64,000 nt of DNA, from contig NC_015557.1 of assembly GCF_000213785.1 (NCBI RefSeq), positions 1,468,664 through 1,532,663 on the forward strand. Direction: 5' to 3'. Both the position numbers and the translations under genes were made by a program. The stretch is from Hydrogenobaculum sp. 3684. GTDB lineage: Bacteria > Aquificota > Aquificia > Aquificales > Aquificaceae. The notes beneath the pieces are model-generated. The model was not told where the DNA came from, did not search any database, and saw nothing but the letters and a program-made list of their open reading frames with translations. This document shows, piece after piece, positions 1 through 64,000 of the stretch (within the stretch, counting starts at the first letter, position 1; each line of letters starts with the position of its first letter).

Positions 1-1
1 A

Positions 2-3001
2 TTAGGAAGCGATGCTGTATTTGCGGTGAGCAAAGAAGATATAAATAAGTTTAAAGATCAATTTAATGCTTTTGATAAGCATTTTAGTATAGTTCCAAAC
101 GGAATAAATCCAGGTGATTATCTTCCAAGGAATCCTTCAAACAAAAAAACGGTGCTCTTCTTTGGTAGCTTTCATCAACCAAACATCGAAGCAGCAGATT
201 TTATAATAAATTATCTTGCACCATCTTTGCCAAATGTAAATTTTGTTATAGCTGGGAATTGTGTGGTAAATCAAAAATCAAAAGCCAAAAATGTGGCTAT
301 TCTCGGTAAGATTACTCATGAGGAAAAATTAAAGCTACTTTCTACTGTAGATATAGCCATAAACCCCATGTTTAGTGGCGGTGGCACAAACCTTAAGATG
401 CTTGAATATCTTGTTTCTGGCATTCCAACTATCACAACACCTCTTGGAGCAAGAGGATTAGACCTTATAAATAACAAACATGTTTTTATAGCCGATAAAG
501 AGGAGTTTAAAGAAAGAATATTGGATGTATTGAACAATTTAGACTTTGCCAAGAAAGTGGCAGATGAGAGTAAATCGTATGTAATAGAAAATTTTTCCTG
601 GGATGCCATAGCCAAAAAAGCATCTATAGAAATAGAAAAAATTTCTGAGGAAAAAGCTTATAAAAAAAGAAACATTTTGGTTTTAAATGATTTCTCTGCT
701 TCAAATCCACAAGGTGGTGGGGAAGTCAGAATAAATAGAATTTACAGTCATTTAAGCAAATATTACAATATAAGGCTTCTTTGTTTTTCAAAATCTGACG
801 AGATAAATATAGTTAGTATAAAAGATGATTTTTACGAGATACAAATTCCAAAAACTGAAGAACACAAAGAAAAGGAAAATCTTTTTAAATGGTATATATC
901 TGCTAACGATATCGTAAACTTCATGGAAGCTCCAAAAAATAAGCTACTATCGAAAGTTTTTAGTGCATTGTCAAAATGGGCGGATATCATGATACTAACT
1001 CACCCTTACATGGTTGGTTTATTAGAAAACAAAAACGTTTCCAACAAACCAATAATATATGAAAGCTTCAATGCAGAATTCTTTTTAAAGCAAGATTTAC
1101 TAAAAGGCCATCCTCATTATAACGAACTTATAGAAGCTGTGAAAAAATGCGAAACAGAAGCTATAGAGCTTAGCAATAGGATAACGGTTACATCGGGAAA
1201 CGATATAGAAAAGCTAATAGCTTTAGGTGCAAAGAAAGATAAAATAGACATTGTTCCAAATGGTGCAGATGTGGGTGATATAAACACTAAAAACGATATT
1301 TCACATATAAAACGGATCTTAAATGGTAGGCCTTTTATAGTATTTATAGGAAGCGCTCATTATCCAAACGTAGAGGCCTTTCAATTTATTAATCAAACCC
1401 TATCAAAAGAACTGCCAGAAGCTGTTTTTGGTATAATTGGTAGTGTTTGTAACAGTATACCTATTACCAGCAACAATATTATTTTGTTTGGAGTTTTAGA
1501 TGATATCAAAAAAGACATTGTTCTTGAGTTAGCCGATATAGCCATAAATCCAATTATTTCTGGTGGTGGTTCTAACCTAAAATTGGCAGAATATTTTTCT
1601 AAAGGCATAGCCGCTGTTACAACGCCTTTTGGAGCAAGAGGTTATAACATAAAAAACAATACTCATGCTATCATATGCGATCTTCATGATTTTGCCAAAG
1701 AAATAAAGTTTTTAATAAATGATAGTGCAAGAAGAAGCTATTTGGGTACCCAAGGATATATATATGCTAAAAAATATCTTGATTGGTCAAAACAAGCTGA
1801 GCTTTTTCGCTACATAATAGAAAAAAAGATATCAAGCGATGAAGTTATTGAAAATAAAAGACGGCTTTTAGTGGATGTAACAGCCATTTCTCAAGAGGAT
1901 AAAAAAACAGGAATTCAGAGGGTGATAAGATCGCAGCTTTTTTATCTAAGCAAGCTGCTGCCAGAAGATTTTGAGCTAACACTCGTATATCTAGATAATG
2001 TAGACGGTAGTTGGTGCTACAAATATGCAAGCTATTATGCTTTTGATACTGGTCTGAGGGATTACCTTGAACCAGAAATACCAGTGGACATAGACTCAAA
2101 AGATATACTATATATTCCAGATTGGTATCCGGAAGATTTTTTAAAAGCCTATACATCTGGTTTTTTTAAAAGCCTGAAAACAAAAGGTGTAAGAATAGTA
2201 TCTTTAATCCACGATATATTACCGATACAATTTCCCCAATATTTTCCAGAAGGGCATGACATAAAACAAGCCGAATGGGTGAGAAGCTTGGCTGACATAT
2301 CAGATCATATTGTATGCGTTTCTAAAACTGTTGCAGATTCTGTATCTAACTTTTTAAATAAAAGCGATCTTAATATAACCTATATCCACAATGGAGCAGA
2401 TATTGAAAACTCAGTGCCTACAAAAGGATTGCCCCAAGATCATGAAAGGGTTTTAGGGCTTTTAACATCAAAACCAAGCTTTCTGATGGTGGGCACTATA
2501 GAACCAAGAAAAGGACATCTACAAACCATAAAAGCTTTTGAGATACTATGGCAAAAAGGATTAGATATAAACCTTGTAATAGTAGGAAAAGAAGGCTGGA
2601 TGGTTGAGCATGTGATAGATTTGATTAGGACCCACAAAGAGCTAAACAAAAGACTTTTTTGGCTATCTGGTATCTCAGATGAATACCTTGAGAAAATATA
2701 CGCTTCTTCTACATGCTTTATCATGGCATCCGAAGGAGAGGGTTTTGGACTTCCCATTATTGAAGCTGCAAGACACAAACTACCCATCATAGCCCGTGAT
2801 ATACCAATTTTTAGAGAAATAGCTGGTGATAGTGCTTATTATTTTCCAAACGATAAAAGCCCGCAAACTTTGGCAAACACCATCGAAAACTGGCTAAATC
2901 TATACAAAGAAAATAAGCATCCAAAACCAGATGGTATAAAATATATAACATGGAAAGAGAATGTGAAAAGACTATTAGAGGTACTGCTGGGTGGAGAATA
3001 G
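2..3001 (+). CDS. Three-domain GT4 glycosyltransferase, 5'-truncated by window edge
   Basis: Predicted cytoplasmic GT-B glycosyltransferase (GT4, group 1) for surface polysaccharide. The frame is open back to base 2 and reads family-like sequence (GSDAVFAVS), so the GTG at 26 is not a convincing start and the N-terminus lies outside the window. Counting from base 26, three modules are visible. The first is the C-terminal half of a GT4 domain (about 1-205, with SGGGTNLKMLEY). The second is a complete GT4 domain (about 215-600, with SGGGSNLKLAEY). The third is a more distant GT4 domain (about 611-990) with the classical EGFGLPIIEA donor-binding motif near 905. Domains 1 and 2 resemble each other more than domain 3. 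The stop overlaps the following GT2 gene by 11 bases, suggesting one transcript. Sugar substrates cannot be read from sequence. Confidence 0.85.
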   Translation, partial: LGSDAVFAVSKEDINKFKDQFNAFDKHFSIVPNGINPGDYLPRNPSNKKTVLFFGSFHQPNIEAADFIINYLAPSLPNVNFVIAGNCVVNQKSKAKNVAILGKITHEEKLKLLSTVDIAINPMFSGGGTNLKMLEYLVSGIPTITTPLGARGLDLINNKHVFIADKEEFKERILDVLNNLDFAKKVADESKSYVIENFSWDAIAKKASIEIEKISEEKAYKKRNILVLNDFSASNPQGGGEVRINRIYSHLSKYYNIRLLCFSKSDEINIVSIKDDFYEIQIPKTEEHKEKENLFKWYISANDIVNFMEAPKNKLLSKVFSALSKWADIMILTHPYMVGLLENKNVSNKPIIYESFNAEFFLKQDLLKGHPHYNELIEAVKKCETEAIELSNRITVTSGNDIEKLIALGAKKDKIDIVPNGADVGDINTKNDISHIKRILNGRPFIVFIGSAHYPNVEAFQFINQTLSKELPEAVFGIIGSVCNSIPITSNNIILFGVLDDIKKDIVLELADIAINPIISGGGSNLKLAEYFSKGIAAVTTPFGARGYNIKNNTHAIICDLHDFAKEIKFLINDSARRSYLGTQGYIYAKKYLDWSKQAELFRYIIEKKISSDEVIENKRRLLVDVTAISQEDKKTGIQRVIRSQLFYLSKLLPEDFELTLVYLDNVDGSWCYKYASYYAFDTGLRDYLEPEIPVDIDSKDILYIPDWYPEDFLKAYTSGFFKSLKTKGVRIVSLIHDILPIQFPQYFPEGHDIKQAEWVRSLADISDHIVCVSKTVADSVSNFLNKSDLNITYIHNGADIENSVPTKGLPQDHERVLGLLTSKPSFLMVGTIEPRKGHLQTIKAFEILWQKGLDINLVIVGKEGWMVEHVIDLIRTHKELNKRLFWLSGISDEYLEKIYASSTCFIMASEGEGFGLPIIEAARHKLPIIARDIPIFREIAGDSAYYFPNDKSPQTLANTIENWLNLYKENKHPKPDGIKYITWKENVKRLLEVLLGGE

Positions 3002-3941
3002 GAAAAAGATTGCCATTGTGATCCCTGCTTACAACGAAGAGGATAATGTAGAAATAGCTTACAAGAGACTGAAAGAGGTGTTAGACTCTACAAATTACGA
3101 TTATGAGCTTATCTTTGTAGATGATGGTTCAAAAGACAATACGCTTAGTAAACTTTTAGAGCTTTATGAAAAAGATAAAAAAGTAAAAGTTATATCTCTT
3201 TCTAGAAATTTTGGCAAAGAAATAGCCTTAAGTGCAGGTTTAGATTACGTAGATGCCGATGCTGTCATACCTTTTGATGCTGATCTGCAGCATCCTCCAG
3301 AAGTGATACCAGAGCTTCTTGCTAAATTTGAAGAAGGCTATGATGTGGTAAACGCTGTGAAAAGAAAGCGTGGAGGAGAAAATTTTTTCAAAAGATTTAT
3401 GTCTGAGACTTTTTATAAAATAATAAATAATGTCTCAAGCGTTGAAATACCACGAAATGTGGGGGATTTTAGGTTAATATCCAAAGATGCTTTAAACGCT
3501 GTCAAGCAAATAAGAGAGAGAAAAAGATTTATGAAAGGTATATTTGCTTGGGTAGGTTTTAAAACTGCATCGGTTTATTACGAGACTGCTCCAAGACATG
3601 CTGGCAAAACAAAATGGAATTATTTTAAGCTGATAAACTTAGCAATAGAGGGTATAACTTCTTTTTCTATAGCACCTTTAAGACTGGCATCACTTTTAGG
3701 TTTATTTGTATCTTTTGTAGCTTTTTTATACGCTATGTGGATAATTATCCAAAAACTTATATACGGCAATCCTGTGAAGGGCTATCCATCGATAATGGTT
3801 GCTATATTGTTTCTTGGCGGTGTTCAGCTCATAACCATAGGTATAATAGGAGAATACGTTGGAAGAATATACGAAGAGGTAAAACAAAGACCCCTTTACA
3901 TCGTTAAAAAAATATGGGATAAAGACAATAAAGACAAATAG
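2991..3941 (+). CDS. GT2 polyprenyl-phosphate glycosyltransferase, GtrB/DPM1-like
   Basis: Membrane-anchored inverting GT2 enzyme expected to move a sugar from a nucleotide donor onto undecaprenyl phosphate at the inner face of the inner membrane. The N-terminal GT-A domain shows IVIPAYNEEDN (about 9-19), FVDDGSKDNT (about 42-51) and FDADLQHPPE (about 95-104, DXD-like metal site). Two membrane helices follow (about 230-255 and 265-290), and the length of 316 is normal for GtrB/ArnC-type proteins. The start is a GTG inside the end of the preceding gene; the frame opens directly into the conserved N-terminus, so I keep it. The next genes encode a GtrA-like flippase and a large polytopic protein, the composition of a Gtr glycosylation cassette. 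Confidence 0.87.
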   Translation: MENRKKIAIVIPAYNEEDNVEIAYKRLKEVLDSTNYDYELIFVDDGSKDNTLSKLLELYEKDKKVKVISLSRNFGKEIALSAGLDYVDADAVIPFDADLQHPPEVIPELLAKFEEGYDVVNAVKRKRGGENFFKRFMSETFYKIINNVSSVEIPRNVGDFRLISKDALNAVKQIRERKRFMKGIFAWVGFKTASVYYETAPRHAGKTKWNYFKLINLAIEGITSFSIAPLRLASLLGLFVSFVAFLYAMWIIIQKLIYGNPVKGYPSIMVAILFLGGVQLITIGIIGEYVGRIYEEVKQRPLYIVKKIWDKDNKDK

Positions 3942-3942
3942 T

Positions 3943-4326
3943 ATGCAAATATTAAAATATCTTTTAGTTGGTACCATAAATACAATCGTAGGTTATGGCA
4001 TCATATTTTTTCTTATGTTTTTGGGTGTATCTCCAGAAATAAGCAATATAGTAGGTTATGCTGTGGGTATAAGCGTATCTTATGTATTAAACAAAATTTA
4101 TACATTCCAAAGCAAGGCTCATCCAAAAAAAGAGTTTCCTAAGTTTGTTTTATCGCTTTTAGCATCTTATACATTAAACTTTTTAACGCTTGTTTTGTGT
4201 ATTCATATACTTAAGATAAATCCTTATATATCTCAAATTATAAGCGGTGCAGTATATACGCTTAGTGGTTTTGTGTTTTTGAAATATTTTGCGTTCAGAG
4301 GTTCAAAAGATGAAAGATATGCTTAA
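3943..4326 (+). CDS. GtrA-like membrane protein (PF04138)
   Basis: Small inner-membrane protein of 127 residues with four predicted helices. The family signature is visible: the N-terminal KYLLVGTINTIVGYGIIFFL helix, a Y.VGI..SY.LNK.YTF segment (about 40-55), and a closing FLKYFAFR. GtrA family members are thought to flip lipid-linked sugars across the inner membrane for periplasmic glycosyl transfer. The start lies 1 base after the upstream stop, and the end overlaps the next gene by 17 bases. Family assignment is firm; the flippase role is from the family, not from this sequence. Confidence 0.85.
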   Translation: MQILKYLLVGTINTIVGYGIIFFLMFLGVSPEISNIVGYAVGISVSYVLNKIYTFQSKAHPKKEFPKFVLSLLASYTLNFLTLVLCIHILKINPYISQIISGAVYTLSGFVFLKYFAFRGSKDERYA

Positions 4327-6460
4327 AAAGTTTTTAAATACAAAGTATTTTGCTTTCTTTTTTTATCTTGCTTTGGCAGTAGTGTTTTGGGGAATACCGA
4401 TGGATTTTGAGTTTACATCAAGATTAAATATATCTGGCGATCCCGCTTTTTATCTATGGTCCATAAAATGGTGGCCTTATGCTATATCTCATGGCCTGAA
4501 TCCTTTTCTTACAAAAGCATTTTGGGCTCCTTTTGGTCAAGATCTTGCTTGGACTACTTCGGTACCTTCTATAGCGCTATTGTTCTCACCCATAACGCTT
4601 AGCTTTGGACCTGTTCTTTCATATAATTTAGCAACTATTTTATCGCTTGCTCTGGCACCTTTTGGGATATATCTGATATGCAAAAGTATAAATTTAAGTC
4701 AATCTTCTTCTATATTTGGCGGCCTTATCTTTTTCTTTTCAAGTTATGTGTGGGGTCAGCTTTTGGGACATCTAACCTTATACGTAGTATTTGTTATCCC
4801 ATTTTTAATTTATTTGTTTATTTTGAGATTTAAAAATGAAATCGGCTCTAAGAAATATATATTAATCTCTGGGATACTTCTTGCTCTTCAGTTTGGAATA
4901 TCAGCTGAGGTATATACTACTTTTATTACATTTTCTTATATAGCTTTATTTATAATGTTTTATATATTCCGTAAAGATGAGAAGTATAAAAAACTTATAC
5001 TGAAGACTGCTTTAGAATCTTCTTTAGCAGTTTTATTAAGCGCTTTACTGTTGTTGCCATATTTGTACTATATATTTTATAGATATGTTAAAGAGCCTTT
5101 AAACGCTCCATCTGCTTATGAAGCAGACCCGTTGAACTTTTTCATACCAACACCAATTACATTGTTATTTGGAAAATTGTTTGAACCGATAAGCAAAAAA
5201 TTTATTGGAAACTACTCTGAAGAAGGAGCGTATTTAGGGCTTCCTTTAATATTTATCATCGTTTCTTTTATATTTGCATCAAGGCGTAGTAAAAATAGAT
5301 TTTATATATTTTTGTCGTCTCTTTTTATAGTCTTGGTTATAGCCAGCTTTGGACCATATTTAAAATCTTTGGGACATCGTTTATTGTTGGTTATGCCATG
5401 GTATATATTTACAAAAATGCCACTTATAAAAAACGCATTACCCACGAGATTTACTCTTTATATTGATATAGTTGCAGCTATTATAAGTGCTATATGGTTT
5501 GAAAAATCAAATATTAACAAAAATATCAAATATTCTATATCCTTTTTGGCTATCCTATTTCTAATACCAAATCTAAATATGTATCGTGGATCACAGATTA
5601 TATATCCAAGTTTCATATCATCAGGAATATATAAAAAATATATAAAACAAGGCGAAAATATAATTGTATTTCCAACTTATGGTGCCTATGGTGTTCAAGG
5701 ACCTTTGTGGCAAATGAAAACGGATTTTTACTTTAACCTTTCTCAAGTAATAGCTGGTCCAACTCCTAAAGAATTGCAAGAAGATAAAGATGTTCATTGG
5801 TTTTTGGATCATTTTATATGGGGTGATATGAAAAGCGATATAAATCCTTGCTCAGAATATTCATTTTTATCGTATTTATCAAAGTCCAAAGTGGGTGCTA
5901 TACTTGTGCCAGAAGATTACAAAAATCAAAATCTTCAAAAATTGTTGGATACATCTGGTCTAAAACCTATTGAAGTTGGCAAAGTTATAATTTATCAAAT
6001 TGATTTAAGTTATCTTGACTCAAAACTAAAAGAAGCCAAAAATGAATGCTCTAAATATTTTAGCGATACATTCTCTACCCTTCTCTCCTCTTCCCAAAAA
6101 TTCCTATCAGATGGTGGTAATCCATCAAAGCTCTTGCCTCAATACTTAGAAGAAAATGGCTATCTTCCTAAATCTTTTGGCTATGAAACTGGCTCTGCTA
6201 TCAATTGGACTAAAAACGGTGGATGGATAGGATGGTGGGGCTGCCCAGATGGAAAAGGTAAGTGTTTTGGGGTAGGAGTAGTTGGAAGCATTGATAAGGT
6301 AAAGCCAATTATAGATAGCTATAAATCCCAAGCTTTACAGATATTTTTCCCATACCCCAAGCTTTACAATCCAAACTCTTCACAAGGCACAGGAGAGCTT
6401 CTTATGATATTTAGAGATCCAGAACCTAAAAAGAATAAGGATGAACAAAATTATAAGTAA
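4310..6460 (+). CDS. Large polytopic membrane protein, probable GT-C type glycosyltransferase
   Basis: Protein of 716 residues with about ten hydrophobic helices in the first 430 residues and a soluble, probably periplasmic C-terminal domain. The N-terminal ISGDPAFYLWSIKWWPYAI and the extracytoplasmic loop with NPFLTKAFWAPFGQDLAW resemble the YfhO/GT-C superfamily, whose catalytic acidic residue lies in the first large loop. I chose ATG 4310 because AGAGG sits 8 bases upstream; a TTG at 4289 would extend it by seven residues. It follows GtrB-like and GtrA-like genes and would be the third partner that uses the flipped lipid-linked sugar. This function is inferred from context; no close family is recognised. 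It overlaps the converging gene by 10 bases at the 3' ends. Confidence 0.7.
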   Translation: MKDMLKKFLNTKYFAFFFYLALAVVFWGIPMDFEFTSRLNISGDPAFYLWSIKWWPYAISHGLNPFLTKAFWAPFGQDLAWTTSVPSIALLFSPITLSFGPVLSYNLATILSLALAPFGIYLICKSINLSQSSSIFGGLIFFFSSYVWGQLLGHLTLYVVFVIPFLIYLFILRFKNEIGSKKYILISGILLALQFGISAEVYTTFITFSYIALFIMFYIFRKDEKYKKLILKTALESSLAVLLSALLLLPYLYYIFYRYVKEPLNAPSAYEADPLNFFIPTPITLLFGKLFEPISKKFIGNYSEEGAYLGLPLIFIIVSFIFASRRSKNRFYIFLSSLFIVLVIASFGPYLKSLGHRLLLVMPWYIFTKMPLIKNALPTRFTLYIDIVAAIISAIWFEKSNINKNIKYSISFLAILFLIPNLNMYRGSQIIYPSFISSGIYKKYIKQGENIIVFPTYGAYGVQGPLWQMKTDFYFNLSQVIAGPTPKELQEDKDVHWFLDHFIWGDMKSDINPCSEYSFLSYLSKSKVGAILVPEDYKNQNLQKLLDTSGLKPIEVGKVIIYQIDLSYLDSKLKEAKNECSKYFSDTFSTLLSSSQKFLSDGGNPSKLLPQYLEENGYLPKSFGYETGSAINWTKNGGWIGWWGCPDGKGKCFGVGVVGSIDKVKPIIDSYKSQALQIFFPYPKLYNPNSSQGTGELLMIFRDPEPKKNKDEQNYK

Positions 6461-7502
6461 TCTAAAATCTGAGATATCTTATATGTTTTATTTTCTTCTA
6501 CGTCATATACTTCCATGTCTTTGAGCATTTCTACTGCTTCTGCTGCAGAAGTTTTGATCTGCTTAAACTTACCAGGTTTATATCCTTCTTCTATACTTAC
6601 TTCTCTTAGATTTCCTTTAACGTCTTCTCTTACAAAAAAAGCATTAACCCCGTTACTATCACACCCTACAAATATATAACCTTTTCTTTTTGCTAAATTT
6701 ACCAATGCTTTTAGCGAAGCTCCAAAATACCATCCAGAAGGGTTTGCTCTAAACCTTTCAAAGTCATCGCTATAAGGAATTGTTATTGCTTTTTTATAGC
6801 CAAATAGAGCATTGTATTCACATATAACTATCCTTGGTTTTACAACTTCTATGCTTTCCCACACCCAATAATCCATACCATCTATGTCTATGCTTAAAAG
6901 CCCTATATCTTCGTAAGGTACATTGTTTTTCAATAGTTCGTTAATGTTGTTTTTTGTAATAAAAACGTTTATTGCTTTTAGGTCATATCTCCAATAAACT
7001 TCTGAGGATTTTATATCTTCTATATAACGTTCCACAACATCCATCACTAGCCCACTCCAATTATAGTAGATTAGAAGAAATCTTGTGTTGGCCTCTTCGT
7101 AATTTTCTACTCCAAACTCAACAAAATACTTATTTTCAATAGGAATTGATTCAACCAAATAGCAGATTATCCATCTTCTCCAAATTGAGAGTATATGCAA
7201 AACTCAGCATCGTTTATGTTTTGTATAAGATCTTTTCTTCTTCTTAAATCTTGAACACACAAATGCCCTATGGCATTTTTTAAGATATAGGCATCTTTCT
7301 TCCTTACATTGTATAAATGCCATACGGCATCTCTTAAAGATCCGATATCTCCTCTTATGCTGTATAAATCCCTAATAGTCTCGTTTAAAAGCTTTACATC
7401 TCTTTCTCTTGCTTCATCTAAATGTCTTATGGTTTCTTTTACAGAATCAATATCTCCTCTTCTGGCCAAGCTTCTTAAGTAAGTTTTAATTCTATTTAGC
7501 AT
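6451..7502 (-). pseudogene. Frameshifted FkbM-like protein gene with N-terminal coiled-coil repeats
   Basis: Two overlapping frames together make one family-like protein. The upstream frame (start ATG 7502, about 110 residues) carries repeated heptad-like segments (ETIRHLDE, DAVWHLYN, NAIGHLC) and ends with FCIYSQFGEDG. The downstream frame resumes at once with IICYLVESIPIENKYFVEFG and runs to 6451. Joining them restores the common arrangement SQFGEDGII..LV, followed by LLSIDIDGMDYWVW and the conserved YFGASLKAL region. One base is missing near 7167-7173 (after GATGG on the minus strand). An extended -10 8 bases before ATG 7502 suggests transcription. This may be a recent inactivation or a sequence error. 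The family occurs in polysaccharide clusters and is probably SAM-dependent, but this is uncertain. Confidence 0.75.
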
Positions 7503-7510
7503 ACAATCTA

Positions 7511-7519
7511 ATTTTATCA
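7511..7519 (-). promoter_or_regulatory. Extended -10 promoter for frameshifted gene
   Basis: On the minus strand this reads TGATAAAAT, an extended -10. It lies 8 bases before ATG 7502, predicting a near-leaderless transcript and favouring that ATG over the GTG at 7538. Confidence 0.45.
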
Positions 7520-7555
7520 CAGCACAAAAACTACCCACTTAATAAATTATTGGGC

Positions 7556-7561
7556 TATAAT
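7556..7561 (+). promoter_or_regulatory. -10 element TATAAT for GT4 gene
   Basis: TATAAT lies 10 bases before ATG 7572, so the transcript start would be about 4 bases before the ATG. No Shine-Dalgarno sequence is present between them. Confidence 0.5.
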
Positions 7562-7571
7562 ACTAATACAA

Positions 7572-8765
7572 ATGGCCAAAATACTTATAGATTTTACAGA
7601 TACATATATTACTGGATTAAACACTGGCATACAGAGGGTTGTAAGGAATATAATAAAAAATAAAGATATAATAAAAGATATCACTCAAAAAGAAGTGATA
7701 CCTACTATCTTTGTAGGTAAACCAGTACAAAAAGAGGCTATCCATAGGAAAAGAGATATAGTACTTAAGATAAGACAACATCTTGTTAGATACCCATATT
7801 TATATTCTATAGCTGCAAGATCTTACAAGCGTCTTTCAAAGTATAAACCAGATATAATTAAAAGTAAGCTTTCTGATGAAAGTATAACTGTTTCTGATGA
7901 TGATATATTATTTGTAGGTGATGCTTTTTGGAGTGAGTGCTATGAAGATGAGTTTTTTGAGTTTGCTTCAAAGCTAAATCTTGTTTTACTAATTCATGAT
8001 ATCATACCCATTACACATCCAGATATCCAACCAGAGCATATTGTAAAAGCTTTTAATACAAAAGTTATAGATATGATGAAAATATCAAAGCTAATCCTTA
8101 CTGTATCAAAAAGTGAGGCAAAGATTATAAAAGATTTCCTAAGATCAAAAAATATAGATAAGCCTATCTATCCCATAAGGCTTGGCACAGATATAAAGAT
8201 ATCTCAAAACATCAAAAAACCAAACGGGTTTGATGTAAAAGATTTTTATCTTATGGTGGGTACTGTTGAACCAAGAAAAAATCATCTTTTTGTCTTAGAG
8301 GCTTTTCATAAGATATGGAAAGAAAACCAAGATTTTCCAAACCTTGTAATAGCTGGGAGGTTTGGCTGGAAATATCAGAGCGTGCTTGATTTTATAATGG
8401 GCTCTCCTTTCAAAGACAAGAAGCTGTTTTTTATAGAAAGCCCCCCAGATGAAGAGCTGGAGTTTTTATACCAAAACGCCAAAGCCCTTATCATGGCATC
8501 CATTAGAGAAGGTTTTGGGCTTCCTATTGTGGAGGCTATGGCAAAACATAAACCCATTTTAGCAAGCGATATTGAGGTATTCAAAGAAGTGGCTGGAGAT
8601 TATCCCATATACTTTGACCCTTACAGCGTAGATTCTCTTATAGATGCTATTAAAAGCTTTGAAACAGGAGCTATCAAACCCAGTTTTCCAAATATCACAC
8701 TAAACACCTGGGAAGATACCGCCAAAGATATAGCTATTGCTATTAAAAAACATTTTAATTTTTAG
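7572..8765 (+). CDS. GT4 glycosyltransferase
   Basis: Cytoplasmic GT-B glycosyltransferase of 397 residues, probably working on cell-surface polysaccharide. The N-terminus GLNTGIQRVVRN matches the third domain of the GT gene at 2-3001 (KTGIQRVIRS). The C-terminal half shows MVGTVEPRKNH (about 229-239), VIAGRFGWK, and the EGFGLPIVEA donor-binding motif near 312-321, so catalysis is probably intact. The ATG is preceded by a -10 only 10 bases away and no ribosome binding site. The 3' end overlaps the converging glycosyltransferase gene by 11 bases. Donor and acceptor are unknown. Confidence 0.88.
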   Translation: MAKILIDFTDTYITGLNTGIQRVVRNIIKNKDIIKDITQKEVIPTIFVGKPVQKEAIHRKRDIVLKIRQHLVRYPYLYSIAARSYKRLSKYKPDIIKSKLSDESITVSDDDILFVGDAFWSECYEDEFFEFASKLNLVLLIHDIIPITHPDIQPEHIVKAFNTKVIDMMKISKLILTVSKSEAKIIKDFLRSKNIDKPIYPIRLGTDIKISQNIKKPNGFDVKDFYLMVGTVEPRKNHLFVLEAFHKIWKENQDFPNLVIAGRFGWKYQSVLDFIMGSPFKDKKLFFIESPPDEELEFLYQNAKALIMASIREGFGLPIVEAMAKHKPILASDIEVFKEVAGDYPIYFDPYSVDSLIDAIKSFETGAIKPSFPNITLNTWEDTAKDIAIAIKKHFNF

Positions 8766-9876
8766 TGCTTTTAAAATCATCGTAAGCCTCTTCTACAAAG
8801 GTTTTTATCTCTTTTTCAAATCTATCTCTTGAAAACCTTAGAGCGTTTTGTCTTATCGTTTTTGGGTCAAAGGTATCTTGAAGCTTTTCAAAGGTGTTTA
8901 TAGCTTCTACGATAGAATCAACATTTTGATTTAAAAAATAAATCCCTGTTTTTTTATCCAAAACCGTTTCTTTTGCTCCACCAAAACCATAGCATATAAC
9001 AGGTGTCCCACAGGCTTGAGCCTCCACTGGTGCTATGCCAAAATCTTCTTCTGCTGCAAACACAAAAGCTTTGGCCCTTTGCATGAGGTCTATAAGTGCG
9101 CTTTCTTTTTGATAGCCAAGAAGCTCTATATTTTTTGAAGCTTTGGCTTTTACTTTGTTAAAATCTGGTCCATCTCCTACCACCACAAGTTTTTTACCTA
9201 TTTTACTAAAAGCCTCCACTATAAGATCCATCTTTTTGTATGGCACCATCCTTGAAGCGCTTAGATAAAAATCTTCTTTTTTTTCTCTTAGACTAAATTT
9301 ATCCACATCCACAGGCGGATATATCACAGTGGCATCTTTGTTGTATATTTTCTTTATCCTTTTGGCTACATGGTATGATACGGCAATATAGCGGTCTACT
9401 CTGTTGGCGGTTAGGCTATCCCACATTCTTATCTTATGCAAAAAATACCTTGCCAAAAATCCTTTTATACCCTTTTCAAGGTTTGCTTCTTTTAGATAAT
9501 CAAAGTACAGATCCCAAGCGTATCTCATGGGTGTATAAACGTAGCTTATATGAAGCTGATACGGATGCGTTAGTACCCCTTTTGCCACTGCATGAGAACT
9601 AGACAATACAATATCGTACTCCCTTAGGTCAAACTGCTCTATGGCTATTGGAAAAAGCGGTAAATAGTTTCTATACTTTGTTTTGGCAAAAGGAAGATGC
9701 TGTATAAAACTAGTTTTTGAGCTTTTACCTTTTAAGATAATATCTCTATCTTCTTTATTTAAAAAATCCACAAGAGCGTATATAACAAAATCATCCCAGA
9801 TGTTTGTAAAACTTTCTACACACCTTTCTGCCCCTCCATACACCACAAACCAATCATGCACCAAAGCTTTTTTCAT
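8755..9876 (-). CDS. GT4 glycosyltransferase, mannosyltransferase-like
   Basis: GT-B enzyme of 373 residues beginning MKKALVHDWFVVYGGAERC, the usual N-terminal loop of GT4 mannosyl/rhamnosyl-transferases. Further motifs are SSSHAVAKGV (about 95), YPPVDVDKF, SRMVPYKKMDLIVEAF (about 210) and EEDFGIAPVEAQACGTPVI (about 277-295) with the E-x7-E-like donor site. An in-frame ATG at 9891 lies inside the extended -10 TGGTATAAT, so the transcript cannot include it; ATG 9876 is the better start. It is divergent from gmd across 42 bases. GDP-mannose derivatives are plausible donors because gmd is adjacent, but this is inference. Confidence 0.85.
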   Translation of the reverse strand: MKKALVHDWFVVYGGAERCVESFTNIWDDFVIYALVDFLNKEDRDIILKGKSSKTSFIQHLPFAKTKYRNYLPLFPIAIEQFDLREYDIVLSSSHAVAKGVLTHPYQLHISYVYTPMRYAWDLYFDYLKEANLEKGIKGFLARYFLHKIRMWDSLTANRVDRYIAVSYHVAKRIKKIYNKDATVIYPPVDVDKFSLREKKEDFYLSASRMVPYKKMDLIVEAFSKIGKKLVVVGDGPDFNKVKAKASKNIELLGYQKESALIDLMQRAKAFVFAAEEDFGIAPVEAQACGTPVICYGFGGAKETVLDKKTGIYFLNQNVDSIVEAINTFEKLQDTFDPKTIRQNALRFSRDRFEKEIKTFVEEAYDDFKSTKN

Positions 9877-9889
9877 CGGATCAAAAACC

Positions 9890-9898
9890 ATTATACCA
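9890..9898 (-). promoter_or_regulatory. Extended -10 promoter for GT4 gene 8755-9876
   Basis: The minus strand reads TGGTATAAT, a perfect extended -10, 13 bases before ATG 9876. The predicted leader is about 6 bases. Confidence 0.5.
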
Positions 9899-9902
9899 AA
9901 TA

Positions 9903-9911
9903 TGCTATAAT
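9903..9911 (+). promoter_or_regulatory. Extended -10 promoter for gmd
   Basis: TGCTATAAT ends 7 bases before ATG 9919, so transcription would begin at or next to the A of the ATG (leaderless). It lies only a few bases from the divergent extended -10 at 9890-9898. Confidence 0.55.
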
Positions 9912-9918
9912 ATCTATC

Positions 9919-10947
9919 ATGAAAAAAGCACTAATAACAGGTATTAGAGGACAAGACGGGGCATACTTGGCAAAGCTGTTGCTTGAAAACGGCTACGAGG
10001 TTTACGGGGCTGATAGAAGAAGCGGTGATTCTTCAAACTGGCGCTTAAAAGAGCTTGGTATAGAAAAACATGTAAAGATTGTCTATATGGATCTTTTGGA
10101 GCTTACCAACATAAGGCATGTGATAAAAGATGTTATGCCAGATGAGGTTTACAACTTGGCAGCCCAGAGTTTCGTAGGTATTTCTTTTGAGCAGCCCATC
10201 CTTACCACAGATATAGATGCCCTTGGGGTTTTGAGGCTTTTAGAAAATATAAGAGATATAAAAAAAGATACCAAGTTTTACCAAGCTTCTACCTCTGAGA
10301 TGTTTGGAAAAGTAAAAGAAATCCCCCAAAATGAGAACACACCCTTTCATCCAAGAAGCCCTTATGCGGTGGCAAAAGTTTATGCACACTTTATCACTCA
10401 AAACTACAGAGAAGCCTACAACATGTTTGCATGCTCTGGTATACTTTTTAACCACGAATCCCCACTTAGAGGCCTTGAGTTTGTCACAAGGAAAATCACA
10501 TACACCCTTTCTCGTATAAAGTATGGACTTGAAGATAAACTTATACTTGGAAACCTTGATTCTAAAAGAGATTGGGGATATGCCCCTGAGTATGTATACG
10601 GGATGTATTTGATGCTTCAACAAGAGACCCCAGATGATTATGTGCTTGCCACAGGTGCTACTCACTCTGTAAGGGAGTTTGTAGAAAAAGCCTCTTTAGT
10701 GGCTGGGTTTGATATAGAATGGGTTGGAGAAGCTGAAAATACAAAAGGTATAGATAAAAAATCTGGAAAAACTATAGTAGAAGTATCTAAAAAGTTTTAT
10801 AGACCAGCTGAAGTAGATCTTCTAATAGGAGATTATACAAAGGCAAAGCAAAAGCTTGGCTGGGAGCCAAAAACTACATTCGATAAAATAGTTGAGATTA
10901 TGATGGAAAAAGATTTAGAAAGGGTATCAAAAGAGGCAAAATGCTAA
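9919..10947 (+). CDS. gmd: GDP-mannose 4,6-dehydratase
   Basis: Converts GDP-D-mannose to GDP-4-keto-6-deoxy-D-mannose, the precursor of GDP-fucose, rhamnose or perosamine sugars. It is an extended short-chain dehydrogenase of 342 residues. NAD(P)-binding GIRGQDGAYLAK is at about 8-19, the catalytic STSEMFG at about 123-129, YAVAK (Tyr149/Lys153) is the proton-relay pair, and the typical NHESPLRG and KRDWGYAPEYV segments follow. The start is set by the conserved MKKALITGIRGQDG; a longer frame back to 9856 runs through the promoter. No second-step enzyme (fucose synthase, reductase or aminotransferase) lies in the window. It overlaps gspK by 4 bases, stop to stop. Confidence 0.95.
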   Translation: MKKALITGIRGQDGAYLAKLLLENGYEVYGADRRSGDSSNWRLKELGIEKHVKIVYMDLLELTNIRHVIKDVMPDEVYNLAAQSFVGISFEQPILTTDIDALGVLRLLENIRDIKKDTKFYQASTSEMFGKVKEIPQNENTPFHPRSPYAVAKVYAHFITQNYREAYNMFACSGILFNHESPLRGLEFVTRKITYTLSRIKYGLEDKLILGNLDSKRDWGYAPEYVYGMYLMLQQETPDDYVLATGATHSVREFVEKASLVAGFDIEWVGEAENTKGIDKKSGKTIVEVSKKFYRPAEVDLLIGDYTKAKQKLGWEPKTTFDKIVEIMMEKDLERVSKEAKC

Positions 10948-11837
10948 TACTCTTTCCAATAAAGCACCGTGTAGGGAAAGCTTAGGTTTGCCTTTTTTAG
11001 AATATCTGCGTGTATTTTGTAGATGGGTTTTTTGTGGTGAAGGGCTAAGACTATTATTCTTATGGCATTTGAAGGGTAGTAATATATCCGGTAGTTTGGT
11101 AAAGATAGTTTTCTGTTTACAAGGGCTTGGAGCTCATCGTCGGAGGTGATGGTGTGGTTTTTGAGGTATTCTTTTATGAGTTCTCCTTGGGGTTTTGTGA
11201 TGTTTAGCCTTGCCATTAAAACGGGTATCGGGGCCGTGTTTGGGTTAAAACCGGTATTTGGCATAATAGTTATATAGTCTTTTATAGCATCATAATCTTT
11301 TTTTGTCATACCATAGACCAAAGAAAACTCCTCTTTGTACTGGGGTAAATACTTCCTTGGTAAATACTTGTTGTAAAAATCAGAGGGTATATCCTCATCG
11401 TGATAGTTTGGGTTTATCCAAGCATACCAAGCTTTTAGCACTATATCTGGATCTGCTTTTGTATTTTCTTTTAGGAGGTTTCTAAGGGCTTCTTGATTTG
11501 GGGCTAAAATGTTTATTAGGCCGTTTGCATCTTGGAGAGATACCTCTACATCTTTAAACTTTATATAAGTGCCATCAAGAGGTAACAATGAACTTTTAAA
11601 AGGCTTTAGTACCACTTCGGAGTTTATAGCTTTTGGTGTAAACTCTGATACAGATATCATATAAAGAAGCTTATCCATGATGGAGTATGATCTTAGCATA
11701 CCTTCTGTTTTTAACTCAAGATCCCTGGTGGCTTTCATGTGCTCTTTTACTATCCAATCAAAACCTATACCAAGGCTGATGATAACCGTTGCCAAAAGCA
11801 TCACCAGCAACGTAGCTGAGCCGTTATCTCTTCTCAC
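10944..11837 (-). CDS. gspK: Type II secretion minor pseudopilin GspK
   Basis: Tip pseudopilin of the type II secretion pseudopilus, 297 residues. It has a short basic leader (MRRDNG) followed by SATLLVMLLATVIISLGIG, a prepilin-type hydrophobic helix. As usual for GspK, the position-5 Glu of other pseudopilins is absent. The large globular domain contains DANGLINI, typical of the family's metal-binding region, and NTGFNPNTAPIPVLMARL, the conserved helix-hairpin region. It starts at a GTG overlapping the GspJ end by 14 bases and is the last gene of the operon. Confidence 0.9.
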   Translation of the reverse strand: MRRDNGSATLLVMLLATVIISLGIGFDWIVKEHMKATRDLELKTEGMLRSYSIMDKLLYMISVSEFTPKAINSEVVLKPFKSSLLPLDGTYIKFKDVEVSLQDANGLINILAPNQEALRNLLKENTKADPDIVLKAWYAWINPNYHDEDIPSDFYNKYLPRKYLPQYKEEFSLVYGMTKKDYDAIKDYITIMPNTGFNPNTAPIPVLMARLNITKPQGELIKEYLKNHTITSDDELQALVNRKLSLPNYRIYYYPSNAIRIIVLALHHKKPIYKIHADILKKANLSFPYTVLYWKEY

Positions 11838-12525
11838 CCAAAGCTCCCTTATACATGTATATGTAAAAGTAAATGCTTTTTTCTAAGGAGTTGTTGTTTA
11901 TACCAAAAATTAGCTTGTGGGTTTTGCCGTATTTTTGGTATGTGATTTTTACAAGGGTAGGCAGTATTTTCTGCTTCAGGGCGTTGTAGTTTTCATACCA
12001 GTTGTATTCTCTGGTTTGGATGTTGTAACCATAATATCTTAGCTTTACCTTGTCTAAGTTTTTAAAAAGCTCAAGATGGGTGGCTTTTTTGTAATCCTCA
12101 TCTTTGTAAAAGTTTATAAGATCCTCATAGTACATCGTGTATACTGGCTTTTCATAGTAGATTATATCGTATTTTTTATCTTTTTTCTCATGAACTTTTA
12201 CCAATGATAGCACCGGCAGCGAGCTTGCTATAGGAGATGCACTTACGTACTCAAAATAGTTTGACTTTCCCACAAAAAACGGTCCCCAGCTGTAAGGGGA
12301 TTGTACATAGTAATCTATCATAGAACCTATATTTTTTGTAAGCCATACGTATTTGGCGTTTTGCCAAAAGTTTAGCCCTTTAGATAGTATGTTTTTGTAC
12401 TGTCTTAGGCCTTGGGTAAAGGCCATAGTCCCAAGCATCACCATCATGCTAAAAATAGCCACCGCTATGATTACTTCTATAAGGGTATATCCATGTTTTC
12501 TTTTAAAAGCCTTAAAACGGTACAT
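11824..12525 (-). CDS. gspJ: Type II secretion minor pseudopilin GspJ
   Basis: Minor pseudopilin of 233 residues. The basic leader ending KHG is followed by the class III prepilin motif YTLIEVIIAVAIFSMMVMLG, with Glu at mature position 5. The predicted globular part carries the GLRQYKN and LVKITYQKYGK segments expected of GspJ. It overlaps gspI by 14 bases and gspK by 14 bases, so translation is probably coupled. It is assigned as J because it is the largest pseudopilin with TLIEV and lies between I and K, the order found in most systems. Confidence 0.87.
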   Translation of the reverse strand: MYRFKAFKRKHGYTLIEVIIAVAIFSMMVMLGTMAFTQGLRQYKNILSKGLNFWQNAKYVWLTKNIGSMIDYYVQSPYSWGPFFVGKSNYFEYVSASPIASSLPVLSLVKVHEKKDKKYDIIYYEKPVYTMYYEDLINFYKDEDYKKATHLELFKNLDKVKLRYYGYNIQTREYNWYENYNALKQKILPTLVKITYQKYGKTHKLIFGINNNSLEKSIYFYIYMYKGALGEKR

Positions 12526-12970
12526 TTATAAGCTCTTTGCCAGTGGGACCTAAATATTTGTATTTTAAAATATCTATGTGATAAGGGTTTTTGTAGTTTT
12601 TGTAAGAAAGGAAAAAATCCACATGGTAAATGTAAAGCTCGTAAGGAAGTTCAGAGTTACCGGCGCTTGCCATGCCCATAGGTCCAAACATGAGGTTTTT
12701 TGGTGTGTTTATACGGGTTTTGCTGGTGAGTTTTGCCTTCCAGTTTAGTTTTATCTGCCCCAAAGATTCTTCTCCAATGGGTTCTTTGTTGAAGTCTACG
12801 GTTTTTAGATAGCTCACCGCTTGAGGTATCTTGGAGGATATCTTGGCTATAGTATTTGCTTGTTCTAACTCTTTAAAGCCTATTCTAAACAAATACATAC
12901 TGGCTGCCACTGCTGCTGTTAGTATCAAAGAAGCTATTATGATATCTAATAGTATAAACCCTTTATCCAT
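12512..12970 (-). CDS. gspI: Type II secretion minor pseudopilin GspI
   Basis: Minor pseudopilin of 152 residues with leader MDKG and then FILLDIIIASLILTAAVAA. Position 5 of the mature protein is Asp rather than the nearly invariant Glu, which is unusual for GspI. The rest (FKELEQANTIAKISS, a short beta-rich domain) fits the I subunit that nucleates the J-I-K tip. It overlaps gspH by 8 bases. Confidence 0.83.
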   Translation of the reverse strand: MDKGFILLDIIIASLILTAAVAASMYLFRIGFKELEQANTIAKISSKIPQAVSYLKTVDFNKEPIGEESLGQIKLNWKAKLTSKTRINTPKNLMFGPMGMASAGNSELPYELYIYHVDFFLSYKNYKNPYHIDILKYKYLGPTGKELINVPF

Positions 12971-13355
12971 TTTCTAAGCTTATGGCTCCAAAAGGTGAAC
13001 TTACCTTTATAGTGTAAGTAAAGTTTGATATTTTTATCTTCATGTCCCCGCCTGAGGATGTGCCGTTGTTGTAAAAGATAATAGGTTTTTGGGTTTTACA
13101 GGTTATTTTATCTTTTAGTGCTATTTCTTTATCGTTTATAAAAAGATGTCCTTTTTTGCAGTGTATGTTGTACTCTACCGAGTATAAAAACGAATGTCTT
13201 CTTATTTTCGAAAGCAGTATAAGTATCTTTTCAGCACTTTGAGATGCCATATAGCTTTTATACATATTTATGGATATAGGGGCTATAGTGGAAAAAAGTA
13301 TGGCTATTATAGCCACCACTATAAGCATCTCTATAAGCGTAAAGCCTTTTTTCAT
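12963..13355 (-). CDS. gspH: Type II secretion minor pseudopilin GspH
   Basis: Minor pseudopilin of 130 residues with a canonical leader and cleavage site, MKKG followed by FTLIEMLIVVAIIAILFSTI. A helix with LLSKIRRHSFLYSVEYNI and a short beta domain containing NDKEIALKD match GspH/FimT. Start ATG 13355 overlaps the gspF stop as ATGA. Processing needs a GspO/PilD peptidase encoded elsewhere. Confidence 0.87.
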   Translation of the reverse strand: MKKGFTLIEMLIVVAIIAILFSTIAPISINMYKSYMASQSAEKILILLSKIRRHSFLYSVEYNIHCKKGHLFINDKEIALKDKITCKTQKPIIFYNNGTSSGGDMKIKISNFTYTIKVSSPFGAISLENG

Positions 13356-14542
13356 AGTTTTATGTTGCTTACACTCATAACAGTAAGCATTAAAGATACC
13401 ACTATAGTCCCCACCACGAGCCCCATAACGGTTATTATAATAGGTTCTACTAGCGATAAAACTTTTTTTATGGTATTTTTTAGCTTTTCATCAAACAATG
13501 AGTAAAGCTCATAAAACATATCCTTCATGTTACCGCTTTCATCCCCTACTTTTATCATACCCTTAAAAATAGGCGGCACAAAAGAAAGCTCGTCAAAAGC
13601 CTCACTTATCGATTTACCCTCTTTTATCTTGGGGGAGGTTTTTTTGAAGTCCTCTTTTATAAAATCGTTTCTAATTACATTTGTGGCAAGATCTAAGGCT
13701 TTTATAAACTCAACGCCGTTTTTAAGCATAGCGTACATTGCATAGCAAAACTTTGAAAGCTCAATTTGGATTATGAGATTGCCAAGTATAGGTACATATA
13801 CAAAATAGTTTGTTAGTTTTTGATATAGGTTTAGTTTAAAATACCTTGATATAACATAAAGCCATATTATGATAAACGTAAATGCTATTTCTGTTTTTGT
13901 ATTTAAGCTTTTACTAAAATCGTATAAAAACCTCGATATAAGGGGAAGATGCTTTGGGTTTGAACCAAATATGCTAAAGAACCTAGGTATTATAAGCTTA
14001 AAAATCGCCACAAGGGTTGCGAGTGATGCAAATATCAAAAACATCGGATAAGCCATGGCATTTCTAATCTCGTTTCTAAACTTTATCCTAAAATCCGTAT
14101 ACTGGGCTATGTTGTCAAAGGCATCTTTTAGGTTTCCAGTGGTTTCCCCCACTTTCAGCATCGTTATCACAAGAGGGTCAAACATCTTTTTTTCTTCAAA
14201 AGCACTAGAAAGAGATTTTCCGCTTTTGATATCTTTTAGTATGTTTTCTAAAAATATCTTTAGTTTTTCTTGTTCTAAGGAATCTATCACCATTTTCAAA
14301 GCCCTGTCGAGGACTATACCTGAGTTTAACAAAACCGACATCTCTTTGGATATGGTGTAAAGATCATCGTCTTTTATCCTTTGACTTTGGCTAAAAAGAT
14401 TTTCCTTTTTTGGCTCAACTTTTACTATGATAAGCCCAGATTCTTTTAGCTTTAACTTCGCCTCTTTCAAAGACTCCGCACTTAACACCCCTCTTATCTC
14501 TTTGCCAGTTTTGTCAAGGGTTATATACTCAAAGTCCATCAT
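13352..14542 (-). CDS. gspF: Type II secretion inner-membrane platform protein GspF
   Basis: Polytopic platform protein of 396 residues that couples the GspE ATPase to pseudopilus growth. It has an N-terminal YKALDxxGK-like segment (FEYITLDKTGKEIRG, about 4-18) and two T2SSF domains (about 65-190 and 265-390) with paired hallmarks, MLKVGETTGNLKDAFDNIA and MIKVGDESGNMKDMFYEL. Three membrane helices are at about 165-190, 215-235 and 368-390. The start ATG overlaps the gspE stop by one base (TGATG), indicating translational coupling. Confidence 0.94.
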   Translation of the reverse strand: MMDFEYITLDKTGKEIRGVLSAESLKEAKLKLKESGLIIVKVEPKKENLFSQSQRIKDDDLYTISKEMSVLLNSGIVLDRALKMVIDSLEQEKLKIFLENILKDIKSGKSLSSAFEEKKMFDPLVITMLKVGETTGNLKDAFDNIAQYTDFRIKFRNEIRNAMAYPMFLIFASLATLVAIFKLIIPRFFSIFGSNPKHLPLISRFLYDFSKSLNTKTEIAFTFIIIWLYVISRYFKLNLYQKLTNYFVYVPILGNLIIQIELSKFCYAMYAMLKNGVEFIKALDLATNVIRNDFIKEDFKKTSPKIKEGKSISEAFDELSFVPPIFKGMIKVGDESGNMKDMFYELYSLFDEKLKNTIKKVLSLVEPIIITVMGLVVGTIVVSLMLTVMSVSNIKL

Positions 14543-16218
14543 CAGGCAATTCTCAAAACTTCTTCTATAGTGGTTATACCCTCTATGACTTTTAAAAACC
14601 CATCCTCTCTCAAGGTTCTGTAATAAGGCTTTTGAAATAAAATAGCTCTTATGTTATCTATAGATTTGTGGCTTACAAAAGCCTCCTTTAGGTCTTCTGA
14701 GTATTCAAAAAGCTCGTATATGGCAATACGTCCTCTGTATCCTGTATTTGCACACTTATCACAGCCCCTTCCTTTTCTAAACTCTTTTTTTTCCAAAAGA
14801 TGATCAAACTTTTCTGATAGCTGGTCCAATTTAAACTTTCTTACGATATTATCTTCTAAGTTTACAGGCTCTGAGCAATAAGGGCAGTTTGTCCTTACAA
14901 TACGCTGGGCTACTATACCAAGTATAGAGGCGTTTATAAGATAATCTTCTATACCCATTTCCAAAAGCCTAAAAAGACTGCTGGGTGCATCATTGGTGTG
15001 AAGGGTGGAAAACACCAAGTGCCCCGTTAGTGCGGATTGAATCGATATCTCTGCGGTTTCTTTGTCTCTTATCTCACCCACCATGATGATATCTGGGTCA
15101 TGTCTTAGTATAGACCTAAGAGCCGATGCGAAGGTAAGCCCTATATCTGGTTTTATTTGAATTTGATTTAAGCCCTCTATCTGATATTCCACCGGGTCTT
15201 CTATGGTTATGATCTTGTCTTCTTGGGAGTTTAACATAGAAAGCACCGAGTAAAGAGTGGTGGTTTTACCGCTTCCGGTGGGTCCTGTTACTAAAATCAT
15301 ACCATAAGGCCTTTTTATGAGATCTACTAGTATATCGTAATGGTCTTTTTTTATGCCAAGCTTATCCAGTTCAAAGGTGAGTTTTCCCCTATAAAGGAGT
15401 CTTATCACCACATCCTCACCTTTTACGGTTGGTATGGTGGAAGTTCTTATGTCTATGGGAGATGAGCCTATTCTAACGCTAAACTTTCCATCTTGGGGTA
15501 GTCTTTTTTCTGCGATATCAAGTCCCGATAAAAGCTTAATACGAGAAGTAAGTGCCAAATAAAAGTTTTCATCTATTTCGTCCATCTCGTGCAAAACACC
15601 ATCTATTCTAAACCTTACTATGAAGCGCTTTTCTTGGGGTTCTATATGTATATCAGATGCATTTAGCTCCACCGCCCTTGTGATGATATCGTTTAGATAT
15701 TTTATCACTGGCACTTCTAAAGCCATGTCTTTTAGCCTTTCTGGGTCCTCTTCTTCTAAGGATACAAACTCCTCAGTGTTTGTGTCTATATACTTTCTAT
15801 ACAAAGATTTTATATACCTTTCGTAGGTTAAAAAAAGCTTTATCTTAAGTTTAGTATCTTGCTCTAGCTTGCTTATTATATGTATTTTAAGGGGGTCTGT
15901 GGTAAGGGTAAGAAGTGAATGATCTTCTTTGTCAAAAGGTAAAAACCCGTTTTTATAAAAAAAATCTAAGTTTATCTTTGTAGAAAGCTCATTTATTATC
16001 TCTTGAAATCTTAGTTCATCTATTTGATATTTTATAGGTATAGAAAGTTGTTCGCTTAGGGCATCTAAAAGCTGAGATTCTGTGATGCTTCCAAGCTGTA
16101 TTAGGATTTGGCCTATATACCCGCCGTTTTTTTTCTGTATATCAAGGGCTTTTGCTATATCTTGAGAAGAAACTCCAAACTTTTCTCTTAATATCTCTCC
16201 TATCAAAGGTTTTTTCAT
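14542..16218 (-). CDS. gspE: Type II secretion ATPase GspE
   Basis: Cytoplasmic hexameric ATPase that powers pseudopilus assembly, 558 residues. An N-terminal MshEN/T2SSE-N domain (about 1-150, LIGEILREKFGV and GQILIQLGSIT) binds the platform and GspL. The ATPase core has Walker A GPTGSGKTTT near 309, an Asp box, Walker B DIIMVGEIRD near 374 and a His box TLHTNDAPSS. A tetracysteine zinc module is present (NCPYC near 439 and GCDKCANTGYRGR), typical of GspE/PilB. It follows gspG after 7 bases and overlaps gspF by one base. Confidence 0.95.
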   Translation of the reverse strand: MKKPLIGEILREKFGVSSQDIAKALDIQKKNGGYIGQILIQLGSITESQLLDALSEQLSIPIKYQIDELRFQEIINELSTKINLDFFYKNGFLPFDKEDHSLLTLTTDPLKIHIISKLEQDTKLKIKLFLTYERYIKSLYRKYIDTNTEEFVSLEEEDPERLKDMALEVPVIKYLNDIITRAVELNASDIHIEPQEKRFIVRFRIDGVLHEMDEIDENFYLALTSRIKLLSGLDIAEKRLPQDGKFSVRIGSSPIDIRTSTIPTVKGEDVVIRLLYRGKLTFELDKLGIKKDHYDILVDLIKRPYGMILVTGPTGSGKTTTLYSVLSMLNSQEDKIITIEDPVEYQIEGLNQIQIKPDIGLTFASALRSILRHDPDIIMVGEIRDKETAEISIQSALTGHLVFSTLHTNDAPSSLFRLLEMGIEDYLINASILGIVAQRIVRTNCPYCSEPVNLEDNIVRKFKLDQLSEKFDHLLEKKEFRKGRGCDKCANTGYRGRIAIYELFEYSEDLKEAFVSHKSIDNIRAILFQKPYYRTLREDGFLKVIEGITTIEEVLRIA

Positions 16219-16225
16219 GCAAAGG

Positions 16226-16618
16226 TTATTCCCAGCTTGTTATGGCTTTTTTATCAAGTTTATCGTCTGGTCCCAAAGACCATATGTCAAAAGTTCCGTG
16301 TTCTCCCGGGCATTTAAATTGATAAGGATGTCCCCAAGGATCTAAGGGTATTTTTTCCTTAGACAGATAAGGTCCGTGCCATTTTGGGCTGTTGTCTTCG
16401 TTTTTTATAAGATCCTCCAAGGATTTTGGGCATTTGTCCATATCCATCATGTAAGAGCGTACCGCTGAAGAAAGTGTTTCTATTTGAGCTTTTGCAATCT
16501 GTTCTTTAGATTGTTCAAACTTTTTAAATATGTTTGGCATTACCAAAGAAGCTATAAGCCCTATTATGGCCACCACTATAAGTATTTCTATAAGCGTAAA
16601 ACCTCTTTTTCTTCTCAT
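16226..16618 (-). CDS. gspG: Type II secretion major pseudopilin GspG
   Basis: Major pseudopilin of 130 residues. The leader MRRKRG precedes FTLIEILIVVAIIGLIASLV. The C-terminal calcium-loop region is recognisable (PLDPWGHPYQFKCPGEHG and DIWSLGPDDKLD), which is diagnostic for GspG. A PYLSKEKIP segment precedes it, as in the family. Two Cys (in DKCPKS and FKCPG) could form a disulfide; this is less usual. It lies between gspD (42 bases upstream) and gspE, whereas in the enterobacterial gsp/out order it follows F. Confidence 0.95.
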   Translation of the reverse strand: MRRKRGFTLIEILIVVAIIGLIASLVMPNIFKKFEQSKEQIAKAQIETLSSAVRSYMMDMDKCPKSLEDLIKNEDNSPKWHGPYLSKEKIPLDPWGHPYQFKCPGEHGTFDIWSLGPDDKLDKKAITSWE

Positions 16619-16660
16619 AAGCTTAATTATATCTAAAATCCATATACTTTACAATGATAG

Positions 16661-18919
16661 TCATTTTAGATCCTTGTAAAAACTAAGTTCGCTTTTTATT
16701 TCATCCGTTATCTTTTGAGCTTCTTCTGTATCTGTGATAATGTAAGGTGTAAGCATGATTATTAGCTCTGTTTTGGTGTTGTTGATGGATGTATTTTTAA
16801 ATAAATTACCCAATATAGGTATATCTCCCAAAATTGGTATTTCAGATACACCTGTGCCTTTTTGCTGGGATATAAGACCACCGAGTATTACGGTGCCTCC
16901 GTTTGGCACTACCACGGTGGTATTTATATTTCTTGTTAGTATGATAGGGGAGTTTATGCCGGAGGTGTTGTTTGGCTGGGCTGTGCTGTCTTCTTGGTAT
17001 ATGTTTAGGTTTACCAAGTTGTTGGTTTCTATGGTAGGAAGTACGTTTAGTATGATACCGGTGTTTACATACTGAACGCTTTGGATGATACCAGCGCCCC
17101 CTGTAGTGGATGGTACGTTTATCGAGGTAGCTTGAGAATTTATAACAGGTACTTGAGTACCCACATCTATGCTGGCTGGATGGTTGTTTAGAACAAGGAG
17201 TGTAGGCGTTGATAGTATCTTAACCTTGTTTTTTTGAGCAAACATGTTAAGGAGGGCTTGGAATATCTTTGAATCTGTGATGTATGTGGCCACCAATCCC
17301 CCAGATGTTGCCACTCCTAAGTTTCCTAAGGTGGATACGGTGTATGTACCTTTTTTAAACCTGTTTTGTATATACCACTCTATACCGTATTGCAGTGAGC
17401 CAGTTAGTGTTACTTCGGCTATCGTGGTTTTTATAAGCACTTGCTTTGGTGGTTTGTCCAACTCTTGGAGCAAACTTCTTACCAATTTGTATTTGGTGGG
17501 CGTGGCTACTATAAGTATGGTGTTTGTTCTATCGTCCGCTGCTATCCTTAGATCTTTTGAGGAAAAGGCCAACACCTCTGGACCGGTGTTGAAGTTTGAA
17601 GTGGGTACCGCTCCCTGCATCGAGGGTACTATGGCACTTCCCATACCTCCATAAGGGCTCATGCCGGCGTAATTTCCATAGGCACTTGGACCTGCCAAGG
17701 TGTTTAGCTGTCCGGCCGCTTCTTGGGGTGATATCACAGGGCTTGATTTAAGCGTTGGGGTCTTTCCGCTTTTGGCAGTGGTTGTAGATGTTATGCTGTA
17801 TAAAGACTGTAGTGCTTGTACGAGCTCTGTGGCCCTTGTAAACCTTGGTTTGTATATGTAAGCTTTTTCTTCGGTGCCCGCTGATTCTGCTGTATCAAGC
17901 TTTTTATCCCAATACATAATAAGCTTTAGGGTTTTGCTGTCTGGGGGTATCACCATAACACTGTTTAGATAATCTATAGGTACAAAAAGCACGCCCGGTT
18001 GGTTTGGGTTTTGAGCTATGGGTATGTTTAGACCTTCTAATATGCTTGATATTTGTTTTACAAAATCTTGTGGAGACCAATAGGTTAGATGAAGGAGTAC
18101 CGGTTTTTTGTTCTTCATATAAGGGATATCTATGGCATCTAAAAAGTCTATGAGGCTTTTGATAGAATAACCAGGTCCTGTCATCATTAGGGCGTTTGCT
18201 TTTGGGAATATCTGCACATCCAAGCTTGAATGGTATATGTTGTGTATGAGGTTTATGGCGGTGTTTGGGTCTATGTATTTAAGCGGTACTATCTGGGTTA
18301 TTGTTTGGAAGGTGTTTAAGGCTTTTCTTGAAAATACTACTTCCTGAGGAGGCGAAGGAGTTACGTTTGTGGGTTTTGCATTTAGATACAAAGCCCCTCC
18401 TTTTTCAGATACTTCTACGTTGTTTTTTTCTAAAAGCCCCAAAACCAACTTAAGTACGTCCTGCGGTTTTAGTTTAACGGGCATGTTTATAGTTACGGGT
18501 GTTTTGTTGTTTTGGGTGGCTTGGTCTATAAAATAAGGTACCTTTAACACCTGTCCCAAAGCGTATTGGACAAAATCCCCAAGAGGCATGTTTTGTACAT
18601 TTATCGCTACAGGTTCTTTGGTTCCTATTTTTACCTTTGATAAATCAAGTTTTTTGTTTTTTTCGGGAGGTGGGGGAGGTGCTGTGGCAGTGTTTTTAGG
18701 TTTTTTGTAAAAATCTGGTATGGGGATGGGTTCTAAAGGATTTACGTTTGTTGGAAAACCTTCTGATATAACACCTAAGTTGTTCTTTTTTTCGTTTTCT
18801 TGTGGTTTTTTTATCTGTTTTGTCACTGTTATCTGGTTTGCCTCTTTTGGTGTCATAGCGCAAGAGTAAAATAAAAGCGTAGATGCACCAAAGATCGCTA
18901 AAAACTTTTTATTTTTCAT
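16661..18919 (-). CDS. gspD: Type II secretion secretin GspD
   Basis: Outer-membrane secretin forming the exit channel, 752 residues. The N-terminal signal ends in LFYSC, a plausible lipobox, so it may be self-piloting. A proline-rich linker (about 75-90) precedes N0 and KH-like N1-N3 domains (about 95-490). A Gly/Met/Pro/Tyr-rich low-complexity loop lies at about 405-440 within or beside N3. The C-terminal secretin domain (about 500-735) is canonical, with GTQVPVINSQ, VNTGIILNVLPTI, TVILGGLISQQ and PILGDIPILGNLFK. It overlaps gspC by 11 bases. Confidence 0.95.
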   Translation of the reverse strand: MKNKKFLAIFGASTLLFYSCAMTPKEANQITVTKQIKKPQENEKKNNLGVISEGFPTNVNPLEPIPIPDFYKKPKNTATAPPPPPEKNKKLDLSKVKIGTKEPVAINVQNMPLGDFVQYALGQVLKVPYFIDQATQNNKTPVTINMPVKLKPQDVLKLVLGLLEKNNVEVSEKGGALYLNAKPTNVTPSPPQEVVFSRKALNTFQTITQIVPLKYIDPNTAINLIHNIYHSSLDVQIFPKANALMMTGPGYSIKSLIDFLDAIDIPYMKNKKPVLLHLTYWSPQDFVKQISSILEGLNIPIAQNPNQPGVLFVPIDYLNSVMVIPPDSKTLKLIMYWDKKLDTAESAGTEEKAYIYKPRFTRATELVQALQSLYSITSTTTAKSGKTPTLKSSPVISPQEAAGQLNTLAGPSAYGNYAGMSPYGGMGSAIVPSMQGAVPTSNFNTGPEVLAFSSKDLRIAADDRTNTILIVATPTKYKLVRSLLQELDKPPKQVLIKTTIAEVTLTGSLQYGIEWYIQNRFKKGTYTVSTLGNLGVATSGGLVATYITDSKIFQALLNMFAQKNKVKILSTPTLLVLNNHPASIDVGTQVPVINSQATSINVPSTTGGAGIIQSVQYVNTGIILNVLPTIETNNLVNLNIYQEDSTAQPNNTSGINSPIILTRNINTTVVVPNGGTVILGGLISQQKGTGVSEIPILGDIPILGNLFKNTSINNTKTELIIMLTPYIITDTEEAQKITDEIKSELSFYKDLK

Positions 18920-19598
18920 AATGATTCACCTCAAAATTAAATATCCTAAGGGTTTTTTTGTAAAATTTGTACTTGTAAGTTACCAAAGCACCCTTTTTTT
19001 CTGGGATTTTTTGTACAAACGAAAGACTAACGTAGTTTGGTCCTATGGCTAAGACCTTTATAAAAGGTCCTTTTTTGCTTTTTTGTACTTTTGATATTGT
19101 TGGAGTCCCTTGGGCTGTATTGGGAGGTGGGAAAGGAGGATGTGACATGCCAAGAAGCTGTGGTAAGCTTGGTAATCCCGGCATCCCACCCGAGTTAGGG
19201 ATTGAAGGCCCACCTAAATCAGCCGGTATTAGTTCGCCCGGATGCACTGTTATCATGCTGTTATTTGGAAGGGTTAGCACTGCAAAGCGCATGTTTCCTC
19301 TTTCAAATACACCAGACAGTTTTACAGTGTTTGCTACGAAAATAGCTTGGGCTAAAGAGGGCAGTGTTGGAGGCGGTGGCGGTGGTAGGTTAAATATGTT
19401 TTCTACAAAAATGTATTTTGGTTTATAAAGGGTTCTTGTAGGCGTTTCTTCTTTTTGGATGTTTTGGTTTTTGGGCTTTTGATAAGAAGAAAGATGGAGG
19501 ATTGGATATTCTATAGAAGGTGTATTTTTAAATATTATAAAAGCTGTGAAAAAGCTTATTAAAAACGCAATTACATCTTGTTTACCAAGCTTTATCAT
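18909..19598 (-). CDS. gspC: Type II secretion inner-membrane protein GspC-like
   Basis: Bitopic protein of 229 residues, assigned to GspC by position and architecture. It has one N-terminal helix (about 9-25), a periplasmic linker with six consecutive prolines (near 72), and an HR-like beta domain beginning VKLSGVFERGNMRFAVLTL with the HPGELIP turn. A Gly/Pro/Met/Leu-rich insertion (about 130-165) interrupts the HR region, and no PDZ or coiled coil follows. GspC HR domains contact the secretin N0 domain; the adjacent secretin carries a similar low-complexity loop. It overlaps gspD by 11 bases and gspM by 4. Confidence 0.75.
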   Translation of the reverse strand: MIKLGKQDVIAFLISFFTAFIIFKNTPSIEYPILHLSSYQKPKNQNIQKEETPTRTLYKPKYIFVENIFNLPPPPPPTLPSLAQAIFVANTVKLSGVFERGNMRFAVLTLPNNSMITVHPGELIPADLGGPSIPNSGGMPGLPSLPQLLGMSHPPFPPPNTAQGTPTISKVQKSKKGPFIKVLAIGPNYVSLSFVQKIPEKKGALVTYKYKFYKKTLRIFNFEVNHYEK

Positions 19599-20173
19599 AC
19601 GGGTTTTACCAATTTGTAAGTGGTTATTGTAAAATAAAAGTTTACGTTGGTTCCAAAGGCGTTTATTTGGGTCTCTCTTATGATGGTGTACTTTGGCATA
19701 GCTTCTAAATATTGAAAAAGTGAGAATATCTTATAAGGGTCTTGGGTAGAAAGCCTTATCTTTACATCTATTTGCTCTATGTACTTTGTTTTGGATGGTT
19801 TTGGCATTTCTATACTTTGTATGCTTATGTTGTTTTTCTTGGCGTATTTTTTCACAATCTTTGCAATGGATATTTGAATGTCTTTTGCTTTTTCATCGCT
19901 TTTGTGTAGGTTTTCTATAGATATTTTACTGCTTTTGGTCTCTTCTTTTGGCGTTTCTATCTTTTTTGAGGTGTATAATTTTATATCTTCCATATAATCT
20001 TTTAGTTTTGAATTTAGCTTTGATTTATCTTCTTTTATCTTTTCGTTCATAGGATAGATGATGAACCTAAGGATAGAAAGGATTATTATTATATATATAC
20101 CAAGTTTTTTACGATCTATACTCTTATAGCTTTCTTTTAATCTTGAAAGATTTGGTAGCGCTATTGTACGCAT
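19595..20173 (-). CDS. gspM: Type II secretion GspM/PilO-like protein
   Basis: Bitopic protein of 192 residues with a cytoplasmic N-terminus, one helix (about 24-42, LGIYIIIILSILRFIIYP), a charged coiled segment and a periplasmic ferredoxin-like domain (about 90-190). The ISIQSIEMPKPSK segment and the DPYKIFSLFQYLEAMP helix match GspM/PilO. It overlaps the preceding gspL-like gene by 13 bases. The assignment rests on topology and position between L and C; sequence in this family is weakly conserved. Confidence 0.72.
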   Translation of the reverse strand: MRTIALPNLSRLKESYKSIDRKKLGIYIIIILSILRFIIYPMNEKIKEDKSKLNSKLKDYMEDIKLYTSKKIETPKEETKSSKISIENLHKSDEKAKDIQISIAKIVKKYAKKNNISIQSIEMPKPSKTKYIEQIDVKIRLSTQDPYKIFSLFQYLEAMPKYTIIRETQINAFGTNVNFYFTITTYKLVKPV

Positions 20174-21297
20174 AGGTATTCCACCTTCATATTTATACTA
20201 TATAATTTTTGCATATTCTCTGATATAGGAGATTCTAAGTTGAAATTCTTTAAACACTTATCTTTTGAAAAGCCCTCTAAAACTTTAAAAGGCTCTTTAG
20301 TGTTTATAATAAGAGATGCTTCAGGGGTACTTGGGTGCAATGATTTTATATCTATCTGCGTGATATAATCGCCTTTTTGAAGGTGAGAGGCTATATCATC
20401 AAGCACAAATATAGGATCAATTTTTGCTATGGTGTTTTTGTAATCTTTTAAAAACGATTTTTCATAGTGCTTTTTTGGGGTTTCTTCGGTGCTCAATTTA
20501 CTTTTTATAAAGGGTTTTAGTTTTTTATCAAGGTATGTAATTTTTTCTATGTTTTCTTGGTAGTATCTGTGGTTTACATAAAGAGCACCAGCATATCCTA
20601 TAAGAAAGTATATTATTATCCTAAACACCAAATCTTCGTTTATTCTAAAAGCCCTAAACCTTTTGTAAGGCTTTAAATCTATGTACTTTATATAGTCTAA
20701 GAAAATGGGATAGCTTTTTGGTGTTTTTTTTACAACGCTATTATCTAAATCCAAATCCTCATAAGAGATAACGCTTTTAATGTCAAAATCGCTAAGCCCT
20801 TTTATAAAAAGATCAAGATAGTCTTTTGAAAACGTATGCAGCTGAAGATAGCTATAAAGTCCCTCTTTTGATACTGCTAGTATGTTGTATATATCATCTT
20901 CTTTGTATATCAAAATACTGTTTTCGTCCACTTTAAAGCAAAGAGGTTCCACCAATACGTAGTTAAACTCAAAATTCTTTTTCACATCTTCTAAGATGCT
21001 TGAAGGATAGGCAAATATGTTTACTTTCATCGTGTTTTCATATACTTTTGCTACGTTAAAAGTAAAATCCATACTCTCATCTTGGTATATATCCTCTACA
21101 TAGTTTTTTACAATGCTTTTTAAGTTTTCGTAAGAGGTTTTAGGAAAGCTCTCTTTTGAGTAAAAGATATCTTTGGAAGATATTACAAGCACCTTTTTGG
21201 TAAAAACACCTTTATTGTTTGGTATTGAAATAGTTTTTACGCTTTTATCAACTTCGTAATATTCTTTTTTTCCGTTTTTATAAAAGCATATATACAT
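20161..21297 (-). CDS. gspL: Type II secretion GspL-like protein
   Basis: Protein of 378 residues with an actin-like cytoplasmic domain (about 1-200), one membrane helix (about 222-242, FRIIIYFLIGYAGALYV) and a periplasmic ferredoxin-like domain, the layout of GspL, which anchors the GspE ATPase to the inner membrane. A GTG at 21312 would add five residues; ATG 21297 opens MYICFYKNG, like other L proteins, and is preferred. A TTATAT -10-like element lies about 16 bases before this ATG. It is the first gene of the secretion operon. Sequence similarity is low, so the name depends on architecture and neighbours. Confidence 0.72.
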   Translation of the reverse strand: MYICFYKNGKKEYYEVDKSVKTISIPNNKGVFTKKVLVISSKDIFYSKESFPKTSYENLKSIVKNYVEDIYQDESMDFTFNVAKVYENTMKVNIFAYPSSILEDVKKNFEFNYVLVEPLCFKVDENSILIYKEDDIYNILAVSKEGLYSYLQLHTFSKDYLDLFIKGLSDFDIKSVISYEDLDLDNSVVKKTPKSYPIFLDYIKYIDLKPYKRFRAFRINEDLVFRIIIYFLIGYAGALYVNHRYYQENIEKITYLDKKLKPFIKSKLSTEETPKKHYEKSFLKDYKNTIAKIDPIFVLDDIASHLQKGDYITQIDIKSLHPSTPEASLIINTKEPFKVLEGFSKDKCLKNFNLESPISENMQKLYSINMKVEYLCVQ

Positions 21298-21386
21298 ATT
21301 TTCTAACAGCACTTATATAAGGTATCAATGTATAAAAAATAAAATCCTAGCATGATTTTATTATATCATAGCATTAGATATTTACA

Positions 21387-21459
21387 TGGGTTGCGGGGGG
21401 ATCGAACCCCCGACCTACGGATTAAGAGTCCGTTGCTCTACCGACTGAGCTAGCAACCC
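21387..21459 (-). tRNA. tRNA-Lys(CUU)
   Basis: The minus strand folds as a full cloverleaf of 73 bases: acceptor GGGTTGC/GCAACCC, D arm GCTC/GAGC, anticodon stem ACGGA/TCCGT with loop CTCTTAA (anticodon CTT), variable AGGTC, T arm GGGGG/CCCCC with TTCGATC, discriminator A. CCA is not encoded (TGT follows), so it depends on the CCA/A-adding enzyme activity represented at 36348-37937. Confidence 0.97.
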
Positions 21460-21469
21460 TTATTATATA

Positions 21470-21478
21470 ATTATATCA
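21470..21478 (-). promoter_or_regulatory. Extended -10 promoter for tRNA-Lys, overlapping rfaE2 stop
   Basis: The minus strand reads TGATATAAT. The TGA is the rfaE2 stop codon and TATAAT follows at once. The predicted start is about 3-4 bases before the mature tRNA 5' end. Confidence 0.5.
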
Positions 21479-21952
21479 CTTTTCACAGTAAAGCTCTATT
21501 ATCTTTTGAATAATCTTAGATGTGGATGTATCGTAATCAAATTTTATTGTATTTACACTACCTCCGTTTGAAAGTACTATATCTGCTCCTACTATGTTTT
21601 CTATGTTCCAATCTGCTCCTTTTATAAGCACATCTGGTTTTATAGCTTTTATAAGATTATAAGGTGTGTCTTCTTCAAAGATAACAACTATATCAATAGG
21701 TTTTAACTGACTAAGCACATACGCCCTTTGTTCTTGGGGTACTATGGGTCTTTTATCTCCTTTTATACGTTTTATAGAGTTATCGGAATTTAGCCCTACT
21801 ATCAATATATCTCCGTAGGTTTTGGCTATGTTTAAATACTTTACATGCCCAGCATGTATTATATCAAAGCATCCATTTGTAAAAACTATCTTCTTATTTT
21901 GAGATTTATAATCCTCTATCCTTTTTACCGCCTCTTCCAATGTATAAATCAT
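21476..21952 (-). CDS. rfaE2: D-glycero-beta-D-manno-heptose 1-phosphate adenylyltransferase
   Basis: Nucleotidyltransferase that makes ADP-heptose for the LPS inner core, 158 residues. It corresponds to the C-terminal half of enterobacterial HldE: KIVFTNGCFDIIHAGHVKYL (about 20-39) with the HxGH active site, GLNSDNSIKRIKG, and the C-terminal VGADIVLSNGG..NTI. The kinase half (RfaE1) is not in the window, so it must be a separate gene. A TATAAT element ends 8 bases before ATG 21952 with no Shine-Dalgarno site. Confidence 0.93.
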   Translation of the reverse strand: MIYTLEEAVKRIEDYKSQNKKIVFTNGCFDIIHAGHVKYLNIAKTYGDILIVGLNSDNSIKRIKGDKRPIVPQEQRAYVLSQLKPIDIVVIFEEDTPYNLIKAIKPDVLIKGADWNIENIVGADIVLSNGGSVNTIKFDYDTSTSKIIQKIIELYCEK

Positions 21953-21960
21953 AAGAATTA

Positions 21961-21966
21961 ATTATA
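21961..21966 (-). promoter_or_regulatory. -10 element TATAAT for rfaE2
   Basis: TATAAT on the minus strand ends 8 bases before ATG 21952, predicting a leaderless or 1-2 base leader transcript. Confidence 0.5.
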
Positions 21967-21976
21967 CACTCTAAGT

Positions 21977-22033
21977 GGTTTTTTGATATAATGAAGTCTG
22001 TCACGTTTTATGTATTCACGATGTAGCCAACTT
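21977..22033 (+). repeat. Dispersed repeat copy R1 (partial), left of AAA-ATPase/nuclease gene
   Basis: It contains GGTTTTTTGATAT (21977-21989) and a roughly 40-base block (21994-22033) with TTTTATGTATTCACGATGTAG. Both parts recur on the other side of the nuclease gene, at 23735-23747 and 23687-23727, in the same orientation but in swapped order. Confidence 0.7.
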
Positions 22034-22052
22034 AACCTTATAAAAAAGGCTG

Positions 22053-22061
22053 TGGTATAAT
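22053..22061 (+). promoter_or_regulatory. Extended -10 promoter for AAA-ATPase/nuclease gene
   Basis: TGGTATAAT ends 6 bases before ATG 22068, predicting a leaderless mRNA. Confidence 0.55.
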
Positions 22062-22067
22062 CACATT

Positions 22068-23603
22068 ATGAAGCTTTTACCAATAGGTATACAAACCTTT
22101 GAAAAAATAAGAAATAGCAACTATTACTATGTAGATAAAACAATGTTTGTTAAAAAATTAGAAAACGGTGGATATTACTTTCTATCTCGTCCCAGAAGAT
22201 TTGGAAAATCTCTTTTTCTTGATACCTTAAAAGAAGCTTTTTCTGGCAACAAAGAACTTTTTAAAGGGTTATATCTATATGATAATTGGGATTGGGATAA
22301 GAAATATCCTATTATAAAAATAAGCTTTGCAAGTGGAAATATAAGAACTTCAGATATTTTATTGGATCTAATGACATCTCAAGTAAATAGGATATCAGAA
22401 AAAGAACAGATAAACTTAAAAGAAAAGCGTCCAAGCCAAATGTTTTTAGAACTTATCCAAAAACTATACGAAAAATACAACCAACAAGTAGTAGTACTCA
22501 TAGATGAGTATGATAAACCAATATTAGATGCGATAGAGAATATAGAAGTAGCAAAAGAAAATAGAGAAATATTGAAAGATTTTTATTCGGTGTTAAAAGA
22601 TGCAGATCCTTATCTAAAACTTGTATTCCTAACAGGTGTATCAAGGTTTTCAAAAGTGTCAATATTTAGCGGTTTAAACCAGTTAAACGATATTACTATA
22701 GACCCAAGCTTTGCAACTGTTTGCGGTTATACCCAATCTGAGCTTGAAAATGTTTTTGAAGATAGATTGAAAGATTTTGATAAAGAGAAGATAAAAGAGT
22801 GGTATAACGGCTATAGTTGGCTTGGAGAGAGCGTTTACAATCCTTTTGATATATTGCTTTTGTTTGATAAGAAAATGTTTAAACCTTACTGGTTTGAAAC
22901 AGGAACACCCACATTCCTTATTAAGATGTTTATGAAAAATAAATACTATCTACCAGAACTTGAAGACCTTGAAGTAGGAGAAGAGATTTTATCAAACCTT
23001 GATGTGGATAATATAAGGATAGAAAATCTTTTGTTTCAAGCTGGTTATCTTACCATAAAAGAGTTTAAAACAAAAGGCAACAAAAACTTATATACACTAT
23101 CTTTTCCAAACCTTGAAGTAAAAATGAGTTTTAACGACTTTTTCTTAGGCTATGTGATAGAAAATATTTCTTTAAAAGATAAAACTGAAATAGGTCTAAT
23201 AGAGGCTTTTGAGAATAGACAAGTAGAAAAATTAAAAGACATCTTACATAGATTTTTTGCAAGCATTCCACATGATTGGTATAGGAAAAACGATATAGAT
23301 TCTTATGAGGGTTTTTATGCATCTATCGTATATGCACTTTTTAACGGAGCAGGGCTAAATGTAATAGCAGAAGATAACACAAACAAAGGCCAGATAGATC
23401 TTAGTGTCTTTAACCAAGACAGCGTTTATATAATAGAGTTTAAGGTAGTAGAGGACAAAGAGAAAGGAAATGCTTTAAAACAGATAAAAGATAAAAAGTA
23501 TTATGAGAAGTATATAGGCAAGTACCAAAAGATCTATCTAATAGGGATAGAGTTTAGCAAGAAAGATAAGAACATTGTGGGTTTTGAGTGGGAGAAGATA
23601 TAG
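22068..23603 (+). CDS. AAA-ATPase-like / PD-(D/E)XK nuclease protein (PF09820 + PF08011)
   Basis: Protein of 511 residues in a family abundant in Bacteroidetes and thermophiles but without settled function. The N-terminal ATPase-like part has LPIGIQTFEKIR, YYVDKT, the P-loop-like RPRRFGKSLFLDTL (about 45-58) and Walker B VVVLIDEYDKPI (about 142-153). The C-terminal restriction-endonuclease-like domain has NKGQIDLSVF and VYIIEFKV (about 440-465), supplying the D and E-x-K catalytic residues, so it is probably active. The gene stands alone, has its own leaderless-type promoter, and is bracketed by related repeats (21977-22033 and 23637-23747), which suggests it moved in as a unit. Confidence 0.85.
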   Translation: MKLLPIGIQTFEKIRNSNYYYVDKTMFVKKLENGGYYFLSRPRRFGKSLFLDTLKEAFSGNKELFKGLYLYDNWDWDKKYPIIKISFASGNIRTSDILLDLMTSQVNRISEKEQINLKEKRPSQMFLELIQKLYEKYNQQVVVLIDEYDKPILDAIENIEVAKENREILKDFYSVLKDADPYLKLVFLTGVSRFSKVSIFSGLNQLNDITIDPSFATVCGYTQSELENVFEDRLKDFDKEKIKEWYNGYSWLGESVYNPFDILLLFDKKMFKPYWFETGTPTFLIKMFMKNKYYLPELEDLEVGEEILSNLDVDNIRIENLLFQAGYLTIKEFKTKGNKNLYTLSFPNLEVKMSFNDFFLGYVIENISLKDKTEIGLIEAFENRQVEKLKDILHRFFASIPHDWYRKNDIDSYEGFYASIVYALFNGAGLNVIAEDNTNKGQIDLSVFNQDSVYIIEFKVVEDKEKGNALKQIKDKKYYEKYIGKYQKIYLIGIEFSKKDKNIVGFEWEKI

Positions 23604-23610
23604 TGTATAA

Positions 23611-23629
23611 GTTCATATAGAATATGAAC
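23611..23629. repeat. Perfect 8-bp inverted repeat downstream of nuclease gene
   Basis: GTTCATAT and ATATGAAC are separated by AGA, 7 bases after the nuclease stop codon. With no T-run it is not a typical terminator; it could be a weak hairpin or a protein site. The sequence AGTTCATATAG recurs at about 24931, after the lipoprotein gene. Confidence 0.5.
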
Positions 23630-23636
23630 AGAATGC

Positions 23637-23728
23637 GTGAGCACGTTTCAAATGCCCGTCTTCTTAACAGACACTTATTATACGATAAGTTTGCTAAGGT
23701 TTTATGTGTTCACGATGTAGTAAACTTG
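23637..23728 (+). repeat. Dispersed repeat copy R2 (full length, about 92 bases)
   Basis: It begins GTGAGCACGTTTCA and contains ACACTTATTATACGATAAGT, with the inverted pair ACTTAT/ATAAGT, then TTTTATGTGTTCACGATGTAG. It aligns along its length with copy R3 at 47929-48018, and its second half aligns with R1 at 21994-22033. The rest of the 23604-23818 gap holds only the inverted repeat at 23611-23629 and the GGTTTTTTGATAT box at 23735-23747. Confidence 0.75.
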
Positions 23729-23818
23729 TACAGCGGTTTTTTGATATGGTGATGGTTTTCATATTGTATTCATTATGTTTATGTTAATTTATGTTTAAGA
23801 TTATCTTTGGAGGTTTTT

Positions 23819-24928
23819 ATGAAAAACACTATACTTAGAAAAGGTAGTGTAGCTGTTGCTGTCTTAGGTATTGGAGCGCTTTTAAGCGCTTGTGGTGTAG
23901 GAGGTGGTTCAGGCTCTTCGTCTAGTTCTGGTAGTGGTTTTACTACAACAAGCGCTTACATCCAAGATGATGCTTCTAATTTTCCAAACGTAACAGTAGG
24001 TATATACAGTATATCTCTTGCTAATACTGGAGATGGTAATGCTTGCGTTTTGTTTAGTAGCTTTACTCCAGTTTATATAAATCTTGCTAGCTTATCGGGT
24101 ATTGCCCAGTATATAAGTACAACTGCCTGTCCGTCCGATAGTGCTTACAATAGGCTTGATATAGTTCTTTCAAATACAGTAAGTGTTATTGAACCAGTTA
24201 CTTATAGCTCTACTATGTGTACACTCACTTCTTACAATCCAAATGCTAATTCAAATGTTACACTGCCAAATACTGTAAACTGTGGGAGTGGTTCTTCATG
24301 TACGCTTGATATGACTGGAAACATCGGTGCACTATCAGGTACAAACTCCTACGTAGATATTGATTTTGATTTAAAAGATAGTTATATGATTACATCTGGT
24401 ACTAACTGCCAATTTAGCTTTGCTACAAGGCCTATAACCATGGAAAATGAAAATGAGCCATCCAATGTTATGCTAAGGCTAAGAGGATATGTAAGCAACT
24501 TATCTACTACCGCTTTTAATATTGTAAAAGATGATAATTCTTATACTGTAGTGTATAGCTCGCTAACCTCAAGCGTATCTAGTCTTCTTCAAAGCGCTTC
24601 TTCTAATAGTTTAAAAGTGGCTGTAGTGTGCAGTAGCTTTACAAACAATATATGCAGCGCATCCCTTATAACTCAAACAGTAGGTGGTTTTTATAATAGC
24701 TATTATAATAGCTATACAAATGGCTATTTAACGTTGGCAAAAGAAGACAGCACTACTTTAGTCACAATTCCTCTTTTTAACCCTGTTATTTACCCACTTT
24801 CTATGACTTGGAGCTCATTTACAGTAGGCAGTAGCTATCTTCTTGATGTGAACACATGCAGCGCATCAAACTGTGCTTCTAATGTATACTTTACTGGAAA
24901 TATTATGCTAGAAGATGACAACAACTGA
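23819..24928 (+). CDS. Cys-rich secreted lipoprotein, DUF4382-like
   Basis: Exported lipoprotein of 369 residues with a basic N-region, hydrophobic helix and lipobox LSAC (lipidated Cys25), followed by a flexible Gly/Ser linker (about 26-45). The start is ATG 23819, placed by TTGGAGG 5 bases upstream. The mature part is Ser/Thr/Tyr/Asn-rich and beta-strand-like. It contains ten further cysteines, enough for five disulfides. The segment with YINLASLSG and YNRLDIVLS resembles the DUF4382 carbohydrate-binding-like fold, but this is tentative. It is a single-gene unit between repeat R2 and a terminator. Function unknown; possibly a surface-exposed substrate or adhesin. Confidence 0.75.
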   Translation: MKNTILRKGSVAVAVLGIGALLSACGVGGGSGSSSSSGSGFTTTSAYIQDDASNFPNVTVGIYSISLANTGDGNACVLFSSFTPVYINLASLSGIAQYISTTACPSDSAYNRLDIVLSNTVSVIEPVTYSSTMCTLTSYNPNANSNVTLPNTVNCGSGSSCTLDMTGNIGALSGTNSYVDIDFDLKDSYMITSGTNCQFSFATRPITMENENEPSNVMLRLRGYVSNLSTTAFNIVKDDNSYTVVYSSLTSSVSSLLQSASSNSLKVAVVCSSFTNNICSASLITQTVGGFYNSYYNSYTNGYLTLAKEDSTTLVTIPLFNPVIYPLSMTWSSFTVGSSYLLDVNTCSASNCASNVYFTGNIMLEDDNN

Positions 24929-24942
24929 TTAGTTCATATAGT

Positions 24943-24974
24943 TGGCCCCTTGGCTTTTTGCCTCGGGGCTTTTA
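24943..24974 (+). terminator. Rho-independent terminator after lipoprotein gene
   Basis: GGCCCC..GGC and GCC..GGGGC form a GC-rich hairpin with a TTTTT loop and a two-base internal mismatch, followed by TTTT. It lies 15 bases after the lipoprotein stop and is the clearest intrinsic terminator in the window. Confidence 0.75.
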
Positions 24975-24997
24975 AAAATATAATTTTATGTAATTTT

Positions 24998-26017
24998 TTA
25001 AACTTGCACTTCTTCTAAAGAAATCTCTTTGGCTTTTTCAAGATTACTTAGTTCTAGCGCTATGCTGTCTAAGAGCTTATATAAGGATGTATGCATATCA
25101 TCGTACAATTTACAACCAGAGGCGTACTTATGACCACCGCCACCAAGACGCTGGGCTATTTTAGATACATCTACAGACTCTTCTTTGCTTCTTAAAGATA
25201 CGCGCCAAAACGTAGACCCATCTTCTTTTTTGGTTTCTATCATAGCAAAAGCCACATAAACCCCTTCTAATCTTCTTGGATAATTTACAAGCCCTTCGGT
25301 GTCTTCGTAAAGAGCCCCTGTTTCTTCTATCATACTTTGAGTTATAACGATACCGGCGGTTTTTCCGCTGTGGAATATCTCAAGGTTTTCTAGGGCTTTG
25401 CTTATAAGTCTTAGCTTTGCTAAGCTCTCTCTTTCTCCAAAGTTTTTCCAGACGTAGTTTGGTTCTACTCCATAAGCGCATAAAGAAGAGGCTGCATCAA
25501 AAACTTCTTTTGTGGTATTGGAATACCTAAAAAATCCAGTATCTGTGCAAAGACCAGTGTAAAGGCACAGAGCGATATCTTTGTCTATGAGGTCTTTGTT
25601 TATGTATTTTAAAAGCTCATACACCAAAAGTGTAGTGGAAGCACATGTGAAATCTATAAAATCGTAAAGCCCATAGAAATCCCCACCCACATGATGGTCG
25701 ATGCGGGCTTTGAGATGTGAGGATATTTCAAAATTGGCTCTTTTAAAGCCAGCTGCATCTACTATTATAGCCAAATCAAAGGTTTTGCCTTCCAAGTCCT
25801 TTGGATGAAGGACTTCGTTTACCCTTGGTAAAAACTGGGCAAACTTTGGTATATTGTCTTTGCAAAAGACATATACATCTTTATTTAGCTTTTTTAAAAA
25901 AATATAAAGTGCCAATGCACTGCCAAGAGTATCGCCATCTGGGTTCTCATGACAAACCAAGAGTATACTACCGTTCTCTTCCAAAAGTTTGTTGGCAAGA
26001 GGAACTACTCGTTCCAT
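24998..26017 (-). CDS. nrnA: DHH-family nanoRNase / pAp phosphatase NrnA-like
   Basis: Cytoplasmic DHH-DHHA1 phosphoesterase of 339 residues, expected to degrade 2-5-mer oligoribonucleotides and/or 3'-phosphoadenosine 5'-phosphate using manganese. Motifs in order are CHENPDGDTLGSA (about 22-34), VDAAGF (about 90), the signature RIDHH (about 107-111) and the C-terminal DHHA1 substrate loop GGGGHKYASGC (about 295-305). The length fits NrnA. It is the last gene of the seven-gene leftward operon, 20 bases after ppsA, with GGAG before the start. Confidence 0.9.
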   Translation of the reverse strand: MERVVPLANKLLEENGSILLVCHENPDGDTLGSALALYIFLKKLNKDVYVFCKDNIPKFAQFLPRVNEVLHPKDLEGKTFDLAIIVDAAGFKRANFEISSHLKARIDHHVGGDFYGLYDFIDFTCASTTLLVYELLKYINKDLIDKDIALCLYTGLCTDTGFFRYSNTTKEVFDAASSLCAYGVEPNYVWKNFGERESLAKLRLISKALENLEIFHSGKTAGIVITQSMIEETGALYEDTEGLVNYPRRLEGVYVAFAMIETKKEDGSTFWRVSLRSKEESVDVSKIAQRLGGGGHKYASGCKLYDDMHTSLYKLLDSIALELSNLEKAKEISLEEVQV

Positions 26018-26037
26018 AAAAAATACTCCATCCTATA

Positions 26038-28449
26038 TTATTTATTTAGTTTTTCCTCCATTTCTACGACGGCAAGCATAGTTTTAAATACAGAATCTGG
26101 GTTTAATGAGATACTATCTATACCCTTTTCCACTAAAAATTGGGCAAAATCAGGAAAATCGCTGGGAGCTTGTCCGCATATCCCTACTTTTCTACCGGTT
26201 TTCTTAGCTATATCTATGAGGTTTGCCACCATGATTTTTACAGCTTCGTTTCTTTCATCGTAAAGATGAGCCACCAAATCAGAGTCTCTATCTATGCCAA
26301 GGGTAAGCTGTGTAAGGTCATTGCTACCTATGGAAAATCCATCAAATATCTCTGCGTATTGTTCTGCCAATATAACGTTGCTTGGTATTTCTGCCATCAC
26401 ATATACTTCAAGACCATTTTCCCCTCTTACAAGCCCAAACTCTTTCATGGTTTCTAACACTTTTGCACCTTCTTGCGGTGTCCTACAGAAAGGTATCATA
26501 ACCTTTACGTTGTCAAGACCCATCTTGTTTCTAACTCTTAATATGGCTTTGCATTCCATACCAAAAGCCGTTTTAAACTTATCTGAATAATATCTGGATG
26601 CTCCCCTCCAACCTATCATCGGGTTTTCTTCTTTTGGCTCAAAGTACTTACCGCCCAAAAGACCTGCGTATTCGTTGCTTTTAAAATCAGAAAACCTCAC
26701 TATCACAGGATTTGGATAAAAAGCTGCAGCAATCTTTGCTATACCGTAAGAAAGCTTCTTTACGTAGTATTCTTCTTTGTTGTCATAGCCAAATGTTAGA
26801 TTTTCTATCTCTTTATAAAGCTCTGGGTCTTTTTCTTTTACGTAGTCTAAGTTTATAAGGGCTAAAGGATGTACTTTTATGTAATTTGCTATTATGAACT
26901 CTTCTCTGGCAAGACCAACACCGTCGTTTGGGATAGCTGCATATCTAAACACAGAGCTTGGATCTGCTACGTTTATCATGATCTTGGTTTTTGGCTTTTT
27001 GATATTGGATAAATCTATTTCTTTTGTCTCAAAATCAAGTTCTTTATCGTATACGTAAGCAGTTTCTCCTTCAGCGCAAGAAAGTGTTACTTTCATACCG
27101 GTTTTCAGCACTTCCGTTGCTTTTTGAGTGCCTACAGCTGCTGGTACTCCAAATTCTCTTGCCACTATAGCAGCGTGGGCAGTTCTACCACCTCTGTTGG
27201 TGATGATACCAGCTGCTTTTTTCATAATAGGTTCCCAGTCTGGATCTGTTATGTCTGTGACCAATATATCCCCTTCTTTGAAATCTACAGCTTCTTTTAT
27301 ACTGTGAATTACTTTTACCGTGCCTTTTGCTATCTTATCGCCTACAGCTATACCGCTTAGTATTCTATGTGGGATCCTTTCTTCAAGAGGATCTTTTATT
27401 TCATATACAACGAGCTTATCTTGAGCACGTCTTGATTGGACTGTTTCTGGTCTTGCCTGGACTATGTAAAGTTGATTGTCGTTTCCGTCTTTAGCCCATT
27501 CTATATCCATTGGCTTTTTGTAGTGTTCTTCGATTTCTATACCCCATTTGGCAAGAGTTAATATCTCATCGTCGTTTAAAGCGTAAACTTTTTGCTCATT
27601 TTGAGGTACGTTTACTATCTTCACCCTATCAGACCCCACTCCATATACCATTTTTCTATCTTTTTTGCCAAGTTTTTTTTCTATAATGGCAGAAAAGCCT
27701 TTTTTTAGTGTTGGTTTAAAGACCATATATTCGTCTGGAGTTACCATACCTTGTACTATCATCTCTCCAAGACCGTATATAGCGTTTATAACTACCACGT
27801 CTTTAAACCCGCTTTCTGTGTCTATGGTAAACATAACACCAGATGCACCCAGATCTGAGCGTACCATCTTTTGTACACCCATCGATATAGCTATTTTAAA
27901 GTGATCAAAGCCGTGAGAATGTCTGTATGAGATAGCTCTATCTGTAAAAAGCGATGCAAAACCATTTTTTACTGCTACTAAGACATTTTGAGCTCCCACT
28001 ACGTTTAGGTAAGTTTCTTGTTGACCTGCAAAAGAGGCATCCGGCAAATCTTCAGCGGTGGCAGATGATCTTACAGCGACATCTACAGCATGTGTTTTAT
28101 ACATTTGTGATAATTTTTCGTAGGCTTTTATTATCTCATTTTCCAAGTCTTTTGGAAATTCTCCAGCCCTTATCATCTCTCTTACAGCATGCCCTTTTTT
28201 GGCAAGCTGCTCTAAGTTTGAAGGGTCTAAATCTTTTAATGTATCTTTTATCTTCTGTTCAAGGTTGTTGTGTTTTATAAAATATCTATAGGCTTCAGCA
28301 GTTACCACAAATCCATAAGGTACGTTTACCCCTTTTGGTTTTAGGTGTCTTATCATCTCCCCCAAAGATGCGTTTTTGCCACCTACATATCCTATATCAG
28401 AGATACCCACCTCATCCAAGAACACTACCAACTTACCTTCTAAACTCAT
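26038..28449 (-). CDS. ppsA: Phosphoenolpyruvate synthase
   Basis: Converts pyruvate and ATP to PEP, AMP and phosphate. In an autotroph using the reductive TCA cycle it would be the entry to gluconeogenesis. It has 803 residues in three parts: the N-terminal PEP/pyruvate-binding ATP-grasp domain (about 1-340, VGGKNASLGEM and AVRSSATAEDLP), the phosphohistidine swivel domain (GGRTAHAAIVAREFGVPA, catalytic His near 420), and the C-terminal TIM barrel (about 470-795) with GSNDLTQLTLGIDRD and the catalytic Cys in GICGQAPSD near 756. All key residues are present. A strong GGAGG lies 6 bases before the ATG. It follows the MopB-like gene by 17 bases. Confidence 0.96.
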   Translation of the reverse strand: MSLEGKLVVFLDEVGISDIGYVGGKNASLGEMIRHLKPKGVNVPYGFVVTAEAYRYFIKHNNLEQKIKDTLKDLDPSNLEQLAKKGHAVREMIRAGEFPKDLENEIIKAYEKLSQMYKTHAVDVAVRSSATAEDLPDASFAGQQETYLNVVGAQNVLVAVKNGFASLFTDRAISYRHSHGFDHFKIAISMGVQKMVRSDLGASGVMFTIDTESGFKDVVVINAIYGLGEMIVQGMVTPDEYMVFKPTLKKGFSAIIEKKLGKKDRKMVYGVGSDRVKIVNVPQNEQKVYALNDDEILTLAKWGIEIEEHYKKPMDIEWAKDGNDNQLYIVQARPETVQSRRAQDKLVVYEIKDPLEERIPHRILSGIAVGDKIAKGTVKVIHSIKEAVDFKEGDILVTDITDPDWEPIMKKAAGIITNRGGRTAHAAIVAREFGVPAAVGTQKATEVLKTGMKVTLSCAEGETAYVYDKELDFETKEIDLSNIKKPKTKIMINVADPSSVFRYAAIPNDGVGLAREEFIIANYIKVHPLALINLDYVKEKDPELYKEIENLTFGYDNKEEYYVKKLSYGIAKIAAAFYPNPVIVRFSDFKSNEYAGLLGGKYFEPKEENPMIGWRGASRYYSDKFKTAFGMECKAILRVRNKMGLDNVKVMIPFCRTPQEGAKVLETMKEFGLVRGENGLEVYVMAEIPSNVILAEQYAEIFDGFSIGSNDLTQLTLGIDRDSDLVAHLYDERNEAVKIMVANLIDIAKKTGRKVGICGQAPSDFPDFAQFLVEKGIDSISLNPDSVFKTMLAVVEMEEKLNK

Positions 28450-28466
28450 ACAATACCTCCTTTGGT

Positions 28467-29906
28467 TTATAACTTCCTATATCTTAACACGCTCACAAAA
28501 GTTTTGTCAATAGCCAGCACCCCTGGTCTTACACCTTCGTAGAAAGGTTGATATTCATCAAAGCCATCTGAGATGAAAAATGTATGTTCTGGTATGTTGG
28601 CAGATATTTTTACCTTTAAGACTGCTTTTCCATACTCAGTGGTTATCTCTAAAAGCTCTCCGTCGGTTATATCTATACTATCGGCAAGGGTTTTGTTTAT
28701 ATATACGTATTGGTTTGGTTCTATCTCGTGAAGCCATCTTGAGTAATGCCCAATTTCATCTACTACACTATGCCCTATAAAAAGGGTATAACCTTTTAAG
28801 GTTATAGTTTCTTGTTTTGGGCTTTTAGTATGAGATATATTTTTATCCACTTGTGGTATTATATCAAGAAGCGTATAGGCGTTTTCATTTTCAAAAAGCT
28901 TTTTGGAATCTACTTCTAAAAACGCTGTTTTTTTGGTAAAATCCATCTCTATAAAAAACTTTCTTGGAAGATAGTATCTTGATAAATTTGCGCTCATGTT
29001 TGCCATATGAGAGATGGTTATTACATCTTTTTTAGAAAGACTGTCTAATTTGCCATCCGGTATATATCTAAACATATCCCCTAAGTTTACAATAACCTCA
29101 TGTTTATCTATTCCTTCTATTCCCTTTACAGGCCAATGGGTTATGTTGCCGGTAATGATATAATCTATGTTATGTTTTTCTTTCATATATTTTAAAAATC
29201 CCAAAACAAAATCTCTATTTATCCTAATATAGCTGTCTTCTATTATTATAAGAGCATCGCTTAGTTTTGTTGAAAAAAGCGAAAACTTGTTTATAAATTC
29301 ATCTTCGTGATATCCCTTTTCAAAAGCATTTTTTATATTTTCTAAAAAGCTTAAAAACTCTGAAGGCGGTATAAGTTTTTTGTAGTTTGCTTTAAAACTC
29401 ATGTTTGTATAAATAGCACCAGCGCTAAAGAGCTTTGCACCTTTTTGTTTAGCGTCTATGATCCATCTTGATAGCATCACATCGTAATAAGAGGGTTCTG
29501 ATATGTTTAATATGACTTTTTTGTCTGGTATATGTTCTATTTCTATGGTTTTTGGCTTTTCTACGTAAAGCATGTTTGAATATATATTTTCTGTAAAAGA
29601 AAAAGCCCTTTGAAGCTCTTCCTCTGTGCAAAATCTATCTACGTATATAGCTGTATCTTTATTTGTTATGTCTATATCAATAGCTTTTGACTCTTTTAGC
29701 CTAAACTCTGAGAAAGGAAGTTCTTGGACAAGCGCTATACCTTTTGTGCAGAAGCTTCCCATCCCAAGTCTGTCTGATGGATGCCCTGTTACATCTATTA
29801 TTTGATTATCTTTTATATAAGCTATAAACTTACAACCGCAGTTACAACCTATGCAATGACCTATTAGCTCTTTATCAAAGTTTTTTGAACTAAGATGCTC
29901 TATCAA
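28467..29906 (-). CDS. Stand-alone molybdopterin-oxidoreductase-like protein
   Basis: Protein of 479 residues resembling the ends of a Mo/W-bisPGD enzyme (MopB superfamily, FwdB/FdhA-like). The N-terminus has Cys18, Cys21 and Cys25 (with an extra Cys23) and a fourth Cys in SFCTKG, a C-x2-C-x3-C-xn-C iron-sulfur site. The C-terminal 110 residues resemble the dinucleotide-binding beta barrel (TDGELLEITTEYGKAVLKVKI). The middle is short, and I cannot see a Cys/Sec ligand or the usual pterin-binding motifs, so catalysis is doubtful. It sits between fabI (8 bases) and ppsA (17 bases) with no partner subunits nearby. It may be a degenerate electron-transfer or scaffold protein. Confidence 0.6.
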   Translation of the reverse strand: MIEHLSSKNFDKELIGHCIGCNCGCKFIAYIKDNQIIDVTGHPSDRLGMGSFCTKGIALVQELPFSEFRLKESKAIDIDITNKDTAIYVDRFCTEEELQRAFSFTENIYSNMLYVEKPKTIEIEHIPDKKVILNISEPSYYDVMLSRWIIDAKQKGAKLFSAGAIYTNMSFKANYKKLIPPSEFLSFLENIKNAFEKGYHEDEFINKFSLFSTKLSDALIIIEDSYIRINRDFVLGFLKYMKEKHNIDYIITGNITHWPVKGIEGIDKHEVIVNLGDMFRYIPDGKLDSLSKKDVITISHMANMSANLSRYYLPRKFFIEMDFTKKTAFLEVDSKKLFENENAYTLLDIIPQVDKNISHTKSPKQETITLKGYTLFIGHSVVDEIGHYSRWLHEIEPNQYVYINKTLADSIDITDGELLEITTEYGKAVLKVKISANIPEHTFFISDGFDEYQPFYEGVRPGVLAIDKTFVSVLRYRKL

Positions 29907-29914
29907 TGAAACTT

Positions 29915-30697
29915 TTACTCCTCTTCTTTATCAGAAACACCCATTATACTATAACCACTATCTACATATATGGTTTGACCTGTGATGCCCCTTGCCCATT
30001 CACTACATAAGAATGCAGCTGTATCACCTACTTCTTCTATGGTGACATGTCTTCCAAGGGGGCTTACTTTAACGGTGTGCTCCATCAGTATATGAAAACC
30101 AGTTATGCTATATGCAGATAGTGTTTTGATGGGACCTGCTGATATGCAATTTACCCTTTGATTTTTCTTTGCTACATCAAAAGCCAAATACCTTGTGGCG
30201 CTTTCTAAAGCTGCTTTTGCTATACCCATAACGTTGTAATGAGGTACTACCTTTTGGGCTCCGTAGTAAGAAAGCGTCAAAAACGCCCCTTCTTCGTTCA
30301 TGATGTTTGAGAATGCCCTAACTACAGCTATGAACGAATAAACGGATATATCCATGGCTATGTTAAAACCAGACCTTGTGGTATCTATAACACCATTTTT
30401 AAACTCATCTTTTGGAGCATAGGCTATAGAATGCACTACTATGTCTATGTTGTTCCAAGCTTCTTTTATGTTGCTTGCTAGGTTTTCTATGTCTTGGTCT
30501 TTGGATACATCGCATTCAAAAACAAGCTCAGTGCCAAGCTCCTGGGCTATAGGCATCACTCTTTTTTTCACAGATTCACCGGCGTAGCTTATAGCTATAT
30601 CAGCTCCTTCTCTTTTGAAGCTTTTAGCTATACCATAGGCTATACTCTTATCGTTTGCTAAACCCATTATAAGAGCTTTTTTACCTTTTAATATCAT
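29915..30697 (-). CDS. fabI: Enoyl-[acyl-carrier-protein] reductase (NADH)
   Basis: Final reductase of each fatty-acid elongation cycle, 260 residues. It is an atypical short-chain dehydrogenase with MGLANDKSIAYGIAK (about 11-25, NADH binding), SIAYAP (about 92), and the FabI-specific YYGAQKVVPHYN followed by GIAKAALES, where Tyr-x6-Lys is the catalytic pair. GPIKTLSAYSI is the mobile substrate-binding loop, and the C-terminus GQTIYVDSGYSIMG is typical. It lies 16 bases after the aldolase gene with AGGAG before the ATG. Confidence 0.96.
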   Translation of the reverse strand: MILKGKKALIMGLANDKSIAYGIAKSFKREGADIAISYAGESVKKRVMPIAQELGTELVFECDVSKDQDIENLASNIKEAWNNIDIVVHSIAYAPKDEFKNGVIDTTRSGFNIAMDISVYSFIAVVRAFSNIMNEEGAFLTLSYYGAQKVVPHYNVMGIAKAALESATRYLAFDVAKKNQRVNCISAGPIKTLSAYSITGFHILMEHTVKVSPLGRHVTIEEVGDTAAFLCSEWARGITGQTIYVDSGYSIMGVSDKEEE

Positions 30698-30713
30698 CCT
30701 TATCTCCTATTAT

Positions 30714-31517
30714 TTATGAGTGTAAAAATTTAGCTGCTTCTTCTGCAGTTTTGCCCTCGTGTACTATCATATACATGGCCCTTGTTATCTTTTTAGGGTC
30801 TTTGGCTTGGAATATATTTCTTCCTATAGAAAGCCCAGCTGCTCCAGCTTTTATAGCACCTTCTACCATTTCAAGCACATCTTTTTCAGTTTTCATCTTG
30901 GGCCCACCTGCGATCACCACAGGTATATGGGTGCCTCTTACCACTTCTTTGAAAGACTCTACATCGCCGGTATATGGGACTTTTACAATATCAGCTCCAA
31001 GCTCTTCTCCTATCCTTGCGCAGTGAGCTACAAAGGTTTTATCGTATTGGTCTTGGGGTTTTATCTCATGGCCTCTTGCGTATACCATCGCTAAAAGTGG
31101 CATACCCCATTCATCGCACACTTTTGACACATAACCAAAATCTCTTAGCATCTCCCTTTCCATTGGAGCCCCTATGTTTACGTGTATAGAAACTGCATCC
31201 GCTCCAAGCCTTATAGCTTCTTCCACTGTGCAAACTAATACCTTATCGTTTTTTGTAGGTGAGTGGTCTGTGGAAGCAGAAAGATGTATTATAAGACCTA
31301 TGTCCTTACCAGAGCCTCTATGGCCTGCTTTTACAAGGCCTTTGTGCATTAAAACTGCGTTGGCACCACCTTCTGATACGGCCTCTATGGTTTTTTTCAT
31401 ATCCACAAGACCCTCTATAGGCCCTGAGCTTACACCATGATCCATCGGTACTATGATGGTCTTTTGGGTTTCTCTGTTGATGATACGTTCAAGTCTTATT
31501 TTTTTACCGATACTCAT
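30714..31517 (-). CDS. Archaeal-type class I aldolase (DhnA family)
   Basis: Schiff-base aldolase of 267 residues in the DhnA/DeoC-LacD barrel family that includes archaeal fructose-bisphosphate aldolase and 2-amino-3,7-dideoxy-D-threo-hept-6-ulosonate synthase. Visible features are [11 protein letters not shown] (about 23-33), [27 protein letters not shown] (about 145-150), the Schiff-base Lys in DIVKVPYTG (about 178), and the phosphate-binding VIAGGPK and [11 protein letters not shown] expect fructose-1,6-bisphosphate cleavage or synthesis, since ppsA is in the same operon. The annotation as heptulosonate synthase cannot be excluded by sequence alone. An AAAGGAGG site precedes the ATG. Confidence 0.85.
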
Positions 31518-31520
31518 TTT

Positions 31521-33521
31521 TTATGCCTCCTTTATAACAACGTGTTCAAAATCTGCTATCTGCTTTAGGCTTTTATAGATATTGTAAAGTAAGCTAAGTC
31601 TGTTGTTTCTAACATCTATATTTTCAGCCATAACAAGTATTTTATCAAAAAATTCATCTATTATCTTTTTCTTGTGGTCTATGTATTCCAATAGCTCTTT
31701 TGAGAGTTCTTTATCTTTTATATCTTCTAATATATTGTAAAGCTCTTTTTCTAAGTCGCTTTCAAAAAGCTCTTGTTTTATATCCTTTGGGCTAAAGTCT
31801 TTTGGTAGTATTTTTCTTATCCTTTTGTAGGCTTTTGCTATGCTTTCTACAATATCTCTGTTGGAAGATAAAAGCTCTATCTTGTTTTTTATATCTTTTA
31901 CCTTAAGAGGGTCTTCTACTTCCAAAACAGCTCTTACTATGTCGTAAGGATATTCTTCAAAGTAAGTGTTTAGTCTTGTTTTAAAAAGGTTTTTAATATG
32001 AGATAAAATCTCTTCGTAGCTAAGAAGCTTTTCTTTGTTTTCTAAAAGCTCAAAAACTTTTCCAAAAAGCTCTTCTAAATTTATATCAAGATCATGATCT
32101 AAAATAGTTTTTATAATACCGTATATGTTTCTTTTTATACCGTAAGCATCCGATGTACCTTTTGGAATTTCACCAGCGGCGATAAGGGATACTATGTTGT
32201 CTGATTTTACTATGATACCAAGCAAAGCCCCCGTTTTGGTAGACTGAATACCTTCTATTTTATCAGGCATATATTGTTCTAAAAGGGCTTTTGATAGTTC
32301 TTCGTCTTCGTTCTTGGCTTTTGCATATATCATACCCATATAGCCTTGAAGCTCGTCAAACTCTTTTACCATGTTTGTGGCTATATCAAACAAAGAAAGT
32401 TCACAGGCTCTTATTAGTACGCTGTTTTGATGGTCTAAATACTCTCCCAAAGCTATATGTCTTTTGGTTTTATCAAACAGCGTTCCAAGCTTGTGGTGAA
32501 ACATAATACCCTTTAGCTCTTCCACGAAAAAATGAAAAGGTTTTTTTAGATCCTCGTTGTAGAAAAATATGGCATCTCTTAACCTTGCTTTTACCACTTT
32601 TTGATAACCGTTTTTTATATAACCTTTTTTATCTTCTATGTTTGATATACCAAAAAATATGTTTGTAATGCTATATTGTTTTGTGGTAATAAACTTTTGA
32701 TGATGAGCTAACACAGTTTTTATAACTATATCTGGTAAACTCAAAAACTCTTTTTCAAACTCCCCTATAACAATATATGGGTATTCTACCAAGTTTGTGA
32801 TTTCATCTATAAGCTCCTCTTCGTAATCTGGTGTAACATTTAGCTCTTTGGCTTTTGATAAGACAAGATCTAATATGATGCTTTTACGCTCTTTGAATGT
32901 TGGTATTACATAATGCTTTTTTAAAAGCTCTTCGTAGGCTTTTGCATGCTCTATTACAAACTCATTGGATAAAAACCTATGGCCTTTTGATGTGTTTTTA
33001 TAAGGCAGTATTGGTCTGTCGTTTAAAACAAGGGCTATACCTCTTATGGGTCTTGGAAACCTCATAGAAGAGTTGTCCCATCTCATCATCTTTTTGTAGT
33101 TTAGAGATTTTATTATAAAATCTGGAAACTCTTTAAAAAGCTCTTCTATTGGTATACCACCGGTTTGTTTTTTTATGGCTATGTAAACTCCTCCTTGTTT
33201 TTCGTATTTGAAAGTCTCTTCTAAAGAAGCGTTATTTTTCTTTAAAAAAGCCTCTAAAGCTTTTGTAGGAACTCCGTCTTTATAACAGGCTTCATAAGGA
33301 GGGCCTATTACAAGGATTTCTTCTTTCTTGTTGTGATCTGGTAAATTTTCTATCAAAATACCTATTCTTCTTGGGGTTGTAAATACGCTGATGCTATTAT
33401 CTATTCCTATATTTTTATCTTTTAAAAAGCTTATTACTATATCTTTTAAGGTTTCGTTGGCTTTTAGTAAAAATGAAGAGGGTAGTTCTTCCGTTTGAAG
33501 CTCTAAAAGAATATCGTTCAT
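31521..33521 (-). CDS. glyS: Glycyl-tRNA synthetase beta subunit
   Basis: Beta subunit of the bacterial alpha2-beta2 glycyl-tRNA synthetase, carrying tRNA recognition and editing-like functions, 666 residues. The start [15 protein letters not shown] is the family signature. [19 protein letters not shown] (about 140-158), [22 protein letters not shown], the degenerate HD-like region and a C-terminal DALR-like helical domain follow. It overlaps glyQ by 4 bases (ATGA-type), consistent with equal production of both subunits. Confidence 0.96.
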
Positions 33522-34366
33522 AGGCTATTCTCCTTTTCTATGTATAAAGAAGCCACTAAAGATGCCATTTGTTTTATGCGTTTTATGTAGTTTGTTCTTT
33601 CTTGGACAGATATAGCGCCTCTTGCATCAAGAAGGTTAAATGTATGAGAGCATTTTAATACGTAATCATAAGCCGGGTAAACGAGTTTTTCTTCTATGAG
33701 AGATTTTGCTTCTTGCTCGTATATTTCAAAAAGCTTAAAAAGTCTATCTTGGTTTGATTTTTCAAAGTTGTAGATAGACCACTCTTTTTCAAACTCAAAG
33801 TATATATCTTTGTAAGTAAGATGTTTGTTCCATTTTAAATCAAATACGTTGTCAACATTTTGAAGATACATCGCTATACGCTCAAGCCCGTAGGTGATTT
33901 CACAGGCTATAAGATCTAAATCTATATCCCCTGCTTGTTGGAAGTATGTAAACTGTGTTATCTCCATCCCATCTAACCACACTTCCCAACCAAGTCCCCA
34001 AGCTCCAAGTGTAGGGCTTTCCCAGTCATCTTCCACAAATCTAATATCGTGAAGGTTTTGATCTATACCAAGGGTTTCTAAGCTTTTAAGATATAGCTCT
34101 TGAGAGTCTTCTTTGGCAGGTTTTAGTATCACCTGAAATTGAAAATAATGCTGAAGCCTGTTTGGGTTTTCCCCATATCTTCCATCTTTTGGTCTTCTGG
34201 ATGGTTCTACGTAAGCCCCGCTGAAGGGTTTTTTGCCAAGCACCCTTAAAAAAGTAGCTGGGTTCATAGTACCAGCCCCCACTTCTATATCGTATCCTTG
34301 CATTATAGCGCATCCATTTTTAGACCAAAAATCCTGAAGATTAAGTATTATATCCTGAAAATACAT
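33518..34366 (-). CDS. glyQ: Glycyl-tRNA synthetase alpha subunit
   Basis: Catalytic class II alpha subunit that activates glycine, 282 residues. Motifs include [15 protein letters not shown] (about 9-23), [34 protein letters not shown] (motif 2 region, about 54-72), and the strongly conserved [19 protein letters not shown] (about 122-140). The TTG at 34378 is part of TTGGAGG, the ribosome binding site, so ATG 34366 is the start. It is the first gene of a seven-gene operon. An extended -10 on the minus strand (34410-34418) gives a leader of roughly 35-40 bases, too short for a glycine riboswitch or T-box. Confidence 0.96.
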
Positions 34367-34400
34367 TTTTGCCTCCAAAACGCCTTTACGTATATGATCA

Positions 34401-34409
34401 TGCTATACT
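34401..34409 (+). promoter_or_regulatory. Extended -10 (TGCTATACT) for MNT gene
   Basis: TGCTATACT ends 13 bases before ATG 34423; an alternative TATTAT at 34409-34414 ends 8 bases before it. Either predicts an absent or very short leader. It abuts the divergent glyQ promoter. Confidence 0.45.
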
Positions 34410-34418
34410 ATTATACCA
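34410..34418 (-). promoter_or_regulatory. Extended -10 promoter for glyQ operon
   Basis: The minus strand reads TGGTATAAT, a perfect extended -10, about 43 bases before ATG 34366. It is back to back with the MNT promoter. Confidence 0.5.
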
Positions 34419-34422
34419 GTTT

Positions 34423-34713
34423 ATGGCTTTTAAGATAAAAACTATAGAAGATTTAAAAGAGTTTTTAAAAGATTATTTCAAAGATAAGAATGTAAAAATT
34501 TATCTGTTTGGTTCTAGGGCTTATGGAAACAATTCAGATTTTTCCGATGTTGATATAGCTATTGACACAGAAGAGGATATAACAGAGTGTTTGACTTTGT
34601 TAAGATATATAATAGAAGAAAGCACGCTTCCTTACAAGGTGGATTTTGTGGATTTAAAGATGGCACCTCATCTTAAACCTATAGTTTACGAAAAAGGACA
34701 AAGATGGCTTTAG
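34423..34713 (+). CDS. MNT-type nucleotidyltransferase (MntA-like antitoxin)
   Basis: Minimal nucleotidyltransferase of 96 residues with KIYLFGSRAYGNNSDFSDVD (GSRxxG then DVDIAID), the metal-binding motif of the pol-beta superfamily. In MntA/HepT modules this protein AMPylates and neutralises the HEPN partner. The start is ATG 34423 (MAFKIKTIEDL); an upstream in-frame ATG at 34369 would run through both promoters and is rejected. It overlaps the HEPN gene by 10 bases. Toxin-antitoxin function is inferred from the pair; related HI0073/HI0074 pairs were described before any activity was known. Confidence 0.85.
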   Translation: MAFKIKTIEDLKEFLKDYFKDKNVKIYLFGSRAYGNNSDFSDVDIAIDTEEDITECLTLLRYIIEESTLPYKVDFVDLKMAPHLKPIVYEKGQRWL

Positions 34714-35111
34714 ATAGATTGTTGTCAGATTTAAAAAATGCGTTTTCAAGGTTAAAAGAGTCCTACGATAAAACTATAAACTCTCAAAATACCGCCGATT
34801 ATTCGTTTTTCAGAGATTCTACTATACAGCGGTTTGAGTTTACCATAGAGATTTTATGGAAAACTGTTAAAGAGTTTTTAAAATTAAAAGAAGGAATAGA
34901 ATGCAGATCTCCAAAATCTTGTATAAGAGATTTTTTCGGGTCTGGTTATCTAAGTTCTCAGGATGTTGTTACACTTTTAGAGGCAATAGACGATCGAAAT
35001 CTTACATCTCACACTTATCACGAAGAGGTTGCCGATAAAATTTTTCAAAATATTAAGAAATATCTACCTGTTATAAAAAGCGTAATAAATGAGATAGAAA
35101 AGAATATTTAA
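34704..35111 (+). CDS. HEPN-type partner (HI0074 / HepT-like)
   Basis: All-helical protein of 135 residues from the nucleotidyltransferase substrate-binding family (PF08780-like). The segment DDRNLTSHTYHE (about 94-105) contains R-x4-H-x-Y, the motif that in characterised HepT toxins provides the RNase residues and the Tyr that MntA polyAMPylates. CRSPKSCIRDFF (about 70-81) is also family-typical. It is translated from within the end of the nucleotidyltransferase gene, as expected for a balanced two-component module. It is adjacent (1 base) to the converging folC stop. Confidence 0.85.
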   Translation: MALDRLLSDLKNAFSRLKESYDKTINSQNTADYSFFRDSTIQRFEFTIEILWKTVKEFLKLKEGIECRSPKSCIRDFFGSGYLSSQDVVTLLEAIDDRNLTSHTYHEEVADKIFQNIKKYLPVIKSVINEIEKNI

Positions 35112-35112
35112 A

Positions 35113-36351
35113 TTATGATTTTTCCAAAGCTCTTTTTAACTCACCAAGAAGATACAAAGAACCAAAGACAAATACATCATCTTTTAGATTTAAAATATCT
35201 TTTGCGTCTTCTAAAGTATGGGTTTTAAAACCTATACTTTTTGCATAATTTAGCATATTATCTATATCTTCTGCTCTTTTGTAGTGAATGGGTACAAACG
35301 TAATCTCATCAAAGTAAGTTCTTAGTATATCTAACTCTTTTTGCCATTCTTTGTCTTTTAAACTTCCCATTACAAGCTTTATATCAAAATGTTCTTTTAT
35401 ATCTTTTATAATCTTTACCAAAGCACTTACGTTGTGAGCTCCATCTATCATTATAAGGGGTTTTTCTCTTAAAATCTCCATACGCCCTTCCCAATAGGTT
35501 TTTTCTAACGCCCTTTTTATAAGCTCTTCTTTTGGTTTAAATAGAGTTTCTACCGTAGGTATACTAAGAAACGATGCCAATGCCAAAGCTCCGTTGTCTA
35601 TTTGATGTTTGCCCCAAAGCCCAAGTTTTAGGCTTTTCATGTTAAAATCTAAAAAATTAAACTCTTCTATATAAGTGCTATGCTTATCTACATAACCTTT
35701 GTATTCAAAATCCTCCCCTGCTACAAAAAGCTTTGTGTTTTGCTCTTTTGCTTTTTCTGTTGCCATTGGGTATAGTGGGTATCTATTGTTTCCTATTAGG
35801 AGTGCTTTTGTGCCGTTTGCTATTTCAAGCTTTTCTAAAGCTATTTTATCTACGGTGTTGCCAAGCCATTTCATATGGTCTTTTCCTATGTTTGTTAAAA
35901 CCCCAATAAAAGGTGAAGAGGCTCTGGTGCCGTCCCATCTTCCGCCCATTCCTACTTCCCATACTACTATATCTACATTTTTGTCTTTAAAGTATAAAAG
36001 CCCTATCAGAGTTATAGCTTCAAAGTAAGTTAGCTCAAATTTTTCAAATACAGGTTTTAGGCTTTTGACATAGTATTCTAACTCTTCATCTTTTATATGA
36101 ATGTTGTTTACTCTTAATCTTTCGTTTTCTCTAACAAGATGAGGAGATACAAACCATCCGGTGTTAAGGCCATGCTCTATCAGAAGATAATTTAAAAAAG
36201 CGCAGGTAGAGCCTTTGCCGTTGGTACCGCCCACTATTACAGATTTATAGTGTTTTTCTGGGTTTCCTACATAGTCTCTTGCTTTTAGTATTCTATCTAA
36301 AGTGGGGTTTATCTTGTAGTCTTTGCCCTCATAAAGGTCCCAGAGTTTCAT
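35113..36351 (-). CDS. folC: Folylpolyglutamate synthase / dihydrofolate synthase
   Basis: Mur-ligase-family enzyme that adds glutamate to dihydropteroate and folates, 412 residues. The ATP loop is VGGTNGKGSTCAFLNYLL (about 41-58). FVSPHLVRENERLRVN, VGMGGRWDGT (about 136-145), TNIGKDHMKWLG and the C-terminal MIDGAHN segment are all conserved. It overlaps the upstream CCA-enzyme gene by 4 bases (ATGA), so translation is probably coupled. Both are distal genes of a leftward pgsA-led transcript. Confidence 0.94.
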   Translation of the reverse strand: MKLWDLYEGKDYKINPTLDRILKARDYVGNPEKHYKSVIVGGTNGKGSTCAFLNYLLIEHGLNTGWFVSPHLVRENERLRVNNIHIKDEELEYYVKSLKPVFEKFELTYFEAITLIGLLYFKDKNVDIVVWEVGMGGRWDGTRASSPFIGVLTNIGKDHMKWLGNTVDKIALEKLEIANGTKALLIGNNRYPLYPMATEKAKEQNTKLFVAGEDFEYKGYVDKHSTYIEEFNFLDFNMKSLKLGLWGKHQIDNGALALASFLSIPTVETLFKPKEELIKRALEKTYWEGRMEILREKPLIMIDGAHNVSALVKIIKDIKEHFDIKLVMGSLKDKEWQKELDILRTYFDEITFVPIHYKRAEDIDNMLNYAKSIGFKTHTLEDAKDILNLKDDVFVFGSLYLLGELKRALEKS

Positions 36352-37937
36352 ATATTTATATGTTCACCTTCTTTTTTAAGCCATTCTATTGCTTCTTCTT
36401 TTGTCTTTATTGCACCTTCGTATTGAAGGTCTAATAGTTTATTTTTTAAAAGCCCAACGGTAGGCCCCTCTGGTATATTTAGTATATTCATTATATCTTT
36501 TCCACTAAGAAGTGGTTCTATAGGCTTTGGTACATTTTTTAATTTAAATTCTATTATATTTTTTATGGTTTTTTCTAAAGCTTTCATAGTGGGCTCATCG
36601 TCTTTAGATCCCAAGGCATCTGCTATAGTTAGTATCATAAGAGGGTATATATCATCTTCTACTTCTCTTAAGAGCTTTCCATAGGCTCTTGGTGTGAGAT
36701 GCTCCAAAGATTCCCTTAGATAAAATATCCTAAGGTGCATTCTTACCATTTTTTGTAAAAACCTTGAAAGATCTTCTCCAAAGGTAAGCTCATTAGATAT
36801 TTTTGCCGTTAGTTCTTCTCCTACTTTGTCATGCTCGTAAAAGGTGATGTTACCTTTTTCATCTATTTTCATGGTGTGAGGCTTTCCTATGTCGTGTAGT
36901 AAAGCGCTTAGTTTTATAGCCTCTTTTGTGCCAAAATCCCCTAAAAATTGATAGGCTGGTATTTGGCTTTTTATAAAATTTAAAAGCTCTTTATCAAAGT
37001 TTACATCCTCATTTTCAAGGATTTTATCCGCATACTCATAGACTTTTAACGTATGTTTATCAAGGGGGTATATGTGATGATGCCCTTGATTTGAAACTTT
37101 TTTTATATCCTCTAAATATGGTATTATGCTGTAAATGGCATTTGTCTCAAAAAGAAGCTCCATTCCCTTGTAGGATTTTTTTAATTTTAAAAGCTTAAAA
37201 AACTCTACTGCTATCCTTTCTTTTGCACTGGTTTTTAGAAGTGTATGGTTTTCTTTTAAGAAATTTATAAAACCCTCTTCTAACTCAAAATCAAGCTCGT
37301 TTGCTATCCTTACTCCCCTTAAAAGCCTTATAGGGTCTTTTTTGAGATTTTCATAAGATATTGCTCTTACAAGTCCATTTTCTAAGTCTTTTATACCACC
37401 GGTTGGATCAAAAAGAATCGTTTGCTGAGCTCCCACAGATAGCACATCATCTAAGTTTACAGCTATTGCGTTGCAGGTAAAATCCCTATCTTTTAAATCC
37501 TTTTCAAGGATCTTTTCCCACTCTTCAGGGCTTGGTCTTAGACCAAAAAAACTTTTTAATCCACCACTTTCTAATATTGCTATATCAAATCTATATTTGA
37601 AACTTCCTTCGTTAAATACTATAGTGGCTATTTTGTTTCTTTTTATCCAAGGTTCTTTTTTCTCAAACTCAAATACATCGGCTTTTATGTTGTATGTTTG
37701 GAAAAGAAGTTCTTTAAAACGGTTTGCAACAGTTATTGGTTCTTGAGTGGTTATAATATCTATATCTACACTTTTGTCTATTGGTTTTCCTATTATTCTA
37801 TCTCTTACGTATCCTCCCACCAAGAAAGCGTAGTGGTCTCTATCAAGGCATTTTGCTAAAAGGTCAAAGTGAGTTAGGTAAAAATTTAATCCGTGGGCGG
37901 TATGTTTTTTGCCAAAAATTTCTATTATATCACTCAT
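36348..37937 (-). CDS. tRNA nucleotidyltransferase (CCA- or A-adding) with HD domain
   Basis: Class II nucleotidyltransferase of 529 residues. The head has FLVGGYVRDRIIG and VDIDIIT (about 38-62, the metal-binding D-x-D), RDFTCNAIAV (about 150), and the nucleotide-recognition helix RLLRGVRIANEL. A C-terminal HD domain follows (LLHDIGKPHTM near 345, FYEHDKVGEE). It repairs or builds tRNA 3' ends; the tRNA-Lys here lacks encoded CCA. Aquifex is known to split the task between separate CC- and A-adding enzymes, so this may be only one half. It overlaps pgsA by 8 bases and folC by 4. Confidence 0.9.
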   Translation of the reverse strand: MSDIIEIFGKKHTAHGLNFYLTHFDLLAKCLDRDHYAFLVGGYVRDRIIGKPIDKSVDIDIITTQEPITVANRFKELLFQTYNIKADVFEFEKKEPWIKRNKIATIVFNEGSFKYRFDIAILESGGLKSFFGLRPSPEEWEKILEKDLKDRDFTCNAIAVNLDDVLSVGAQQTILFDPTGGIKDLENGLVRAISYENLKKDPIRLLRGVRIANELDFELEEGFINFLKENHTLLKTSAKERIAVEFFKLLKLKKSYKGMELLFETNAIYSIIPYLEDIKKVSNQGHHHIYPLDKHTLKVYEYADKILENEDVNFDKELLNFIKSQIPAYQFLGDFGTKEAIKLSALLHDIGKPHTMKIDEKGNITFYEHDKVGEELTAKISNELTFGEDLSRFLQKMVRMHLRIFYLRESLEHLTPRAYGKLLREVEDDIYPLMILTIADALGSKDDEPTMKALEKTIKNIIEFKLKNVPKPIEPLLSGKDIMNILNIPEGPTVGLLKNKLLDLQYEGAIKTKEEAIEWLKKEGEHINI

Positions 37938-38415
37938 AAAACCATCTTTTTAAATAACCATACAAAGAAATATATGCAAAAATAAGGCTTATATCGAAAA
38001 GCATATTACCAAATTTTACCTCACCAAGAAGTATTACAATGATACTAAACATCTCAAAAAACGCCTTTATTTTTCCACTTAAAATAGCCCCTTTGTCTTT
38101 ATTCTTTGCTATGCTTCTTAGAAAAGACACTGTTAGTTCTCTTATCATCAAAAACGTAGCTGCATAGGGGTTTAACATATGTTTGTATAAAAGCCCCATA
38201 ACCGCTGTTAAAACTAAGATTTTATCTGCAAAAGGGTCATACACTTTTCCAAACTCTGTGATAGCGTTGTTGTTTCTTGCAATAGAGCCATCAAACCAAT
38301 CCGATATTGCTCCTATACTAAATGTTATAAGAGCTATAAAGTAGTGAGAAGATATTATAAAGCAAAAGGCCACTATGCCACAAAATATTCTAAGAGTAGT
38401 TATAAAATTTGCCAT
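37930..38415 (-). CDS. pgsA: CDP-diacylglycerol-glycerol-3-phosphate 3-phosphatidyltransferase
   Basis: Inner-membrane CDP-alcohol phosphatidyltransferase making phosphatidylglycerol phosphate, 161 residues with about four helices. The catalytic signature is complete: DWFDGSIARN followed by FGKVYDPFADK (D-G-x2-A-R-x8-G-x3-D-x3-D, about 38-66). It is slightly shorter than E. coli PgsA (182). It is divergent from purF across 34 bases, with a minus-strand TATAAT (38440-38445) 24 bases before the ATG. Confidence 0.93.
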   Translation of the reverse strand: MANFITTLRIFCGIVAFCFIISSHYFIALITFSIGAISDWFDGSIARNNNAITEFGKVYDPFADKILVLTAVMGLLYKHMLNPYAATFLMIRELTVSFLRSIAKNKDKGAILSGKIKAFFEMFSIIVILLGEVKFGNMLFDISLIFAYISLYGYLKRWFYE

Positions 38416-38436
38416 AACTTTTTAACAAAAATCATT

Positions 38437-38447
38437 TATATTATAAT
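38437..38447. promoter_or_regulatory. Shared divergent -10 region, purF and pgsA
   Basis: TATATTATAAT offers TATATT for purF (7 bases before ATG 38450, so leaderless) and, on the minus strand, TATAAT (38440-38445) for pgsA. The two start codons are 34 bases apart. Confidence 0.45.
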
Positions 38448-38449
38448 TG

Positions 38450-39844
38450 ATGTGCGGTGTTTTTGGCGTTTATTTGAACGAAGAGGAAACTTTAGATTTC
38501 CCAAAGGCAGCAACGTTTGCTTACTTTGGTATATACGCTCTGCAGCATAGAGGCCAAGAGAGCGCTGGTATATGCTCTTATTATGAGGATGATATTAAAA
38601 GAGTTGCTAACAAAGGCCTTGTGCTGGAGGCCATTTCCAAAGAAGAGTTAAAAAATTTAAAAGGTAAGGTAGCTATATCTCACGTTAGATATTCTACTAC
38701 TGGTGGTGATTCTGCTCAAAATATTCAACCTATAGTTAGAGAAAGTAAAAGGTTTGGAAAAGTGGCTGTGGTTCATAACGGAAACCTTACAAACTATAAC
38801 TTTCTAAGAAGGCTTCTTGTTGCAAACGAAGTGGAGTTAAAATGCTCTTCTGATACAGAGGTGTTTTTAGGGCTTTTAGATGTAGTAGAAAAAGATGCAT
38901 CTATAAGTGCTCATATGTTGGATGAAGAGCTTATACCCTATCTTGTTAGTGTTTTAAAGCTTGTGGAGGGAGCTTATAGTATACTTATGATAATAAACGG
39001 TAAGCTTATAGCCGCTAGGGATCCTCTTGGTTTTAGGCCACTTTTGATGGGAAGACGTCAAGACGCTATCGTATTTGCCTCTGAGACCTGTGCTTTTGAT
39101 ATTATAGAAGCGGATTATTGGCGTGAGATAAAGCCTGGGGAAATCACTATAGTAGATGAAAACGGTATAAGAACTTACTTTTTTGCTAAAAGCCCAAAAC
39201 CAAAGAAATGCATCTTTGAGCATGTATATTTTGCAAGACCTGATAGCTTTATATTTTCTGAATACTCTTACAACGTTAGAAAGAAAATGGGTATGGAACT
39301 TGCTAAAGAGGACGATATATTTCCAGATATAGTGATTCCAGTACCGGATTCTGGTATGCCAGCAGCCATAGGATATAGCCAGTACAAGAATATTCCCTAC
39401 GAAATGGGACTTGTTAGAAATCACTATATAGGAAGGACGTTTATAGCTCCTACTCAAGATATTAGAAATCTAAGCGTTTTGATGAAGTTAAATCCAAACA
39501 AAGGTATTATAAAGGATAAAAGCATAGTGGTGATAGATGATTCTATTGTAAGAGGGACTACCTCAAAGCGTATAGTAAACCTTTTAAAAGAAGCCGGAGC
39601 CAAAGAAGTACATATGAGGATAGCTTCTCCACCGGTTATAGGGCCTTGTTATTACGGTATAGACACGCCCACAAAAGAAGAGCTTATGGCAAGCCATATG
39701 TCTGTGGAAGATATAAGAAGGTTTATAGGAGCCGATTCTTTAAAATATTTATCCTTAGAAGGGCTTATGAGGTCTGTTCAAGAACCAGATTCTTTTTGTG
39801 ATGCTTGCTTTACAGACAACTATCCTGTAGAGTTAAAGCTATGA
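38450..39844 (+). CDS. purF: Amidophosphoribosyltransferase
   Basis: First committed enzyme of purine synthesis, transferring glutamine amide nitrogen to PRPP, 464 residues. After Met removal Cys2 (MCGVFGVY) is the glutaminase nucleophile. RYSTTGGDSAQNIQP and NGNLTNY are in the Ntn domain, and the PRPP loop is VVIDDSIVRGTTSKRI (about 360-375). Four cysteines occupy the iron-sulfur positions of the Bacillus-type enzyme (KKCIFEHVY, GPCYYGID and FCDACF), so an oxygen-sensitive 4Fe-4S form is expected. A TTG three bases upstream is not used, since Cys must follow Met. It overlaps the DUF2905 gene by ATGA. Confidence 0.96.
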   Translation: MCGVFGVYLNEEETLDFPKAATFAYFGIYALQHRGQESAGICSYYEDDIKRVANKGLVLEAISKEELKNLKGKVAISHVRYSTTGGDSAQNIQPIVRESKRFGKVAVVHNGNLTNYNFLRRLLVANEVELKCSSDTEVFLGLLDVVEKDASISAHMLDEELIPYLVSVLKLVEGAYSILMIINGKLIAARDPLGFRPLLMGRRQDAIVFASETCAFDIIEADYWREIKPGEITIVDENGIRTYFFAKSPKPKKCIFEHVYFARPDSFIFSEYSYNVRKKMGMELAKEDDIFPDIVIPVPDSGMPAAIGYSQYKNIPYEMGLVRNHYIGRTFIAPTQDIRNLSVLMKLNPNKGIIKDKSIVVIDDSIVRGTTSKRIVNLLKEAGAKEVHMRIASPPVIGPCYYGIDTPTKEELMASHMSVEDIRRFIGADSLKYLSLEGLMRSVQEPDSFCDACFTDNYPVELKL

Positions 39845-40059
39845 ACGAATTTGCAAAACTCCTAATAATATTTGGTTTTATACTCATTGGTTTAGGGCTT
39901 TTGATAATTATATTTGGAAAATTAAACATCCCATTAGGAAGGCTTCCGGGGGATATTGTTTATAAAAATGGAAACTTTGTGTTTTACTTTCCTTTGGTGA
40001 GTTCTATAATTTTAAGTATTTTACTAACAATATTGCTAAATATTCTTTTTAGAAGATAA
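39841..40059 (+). CDS. DUF2905 small membrane protein
   Basis: Protein of 72 residues with two membrane helices (about 5-25 and 48-70) joined by the family signature IPLGRLPGDIVYKNGNFVFY. The start ATG 39841 overlaps the purF stop as ATGA, which decides it over an earlier in-frame codon inside purF. DUF2905 proteins are widespread but have no established function. The coupling to purF suggests co-translation only. Confidence 0.88.
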   Translation: MNEFAKLLIIFGFILIGLGLLIIIFGKLNIPLGRLPGDIVYKNGNFVFYFPLVSSIILSILLTILLNILFRR

Positions 40060-40068
40060 AATATGATT

Positions 40069-40077
40069 TGTTATAAT
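40069..40077 (+). promoter_or_regulatory. Extended -10 promoter for DUF354 gene
   Basis: TGTTATAAT ends 7 bases before ATG 40085; the transcript is predicted to be leaderless. Confidence 0.5.
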
Positions 40078-40084
40078 ATGTTGA

Positions 40085-41161
40085 ATGATATGGTTTGATA
40101 TAGTAACTCCTAAAGCGGCTCTTTTTTTTAGTCCCATCATAAGAAAATTTGATAGCCAAGGGGAGCGTGTTTTAATTACCACCAGAAAATCAGAAGGCTA
40201 TGAGGAGATTGTAGAGCTCCTTGATATGCTTAATATCCCTTACGAAGTTGTAGGGGGATTTGGGGGCGGTACTCTAAACGGTAAGCTTCATGCGAGCATA
40301 GAAAGAATGTATCAGATGACAAAACTTCTTGATAAGTACAATCCAGATATTATGGTAAGCATATGCTCTGTAGATGCCAACAGAGTGGCTTACGGGCTTG
40401 GTATACCTATAGTAAATTTTTACGATATACCTTTGTCTGATTATAAGCATGATTTTAAAAAAGCCCTGCCTCAGGCAAGGCTTACGCTTCCTCTTTCTAC
40501 TGTGGCCCTAAAGCCTTTCGTGGTGCCAGATGAGATATTTTATAGGTTTGCTTTGGAAAAAGATCAGGTTTATACATACGATTTCATAGATCCTTTGATA
40601 TGGCTTTATGATTTTAAACCAGATATAAACTATGTAAAGGATGTAATGAAGATACCTTTAGATAAACCCATTATAGTGGTAAGAGAAGAGGAGTTTAAAG
40701 CCTCTTATGTGATGAAAAAATACAGCCTTTTGTATGATGGGCTTTTAGAACTAAAAGATAAAATAGATGCAACGTTTGTAATAATACCAAGGTACGAGGC
40801 AGAGCCCTTAAAAGAGCTTTTTGATTTTGCCATCATATTAGAAAAAAAATACAAGATACAGCATCTTCTTGCATACGCATCTTTGTTTATCGGAGGAGGC
40901 GGTACCATAAACCTTGAAGCCACTTACTTTGGCACACCTGTTATATCCACAAGAAGCTTTATAAGTCATTACGATAAGTATGTGGTGGATGTGGGGCTTA
41001 TGAAATGGGTAAACGACAAAGACTCTTTGGTAAATACCGCTTTAAAGCTTATAGGAAAACGCTTCGATGAGCTTGCTCAAAACGTTTGGGGTTCTATGAA
41101 GGTGGATTTAGATTTTCTAACAGATACTATTTTAAAAGCCAAAGACCTAAAAAGATATTGA
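40085..41161 (+). CDS. DUF354 family protein, GT-B-fold
   Basis: Protein of 358 residues of the DUF354 family (PF04007), found mainly in archaea and thermophilic bacteria and related in fold to GT-B glycosyltransferases such as MurG/UDP-GlcNAc epimerase. Family features are MIWFDIVTPKAALFFSPII at the start, ITTRKSEGYEE, SICSVDANRVAYGLGIP, VVREEEFKASY, and the C-terminal IGGGGTINLEATYFGTPVI (about 278-296), which looks like a nucleotide-sugar binding site. It is followed one base later by asnB, an arrangement suggesting a shared transcript in surface-glycan or exopolysaccharide synthesis. Substrate unknown. Confidence 0.85.
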   Translation: MIWFDIVTPKAALFFSPIIRKFDSQGERVLITTRKSEGYEEIVELLDMLNIPYEVVGGFGGGTLNGKLHASIERMYQMTKLLDKYNPDIMVSICSVDANRVAYGLGIPIVNFYDIPLSDYKHDFKKALPQARLTLPLSTVALKPFVVPDEIFYRFALEKDQVYTYDFIDPLIWLYDFKPDINYVKDVMKIPLDKPIIVVREEEFKASYVMKKYSLLYDGLLELKDKIDATFVIIPRYEAEPLKELFDFAIILEKKYKIQHLLAYASLFIGGGGTINLEATYFGTPVISTRSFISHYDKYVVDVGLMKWVNDKDSLVNTALKLIGKRFDELAQNVWGSMKVDLDFLTDTILKAKDLKRY

Positions 41162-41162
41162 T

Positions 41163-43013
41163 ATGTGTGGTATATTGGGACTTTTTGGAAATCCAGCATC
41201 TATAGATACAAATCTTTTTAAAAAAGCTTTAGATAAAATAGCTCATAGAGGACCAGATGCTTACGGTATTTATCAAAATGAAGATATAGTATTTGGCCAT
41301 AGAAGACTTTCTATCATAGATTTATCTCCTTTGGGCAATCAGCCTATGGTGGATGAAGAAACAAGCAATGTTATCGTTTTTAACGGAGAGATCTATAATT
41401 TTAAATCCATAAGGGATTTTTTAATATCAAAAGGAATAAACTTTAACTCATCTTCGGACACCGAAGTACTTTTAAAAGCTTATAGATATTTTGGTGTAGA
41501 GGTCCTTAGCAAGCTAAGAGGTATGTTTTCTTTTTGTATATACGATGCAGATAAAAAATCTCTTTTTTTTGCAAGGGATAGGTTTGGTAAAAAACCCTTT
41601 TATTATGCTTTTATAAAAGATAATTTTTTATTTTCATCGGAGATAAAAGCACTGCTTGAGTTTTTTGACAAAACGCCACTTCCAGATAAAGGTTCTATGG
41701 CAGATTATTTTAGATATTTGGCCCCTTCTTATGGAAAGACTATGTATGAGGGTATATATAAGCTTCCTCCTTCTTGTTTTGGGATTTTAGATAAAAATGG
41801 GTTTAGTGTAAAAGAGTATTACAATCCCCTTGATTATCTTTCTAAAAGCTATCAAAACGAAGATCAAATACTAAAAGACATAGAAAATAAGCTTATAGAA
41901 TCTATTGAGCTTAGGCTTGTGGGAGATGTGGAAGTGGCATCGCTTCTTTCTGGAGGTCTTGATTCTTCTTTTGTAAGCGCTTTGTATTCAAAGATTGCCA
42001 AAGAAACATTTGGCAAAAATATAAACACATTTTCTATAGGGTACAGCGAGTATGAGCACTACAGCGAGCTTGATTGGGCTTTGAAAGTTTCAAAGTTTAT
42101 TGGATCAAGCCATCATCCTATCAGCATAAACTCAAAGGATTTTATAGAGAAAATAGATGAGGTGGTTTATTTTTTAGATGAGCCTATAAACGATCCTGCC
42201 ACTTTGCCCACATACGTTATATCTTCTTACATCAAACAAAACGGTATAAAAGTTGCCCTTTCTGGAGAGGGTTCTGATGAGCTATTTTTTGGATACGATC
42301 TTTATTATAAGTATCTAAACTATGAAGATATCTCTAAAATCCTAAAAAAACCTCATAAAGAACTTATATTAGAATCACTTTCAGACAAGAATTCTAAAGC
42401 ATCGGAGCTTTTAAAAAGAGCTTTAAAAGATGAGATTATCTTTAGGACTATAGGGGAGTGTTTTACAAACGATGAGCTTAAAAGGTTTTTAAGATTTTCT
42501 TATGAGAGTGATAATATTGAGCTATTTTCAAAAAGATTTGAGCCTTTTTCTCATCATCATATATCTATATGGTATTACTTTGTAGATATGTATATGTGGA
42601 TAGGGGAAGTGCTTATGATGAAAGTGGATAAAATGGCTATGGCTCATTCTGTAGAACTAAGAGTACCTATGCTTGATCATGAACTTCATCAGCTTGTGTT
42701 AAATGTAGACCCATCTCTTCGTATATCAAACCAAAACAAGCACCTTCTTAAGAAAATAGCTATAAAATATCTACCAGAAGAGATAGTGTATAGAAGGAAA
42801 AAAGGATTTTCTTACCCATTTATAGAATGGTTTTACAAAGAAAAGAAAAACTTTTTGGAAGATTGGCTTAAGATAAACAAAGAACATGGATTTTTTGACG
42901 AAGGGTTTTTGAGATTTTTATATGAAAATGGTAATTCAAAAGCTTACAAACACCACGTCTGGGCGGTGGAGATATTTAATAGATGGTTCAAAAAAACTTA
43001 TCTATCCAATTGA
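41163..43013 (+). CDS. asnB: Asparagine synthase (glutamine-hydrolysing)
   Basis: Amidates aspartate (or an unknown acid) using glutamine and ATP, 616 residues. The Ntn glutaminase domain starts MCGILGLFGN (nucleophile Cys2), with HRGPDAYG, FNGEIYN and SSDTEVLLKAY. The synthetase domain carries the PP-loop SLLSGGLDSSFV (about 259-270), FLDEPINDPA and ALSGEGSDELFFGY (about 360-373). It is complete and of normal length. Because DUF354 lies one base upstream, a role in modifying a surface sugar acid is possible alongside asparagine synthesis. It overlaps the converging cutA by 12 bases. Confidence 0.93.
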   Translation: MCGILGLFGNPASIDTNLFKKALDKIAHRGPDAYGIYQNEDIVFGHRRLSIIDLSPLGNQPMVDEETSNVIVFNGEIYNFKSIRDFLISKGINFNSSSDTEVLLKAYRYFGVEVLSKLRGMFSFCIYDADKKSLFFARDRFGKKPFYYAFIKDNFLFSSEIKALLEFFDKTPLPDKGSMADYFRYLAPSYGKTMYEGIYKLPPSCFGILDKNGFSVKEYYNPLDYLSKSYQNEDQILKDIENKLIESIELRLVGDVEVASLLSGGLDSSFVSALYSKIAKETFGKNINTFSIGYSEYEHYSELDWALKVSKFIGSSHHPISINSKDFIEKIDEVVYFLDEPINDPATLPTYVISSYIKQNGIKVALSGEGSDELFFGYDLYYKYLNYEDISKILKKPHKELILESLSDKNSKASELLKRALKDEIIFRTIGECFTNDELKRFLRFSYESDNIELFSKRFEPFSHHHISIWYYFVDMYMWIGEVLMMKVDKMAMAHSVELRVPMLDHELHQLVLNVDPSLRISNQNKHLLKKIAIKYLPEEIVYRRKKGFSYPFIEWFYKEKKNFLEDWLKINKEHGFFDEGFLRFLYENGNSKAYKHHVWAVEIFNRWFKKTYLSN

Positions 43014-43319
43014 GTCTTCTATCCATTTTAGGTAAGACTCTATACCAGATTCTATGTTAAGTGATATAATCTCTGGTACTGTGTATGGGTGAATAGCTTT
43101 TACCTTTTCTATCAAAAGTACAATCTTTTCTTTTAGGGTTTTTACAATAAGAAGAGATTCTTCTGAGGTTTCGATCTCTCCTTTCCACCAGTATATAGAT
43201 TCTGCACCGCTTATTATGTTAACGCAAGCCCCAAGCTTTTCTTGCACTATAAACTTAGCAATATCCTTTGCTTTATCTTTTGGTGTTGTGATTAAAACTA
43301 TTGCATAGTTTGATACCAT
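43002..43319 (-). CDS. cutA: Divalent-cation tolerance protein CutA
   Basis: Small trimeric ferredoxin-like protein of 105 residues, conserved in nearly all life and linked to copper tolerance in E. coli. Signature segments are VLITTPKDKAKDIAKFIVQE, LGACVNII, YWWKGEIE (about 43-50), and HPYTVPEIISLNI (about 77-89). It is divergent from the 43335 gene with only 15 bases between start codons. Its extended -10 (TGCTATAAT) overlaps the first base of the other gene's ATG. Confidence 0.95.
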   Translation of the reverse strand: MVSNYAIVLITTPKDKAKDIAKFIVQEKLGACVNIISGAESIYWWKGEIETSEESLLIVKTLKEKIVLLIEKVKAIHPYTVPEIISLNIESGIESYLKWIEDSIG

Positions 43320-43322
43320 AGT

Positions 43323-43335
43323 TAATATTATAGCA
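43323..43335. promoter_or_regulatory. Overlapping divergent promoters, cutA and 43335 gene
   Basis: The minus strand of 43327-43335 reads TGCTATAAT, 7 bases before the cutA ATG. The plus strand of 43323-43331 offers TAATAT/TATTAT 3-6 bases before ATG 43335. The whole start-to-start gap is 15 bases, so -35 regions would lie inside the opposite genes. Confidence 0.45.
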
Positions 43336-43777
43336 TGGGAATTTTTGCAGAAGACTTAATAAACTTTGGCAACCTAATGGAAGCTACCATAGATTTCCCG
43401 ATAAATCAAAAAGAGTTAGAAAATATATTGGGAGTCTCGGTTTATTTAGAGCCACATGTAATGGATGTAGTGGTAAAAAAGAAGTTTTTGGCTTTTAGTA
43501 AAGATTATAAAATAAGGTTAAAAGAAGGGGAATATTTTATAAACGATAGAAAAGCTGGTAAAAGGGCTATTGGGTTTGATATGCTTTTAGAAAAAGATAT
43601 AGAGCTTTTACCAAACGCTTTTGAGGTGATAGATGGAAAGCCTTATATAAACTTTTGGCCTTATATAAAGGCATCTGAGCTTTATGCCAAGGTGCCAAAT
43701 CAGTTTAAAGAGCGTGTTATAATAAAGGACTACGAGATTAAAAGTGGAAATCTTGTGTTGAAGTTGGGAGTTCAGAA

Positions 43778-43781
<4 letters not shown>
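43335..43781 (+). CDS. Unknown protein, 148 residues
   Basis: Not recognised. It is a soluble protein with alternating beta-like segments, no signal peptide or membrane helix and no cysteines. It reads MGIFAEDLINFGNLMEATID at the start, and a later stretch YINFWPYIKASELY is followed by KERVIIKDYEIKSGNLVLKL. The start codon is set by the divergent promoter. Its stop overlaps the queH start by 4 bases (ATGA), so the two are translated together. A link with queuosine synthesis is only a guess from position. Confidence 0.75.
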
Positions 43782-45740
<1,959 letters not shown>

Positions 45741-45742
45741 AT

Positions 45743-46378
45743 ATGAAAGATAATGAAAAAGATATCGTTATCAAAGATAAATTTTTAGACCAAGATAATA
45801 GAAACATAGAAGATTTTCAAGCTATAAAAGATTTTTTCCTTGATTTAAAGCAAAGCAGTTTTTATCTTTCTTATGCAGAAGAGCTTTATCTTGATCATAT
45901 TTTAAAAAAGAAAGTTCCTAAAGAAGTGATAATAAGTGGTATAGAAAAATATATGTATAGGCTTCCAGAGTTTAAAAGAAGAAAGGCTATGCTTTTTATG
46001 TGTGATAACGATATAAATACCTCTATCACAGATTTTATAAGAAGGATGTGGGCAAATTCCGATGAACATTGGTATATAGGAAGGTTTGATTTACATATAA
46101 AACGCCTTAAATACATCGGCCTAGACAAAAAATACAACATAAGTTTAGACAAAATCCCTTACCCTACCACAGAAGAAGAAGCTGCAAGCACTTTAAACCG
46201 AATAAAAAAGCAGATTTTCGAAAAAGAGTGGGATTTACTTAGCCAAGAGACAAAATCTATGATTCTTCAAAAATACGAAAAGTTTAAAAATTTCCCAGAG
46301 CTTTACGATAAAATGATTATGGATCATGTTTTACATGTTTTAAACTTGGATTGGATAGATTTATATACACTGTCTTAA
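45743..46378 (+). CDS. Unknown charged protein, 211 residues
   Basis: Not recognised. Highly charged, mostly helical, cytoplasmic. It contains FKRRKAMLFMCDND and FIRRMWANSDEHWYIGRFDL (about 75-114) and ends with MDHVLHVLNLDWIDLYTLS. It starts 2 bases after kdsA with no separate promoter, so it is probably co-transcribed. There are no repeats or transport signals. It is possibly lineage-specific. It is followed by a 72-base gap with nothing recognisable. Confidence 0.7.
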   Translation: MKDNEKDIVIKDKFLDQDNRNIEDFQAIKDFFLDLKQSSFYLSYAEELYLDHILKKKVPKEVIISGIEKYMYRLPEFKRRKAMLFMCDNDINTSITDFIRRMWANSDEHWYIGRFDLHIKRLKYIGLDKKYNISLDKIPYPTTEEEAASTLNRIKKQIFEKEWDLLSQETKSMILQKYEKFKNFPELYDKMIMDHVLHVLNLDWIDLYTLS

Positions 46379-46450
46379 TTTTAAATCTTAAATTTGCAGT
46401 GATGGATTTATCAAATATAGTATTGAGGGTTTGAAGTTATGTATATGAGC

Positions 46451-47374
46451 TTATAAAATCTCTTCAATCTTACTGGCGAGTATCACCTTCTTAAACATTT
46501 CATCCAAAACTTTTATATCATCTGTGTTTTCTATCTTCTCTTCAAGCTCTTTTGGTAGCACTTTAAACTTAATGAGGATAGCACTCTTAACATCATCTTT
46601 TTTAGCCTGAACTAATCCTTCTTGCTTACCTTTTTCTAATCCTTCTTGCAATCCTTCTTTTTTACCTTTCAAAGTAGCCTCTTGTTCTAATTGCTCTATA
46701 GCTTTTGCTGTGAAAGGTAAATCTTTTAGCTCTTCTATAGTAAAAGGCGGTATCTCTAACATAGGCTCCTCCTTAAGCAATATTTTAAATCCTTCTCTTA
46801 ATTTAGGTCTTACCTTTAACAATGTCAATATCTTTCCAACCCAGTCAGATCTTTCTTGCTCTGGTAAGTTTCTTAATTTGGATAGAGCTTTACGAAATAG
46901 CTTTTCTCTATTTCTCACGTTGCACAAAAATGCAAAGGTTATATCTGCCATATTATCAGATTCCAACAGATCATCACATTGAAAATCTTTTAGATCTATT
47001 AGCTCATACTCGTAATAAAGCTTTGAATCTTTTAAAGTGTTTTTCATGTTGCATTTGTCTTCACCAAGATATATAAGCTTTTGGTGTATAGTCTTTTCTT
47101 TGTATTCCATTTTGATGAGGCTATAATACTCAAACATCCTATAAAGCATGGTCTTATCGTTTTTTGTCTGGAATTCTATATGAAGGATAGAATCATCTTC
47201 TAACTCAAGGAGTAGATCCACTCTTCTTTCTTTTGTTGTTTTAAATACTGAATCTAACTCCCGCTTATATTTTATACCTATTATATCTCTCATTAGCTTA
47301 CTTTCCAAAAGAGGAAGTATTATATTCTTTATGGTTATATCTATATCTTGAGGATGACGGTTTTGCTGATCCAT
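46451..47374 (-). CDS. Rpn-type PD-(D/E)XK nuclease / putative transposase
   Basis: Member of the recombination-promoting nuclease family (PDDEXK_2), 307 residues. The catalytic region is RRVDLLLELEDDSILHIEFQ (about 51-70), an E-x-Q variant of D..E-x-K that is common in this family. IHQKLIYLG follows. The C-terminal part (about 235-262) has imperfect four-residue repeats (KKEGLQEGLEKGKQEG), then a conserved tail ending KKVILASKIEEIL. Rpn proteins are DNA endonucleases that promote recombination and are often duplicated. A -10 (TATAAT) lies 6 bases before the ATG. Confidence 0.85.
   Translation of the reverse strand: MDQQNRHPQDIDITIKNIILPLLESKLMRDIIGIKYKRELDSVFKTTKERRVDLLLELEDDSILHIEFQTKNDKTMLYRMFEYYSLIKMEYKEKTIHQKLIYLGEDKCNMKNTLKDSKLYYEYELIDLKDFQCDDLLESDNMADITFAFLCNVRNREKLFRKALSKLRNLPEQERSDWVGKILTLLKVRPKLREGFKILLKEEPMLEIPPFTIEELKDLPFTAKAIEQLEQEATLKGKKEGLQEGLEKGKQEGLVQAKKDDVKSAILIKFKVLPKELEEKIENTDDIKVLDEMFKKVILASKIEEIL
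46455..46620. repeat. Tandem duplication, copy A (3' end of Rpn gene)
   Basis: It aligns without gaps to 47465-47630 at a constant offset of 1010 bases. By eye there are 9 mismatches in the first 70 positions after 46460. It encodes the conserved Rpn C-terminus. Confidence 0.85.
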
Positions 47375-47380
47375 TTATAT

Positions 47381-47386
47381 ATTATA
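47381..47386 (-). promoter_or_regulatory. -10 element TATAAT for Rpn gene
   Basis: TATAAT on the minus strand ends 6 bases before ATG 47374; the mRNA is predicted to be leaderless. Confidence 0.5.
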
Positions 47387-47464
47387 AGAGACATGCTTAA
47401 ATTATGATTAGGATATAGTAAGCTTATGCGCTCACAATTTAAGGGAACAAATTATCTAAATTAC

Positions 47465-47630
47465 AAAATCTCTTCAATCTTACCAGCCAGTATAACCTTC
47501 TTAAACATCTCATCCAAAGCCTGTATATCATCTGTGGTTTCTATCTTCTCTTCAAGCTCTTTTGGTAGTACTCCAAACTTGATAAGAATGGCGCTTTTGA
47601 TGGCATCTTTTTTAGCTTTAATTAATCCTT
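47465..47630. repeat. Tandem duplication, copy B (3' end of Rpn fragment)
   Basis: Ungapped match to 46455-46620. The copies face the same way, so recombination between them would delete about 1 kb including the Rpn nuclease domain. Confidence 0.85.
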
Positions 47631-47704
47631 TCTGTAATCCTTCTTGTAATCCTTCTTGCTTACCTTTCTGTAATCCTTCTTGCAATCCTTTTTGCAATCC
47701 TTCC
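47624..47704. repeat. Imperfect 12-base tandem repeats in Rpn fragment
   Basis: Variants of AATCCTTCTTGC repeat about six to seven times, encoding G-L-Q-E/K units on the minus strand. A shorter run is at about 46614-46670 in the full Rpn gene. In-frame expansion or contraction is likely. Confidence 0.75.
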
Positions 47705-47928
47705 ATCATCCACTTTTCTGTTAGTGTCATAACCTTCTCGTCACCTCCTGTTAGTTCTTTTAAAATACTTTCAACCTCCTCAGGGTTATTCTTCACAGAT
47801 ACAATATAATCAAGCGTTAAAAATATGCAATGAGCCGTTTCTATATAATCATGGGTTTTGATAATACAAACAAGGTTGGAGAGTTATACTTTTTTGCTGA
47901 TGAAAATACCTTTGGTACAATAGAGTGT

Positions 47929-48018
47929 GTGAGCACGTTTCAGATGCTTCTCTTTTTAAAAGACACTTATTATACGACAAGTCTGCCACGGTTTATGTGT
48001 ATACACATTTACAGCATG
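47929..48018 (+). repeat. Dispersed repeat copy R3 (about 90 bases)
   Basis: GTGAGCACGTTTCA at its left end, ACACTTATTATACGACAAGT in the middle and GGTTTATGTGTATACACAT to the right align with R2 at 23637-23728. Its right end leads straight into the promoter of the glycosyltransferase gene at 48032. The rest of the 47797-48031 gap shows nothing else I can name. Confidence 0.75.
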
Positions 48019-48025
48019 ATATAAT
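48017..48025 (+). promoter_or_regulatory. Extended -10 promoter for gene 48032
   Basis: TGATATAAT ends 6 bases before GTG 48032, predicting a leaderless transcript starting at a GTG. Confidence 0.5.
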
Positions 48026-48031
48026 ATTTAT

Positions 48032-49252
48032 GTGATATATTACGGTATACCTATACTATATATACCCTTTAAACGGCTTAATATAGTAAAAGACGTGTTT
48101 TCGCAGATAAAAGCCATTAAGCCGCAAAAGCTTTATATAGCTCAAGATGGGGCAAGGGATGATAAAGAAAAAGAAGAGTTGGAAAAGGTATTGGATTTTA
48201 TAAAAGAAAATATAGATTGGGATTGTAAATTAAATTTGTTTAAAAGCGATAAAAACCTTGGACCTAACTTGTTTTTATACAAAGCTATAAATTGGTTGTT
48301 TGAAAAAGAAGATATGGGGATAATATTAGAAGAGGATGGTTTTCCATCTTTGAGTTTTTTTGGCTTTTCTAAAAAACTTTTGGAAAAATATAAAGATGAT
48401 AAAAGCATATATGCAATTTGTGGATTTTCGGCTTGTGCTGATGAAGATGAAGTAAATTGTGATTATACTATTAGCAATATAAGATTTTGCCCATGGGCTT
48501 TTGCAACATGGAAAGATAGATGGTGTAAGTTTGAGGATTTTGAGCTTAAAAATATAACATCTTATGAGTTTTTAAACAGAGTTTATAAAAATAAGCAGAT
48601 GAGAGATATTGTGCTATCTTACGCAAATATACTAACTCAAAATATTCATCGGCTTAAAGACAAGATGGTTTGGGATTTAAAGTTTAGGTTTGTTATACAG
48701 TATAATGGCGGATATTGTGTTTTCCCAAGGCAAAATCTTATAAAGCATCTTGATTTTGATTCAGAATATGCTACCAGTTTTCATGCCGATACATGGTTAG
48801 GAGATATTAGCAAACATATAGATATAAAAGAATATGATTTTAGCGCATTGATACCTTGTAAAGATGATTCAGCCTTGATAAAACATTGCTATGAGTTTTG
48901 GGAAAAAGATATAATTTTTTCATTTGTCTCAGATAAAGTTTATAATCATATTTACAAAATCCTAAAGAACTATGATTCTATATATATCTACGGGGCTGGT
49001 CTTTTTGGATATATATTCTACAATGTTTATATGGAGCTTTTAAAAGAAAAACTTGTAGCTTTTGTAGATGACAACGCTGGTGGGAAGCTTCTTGACAAAG
49101 ATGTAATACCACTTTCAGAAGCAAGACAAGATATACCTATATTTGTAGCTGTAACAAGAGAAGATCAGATTAGAAATATAAAAGATAAATTAAAATCTCA
49201 AAGAGCCGATGTTATAATCTTAAAAGATTTAATAAAAGAGGTGTTCTCATGA
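48032..49252 (+). CDS. Glycosyltransferase-like protein with C-terminal Rossmann-like module
   Basis: Protein of 406 residues, paralogous to 50356-51606. The N-terminal GT-A-like part has PILYIPFKRLNIVKDVFSQI, KLYIAQDGARDDKE, NLGPNLFLYKAINWLFE and IILEEDGFPSLSF (about 95-107, an EED that could act as the metal site), then PWAFATWKDRW. The last 91 residues (316-406) form a Rossmann-like module (IYIYGAGLFGYIFY and AFVDDN). The start is GTG; no Shine-Dalgarno site is seen. The next gene, an FkbM methyltransferase, overlaps by 4 bases and carries the same module at its N-terminus. Confidence 0.75.
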   Translation: MIYYGIPILYIPFKRLNIVKDVFSQIKAIKPQKLYIAQDGARDDKEKEELEKVLDFIKENIDWDCKLNLFKSDKNLGPNLFLYKAINWLFEKEDMGIILEEDGFPSLSFFGFSKKLLEKYKDDKSIYAICGFSACADEDEVNCDYTISNIRFCPWAFATWKDRWCKFEDFELKNITSYEFLNRVYKNKQMRDIVLSYANILTQNIHRLKDKMVWDLKFRFVIQYNGGYCVFPRQNLIKHLDFDSEYATSFHADTWLGDISKHIDIKEYDFSALIPCKDDSALIKHCYEFWEKDIIFSFVSDKVYNHIYKILKNYDSIYIYGAGLFGYIFYNVYMELLKEKLVAFVDDNAGGKLLDKDVIPLSEARQDIPIFVAVTREDQIRNIKDKLKSQRADVIILKDLIKEVFS

Positions 49253-50352
49253 GTTTATACAAAAGTATCAAGACCGCTATCATATACGGGGCTGGCAAAG
49301 GCGGGGCTATTACATATCAACATCTTGTAGAAAATGGTATAGAAGTAATAGCTTTTATAGATGATTTTAAAAGCGGAGAATACTTTGGAAAACCTATTAT
49401 AAAACTTGAAGATTTGAACAAGTACAAAGCAGATGCTTATTTTATAGGAACTGCGGAGAGCATTAAAAAGATAAAAGACTGGGTTGAAAAGTTGTCAAGG
49501 TTTGTGGATAGGGGTAAGATAATGGTTTCTAATGTTCCAGCTTCCGATAGATTTGGCAATAGAATTACTACTATGAGCCCACCCCATGATATTAAATTGT
49601 ATACTGATATATTTGAAGAAAATGATTTTAAAAGAGATTTGATAGAGCATTTTGACGAGCTTAAAGAAGCTAATAAGAATACTAGTCAAAAATTTATATC
49701 TTTTGAAGAGGTTTATAAACTATTCAATATGTATTCAAAGTATGTTGCCAATACTCACGAAGAAGATTACGCTTACCCAGATATAAACTTTGATGTAGAA
49801 GAAGGTGATGTAGTATTTGATTGCGGGGCAAACTCTTCAAAAGATGCTTATATAAACTGTTTATATTTTGCTAAAAAAGCTGGTAAAAATGGAAAAGTTT
49901 ATGCTTTTGAACCAATACCAAGGATATACAATGAGCTTTTAGAAGATGTAAAAGGTTTTGAAAATATAATACCTGTAAATAAAGGTGTTTCTGACAGAAA
50001 ACAGACAGTTTATTTTAAAGATTTAGGAGGGGGATCAAGGATAGACACTGCTGGAGATATAGAAGTAGAGCTTATATCTATAGATGAGTTTGTAAAAGAG
50101 CACAACATACCAAAAGTGGATTTTATAAAGATGGACATAGAAGGCGCTGAGCTCGATGCTCTAAAAGGAGCTATAAATACTATAAAAACCTTCAAACCAA
50201 AATTGGCAATATGCATTTATCACAAACCAGAGCACTTTTATGAGATCCCAACATTTATAAAATCTATAGTCCCAGAATATAAGATATGGCTTTTAAACAA
50301 TGAATCACCAACTGATTTTTGGGGTGGTACGAAAGTGTTTTGTAAGGTATAG
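49249..50352 (+). CDS. FkbM-family methyltransferase with N-terminal Rossmann-like module
   Basis: Protein of 367 residues. Residues 6-72 are a sugar-nucleotide-binding-like module (AIIYGAGKGGAITYQHL and AFIDDFKSGEYFGKP). Residues about 175-350 are a SAM-dependent FkbM methyltransferase: VVFDCGANSSKDAY (motif I), KVYAFEPIPRIYNEL, VDFIKMDIEGAELDALKGA (about 285-303) and PKLAICIYHKPEHF. FkbM enzymes O-methylate polysaccharides or natural products. ATG 49249 overlaps the upstream stop by 4 bases. The same module occurs C-terminally in the two flanking glycosyltransferase-like proteins, implying joint action on one surface glycan. Confidence 0.85.
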   Translation: MSLYKSIKTAIIYGAGKGGAITYQHLVENGIEVIAFIDDFKSGEYFGKPIIKLEDLNKYKADAYFIGTAESIKKIKDWVEKLSRFVDRGKIMVSNVPASDRFGNRITTMSPPHDIKLYTDIFEENDFKRDLIEHFDELKEANKNTSQKFISFEEVYKLFNMYSKYVANTHEEDYAYPDINFDVEEGDVVFDCGANSSKDAYINCLYFAKKAGKNGKVYAFEPIPRIYNELLEDVKGFENIIPVNKGVSDRKQTVYFKDLGGGSRIDTAGDIEVELISIDEFVKEHNIPKVDFIKMDIEGAELDALKGAINTIKTFKPKLAICIYHKPEHFYEIPTFIKSIVPEYKIWLLNNESPTDFWGGTKVFCKV

Positions 50353-50355
50353 ATT

Positions 50356-51606
50356 TTAATTTTTTTCATGGCTAAAAGCTAGGTCTTTTAGCCACAGTAT
50401 TTGTTTATCTATTTTGGCTTTCAGATTTTCATAAACATATTTGGATTGCGGTGATACCAATATCATATCTACGCTATCTGGCATATCTTGCGGTTTTAGG
50501 ATAGGCTTTCCCATAAGCTCTATGTCTTTTGGATTATCGTCTATGAAGCAACATACTTTATCTGACAATAAATCATCGTAAGTAGCATATACTAAATATC
50601 CAAGTATACCAGCTCCGTATATGGCTATATTCTTATATTCTCCAGCCAAATCTTTTATATTGTTTTCAAGGTTTTTAGAATAAATAGCCATAAAGATATT
50701 GTAGTGTGAGTGCATTATCTGGTTTTTCTCAAATGTTTTTATGATGCCATCGCATCCTTCCAGTTGTTCAATATCTATTTCTTTTAAATCTTTTAAAGCT
50801 ATGTTGTATCTAAACACATCCAATTTGTATGTTTCTTCTGATGAGAAGGTAGCCCCTTCTTCGAATCCTAAATGCGCGCACAAAGGTATGTTGGGAACTA
50901 TACTATATTTTTTATAATAAATTAGCTCTATAGGTATTTCAACATCGTATCCATATCTTATAAGCCATTGTTTTGGTGTATTTACAACCCCCTTATAAAA
51001 TTTTTCCATTCTCTTGTTTTCAAAATAGTTATCTAAAAATCTACCTTCATTTCTATCTACGCTCCCGTATCTAACTTTAATCCACTTATCTTTCCAGCCT
51101 GCCCATCCCCATGTGTTAAAGTTATCTGTCTTTGCATAATCACATGCTATATCTACAATATTGTAAGCACAAACAAACCATACATCTTCATCATGCTTAA
51201 ATTTATTTAACATCTTTTCTAAAAACCAAAAACCAGATAAACTCATATATATATCTTCTTCTAAAACTATACCTTGTTCTTCATTCTCAAAAAACCAATT
51301 TAACGCTTCTATAATACCTTCTCGCATACCCATATTTTTTTCTCTAAAAAGCGTTTTAACCTCACAATCCCAATCTATGTTTGATAGTATGTAATCTCTG
51401 ACTGCCAGTATCTTTTTCTTTTCTCCTTCTACATGTTCTCTTGGCCCATCTTGAGCTATGTAAAGCTTTTTTGGTTTTACTTTCTTTATCTGCCCAAAAG
51501 CCTTTTCTACTAAATCAAGCCTGCTAAATGGTATATATAAAACAGGCGTCTCTAATCCCTTGCCGTATTTTTCTATAGCTTCTTTTTCATCTATAAACTT
51601 TATCAT
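50356..51606 (-). CDS. Glycosyltransferase-like protein with C-terminal Rossmann-like module
   Basis: Paralogue of 48032-49252, 416 residues, converging on the methyltransferase gene with 3 bases between stops. It shares TPVLYIPFSRLDLVEKAFGQ, KLYIAQDGPREHVEG, NMGMREGIIEALNWFFE and IVLEEDIYMSLSGF (about 117-130). The C-terminal module (326-416) has IAIYGAGILGYLVY, CFIDDN and GKPILKPQDM. FNTWGWAGWKDKW parallels the paralogue's PWAFATWKDRW. The promoter (TGGGATAAT, 51614-51622) is 7 bases before the ATG. Confidence 0.75.
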   Translation of the reverse strand: MIKFIDEKEAIEKYGKGLETPVLYIPFSRLDLVEKAFGQIKKVKPKKLYIAQDGPREHVEGEKKKILAVRDYILSNIDWDCEVKTLFREKNMGMREGIIEALNWFFENEEQGIVLEEDIYMSLSGFWFLEKMLNKFKHDEDVWFVCAYNIVDIACDYAKTDNFNTWGWAGWKDKWIKVRYGSVDRNEGRFLDNYFENKRMEKFYKGVVNTPKQWLIRYGYDVEIPIELIYYKKYSIVPNIPLCAHLGFEEGATFSSEETYKLDVFRYNIALKDLKEIDIEQLEGCDGIIKTFEKNQIMHSHYNIFMAIYSKNLENNIKDLAGEYKNIAIYGAGILGYLVYATYDDLLSDKVCCFIDDNPKDIELMGKPILKPQDMPDSVDMILVSPQSKYVYENLKAKIDKQILWLKDLAFSHEKN

Positions 51607-51613
51607 AGATTAT

Positions 51614-51622
51614 ATTATCCCA
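51614..51622 (-). promoter_or_regulatory. Extended -10-like promoter for gene 50356-51606
   Basis: The minus strand reads TGGGATAAT, 7 bases before ATG 51606 and directly beside the end of the UXS relic. Confidence 0.4.
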
Positions 51623-52190
51623 TCAAACGCCCAAAAATGCTTTAAAATACTCAATGGTTTTGGTAAGCCCCTCTTGTAGTGGGACTTTTGGCTCCCATTT
51701 TATCGGCTTTTAGCAAGAGTAATATCTGGCTGACGCTGTTTTGGATCATCTTGGGGAAGAGGTATATCAAGATTGTGTTGCCTATAATAATCAAAAAACA
51801 ACGTCTCAGCACATCTTTTACCCTCATCATAACAAGCCCTTGGACCAATTGGATTTACATTGCCCCAATAATCTTCTTTTTGAGGATGTACCGTTGGATC
51901 TCCCCCATGACAGAGGTTTTGGTGGTCTGCACCGGGTCAAACTGATAATGAATAGGACTAGCAGGACAGGCTAAGTTGTAAATTTCATCCACTTCCACAT
52001 AAAGAGGAAACGTTATATCGTGTCTTAGCACCTCAAAGTAAGGATTTCCAAGAAGATGTTTTATATTTTCCTTAGAACCCGTGAAAAAATTATCTACACA
52101 TATAACTTCGTTGCCCTCCTCAAGAAGCCTCTCACAAAGATGAGATCCTATGAAACCAGCACCGCCCGTTATCAAAATTCTTTTTCTCAT
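51623..52190 (-). pseudogene. UDP-glucuronate decarboxylase (UXS) relic with internal deletions
   Basis: An intact start, [20 protein letters not shown], runs through [11 protein letters not shown] and [12 protein letters not shown] (stop of this frame at 51855). Then the sequence jumps, in another frame, to [20 protein letters not shown] and [20 protein letters not shown]. It jumps again from QHNLDI directly to [18 protein letters not shown], and after a stop to KWEPKVPLQEGL and KTIEYFKAFLGV. Compared with the normal family this lacks roughly 25 residues (including the catalytic Ser/Thr region), about 120 central residues and a short C-terminal piece. The enzyme, which makes UDP-xylose, is therefore dead. 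Confidence 0.9.
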
Positions 52191-52353
52191 GTTATTTTCC
52201 TAAAAGCTAAAAACTTTAAATTTTTATATAGTATCATAGCTTTTATTATAGCAAAATATAAAAATTGAGAACATTAGATACTTAAGATGAGCTAGCTTGA
52301 AGGTCTTTTTGTGGTAAAGCTAAGAAGTTATTTCCAAACTTTTTGTTTGTACA

Positions 52354-52359
52354 TATAAT
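52354..52359 (+). promoter_or_regulatory. -10 element TATAAT for dnaE
   Basis: TATAAT ends 7 bases before ATG 52367, predicting a leaderless mRNA. No TTGACA-like -35 at normal spacing is evident. Confidence 0.5.
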
Positions 52360-52366
52360 CAGATTT

Positions 52367-55300
52367 ATGAAAGATTTTGTGCATCTTCATCTTCATACCC
52401 AATATTCACTTTTGGACGGAGCTATAAAGATAAAGGATCTGGCTAAAAAGGCAAAGGAATACGGCTATAAGGCTGTGGCTATAACGGATCATGGTAACCT
52501 TTTTGGTACTATGAGCTTTTACAAAGAGATGAAGGCAAACGGTATAAAGCCCATTATAGGCATGGAAGCTTACTTTACCACAGGAAAAAGAACTGAGCAT
52601 AAAGGAAAAGGTTCTGAAGATAACATAACAGATAGAATAAACCACCACATCATACTTTTGGCAAAAAACGACACTGGGCTTAAAAACCTCATGAAGCTTT
52701 CTTCTATAGCTTTTATTGAAGGCTTTTACTATAAACCAAGGATAGATTATGAAGTGTTAGAGCAGCATGCGGAAGGTCTAATAGCTTTGACGGCCTGTCT
52801 TAAGGGAGTGCCCACTTTTTACGCAGCTCAAGGCAACGAAGAGATGGCTTATAATTGGGTTAAAAAGTTTAAAGATATCTTTGGGGATGATCTTTATTTA
52901 GAGCTTCAATCAAATCATATACCAGCTCAGGAAACCGCCAATAAAACCCTTATAGAGATAGCTAAAAAATACAACGTAAAGTTTGCTGCCACCAACGATT
53001 GTCATTACCTTTTGGAAGAGGATTTGAGGGCTCACAACGTCTTGATGGCGATTCAGATGAAAAAAACACTTCAGGAGCTTGGAGAAGATGCTTTTGGACA
53101 CTATGAGGGTATGCACTTTGCCTCATACGAGGAGATGGTAAAGAAATTTGAAGGAAAATGGAGTGAGTGGGAAAAAGCGCTTTTAAACACCGTTGAAATA
53201 TCAGAAAAAATTGCAGATTCTTTAAGCATCTTTGAAGATAAATCTTACAAGTTTCCTGAGTTTTTTAAAGGTGATAATATAAATGTCAATATATCTTCTT
53301 ACCTTAGAAATTTAGCCGTTGAGGGTCTTAAAAGCCGTATACAAAAATCTCAAATAAGCAAAAATATACCAGAAAAAGAGTACTGGGACAGGCTAAATTA
53401 TGAATTAGAAGTAATACAAAATATGGGTTTTGATAGTTATTTCTTGATAGTATCGGATTTTATAAACTGGTCAAAATCAAACAACATACCTGTGGGTCCT
53501 GGAAGAGGTTCTGCGGCGGGGTCTTTGGTGGCTTTTGCTCTAAACATAACAGATGTTGATCCGTTAAAGCATGGACTTATCTTCGAAAGATTCTTGAATC
53601 CAGAGCGTATATCTATGCCAGATATAGATGTAGACTTTTGCATGGACAACAGAGATAAGGTTATAGAGTATGTAAAAGAAAAATACGGCAAAGACTCTGT
53701 GGCTCAGATCATTACTTACAATACGATGAAAGCTAAACAAACCCTTAGAGATGTGGCAAGGGCCATGGGTATGGCTTACAAAGATGCCGATGTACTAGCA
53801 AAGCTTATACCTCAAGGCAACGTCCAAGGTACATGGCTAAGCCTTGAAGAGATGTATATAACGCCCATAGAAGAGTTGATGGAGCGTTATGGACACAGAG
53901 GAGATATTGAAGATAATGTAAAAAAATTTAGAGACCTTGCGAAAAAAGATCCTCAGATAAAAGAGCTTGTGGAGATCTCTATAAAACTTGAAGGTCTCAC
54001 AAGGCATACATCTTTACACGCTGCTGGTATTGTGATAGCTCCAAAACCCCTTATAGAGTTGGCACCTCTGTATCTTGATAAATCGGTAAAAGATGATACT
54101 GGCAACATAGCTACCCAATACGATATGGCTCATTTGGAAGAGCTTGGGCTTGTCAAGATGGATTTTCTTGGATTAAAAACGCTTACAGAACTATGGAAGA
54201 TGAAAGAGCTTGTAAAACAAAACAAAGGTATAGATATTGATTTCTTGTCTTTGGATTTTAACAACAAAGAAATTTACGAGTTTTTAGCCACCGGTGAAAC
54301 GATAGGGGTGTTTCAACTGGAATCAAAGGGTATGAGGGAGCTTATAAAACGTTTAAAACCAGACAGATTTGAAGATATTGTAGCCGCTTTAGCCCTTTAT
54401 AGACCAGGTCCTATAAAAAGCGGGATGGTGGATAAATTTATAAATAGAAAACTTGGTAAAGAAAAAGTTGTATACGAATTTGAAGAGCTTGAAGAGGTGC
54501 TAAAAGAAACCTATGGTCTTATCGTTTATCAAGAGCAGATCATGTTTATATCAAACATACTTGCTGGGTTTACCATGGGAGAGGCAGATAATTTGAGAAA
54601 GGCCATAGGTAAAAAGAAAGCTGATCTCATGGCAAAGATAAAGGATGATTTCATAAGAAGAAGCTGTGAAAGAGGCTATCCTAAGGATAAAATAGAAAAA
54701 CTTTGGTCTGAAATAGAGGAGTTTGCCTCTTATTCTTTCAACAAATCTCACTCTGTGGCTTACGGTTATATATCTTTTTGGACTGCTTACATGAAGCTTT
54801 ATTATCCAGATGAGTTTTACACTGTTAAATTCTCTACAGAGAACTCCGATAAAAAGTTTATAAACCTTTTAAAAGATGCGAAGTCTTTTGGTATAAAAGT
54901 ATTACCTCCAGATGTAAACAAATCAGATGTGGATTTTAAGATAGAAGCTCCAAGACAAATAAGGTTTGGACTCGGAAGAATAAAGGGTGTTGGTGAGGAT
55001 ACCGCAAGGCATATAAAATCTATGCAAGAAAAAATTGGAAGAGACTTTCTAAGTTTTCAAGATTTTACCAAAAACACAGACAATAGGAAAGTAAACAAAA
55101 AAGTTTTGGAAGCTCTTTCAAAAGCAGGGGCTTTTGATAGTCTTATAGAAAAAAGCGGTTATAAAAATAGAGAAGATTTTCTCTCAAGGCTTTTGAATTC
55201 TCAGGATATATCAAGCATAGCTCAGAGGTCGTTGTTTGGTATAAAAGCCTCGAAATCCACTGAGCAGATGGAACAAAGCTCTTCTATAGATATATTAAAA

Positions 55301-55972
55301 TTAGAAAAGGAGGTTCTTGGGTTTTATATATCTGGGCATCCATTGGACAAATACAATTGGATTTTATCTCACAACAAAGACATAACAAATATAGAAGATA
55401 TAGATTTTGAAAATATGCCAAACCAAGCCATAGACAGCGAGGCTGGGCAAAACGCATCGGCGGAATATACGATTGCTGGTGTTATAAGCGATTTACAGAT
55501 TAAAAAAACCAAAAATGGTTCTTACATGGCTATTTTTAACCTTGTGGATAAAACGGATATTGTTGAAGTTGTGGTTTTCCCAGATAGGTATACATCTTCT
55601 GAAGGTATTATAAAAGAAGATGAAGTGGTGGTGATAAAAGGTATCTTAGACATAGATATTGAAAACGAAAACCTTAAGATAGTGGCAAACGATCTTTATT
55701 CTATAGATTCTTTGTTAAATCAATACAACACGCTAACTCTTAAGATAGATGAGGAAAAAGCAAAAAACGGCTTTTTAGAAAAGCTTAAATCTATGCTAGA
55801 CAAATATACGCCCAAGGCTAACGAAGATGTTATGAAATCTCAAAAAGTTGTATTGGAACTGGACGTTAGCTCCTATAGGGCTATAGTACAAACCTCCAAG
55901 GATGTGGTACTTTCAAAAACCCTCATAGAAGAGCTCAGTAAATATGGTATAGAATTTTCTTTGGCATCTTAA
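52367..55972 (+). CDS. dnaE: DNA polymerase III alpha subunit
   Basis: Replicative polymerase (DnaE1 type), 1201 residues. It begins MKDFVHLHLHTQYSLLDGAI, the PHP domain (about 1-280; ATNDCHYL). The polymerase core contains GPGRGSAAGSLVAFAL, PDIDVDFCMDNRD (about 418-430, catalytic aspartates), YRPGPIKSGM and SFNKSHSVAYGYISF (about 788-802). A helix-hairpin-helix (FGLGRIKGVGED) and an OB domain (YTIAGVISDLQIKK, about 1035) follow. No intein is present. An in-frame ATG at 52343 lies upstream of the -10, so ATG 52367 is preferred. Confidence 0.96.
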   Translation: MKDFVHLHLHTQYSLLDGAIKIKDLAKKAKEYGYKAVAITDHGNLFGTMSFYKEMKANGIKPIIGMEAYFTTGKRTEHKGKGSEDNITDRINHHIILLAKNDTGLKNLMKLSSIAFIEGFYYKPRIDYEVLEQHAEGLIALTACLKGVPTFYAAQGNEEMAYNWVKKFKDIFGDDLYLELQSNHIPAQETANKTLIEIAKKYNVKFAATNDCHYLLEEDLRAHNVLMAIQMKKTLQELGEDAFGHYEGMHFASYEEMVKKFEGKWSEWEKALLNTVEISEKIADSLSIFEDKSYKFPEFFKGDNINVNISSYLRNLAVEGLKSRIQKSQISKNIPEKEYWDRLNYELEVIQNMGFDSYFLIVSDFINWSKSNNIPVGPGRGSAAGSLVAFALNITDVDPLKHGLIFERFLNPERISMPDIDVDFCMDNRDKVIEYVKEKYGKDSVAQIITYNTMKAKQTLRDVARAMGMAYKDADVLAKLIPQGNVQGTWLSLEEMYITPIEELMERYGHRGDIEDNVKKFRDLAKKDPQIKELVEISIKLEGLTRHTSLHAAGIVIAPKPLIELAPLYLDKSVKDDTGNIATQYDMAHLEELGLVKMDFLGLKTLTELWKMKELVKQNKGIDIDFLSLDFNNKEIYEFLATGETIGVFQLESKGMRELIKRLKPDRFEDIVAALALYRPGPIKSGMVDKFINRKLGKEKVVYEFEELEEVLKETYGLIVYQEQIMFISNILAGFTMGEADNLRKAIGKKKADLMAKIKDDFIRRSCERGYPKDKIEKLWSEIEEFASYSFNKSHSVAYGYISFWTAYMKLYYPDEFYTVKFSTENSDKKFINLLKDAKSFGIKVLPPDVNKSDVDFKIEAPRQIRFGLGRIKGVGEDTARHIKSMQEKIGRDFLSFQDFTKNTDNRKVNKKVLEALSKAGAFDSLIEKSGYKNREDFLSRLLNSQDISSIAQRSLFGIKASKSTEQMEQSSSIDILKLEKEVLGFYISGHPLDKYNWILSHNKDITNIEDIDFENMPNQAIDSEAGQNASAEYTIAGVISDLQIKKTKNGSYMAIFNLVDKTDIVEVVVFPDRYTSSEGIIKEDEVVVIKGILDIDIENENLKIVANDLYSIDSLLNQYNTLTLKIDEEKAKNGFLEKLKSMLDKYTPKANEDVMKSQKVVLELDVSSYRAIVQTSKDVVLSKTLIEELSKYGIEFSLAS

Positions 55973-55981
55973 CGAAAAATT

Positions 55982-55991
55982 AACAATTGTT
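55982..55991. promoter_or_regulatory. Perfect 10-base palindrome upstream of pstS promoter
   Basis: AACAATTGTT lies 3 bases before the TATAAT at 55995-56000. It may be an operator or part of an activator site; no clear pair of Pho-box repeats is seen. Confidence 0.35.
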
Positions 55992-55994
55992 TCT

Positions 55995-56000
55995 TATAAT
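55995..56000 (+). promoter_or_regulatory. -10 element TATAAT for pst operon
   Basis: TATAAT lies 28 bases before ATG 56029. No -35 consensus exists at 17-base spacing, as expected for a promoter needing an activator such as PhoB. Unlike most promoters here, it leaves room for a leader with a strong AAGGAGG. Confidence 0.5.
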
Positions 56001-56028
56001 AAAAGCATCAAAACTTAAGGAGGTTTGT

Positions 56029-57045
56029 ATGAAGTTAAAACAAGTTTTAGCAGTAGCTGTTTTTGCTGGTAGCCTTCAAGGGGCTATGGCTTGGACTATC
56101 ACAGGAGCTGGTTCTACATTTATCTATCCTGCTATGCAAAGATGGACTCTTCACTTTAAGCAAGCCACTGGAAATGTTGTAAACTATCAAAGTATAGGTT
56201 CTGGCGGTGGTATACTCCAAGTAACAAAAAGGACGGTAGATTTTGGTGCATCTGACGCTCCTTTAAAACCAGCAGAGTTAAAGAAAAGGCATCTTATCCA
56301 ATGGCCAGATGCTATAGGTGGTGAAGTAATGGCTTATAACATACCAGGTGTTGGCAACTATCAACTTCACCTCACCGGTAAGCAAATATGCGATATCTAT
56401 ATGGGTAAAGTAAGATATTGGGATGACCCAGAGATAAAAGCCACAAACCCAAAATTAAATTTACCCCACATACCAATAACACCGGTTCATAGAGCCGATG
56501 GTTCTGGTACCACTTGGATATTTACAAACTATCTTACAAAAGTATGTCCAGCTTGGGCACACAAAATAGGGTTTAACACCTCTGTAGCATGGCCAGTAGG
56601 TGTAGGTGGTAAAGGTAATGAGGGTGTTACAAACTATGTAATGAGGATTAGAGGTGGTATAGGTTATATAGAATACGCTTATTACAAACAAAACCAAAAC
56701 CGCTTAAAAGCTGCAGTCTTAGAAAACAAGGCTGGTTGGTGGGTCGCTCCAACTATGCAAACTATGTTAGCTGCTGCTAAACAAGCAAATTGGAAAGAAG
56801 CTATGAAACATGACTTTTATATGGAGCTTGCAAACCCTCCAGGTAAATATTCTTATCCTATAGAAGGTCCAACGTATGCATTGCTTCCATTGGGTAAATC
56901 CACCAACTCTTATGTGCTACAGTTCTATACATGGGTGTTTAACCACGGTGATGCTGACTTAAGAGCTCTTGATTACATTACCCTTCCAGATTTTCTCAAA
57001 AAGGATATAATGGCCTCTTGGAAAAAGCATGGCTTAAGCTGGTAA
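56029..57045 (+). CDS. pstS: Phosphate ABC transporter substrate-binding protein
   Basis: Periplasmic phosphate receptor, 338 residues. The Sec signal peptide (1-21, ending AMA) is followed by WTITGAGSTFIYPAMQRW, the conserved PstS start with phosphate-binding TGAGSTF. Further ligand segments are YQSIGSGGG, FGASDAPLK and HRADGSGTTWIFTNYL (about 155-170). AAGGAGG lies 5 bases before ATG 56029; the in-frame extension to 55987 overlaps the promoter and is rejected. First gene of pstS-C-A-B. Confidence 0.96.
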   Translation: MKLKQVLAVAVFAGSLQGAMAWTITGAGSTFIYPAMQRWTLHFKQATGNVVNYQSIGSGGGILQVTKRTVDFGASDAPLKPAELKKRHLIQWPDAIGGEVMAYNIPGVGNYQLHLTGKQICDIYMGKVRYWDDPEIKATNPKLNLPHIPITPVHRADGSGTTWIFTNYLTKVCPAWAHKIGFNTSVAWPVGVGGKGNEGVTNYVMRIRGGIGYIEYAYYKQNQNRLKAAVLENKAGWWVAPTMQTMLAAAKQANWKEAMKHDFYMELANPPGKYSYPIEGPTYALLPLGKSTNSYVLQFYTWVFNHGDADLRALDYITLPDFLKKDIMASWKKHGLSW

Positions 57046-57076
57046 GTGAATTTGGCAATAACTAAGGGTTTATGTT

Positions 57077-58072
57077 ATGATAGAATTAAAAGATAGCGGG
57101 GCTTATGGCCCCGCTGCTTCTATGAAAAGAAACGGCAAATTAGGTAATACCTTATTTAAAATTGCGGCTTTTACAGCAGCGGCTTTGATTCCGTTTGTGG
57201 TGATAACTATATTTGTTATTCTTTTCATAGAGGCATACCCCGCTATAAAAGCTTTTGGAGTTTGGCATTTTATTACCAGTAAAAGCTGGGATGCTGTTAA
57301 TAATCATTTTGGTGCTTTTACACCGCTTTTTGGTTCTATATACGTTACCATATGGGCTTTTATATTTGCCGCTCCTATAAGTATAGGGGTTGCTATATAT
57401 ATAACAGAGCTTGCTCCTAATTGGTTAAAGCCCATAGTTACCACTGCCATTGAGCTTTTAGCAGCCATCCCAACTGTTATATACGGTATGTGGGGTCTTT
57501 TTATATTGTCTCCTGTTATGCAAAATCATATAGAGCCTTGGATACTGGATCATCTTGCTACGTTACCAGTGATTGGATTTCTTTTTAACGGTCCTGGCAT
57601 AGGAATAGATACACTTACAACAGCTGTTATACTTTCTATCATGATAACACCTTTTATGTCCTCACTTATTAAAGATGCTTTTGGTTTGGTACCAGAGGTA
57701 ATAAAAGAATCTGCCTATGGGCTTGGAGCTACGAGGTGGGAAGTCATAAGAAAAGTGGTTATGCCATATGTATCTTCTGGTATTTTTGGATCTGGGATAT
57801 TTGCCATAGGTAGGGCTTTAGGTGAAACGATGGCGGTGTCTTTTGTAAACGGTAACAATCACAACCCTGGTAGTTTCTTGGATATGTTATCTTTGCTTAA
57901 TTCTGTAACCACTATAACAGTTACGTTGGCGGATGAGTTTACTGAAGCTATGACGCATCTTTATTTGTCAGCTTTGTTTTATCTAGCTTTGATACTTCTT
58001 ACTATATCCTTTAGTACACTTGCTATAGCAAAAATTATAGTATGGAGATTGGAAAGAAGATGGAGAACGTAA
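57077..58072 (+). CDS. pstC: Phosphate ABC transporter permease PstC
   Basis: Inner-membrane permease of 331 residues with six helices. The EAA-like ATPase-contact loop is KESAYGLGATRWEVIRKVVMP (about 211-231). The N-terminal cytoplasmic segment GAYGPAASMKRNG precedes the first helix, and VYITELAP and PTVIYGMWG are typical of PstC. It follows pstS by 31 bases and overlaps pstA. Confidence 0.95.
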   Translation: MIELKDSGAYGPAASMKRNGKLGNTLFKIAAFTAAALIPFVVITIFVILFIEAYPAIKAFGVWHFITSKSWDAVNNHFGAFTPLFGSIYVTIWAFIFAAPISIGVAIYITELAPNWLKPIVTTAIELLAAIPTVIYGMWGLFILSPVMQNHIEPWILDHLATLPVIGFLFNGPGIGIDTLTTAVILSIMITPFMSSLIKDAFGLVPEVIKESAYGLGATRWEVIRKVVMPYVSSGIFGSGIFAIGRALGETMAVSFVNGNNHNPGSFLDMLSLLNSVTTITVTLADEFTEAMTHLYLSALFYLALILLTISFSTLAIAKIIVWRLERRWRT

Positions 58073-58956
58073 GGATAAAAGCAAGGGTTGTAAAGAGCAA
58101 CGTTATGATGATTTTGTCTACATTGGCAGCTTTATATGGTATAGTATTTTTAGGATGGATACTTGTATCTGTTCTTTATCATGGATATGAATATCTAAAC
58201 CTTGATTTCTTTATTAAAGACCCAGTTCCTCCCGGTATGCCAGGTGGTGGGCTTAAAATGGCTTTCATAGGTCAATTTCTAATCACTACTATAGCTGCTT
58301 TTATAGGTACGCCGATAGGCATAATGGCTGGTATCTTCTTGGCAGAATACGGTAGAGGTACTTGGTGGGCTATGTTTGTAAGAAATTTGGCAGATATTGT
58401 AATCTCTATGCCAGCCATAGTTATTGGTGCTGCTGTTTATGTAATACTTGTGGCACCTCTTCACAGTTTTAACGGTTTGTCTGGTTCTGTGGCTCTTTCA
58501 ATTTTGTCCCTTCCTTACATTACGATAGCTACAGATGAGATGTTAAAGCTTGTGCCGAAGGAGATGAGGGAGGCTGCCTACGCTTTAGGAGCTTACAAAC
58601 ACTATGTGATAAAAAAAGTTACCATGAGAGCTGCTAAAACTGGTATACTGACTGGTGTTATACTAGGTCTTGCTAGAATGGCTGGCGAAGCGGCACCTTT
58701 GTTGTTTACATCTTTTAACAACGACCATACTACCTTCAATCTTTTAAAACCTATGGCCACTCTTACTATAACTATATTTGTATACGCTACTGGTCCGTAC
58801 CACGTGTGGCATGAGCAAGCCTGGGCAGCAGGATTTGTGCTTACATTTGGTGTGCTTATAGCGGTTATAATAGCTAAGTTTTTGGTGCATGGAGGGTCTT
58901 TTACAGCACCTTTTATGTATGTGGCAAGGCGTATTGCCAAAATAAACAAAGGATGA
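58060..58956 (+). CDS. pstA: Phosphate ABC transporter permease PstA
   Basis: Second permease subunit, 298 residues and six helices. PPGMPGGGLKMAFIGQ in the first periplasmic loop and the coupling loop MREAAYALGAYKHYVIKKV match PstA; the GEAAPLLFTSF segment is also conserved. I chose ATG 58060 (GGAAAG just upstream, 13-base overlap with pstC); ATG 58042 would add six residues and a 31-base overlap. It pairs with PstC to form the channel. Confidence 0.93.
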   Translation: MENVRIKARVVKSNVMMILSTLAALYGIVFLGWILVSVLYHGYEYLNLDFFIKDPVPPGMPGGGLKMAFIGQFLITTIAAFIGTPIGIMAGIFLAEYGRGTWWAMFVRNLADIVISMPAIVIGAAVYVILVAPLHSFNGLSGSVALSILSLPYITIATDEMLKLVPKEMREAAYALGAYKHYVIKKVTMRAAKTGILTGVILGLARMAGEAAPLLFTSFNNDHTTFNLLKPMATLTITIFVYATGPYHVWHEQAWAAGFVLTFGVLIAVIIAKFLVHGGSFTAPFMYVARRIAKINKG

Positions 58957-58965
58957 GGAGAGCGT

Positions 58966-59748
58966 ATGAGTAGTGTAATAGCCATTGAGAGTCCAAAGAT
59001 TGAGATAAAAAACCTAAACTTTTACTATAAGAAAAGCTTAAAACCAGCTTTAGAGAATATAAACATGCCAATACCTGATAAAAGAGTGACCGCTCTTATA
59101 GGTCCTAGTGGGTGCGGTAAAACTACGCTTTTAAGATGCTTAAACCGTATGCACGATCTTTACCCAGGTATAAAATACGAAGGGGAAATAATCTTTGACA
59201 ATACCAACATACTATCAAAGTCTACGGATTTGATAGTCTTAAGAAGTAGAATAGGTATGGTCTTTCAAAAGCCTACTCCATTTCCAATGTCCATATTTGA
59301 AAATGTAGCTTTTGGTCTTAGACTGATGGGAATTAACAACAAAACTGAGTTAAAAGATAGGGTTGAAGCGGCTATAAAAATGGCTGCTCTTTGGGATGAG
59401 GTGGGCAATAGACTCCATGAAAACGCTTTTTCCTTGTCTGGCGGTCAACAACAGCGTCTTGTTATAGCAAGGGCTATAGCGGTAAATCCAGAGGTGCTTT
59501 TGTTTGATGAGCCTACATCAGCCCTTGATCCTATATCTACGGCAAAAATAGAAGAACTTATCATAGAGCTTAAGAAGAAGATGGCTATCGTTATAGTAAC
59601 TCACAACATGCAACAAGCTGCTCGTATAGGCGATTATACGGCTTTTATGTATCTTGGCAAGCTTATAGAGTTTGATAAAACAGAAAACATCTTTACAAAT
59701 CCAAAAGAAAAGCTTACAGAAGACTATATAACTGGTAGATTTGGATAA
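58966..59748 (+). CDS. pstB: Phosphate ABC transporter ATP-binding protein
   Basis: ATPase of the Pst transporter, 260 residues. Walker [21 protein letters not shown] (about 44-63), Q-loop [10 protein letters not shown], signature [10 protein letters not shown] (about 154-163), Walker [14 protein letters not shown] and the switch His in [13 protein letters not shown]. The LNRMHDL segment after Walker A is specific to PstB. GAGGAG precedes the ATG. No phoU follows, which is unusual for a pst operon. Confidence 0.96.
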
Positions 59749-59753
59749 GGTTA

Positions 59754-59762
59754 TGCTAAAAT
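59754..59762 (+). promoter_or_regulatory. Extended -10 promoter for histidine phosphatase gene
   Basis: TGCTAAAAT ends 9 bases before ATG 59772, so the three downstream genes may be transcribed separately from pst with a leader of 2-3 bases. Confidence 0.4.
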
Positions 59763-59771
59763 ATATCAAAG

Positions 59772-60371
59772 ATGAAACATATATATCTTATAAGACATGC
59801 TCAGAGTGAATACAACGAAAAAGGTATATTTCAAGGAAGCTTAGATAGTGAGCTAACCCCTCTTGGATATATACAAGCAAAACTTTTGTCTTTGGCTTTT
59901 AAAAATAAGAAAATAGATGTTATCTACTCATCTTTTCAAAAAAGAGCTTTAAAAACCGCTATTTTTTTATCAAAAGCCCTAAACAAAGAAATAATCATAG
60001 AACCTCGTATAAGGGAGATATCTTTTGGAGAGTTGGAGGGTAAAAACTTTATACAGATGTTTGTAGAGTATAGAGATATGATGATATCTTGGTCTAAAGA
60101 CCCTTTGGAAAATCCTCTTCCTACCCAAGAGTCCAAAGAATCTTTTTTAAAAAGGGTAAGAGAGTTTATAGATATCGTGAAATCTCAAAAACATGAGCAT
60201 ATAGTTGTTGTTTCTCACGGTGGATTTATACACGGATTTATAATGGAAACCACAGGTTTTAGAGCACCCCTTTGGAACATACATACGGATAATACAGGTA
60301 TTTCTAAATTGAGACTTGTGGAGGATAGGTTTTACATAGAATATCTCAACAACACTTGTCATCTTTTATGA
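59772..60371 (+). CDS. Histidine phosphatase family protein, PspA-like
   Basis: Cofactor-independent branch-1 histidine phosphatase of 199 residues. The catalytic LIRHAQSEYNEKGIFQGSLD (about 5-24) holds the phospho-accepting His, E..FGELEGK (about 83-90) supplies the acid, and VVVSHGGFIHGF (about 151-162) the second His. Hydrogenobacter thermophilus has a metal-independent phosphoserine phosphatase (PspA/PspB) of this family, so serine synthesis is a reasonable guess; cobalamin phosphatase or mutase activity remains possible. It overlaps the next gene by ATGA. Confidence 0.85.
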   Translation: MKHIYLIRHAQSEYNEKGIFQGSLDSELTPLGYIQAKLLSLAFKNKKIDVIYSSFQKRALKTAIFLSKALNKEIIIEPRIREISFGELEGKNFIQMFVEYRDMMISWSKDPLENPLPTQESKESFLKRVREFIDIVKSQKHEHIVVVSHGGFIHGFIMETTGFRAPLWNIHTDNTGISKLRLVEDRFYIEYLNNTCHLL

Positions 60372-60655
60372 GTAAATATAGAAAAGGTAAACTAAAACTT
60401 GAGCATCACACGTTAGAGGGTTTTGATAAGTATATAAAACCGGTGTTGGAGATTGAGATAGTAGAAGCTGTAATACCTGGAAGGATCTTTAGAAACAACA
60501 AAGGACGAGGTTCTAAAGGTCTTTTTTTACAATATGAGACCTCTTCTGGTTTTAAGCTTTTATACAAAAACGGTACATCTGTGCAAGAGGTATTTGTGGT
60601 TTGTAGCGATAAAGAAACGTTTAAATCTATCTTTGAAAATCTATACAAGGAGTAA
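60368..60655 (+). CDS. DUF2103-like small protein
   Basis: Protein of 95 residues. The pattern of an early HHTLEGFDKYIKPVL, then EIVEAVIPGRIFRNNKGRG and the end GFKLLYKNGTSVQEVFVVC resembles the DUF2103 family (predicted metal-binding, mostly archaeal). Start ATG 60368 overlaps the phosphatase stop as ATGA; an earlier TTG at 60356 is less likely. No function is established for the family. Confidence 0.7.
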   Translation: MSKYRKGKLKLEHHTLEGFDKYIKPVLEIEIVEAVIPGRIFRNNKGRGSKGLFLQYETSSGFKLLYKNGTSVQEVFVVCSDKETFKSIFENLYKE

Positions 60656-60658
60656 TTT

Positions 60659-61090
60659 ATGAATCTTTTAAAATGGGGTTATATGGGTATTTTTTTAGTA
60701 GGTCTTATAGAGTCTAGCGTGTTTCCTCTTTCTACGCTACCTCTTATGACCGCTGGCACAATTTACAAGCTAAACGTTTATTTTGTAGCATTTTGTGCGC
60801 TGTTGGGAGATTTTATAGGAGCTTCTATAGTATATTATATAGGTTACAACTACGGCTATAAGGCTGTATCTAGGTTTATTTCTGAAAAAAAATTTAGAAA
60901 GACCGAAGCTCTTTTTCATAGGTATGGTGCTTTTGCAATATTGATAGGAGAGCCTTTTTACGTGATAAACTGGATAGCTGGAATATTAAGGTTTGGTTAT
61001 TATAGGTTTATAGCGATGGCTCTTTTGTCTAGAGCTTTTAAGCTTATTGTATTTGCGTTTTTTGGTAAGGCTTTGGAAAGATTTTTATAG
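60659..61090 (+). CDS. DedA/YqaA-family membrane protein
   Basis: Inner-membrane protein of 143 residues with about four hydrophobic segments. The re-entrant-loop signature is seen in GLIESSVFPLSTLPLMTAG (about 15-33) and GDFIGASIVYYIGYNYG (about 50-66), and a second amphipathic stretch GEPFYVINWIAGILRFGYYR corresponds to the second conserved loop. DedA-type proteins are linked to lipid-carrier or phospholipid recycling and proton-motive-force balance. This is a short member (YqaA-like). It overlaps the converging tyrA by 6 bases. Confidence 0.82.
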   Translation: MNLLKWGYMGIFLVGLIESSVFPLSTLPLMTAGTIYKLNVYFVAFCALLGDFIGASIVYYIGYNYGYKAVSRFISEKKFRKTEALFHRYGAFAILIGEPFYVINWIAGILRFGYYRFIAMALLSRAFKLIVFAFFGKALERFL

Positions 61091-61897
61091 ATTTTTTCTT
61101 TTTTCTGATATTTCGTCCAACATACTTTTGAGATTGTCTTTGTTTTTATCTTTTATAGCATTTTCTAATGTGTCTAATTGTTTTTTGAAAAGCTCTATAC
61201 TTTTTAATACATTTTCTTGGTTGTATAAAAAAATATCCGTCCAAAGTTCCGATTGGCTTGCACCTATTCTGGTGGTGTCTAAAAAGCCCTGTCCTACGTA
61301 GTTTTTGTACTCTTCTGGTAATGTCTTTGTAAGAGCGTAAGCTATTAGGTGTGGAAGATGCGATGTGGTTGCGAATATCTCATCGTGGGTTTTTGCATCC
61401 ATAATCTCTACTTTAGCTCCTATATGCTCCCAAAATGTTTTTACTTTTTCTATATGATCTTTTTTTGATATATCTGTAGGGCAAACTATTGTTAGTCTAT
61501 TTGAAAATAGATCTTTTGATGCATTTTCAAAACCGTTTTTATGAGAACCGGCTATTGGATGAGATCCTATATAACGTTCTTTAAAGATAGGTTTTAAAAC
61601 ACTCTCTGGATATTCTTTTACAGAAGCCACATCCGTTATAACGGCATCTTTTATATGCTCTTTTATATTTTTAGCTACACTTTCTAAAGTGGATATTGGA
61701 TTGCAAAATATTACAAAATCGTATTTTACACCCTCTTTAAACGCCCCATCTATGACGCCTTTTTCTATTGCAGTGTTTAATGTATTTTGGTCTTTGTCTA
61801 AAGCGTATATGTGTTTTGATAGTTTCTTGCTTTTAATATCAAAAGCCAAAGACCCACCTATAAGACCAAGGCCCACTATTAAGGTGTTATTAAGCAT
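61085..61897 (-). CDS. tyrA: Prephenate dehydrogenase
   Basis: NAD(P)-dependent enzyme of tyrosine synthesis, 270 residues. N-terminal Rossmann IVGLGLIGGSLAFDIK (about 7-22), substrate region GSHPIAGSHKNGFENA (about 114-129) with the catalytic His, and TTSHLPHLIAYALT (about 175-188) are all intact. There is no fused chorismate mutase or ACT domain, as in Aquifex TyrA. The start codon follows the uspA stop immediately (TAAATG), so translation is coupled. Confidence 0.93.
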   Translation of the reverse strand: MLNNTLIVGLGLIGGSLAFDIKSKKLSKHIYALDKDQNTLNTAIEKGVIDGAFKEGVKYDFVIFCNPISTLESVAKNIKEHIKDAVITDVASVKEYPESVLKPIFKERYIGSHPIAGSHKNGFENASKDLFSNRLTIVCPTDISKKDHIEKVKTFWEHIGAKVEIMDAKTHDEIFATTSHLPHLIAYALTKTLPEEYKNYVGQGFLDTTRIGASQSELWTDIFLYNQENVLKSIELFKKQLDTLENAIKDKNKDNLKSMLDEISEKRKNL

Positions 61898-62716
61898 TTA
61901 TTTTACTACCAGCATGTTTGTCTTGATGTAATGAAATACAAATGTAGTGGTGCTTCCCATGAAAAAGTGAACTAGTTTTTTCTTATGAGATCCCATTATC
62001 ACCAAATCTATTTTAAGGTTTTCTGCATTTGATACTATACCTTCTTCTGCTACGGCTTTTTCTACTATAAGCTCAAAACCGTAATCTTTTGATAGTTTTT
62101 CAAGCTTTTCTTTTTTAGAACCAAATTCATCGGCATGATATAAAAATACTTTTGCGTTGTATATGTTGTTTAAATTTTTGGTAAAATCAAGCAGCTTATC
62201 ATCTTCATCTTTTCCATCATGACAAATCATTATATTTTCTATAGGTTTATACTCATCTTTAAAAGCTACAAACACAGGACATTCTGCTCTTTTTATCACC
62301 TGCTCTGAAACAGAGCTTATATGTATACCTTTTATACTTTTGTCGTGATTAGGCTTTCCAACAAATATAATGTCTTCCAAATCACCTTGTAAAGCAATTT
62401 CTTTTGCCGGGTTTCCCCAGGTTTGAAGCGTTGAAACCTTGGCGTTTAACTTCCTTCCAAGGGCGCTAAACTCATCTAAAAGCGCTTCTGATTCTTTTTC
62501 TAAGAATTCTTTTACTTTTGCACTTATACCCTCATAGTAAGAAAAACCCAATACCCCCGCTAAATCCGCCAACAGGCTTTCTTCAGTCAACATGCTATCT
62601 AAAACGTGTATTCCTACTACAGGTATGTTTAGTTTAGAACCCAGCTCAAGGCCATAATGAGAAGCCACAAAAGATGGTTTTGAGCCGTCTAAGCCCGCTA
62701 TTACTCTTTTAAACAT
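61898..62716 (-). CDS. Tandem universal stress protein
   Basis: Protein of 272 residues made of two Usp domains. The first (about 1-145) starts [15 protein letters not shown] and contains VGKPNHDK but lacks the full ATP loop. The second (about 150-272) ends with [20 protein letters not shown], a G-x2-G-like ATP-binding loop ending in GST. Usp proteins accumulate under stress or growth arrest. It overlaps the gyrB end by 8 bases and abuts tyrA; such coupling to gyrase is probably genome compaction rather than function. Confidence 0.9.
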
Positions 62717-64000
62717 CTAAGTTTCTTACCTCCTTGGCGTAGGTCTCTATAAACTCACGCCTTGGTTCTACGTTTTCGCCCATCAGTATAGAGAATATTC
62801 TATCTGCTTCTGCCGCATCTTCTAAGGATACCCTTAAAAGCCTTCTGGTGTTTGGATTCATGGTGGTTTCCCATAGCTGTTCTGGGTTCATTTCACCAAG
62901 ACCTTTGTATCGCTGTATCTCTATGCCATCTTTTACAAAATTTATTATGTCTTGATAAAGATCTTCTACTGGTTTTTCTATATTTTTAACCTTATGCCCA
63001 AGTTTTAGGCTTATAGGATAGTTAAAAAATTCTTTATGCTCTTCAAAGAGCTTTTTGTAGGTACCAGAAGTAAGAAAATCTATATCTATAATGCTAAAGT
63101 TTTGATAGATATCGTATATAACTATAGAGTAAGAGCCATCAAAATCATCGTATTTTAATTTAGCACTGCTTACGCTTTTCATAGACTGTATATCTTCTAA
63201 GAGTTTTTTGGCTTTTTGCTCATCTTTGAGATAACTTTCATCTATTTTATTTGACAGAAGATATGTTATTACATCTTTGTTTCTTTTGTTTAGTATTTGA
63301 GCTATGGTGTTGTGCTGTTCCTTTATAGTATTTAACATGTTTATTAGTACATCACCTCTGTAGGTGTTTGATTTGGCGTCTGTTATAGATAAGTCTGTTC
63401 TTATGATGTTTAGTAAAAATTTTTCTAACTCTTTATCGTCCTTTATGTAGGTTTCTTTTTTCCCTATCTTTACTTTGTAAAGGGGTGGTTGTGCTATATA
63501 CACATGCCCATTTTCAATAAGTTTTGTCATAAATCTATAGAAAAAAGTAAGAAGAAGAGTCCTTATGTGAGAACCATCTACATCAGCGTCTGTCATGATT
63601 ATGGTTTTGTGATATCTAAGAGCGCTTAGATCTATATCTTCTCCTATGTTACAACCTAATGCTGATATAATTGCTCTTATTTCTTCATTGGAAAGGGCTT
63701 TGTCTATTCTTGCTTTTTCTACATTTAGTATTTTACCCTTTAGTGGTAATATCGCTTGGAATCTTCTGTCTCTTCCTTGTTTTGCAGAACCACCCGCTGA
63801 TTCTCCCTCTACTATAAAAATTTCACATTTCGATGGGTCTTTTTCAGAGCAATCGGCAAGTTTACCCGGTAAAGATGTATCTTCTAAGAATGATTTTCTT
63901 CTTACCAAATCTTTGGCTTTTTTAGCAGCTTCTCTTGCTAGCGCTGCTTCTATAGCTTTTTCTACTATAAGTTTTAAAATATCTTGGTGTTTTTCAAAAT
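62709..64000 (-). CDS. gyrB: DNA gyrase subunit B, 5'-truncated by window edge
   Basis: C-terminal 430 residues of a type IIA topoisomerase B subunit; the frame is open to base 64000 with family sequence ([13 protein letters not shown]), so the start lies beyond the window. The TOPRIM domain has [34 protein letters not shown] and [20 protein letters not shown], with catalytic Glu and Asp-x-Asp. About 165 residues separate this from [15 protein letters not shown], matching the insertion found in Gram-negative GyrB. ParE is less likely because of that insert. Confidence 0.93.

Follow-up and report, generated by a model that had tools for sequence, protein, structure and literature searches.

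A MopB-type protein of the Aquificaceae with a conserved four-cysteine cluster motif and an eroded cofactor site

Directly between fabI and a ppsA-type gene of Hydrogenobaculum sp. 3684 lies a gene for a short relative of the molybdopterin oxidoreductases. A sequence-only reading of the locus regarded the product as stand-alone and probably degenerate, and this raises the question of whether the protein is a molybdoenzyme, the relic of one or a protein with a different task. Our window is the whole stretch of DNA that was analysed (64,000 nt of contig NC_015557.1), and we use ‘T’ for the 479-aa window protein and its family. The open reading frame runs on the minus strand from 29906 to 28467, opposite a plus strand full of stops; the earlier coordinates and length were right, and the strand, which had not been given, is minus. 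The tight packing described for fabI, T and ppsA was also found, with intervals of 8 and 17 bases:

28467..29906, minus strand: gene T, a 479-aa MopB-type protein probably without Mo cofactor; TTG start; found in 61 of 64 Aquificaceae genomes
29918..29923, minus strand: GAGGAG, a ribosome-binding-like site at the fabI end, 11 bases before the TTG start (sequence)
29915..30697, minus strand: fabI (enoyl-ACP reductase), the upstream neighbour, 8 bases away (Pfam of neighbours)
26038..28449, minus strand: ppsA/PPDK-type PEP synthase, the downstream neighbour, 17 bases away (Pfam of neighbours)

Beyond fabI and ppsA, one flank carries a DeoC-family aldolase gene together with glyS and glyQ, and the opposite flank a DHH phosphoesterase gene. 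No redox partner is present among the nine window neighbours typed by Pfam, in keeping with the earlier statement that partner subunits are missing nearby; ‘stand-alone’ is thus apt in the sense of having no gene neighbour, not as a statement on protein partners. Two overlapping genes (34369-35111, plus strand), oriented against glyQ and sharing 10 bases with its start, encode a nucleotidyltransferase (Polbeta/NTP_transf_2) and an NTase_sub_bind/HepT-like protein, and form a toxin–antitoxin-like pair of the MNT-HEPN type.

Pfam recognizes the two ends of the window protein, Molybdop_Fe4S4 at residues 17-61 (25.8 bits against a cut-off of 22.7) and Molydop_binding at residues 390-451 (36.3 bits against 26.8), and gives nothing between them, the middle domain PF00384 being unmatched. 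Scanning 55 members of the family at E 0.01 returned the Fe4S4 domain in 54, the C-terminal domain in 23 and PF00384 in 10. The earlier failure to see the middle pterin motifs is borne out for the window protein, in which PF00384 is unmatched and most of the motifs are lost. No signal peptide is evident by eye. The family alignment comprises 55 distinct full-length proteins (474-564 aa), each from a different genome; the six genomes with partial reading frames only were left out, as were repeat copies of a locus. The parts of the protein on which the argument turns are as follows:

29748..29855, minus strand: [4Fe-4S] ligand region, residues 18-53, with C18, C21, (C23), C25 and C53 (family alignment)
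29742-29744, minus strand: codon of K55, after the ligand region (Lys in 52 of 55 members)
29361..29531, minus strand: residues 126-182, a remnant of the Mo-enzyme domain with the G-x-N...H-P and D-P-R motifs (profile alignments and position counts)
28521..28790, minus strand: C-terminal barrel, residues 373-462, containing Molydop_binding at 390-451 (Pfam and family alignment)

The cluster motif of T is CX2CX3CX27C, and its four ligands are cysteine in all 55 members. The additional cysteine, C23, sits between two ligands (CxxCxCxC) and is present in 50 of 55 members; the exceptions (three Ser, one Ala and one Val) all belong to genus g2 and keep the rest of the site. Position 55 is Lys in 52 members and Arg in three. 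Both the four-cysteine site with its extra cysteine and the dinucleotide-binding-like C-terminal barrel, which had been picked out from the sequence, are confirmed here, and we infer from the site that T really holds a [4Fe-4S] cluster. Residues 126-182 read SEPSYYDVM / SAGAIYT in the window protein and EAEPVFSEVM / SSRYET in the family consensus; just ahead of them, the Mo-ligand region is missing in the profile alignments. T has C-terminal motifs of its own, GH[WY]xxWxHExExxQ and EExQPFxxG, with H387, W388 (Tyr in Hydrogenobaculum), W391, H393, E396 and Q399 nearly invariant. In all, 21 columns are invariant among the 55 members, and R147, D151, K172, Y249, E451, Q453 and P454, which are among them, do not coincide with any position conserved in Mo enzymes. 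An AlphaFold2 model built from three rows (the window protein, L031 and L032) reached a pLDDT of 30, and the fold is known from sequence only.

Profile comparison places T within the MopB fold, that is, among relatives of the DMSO reductase superfamily. Against alignments of Mo enzymes, an hhalign-type comparison covered 529-540 of 554 profile columns at 99.5-99.6% probability, with a lenient setting (mact 0.01) under which longer alignments are favoured, and 460 columns aligned with the assimilatory nitrate reductases of Aquificaceae at 97.8%. The comparison with FdhF, NuoG and FwdB that had been proposed as a check gave nearly full-length alignment with the Mo enzymes and a weak match with FwdB. 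T is also short, at 474-564 aa versus 656-1029 aa in 13 Mo enzymes compared. In the alignment with these 13 enzymes, and in FdhF numbering, T keeps C8, C11, C15, C42 and K44, has gaps at R138, C/U140 and G174, replaces N176, H181 and P182, carries Gly at N662, and has no counterpart of the stretch 303-381 with R333 and Q335. This stretch aligns unstably, as position 334 is deleted with the 13 enzymes and is matched and kept when 12 are used. At 71 positions, 11 or more of the 13 enzymes agree; the majority of T sequences keep 14 of these, and 27 are deleted.

As single positions shift between alignments, the totals carry more weight than any one residue, and they were calibrated with a control in which the Mo set was rebuilt without one enzyme family (12 enzymes, 55 conserved positions, 50 of them outside the cluster ligands and the lysine). 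T retains 8 of these 50 positions and NuoG retains 10, with or without the E. coli sequence. The held-out Mo groups, classed as Mo enzymes by homology and by a Cys at position 140, retain 32 (SoeA-like, six sequences), 25 (L117) and 27 (L118). Each of the three held-out groups retains the metal-ligand position 140 itself, which both T and NuoG fail to keep, whereas the lysine beside the cluster is kept in T and NuoG and absent from two of the three held-out groups. By this measure, erosion of the cofactor site has gone as far in T as in a protein known to be cofactor-free. T has no Mo/W ligand recognizable in its sequence, and the long segment bearing the motifs for the second pterin, together with most of the other pterin and dinucleotide motifs, is lost or replaced; the earlier description of a MopB-type protein with a four-cysteine site and without a Mo/W ligand thus stands up to controls (8 of 50 versus 25-32 of 50). 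On these counts, T has very probably lost the Mo/W-bisPGD cofactor.

Could T be a shortened oxidoreductase that still binds pterin, either as a single MGD or as bisPGD without a protein ligand to the metal? Mo enzymes of the latter kind exist, arsenite oxidase being an example. The fold signature, the cluster site and the nearby lysine are kept, Molydop_binding scores above its cut-off and PF00384 is found in 10 of 55 members. The cofactor is also available to the cell, since the pterin-synthesis protein MoaC is encoded in 55 of 64 Aquificaceae genomes (41 of 42 high-quality ones), and for the same reason an absence of cofactor synthesis cannot serve as a discriminating test. We nevertheless consider a pterin-binding T unlikely: the retained positions are as few as in NuoG and far from the range of the held-out Mo enzymes, and in the 13-enzyme alignment position 140 falls in a gap and FdhF 303-381, a stretch that is unstable with 12 enzymes, is without counterpart.

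The likeness to NuoG raises the question of whether T belongs to that lineage. In each of 11 genomes searched there is a separate PF10588 (NuoG-type) match, in a frame of 622-643 aa in 10 genomes and cut by the record end in G036; in the window genome, the NuoG-type gene encodes 622 aa and has a cluster motif of its own. The idea that T is the missing part of a split complex I subunit was dropped because every one of the 11 genomes has its own NuoG. The NuoG of Aquificaceae is itself short, 619-636 aa in five examples (L075, L129-L133) against 908 in E. coli, and keeps an N7-type cluster motif. T has none of the N-terminal domains of NuoG (NADH-G_4Fe-4S_3, ferredoxin-like) in Pfam searches to E 10. 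With hhalign, T matches NuoG alone at 22% probability and at 89% when E. coli NuoG is added, compared with 97.8% for the nitrate reductases, and the PDB profile scores of T are 61 bits for F420-dependent formate dehydrogenase (FDH), 24 bits for Nqo3 and at most 17 bits for FwdB.

Four trees were built, the first with 17 of the 55 T members and the others with 14 (L051, L029 and L026 dropped); the second was also built without E. coli NuoG and without the one SoeA-like row. In all four, T forms one clade (100/99 or better), and in none is it joined to NuoG. NuoG groups with FDH in two trees (99/95, 99/98) and is unplaced in the other two, whereas T groups with enzymes that we take to be SoeA/PsrA-like in the three trees holding them (98/96, 99/98, 97/95), a join that drew a long-branch warning in the first tree. 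Outcomes vary with the rows and columns kept, and approximately unbiased (AU) tests of T and NuoG as one clade gave p 0.24 and 0.23 with broader columns and 0.013 with core columns. Because the trees separate T from NuoG and one AU test in three rejects their union, an independent loss of the cofactor in T is favoured, not proven. The phrase ‘as in the NuoG lineage’ in the sequence-only reading accordingly works as an analogy (8 and 10 of 50 positions) and is not supported as descent, given the four trees and the separate NuoG genes. Derivation from a duplicated and trimmed complex I subunit, with the cofactor lost in the same event, would account for the same kind of cluster motif and the similar number of lost positions, and the two AU tests on broader columns leave a common branch unrejected. 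The absence of a joint clade from every tree, the core-column AU test, the weaker hhalign and Nqo3 scores and the missing N-terminal domains make this origin rather improbable in our judgement.

Within the Aquificota, T is confined to one family. A phyletic profile in Aquificota had been proposed as a check, and the T profile was searched in 136 genomes of the phylum at a threshold of E 1e-12. It matched in 61 genomes, all among the 64 Aquificaceae, a family represented by 11 genera, and in none of the 72 Aquificota genomes from outside the family; a single-protein search at 1e-5 returned the same 61. The three Aquificaceae without a match (G022, G041, G047) have fragmented genomes with a completeness of 65-90%. 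All of the 61 carry a single T gene, which in some is cut by contig ends or split over them. The additional, weaker matches (E 1e-12 to 1e-14), which cover profile positions 15-122, come from the Fe4S4 domains of other enzymes, most of them larger. Short peptides of window T searched against genome contigs found two loci, both Hydrogenobaculum; a plasmid search yielded two partial matches to ordinary oxidoreductases, and viral contigs contained no relatives of T. T is thus part of the single-copy core of the Aquificaceae.

The gene is also under strong purifying selection: among five Hydrogenobaculum sequences, dN/dS (NG86) is 0.10-0.18 for every one of the 10 pairs, and dS reaches about 1.5 or more in the four that include L005. 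‘Degenerate’ therefore holds for the cofactor site and not for the gene. The large internal deletions relative to Mo enzymes are what a decaying molybdoenzyme remnant might display, yet the low dN/dS, the occurrence of one gene in 61 of 64 genomes and 11 genera, and the 21 invariant columns among 55 members refute decay, to which we give practically no credence.

If T is maintained, which genes does it work with? We compared 41 loci of more than 5.5 kb from 40 genomes, choosing non-overlapping reading frames greedily and identifying each group of neighbours by Pfam of one representative. Downstream of T, a CinA-domain gene followed by an LpxA-type gene is found at 24 of 41 loci and an S30AE/HPF gene at eight. 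Directly upstream are fabI (10 of 41), MazE-like genes (six), DegT-type aminotransferase genes (five), pgk (four) and sucC-type genes (four); a further 15 direct neighbours fall in groups of fewer than three, where most translations were inspected and Pfam was run on one. The recurrent neighbours are housekeeping genes that vary between genera. The small MazE-antitoxin-type gene (L036:6396-6653, minus strand, and five similar loci) lies next upstream of T on the opposite strand, always in genus g6.

Searches of the 41 loci with Mo-enzyme and NuoG sequences found no second MopB gene near T, and no CxxCxxCxxxC protein is encoded within four reading frames of it, in both cases with the exception of locus L057 (genome G052). 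There, T is divergent from a selenocysteine FDH operon, in which the catalytic subunit (L057:3102-6209, minus strand), with one in-frame TGA, is followed by FeS and cytochrome-type subunits. As L057 is the sole locus of the 41 with such genes, the adjacency to FDH was taken as chance, and any constant partner of T would have to be encoded elsewhere.

Our proposal is that T is a MopB-fold protein, probably cytosolic, from which the Mo/W-bisPGD cofactor would be gone and in which the N-terminal [4Fe-4S] cluster would be kept. It may serve for electron transfer, as a scaffold or for both, docking as a subunit with a partner whose gene lies elsewhere; NuoG/Nqo3, which carries cluster N7, and FhcB, a scaffold, could be models for such a part. 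The old cofactor cleft may now bind a protein or a small ligand, and the invariant residues of T would line this cleft, as read from the alignment only. Conservation in nearly every Aquificaceae genome makes a new electron-handling or scaffolding job most likely. The lysine shared by T and NuoG leans towards electron transfer and carries small weight, since two of the three held-out Mo groups do without it. Taken as a whole, this proposal is the explanation we judge best, with somewhat better than even confidence, and a similar, modestly favourable view applies to the electron-transfer/scaffold role itself.

Two narrower roles bear on this proposal. A pure scaffold or assembly factor resembling FhcB, in which the cluster would be structural only, is consistent with the 40 of 41 loci that have no redox partner nearby, and the invariant residues particular to T might offer a surface for docking. 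The ligands present in 55 of 55 members and the adjacent Lys or Arg (52 and three members) tell against it, as does FhcB itself, which is not known to have a cluster whereas T keeps the cluster site; such a role is possible and seems to us improbable. C23 suggests another role: with the extra cysteine the cluster would be able to change state, and T would sense redox conditions or oxygen. In [4Fe-3S] hydrogenases, an additional cysteine near the cluster is known as an adaptation to oxygen, the hosts of T live with low oxygen, and the residue lies between two ligands in 50 of 55 members. That C23 is replaced by Ser, Ala or Val in five members of genus g2 with an otherwise intact site, and that Pfam finds no DNA-binding or effector domain in window T, leaves a sensor very doubtful.

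How does T compare with MopB proteins already described? Cytoplasmic FDH, assimilatory nitrate reductase and the SoeA/PsrA-like Mo/W-bisPGD enzymes are homologous to T over nearly the full length and share the N-terminal site, whereas T is shorter and is without the Cys/Sec ligand and most cofactor motifs. The C-terminal MopB part of NuoG/Nqo3, with cluster N7, resembles T in its homology, its similar four-cysteine motif and its equal loss of the cofactor site; unlike T, NuoG has N-terminal domains with further clusters and a seat in complex I. A molybdenum survey leaves out NuoG as a known Mo-independent homologue (PMC6147048, in the part of the text available). FhcB of the formyltransferase/hydrolase complex is described, in the accessible part of a MopB survey, as a cytoplasmic, cofactor-free MopB protein with a scaffold role (PMC10100899). 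It is related to FwdB, whose chains match T only weakly: the four FwdB chains among the 44 PDB matches of T have E values of 0.015 to 5.3, below FDH, Nap and Nqo3, and no chain named FhcB is among the 44. ActB of alternative complex III is periplasmic and likewise cofactor-free; by the same portion of that survey, it is joined in one chain to an electron-transfer subunit and its clusters are altered (PMC10100899). T, by contrast, is a single short polypeptide. StnC contains an FdhF-like domain that is called catalytically inactive and carries Fe–S clusters (PMC10482914, as far as the text was accessible). Unlike T, this domain sits in a 1172-aa subunit of a bifurcating complex; PDB chain 8oh5_C, which from its 1172-aa length appears to be StnC, scores 19.8 bits with the T profile.

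The MopB survey counts, in its available text, three independent losses of the cofactor (Nqo3, ActB and FhcB), all tied to aerobic metabolism, and the word stem ‘Aquific’ is absent from that text (PMC10100899). A search of the literature by title and start of abstract, with most subscription papers outside its scope, found no description of the T family. On its sequence features, T is a candidate for a fourth loss of the cofactor beyond these three. In the fuller form of this idea, to which we would give an even chance, T is a fourth independent cofactor-free MopB lineage that would have arisen once, in the ancestor of the Aquificaceae, from a SoeA/PsrA- or FDH-like molybdoenzyme, and would have been fixed in the core genome as one copy; its emptied cleft would have become a new conserved binding site beside the [4Fe-4S] cluster, and T would be an electron-transfer module so far unrecognised. 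The Aquificaceae live in hot springs as chemolithoautotrophs with little use of oxygen, and the family is often considered to branch deeply. A fourth loss, if true, would offer a test of whether new electron-transfer subunits arise repeatedly by loss of Mo with the cluster kept. Automatic annotation may call T a molybdopterin oxidoreductase, and proof would be needed before it is counted as a molybdoenzyme.

Two further genes of the window lie on the plus strand beyond ppsA. The first (22068-23603) encodes a 511-aa protein with AAA-ATPase_like and PDDEXK_9 domains, a family that is often mobile in bacteria. The second (23807-24928) encodes a DUF4382-type, Ser/Gly-rich putative lipoprotein; a 361-aa protein that resembles it by eye is encoded at L064:9559-10644, the third gene downstream of T at that locus.
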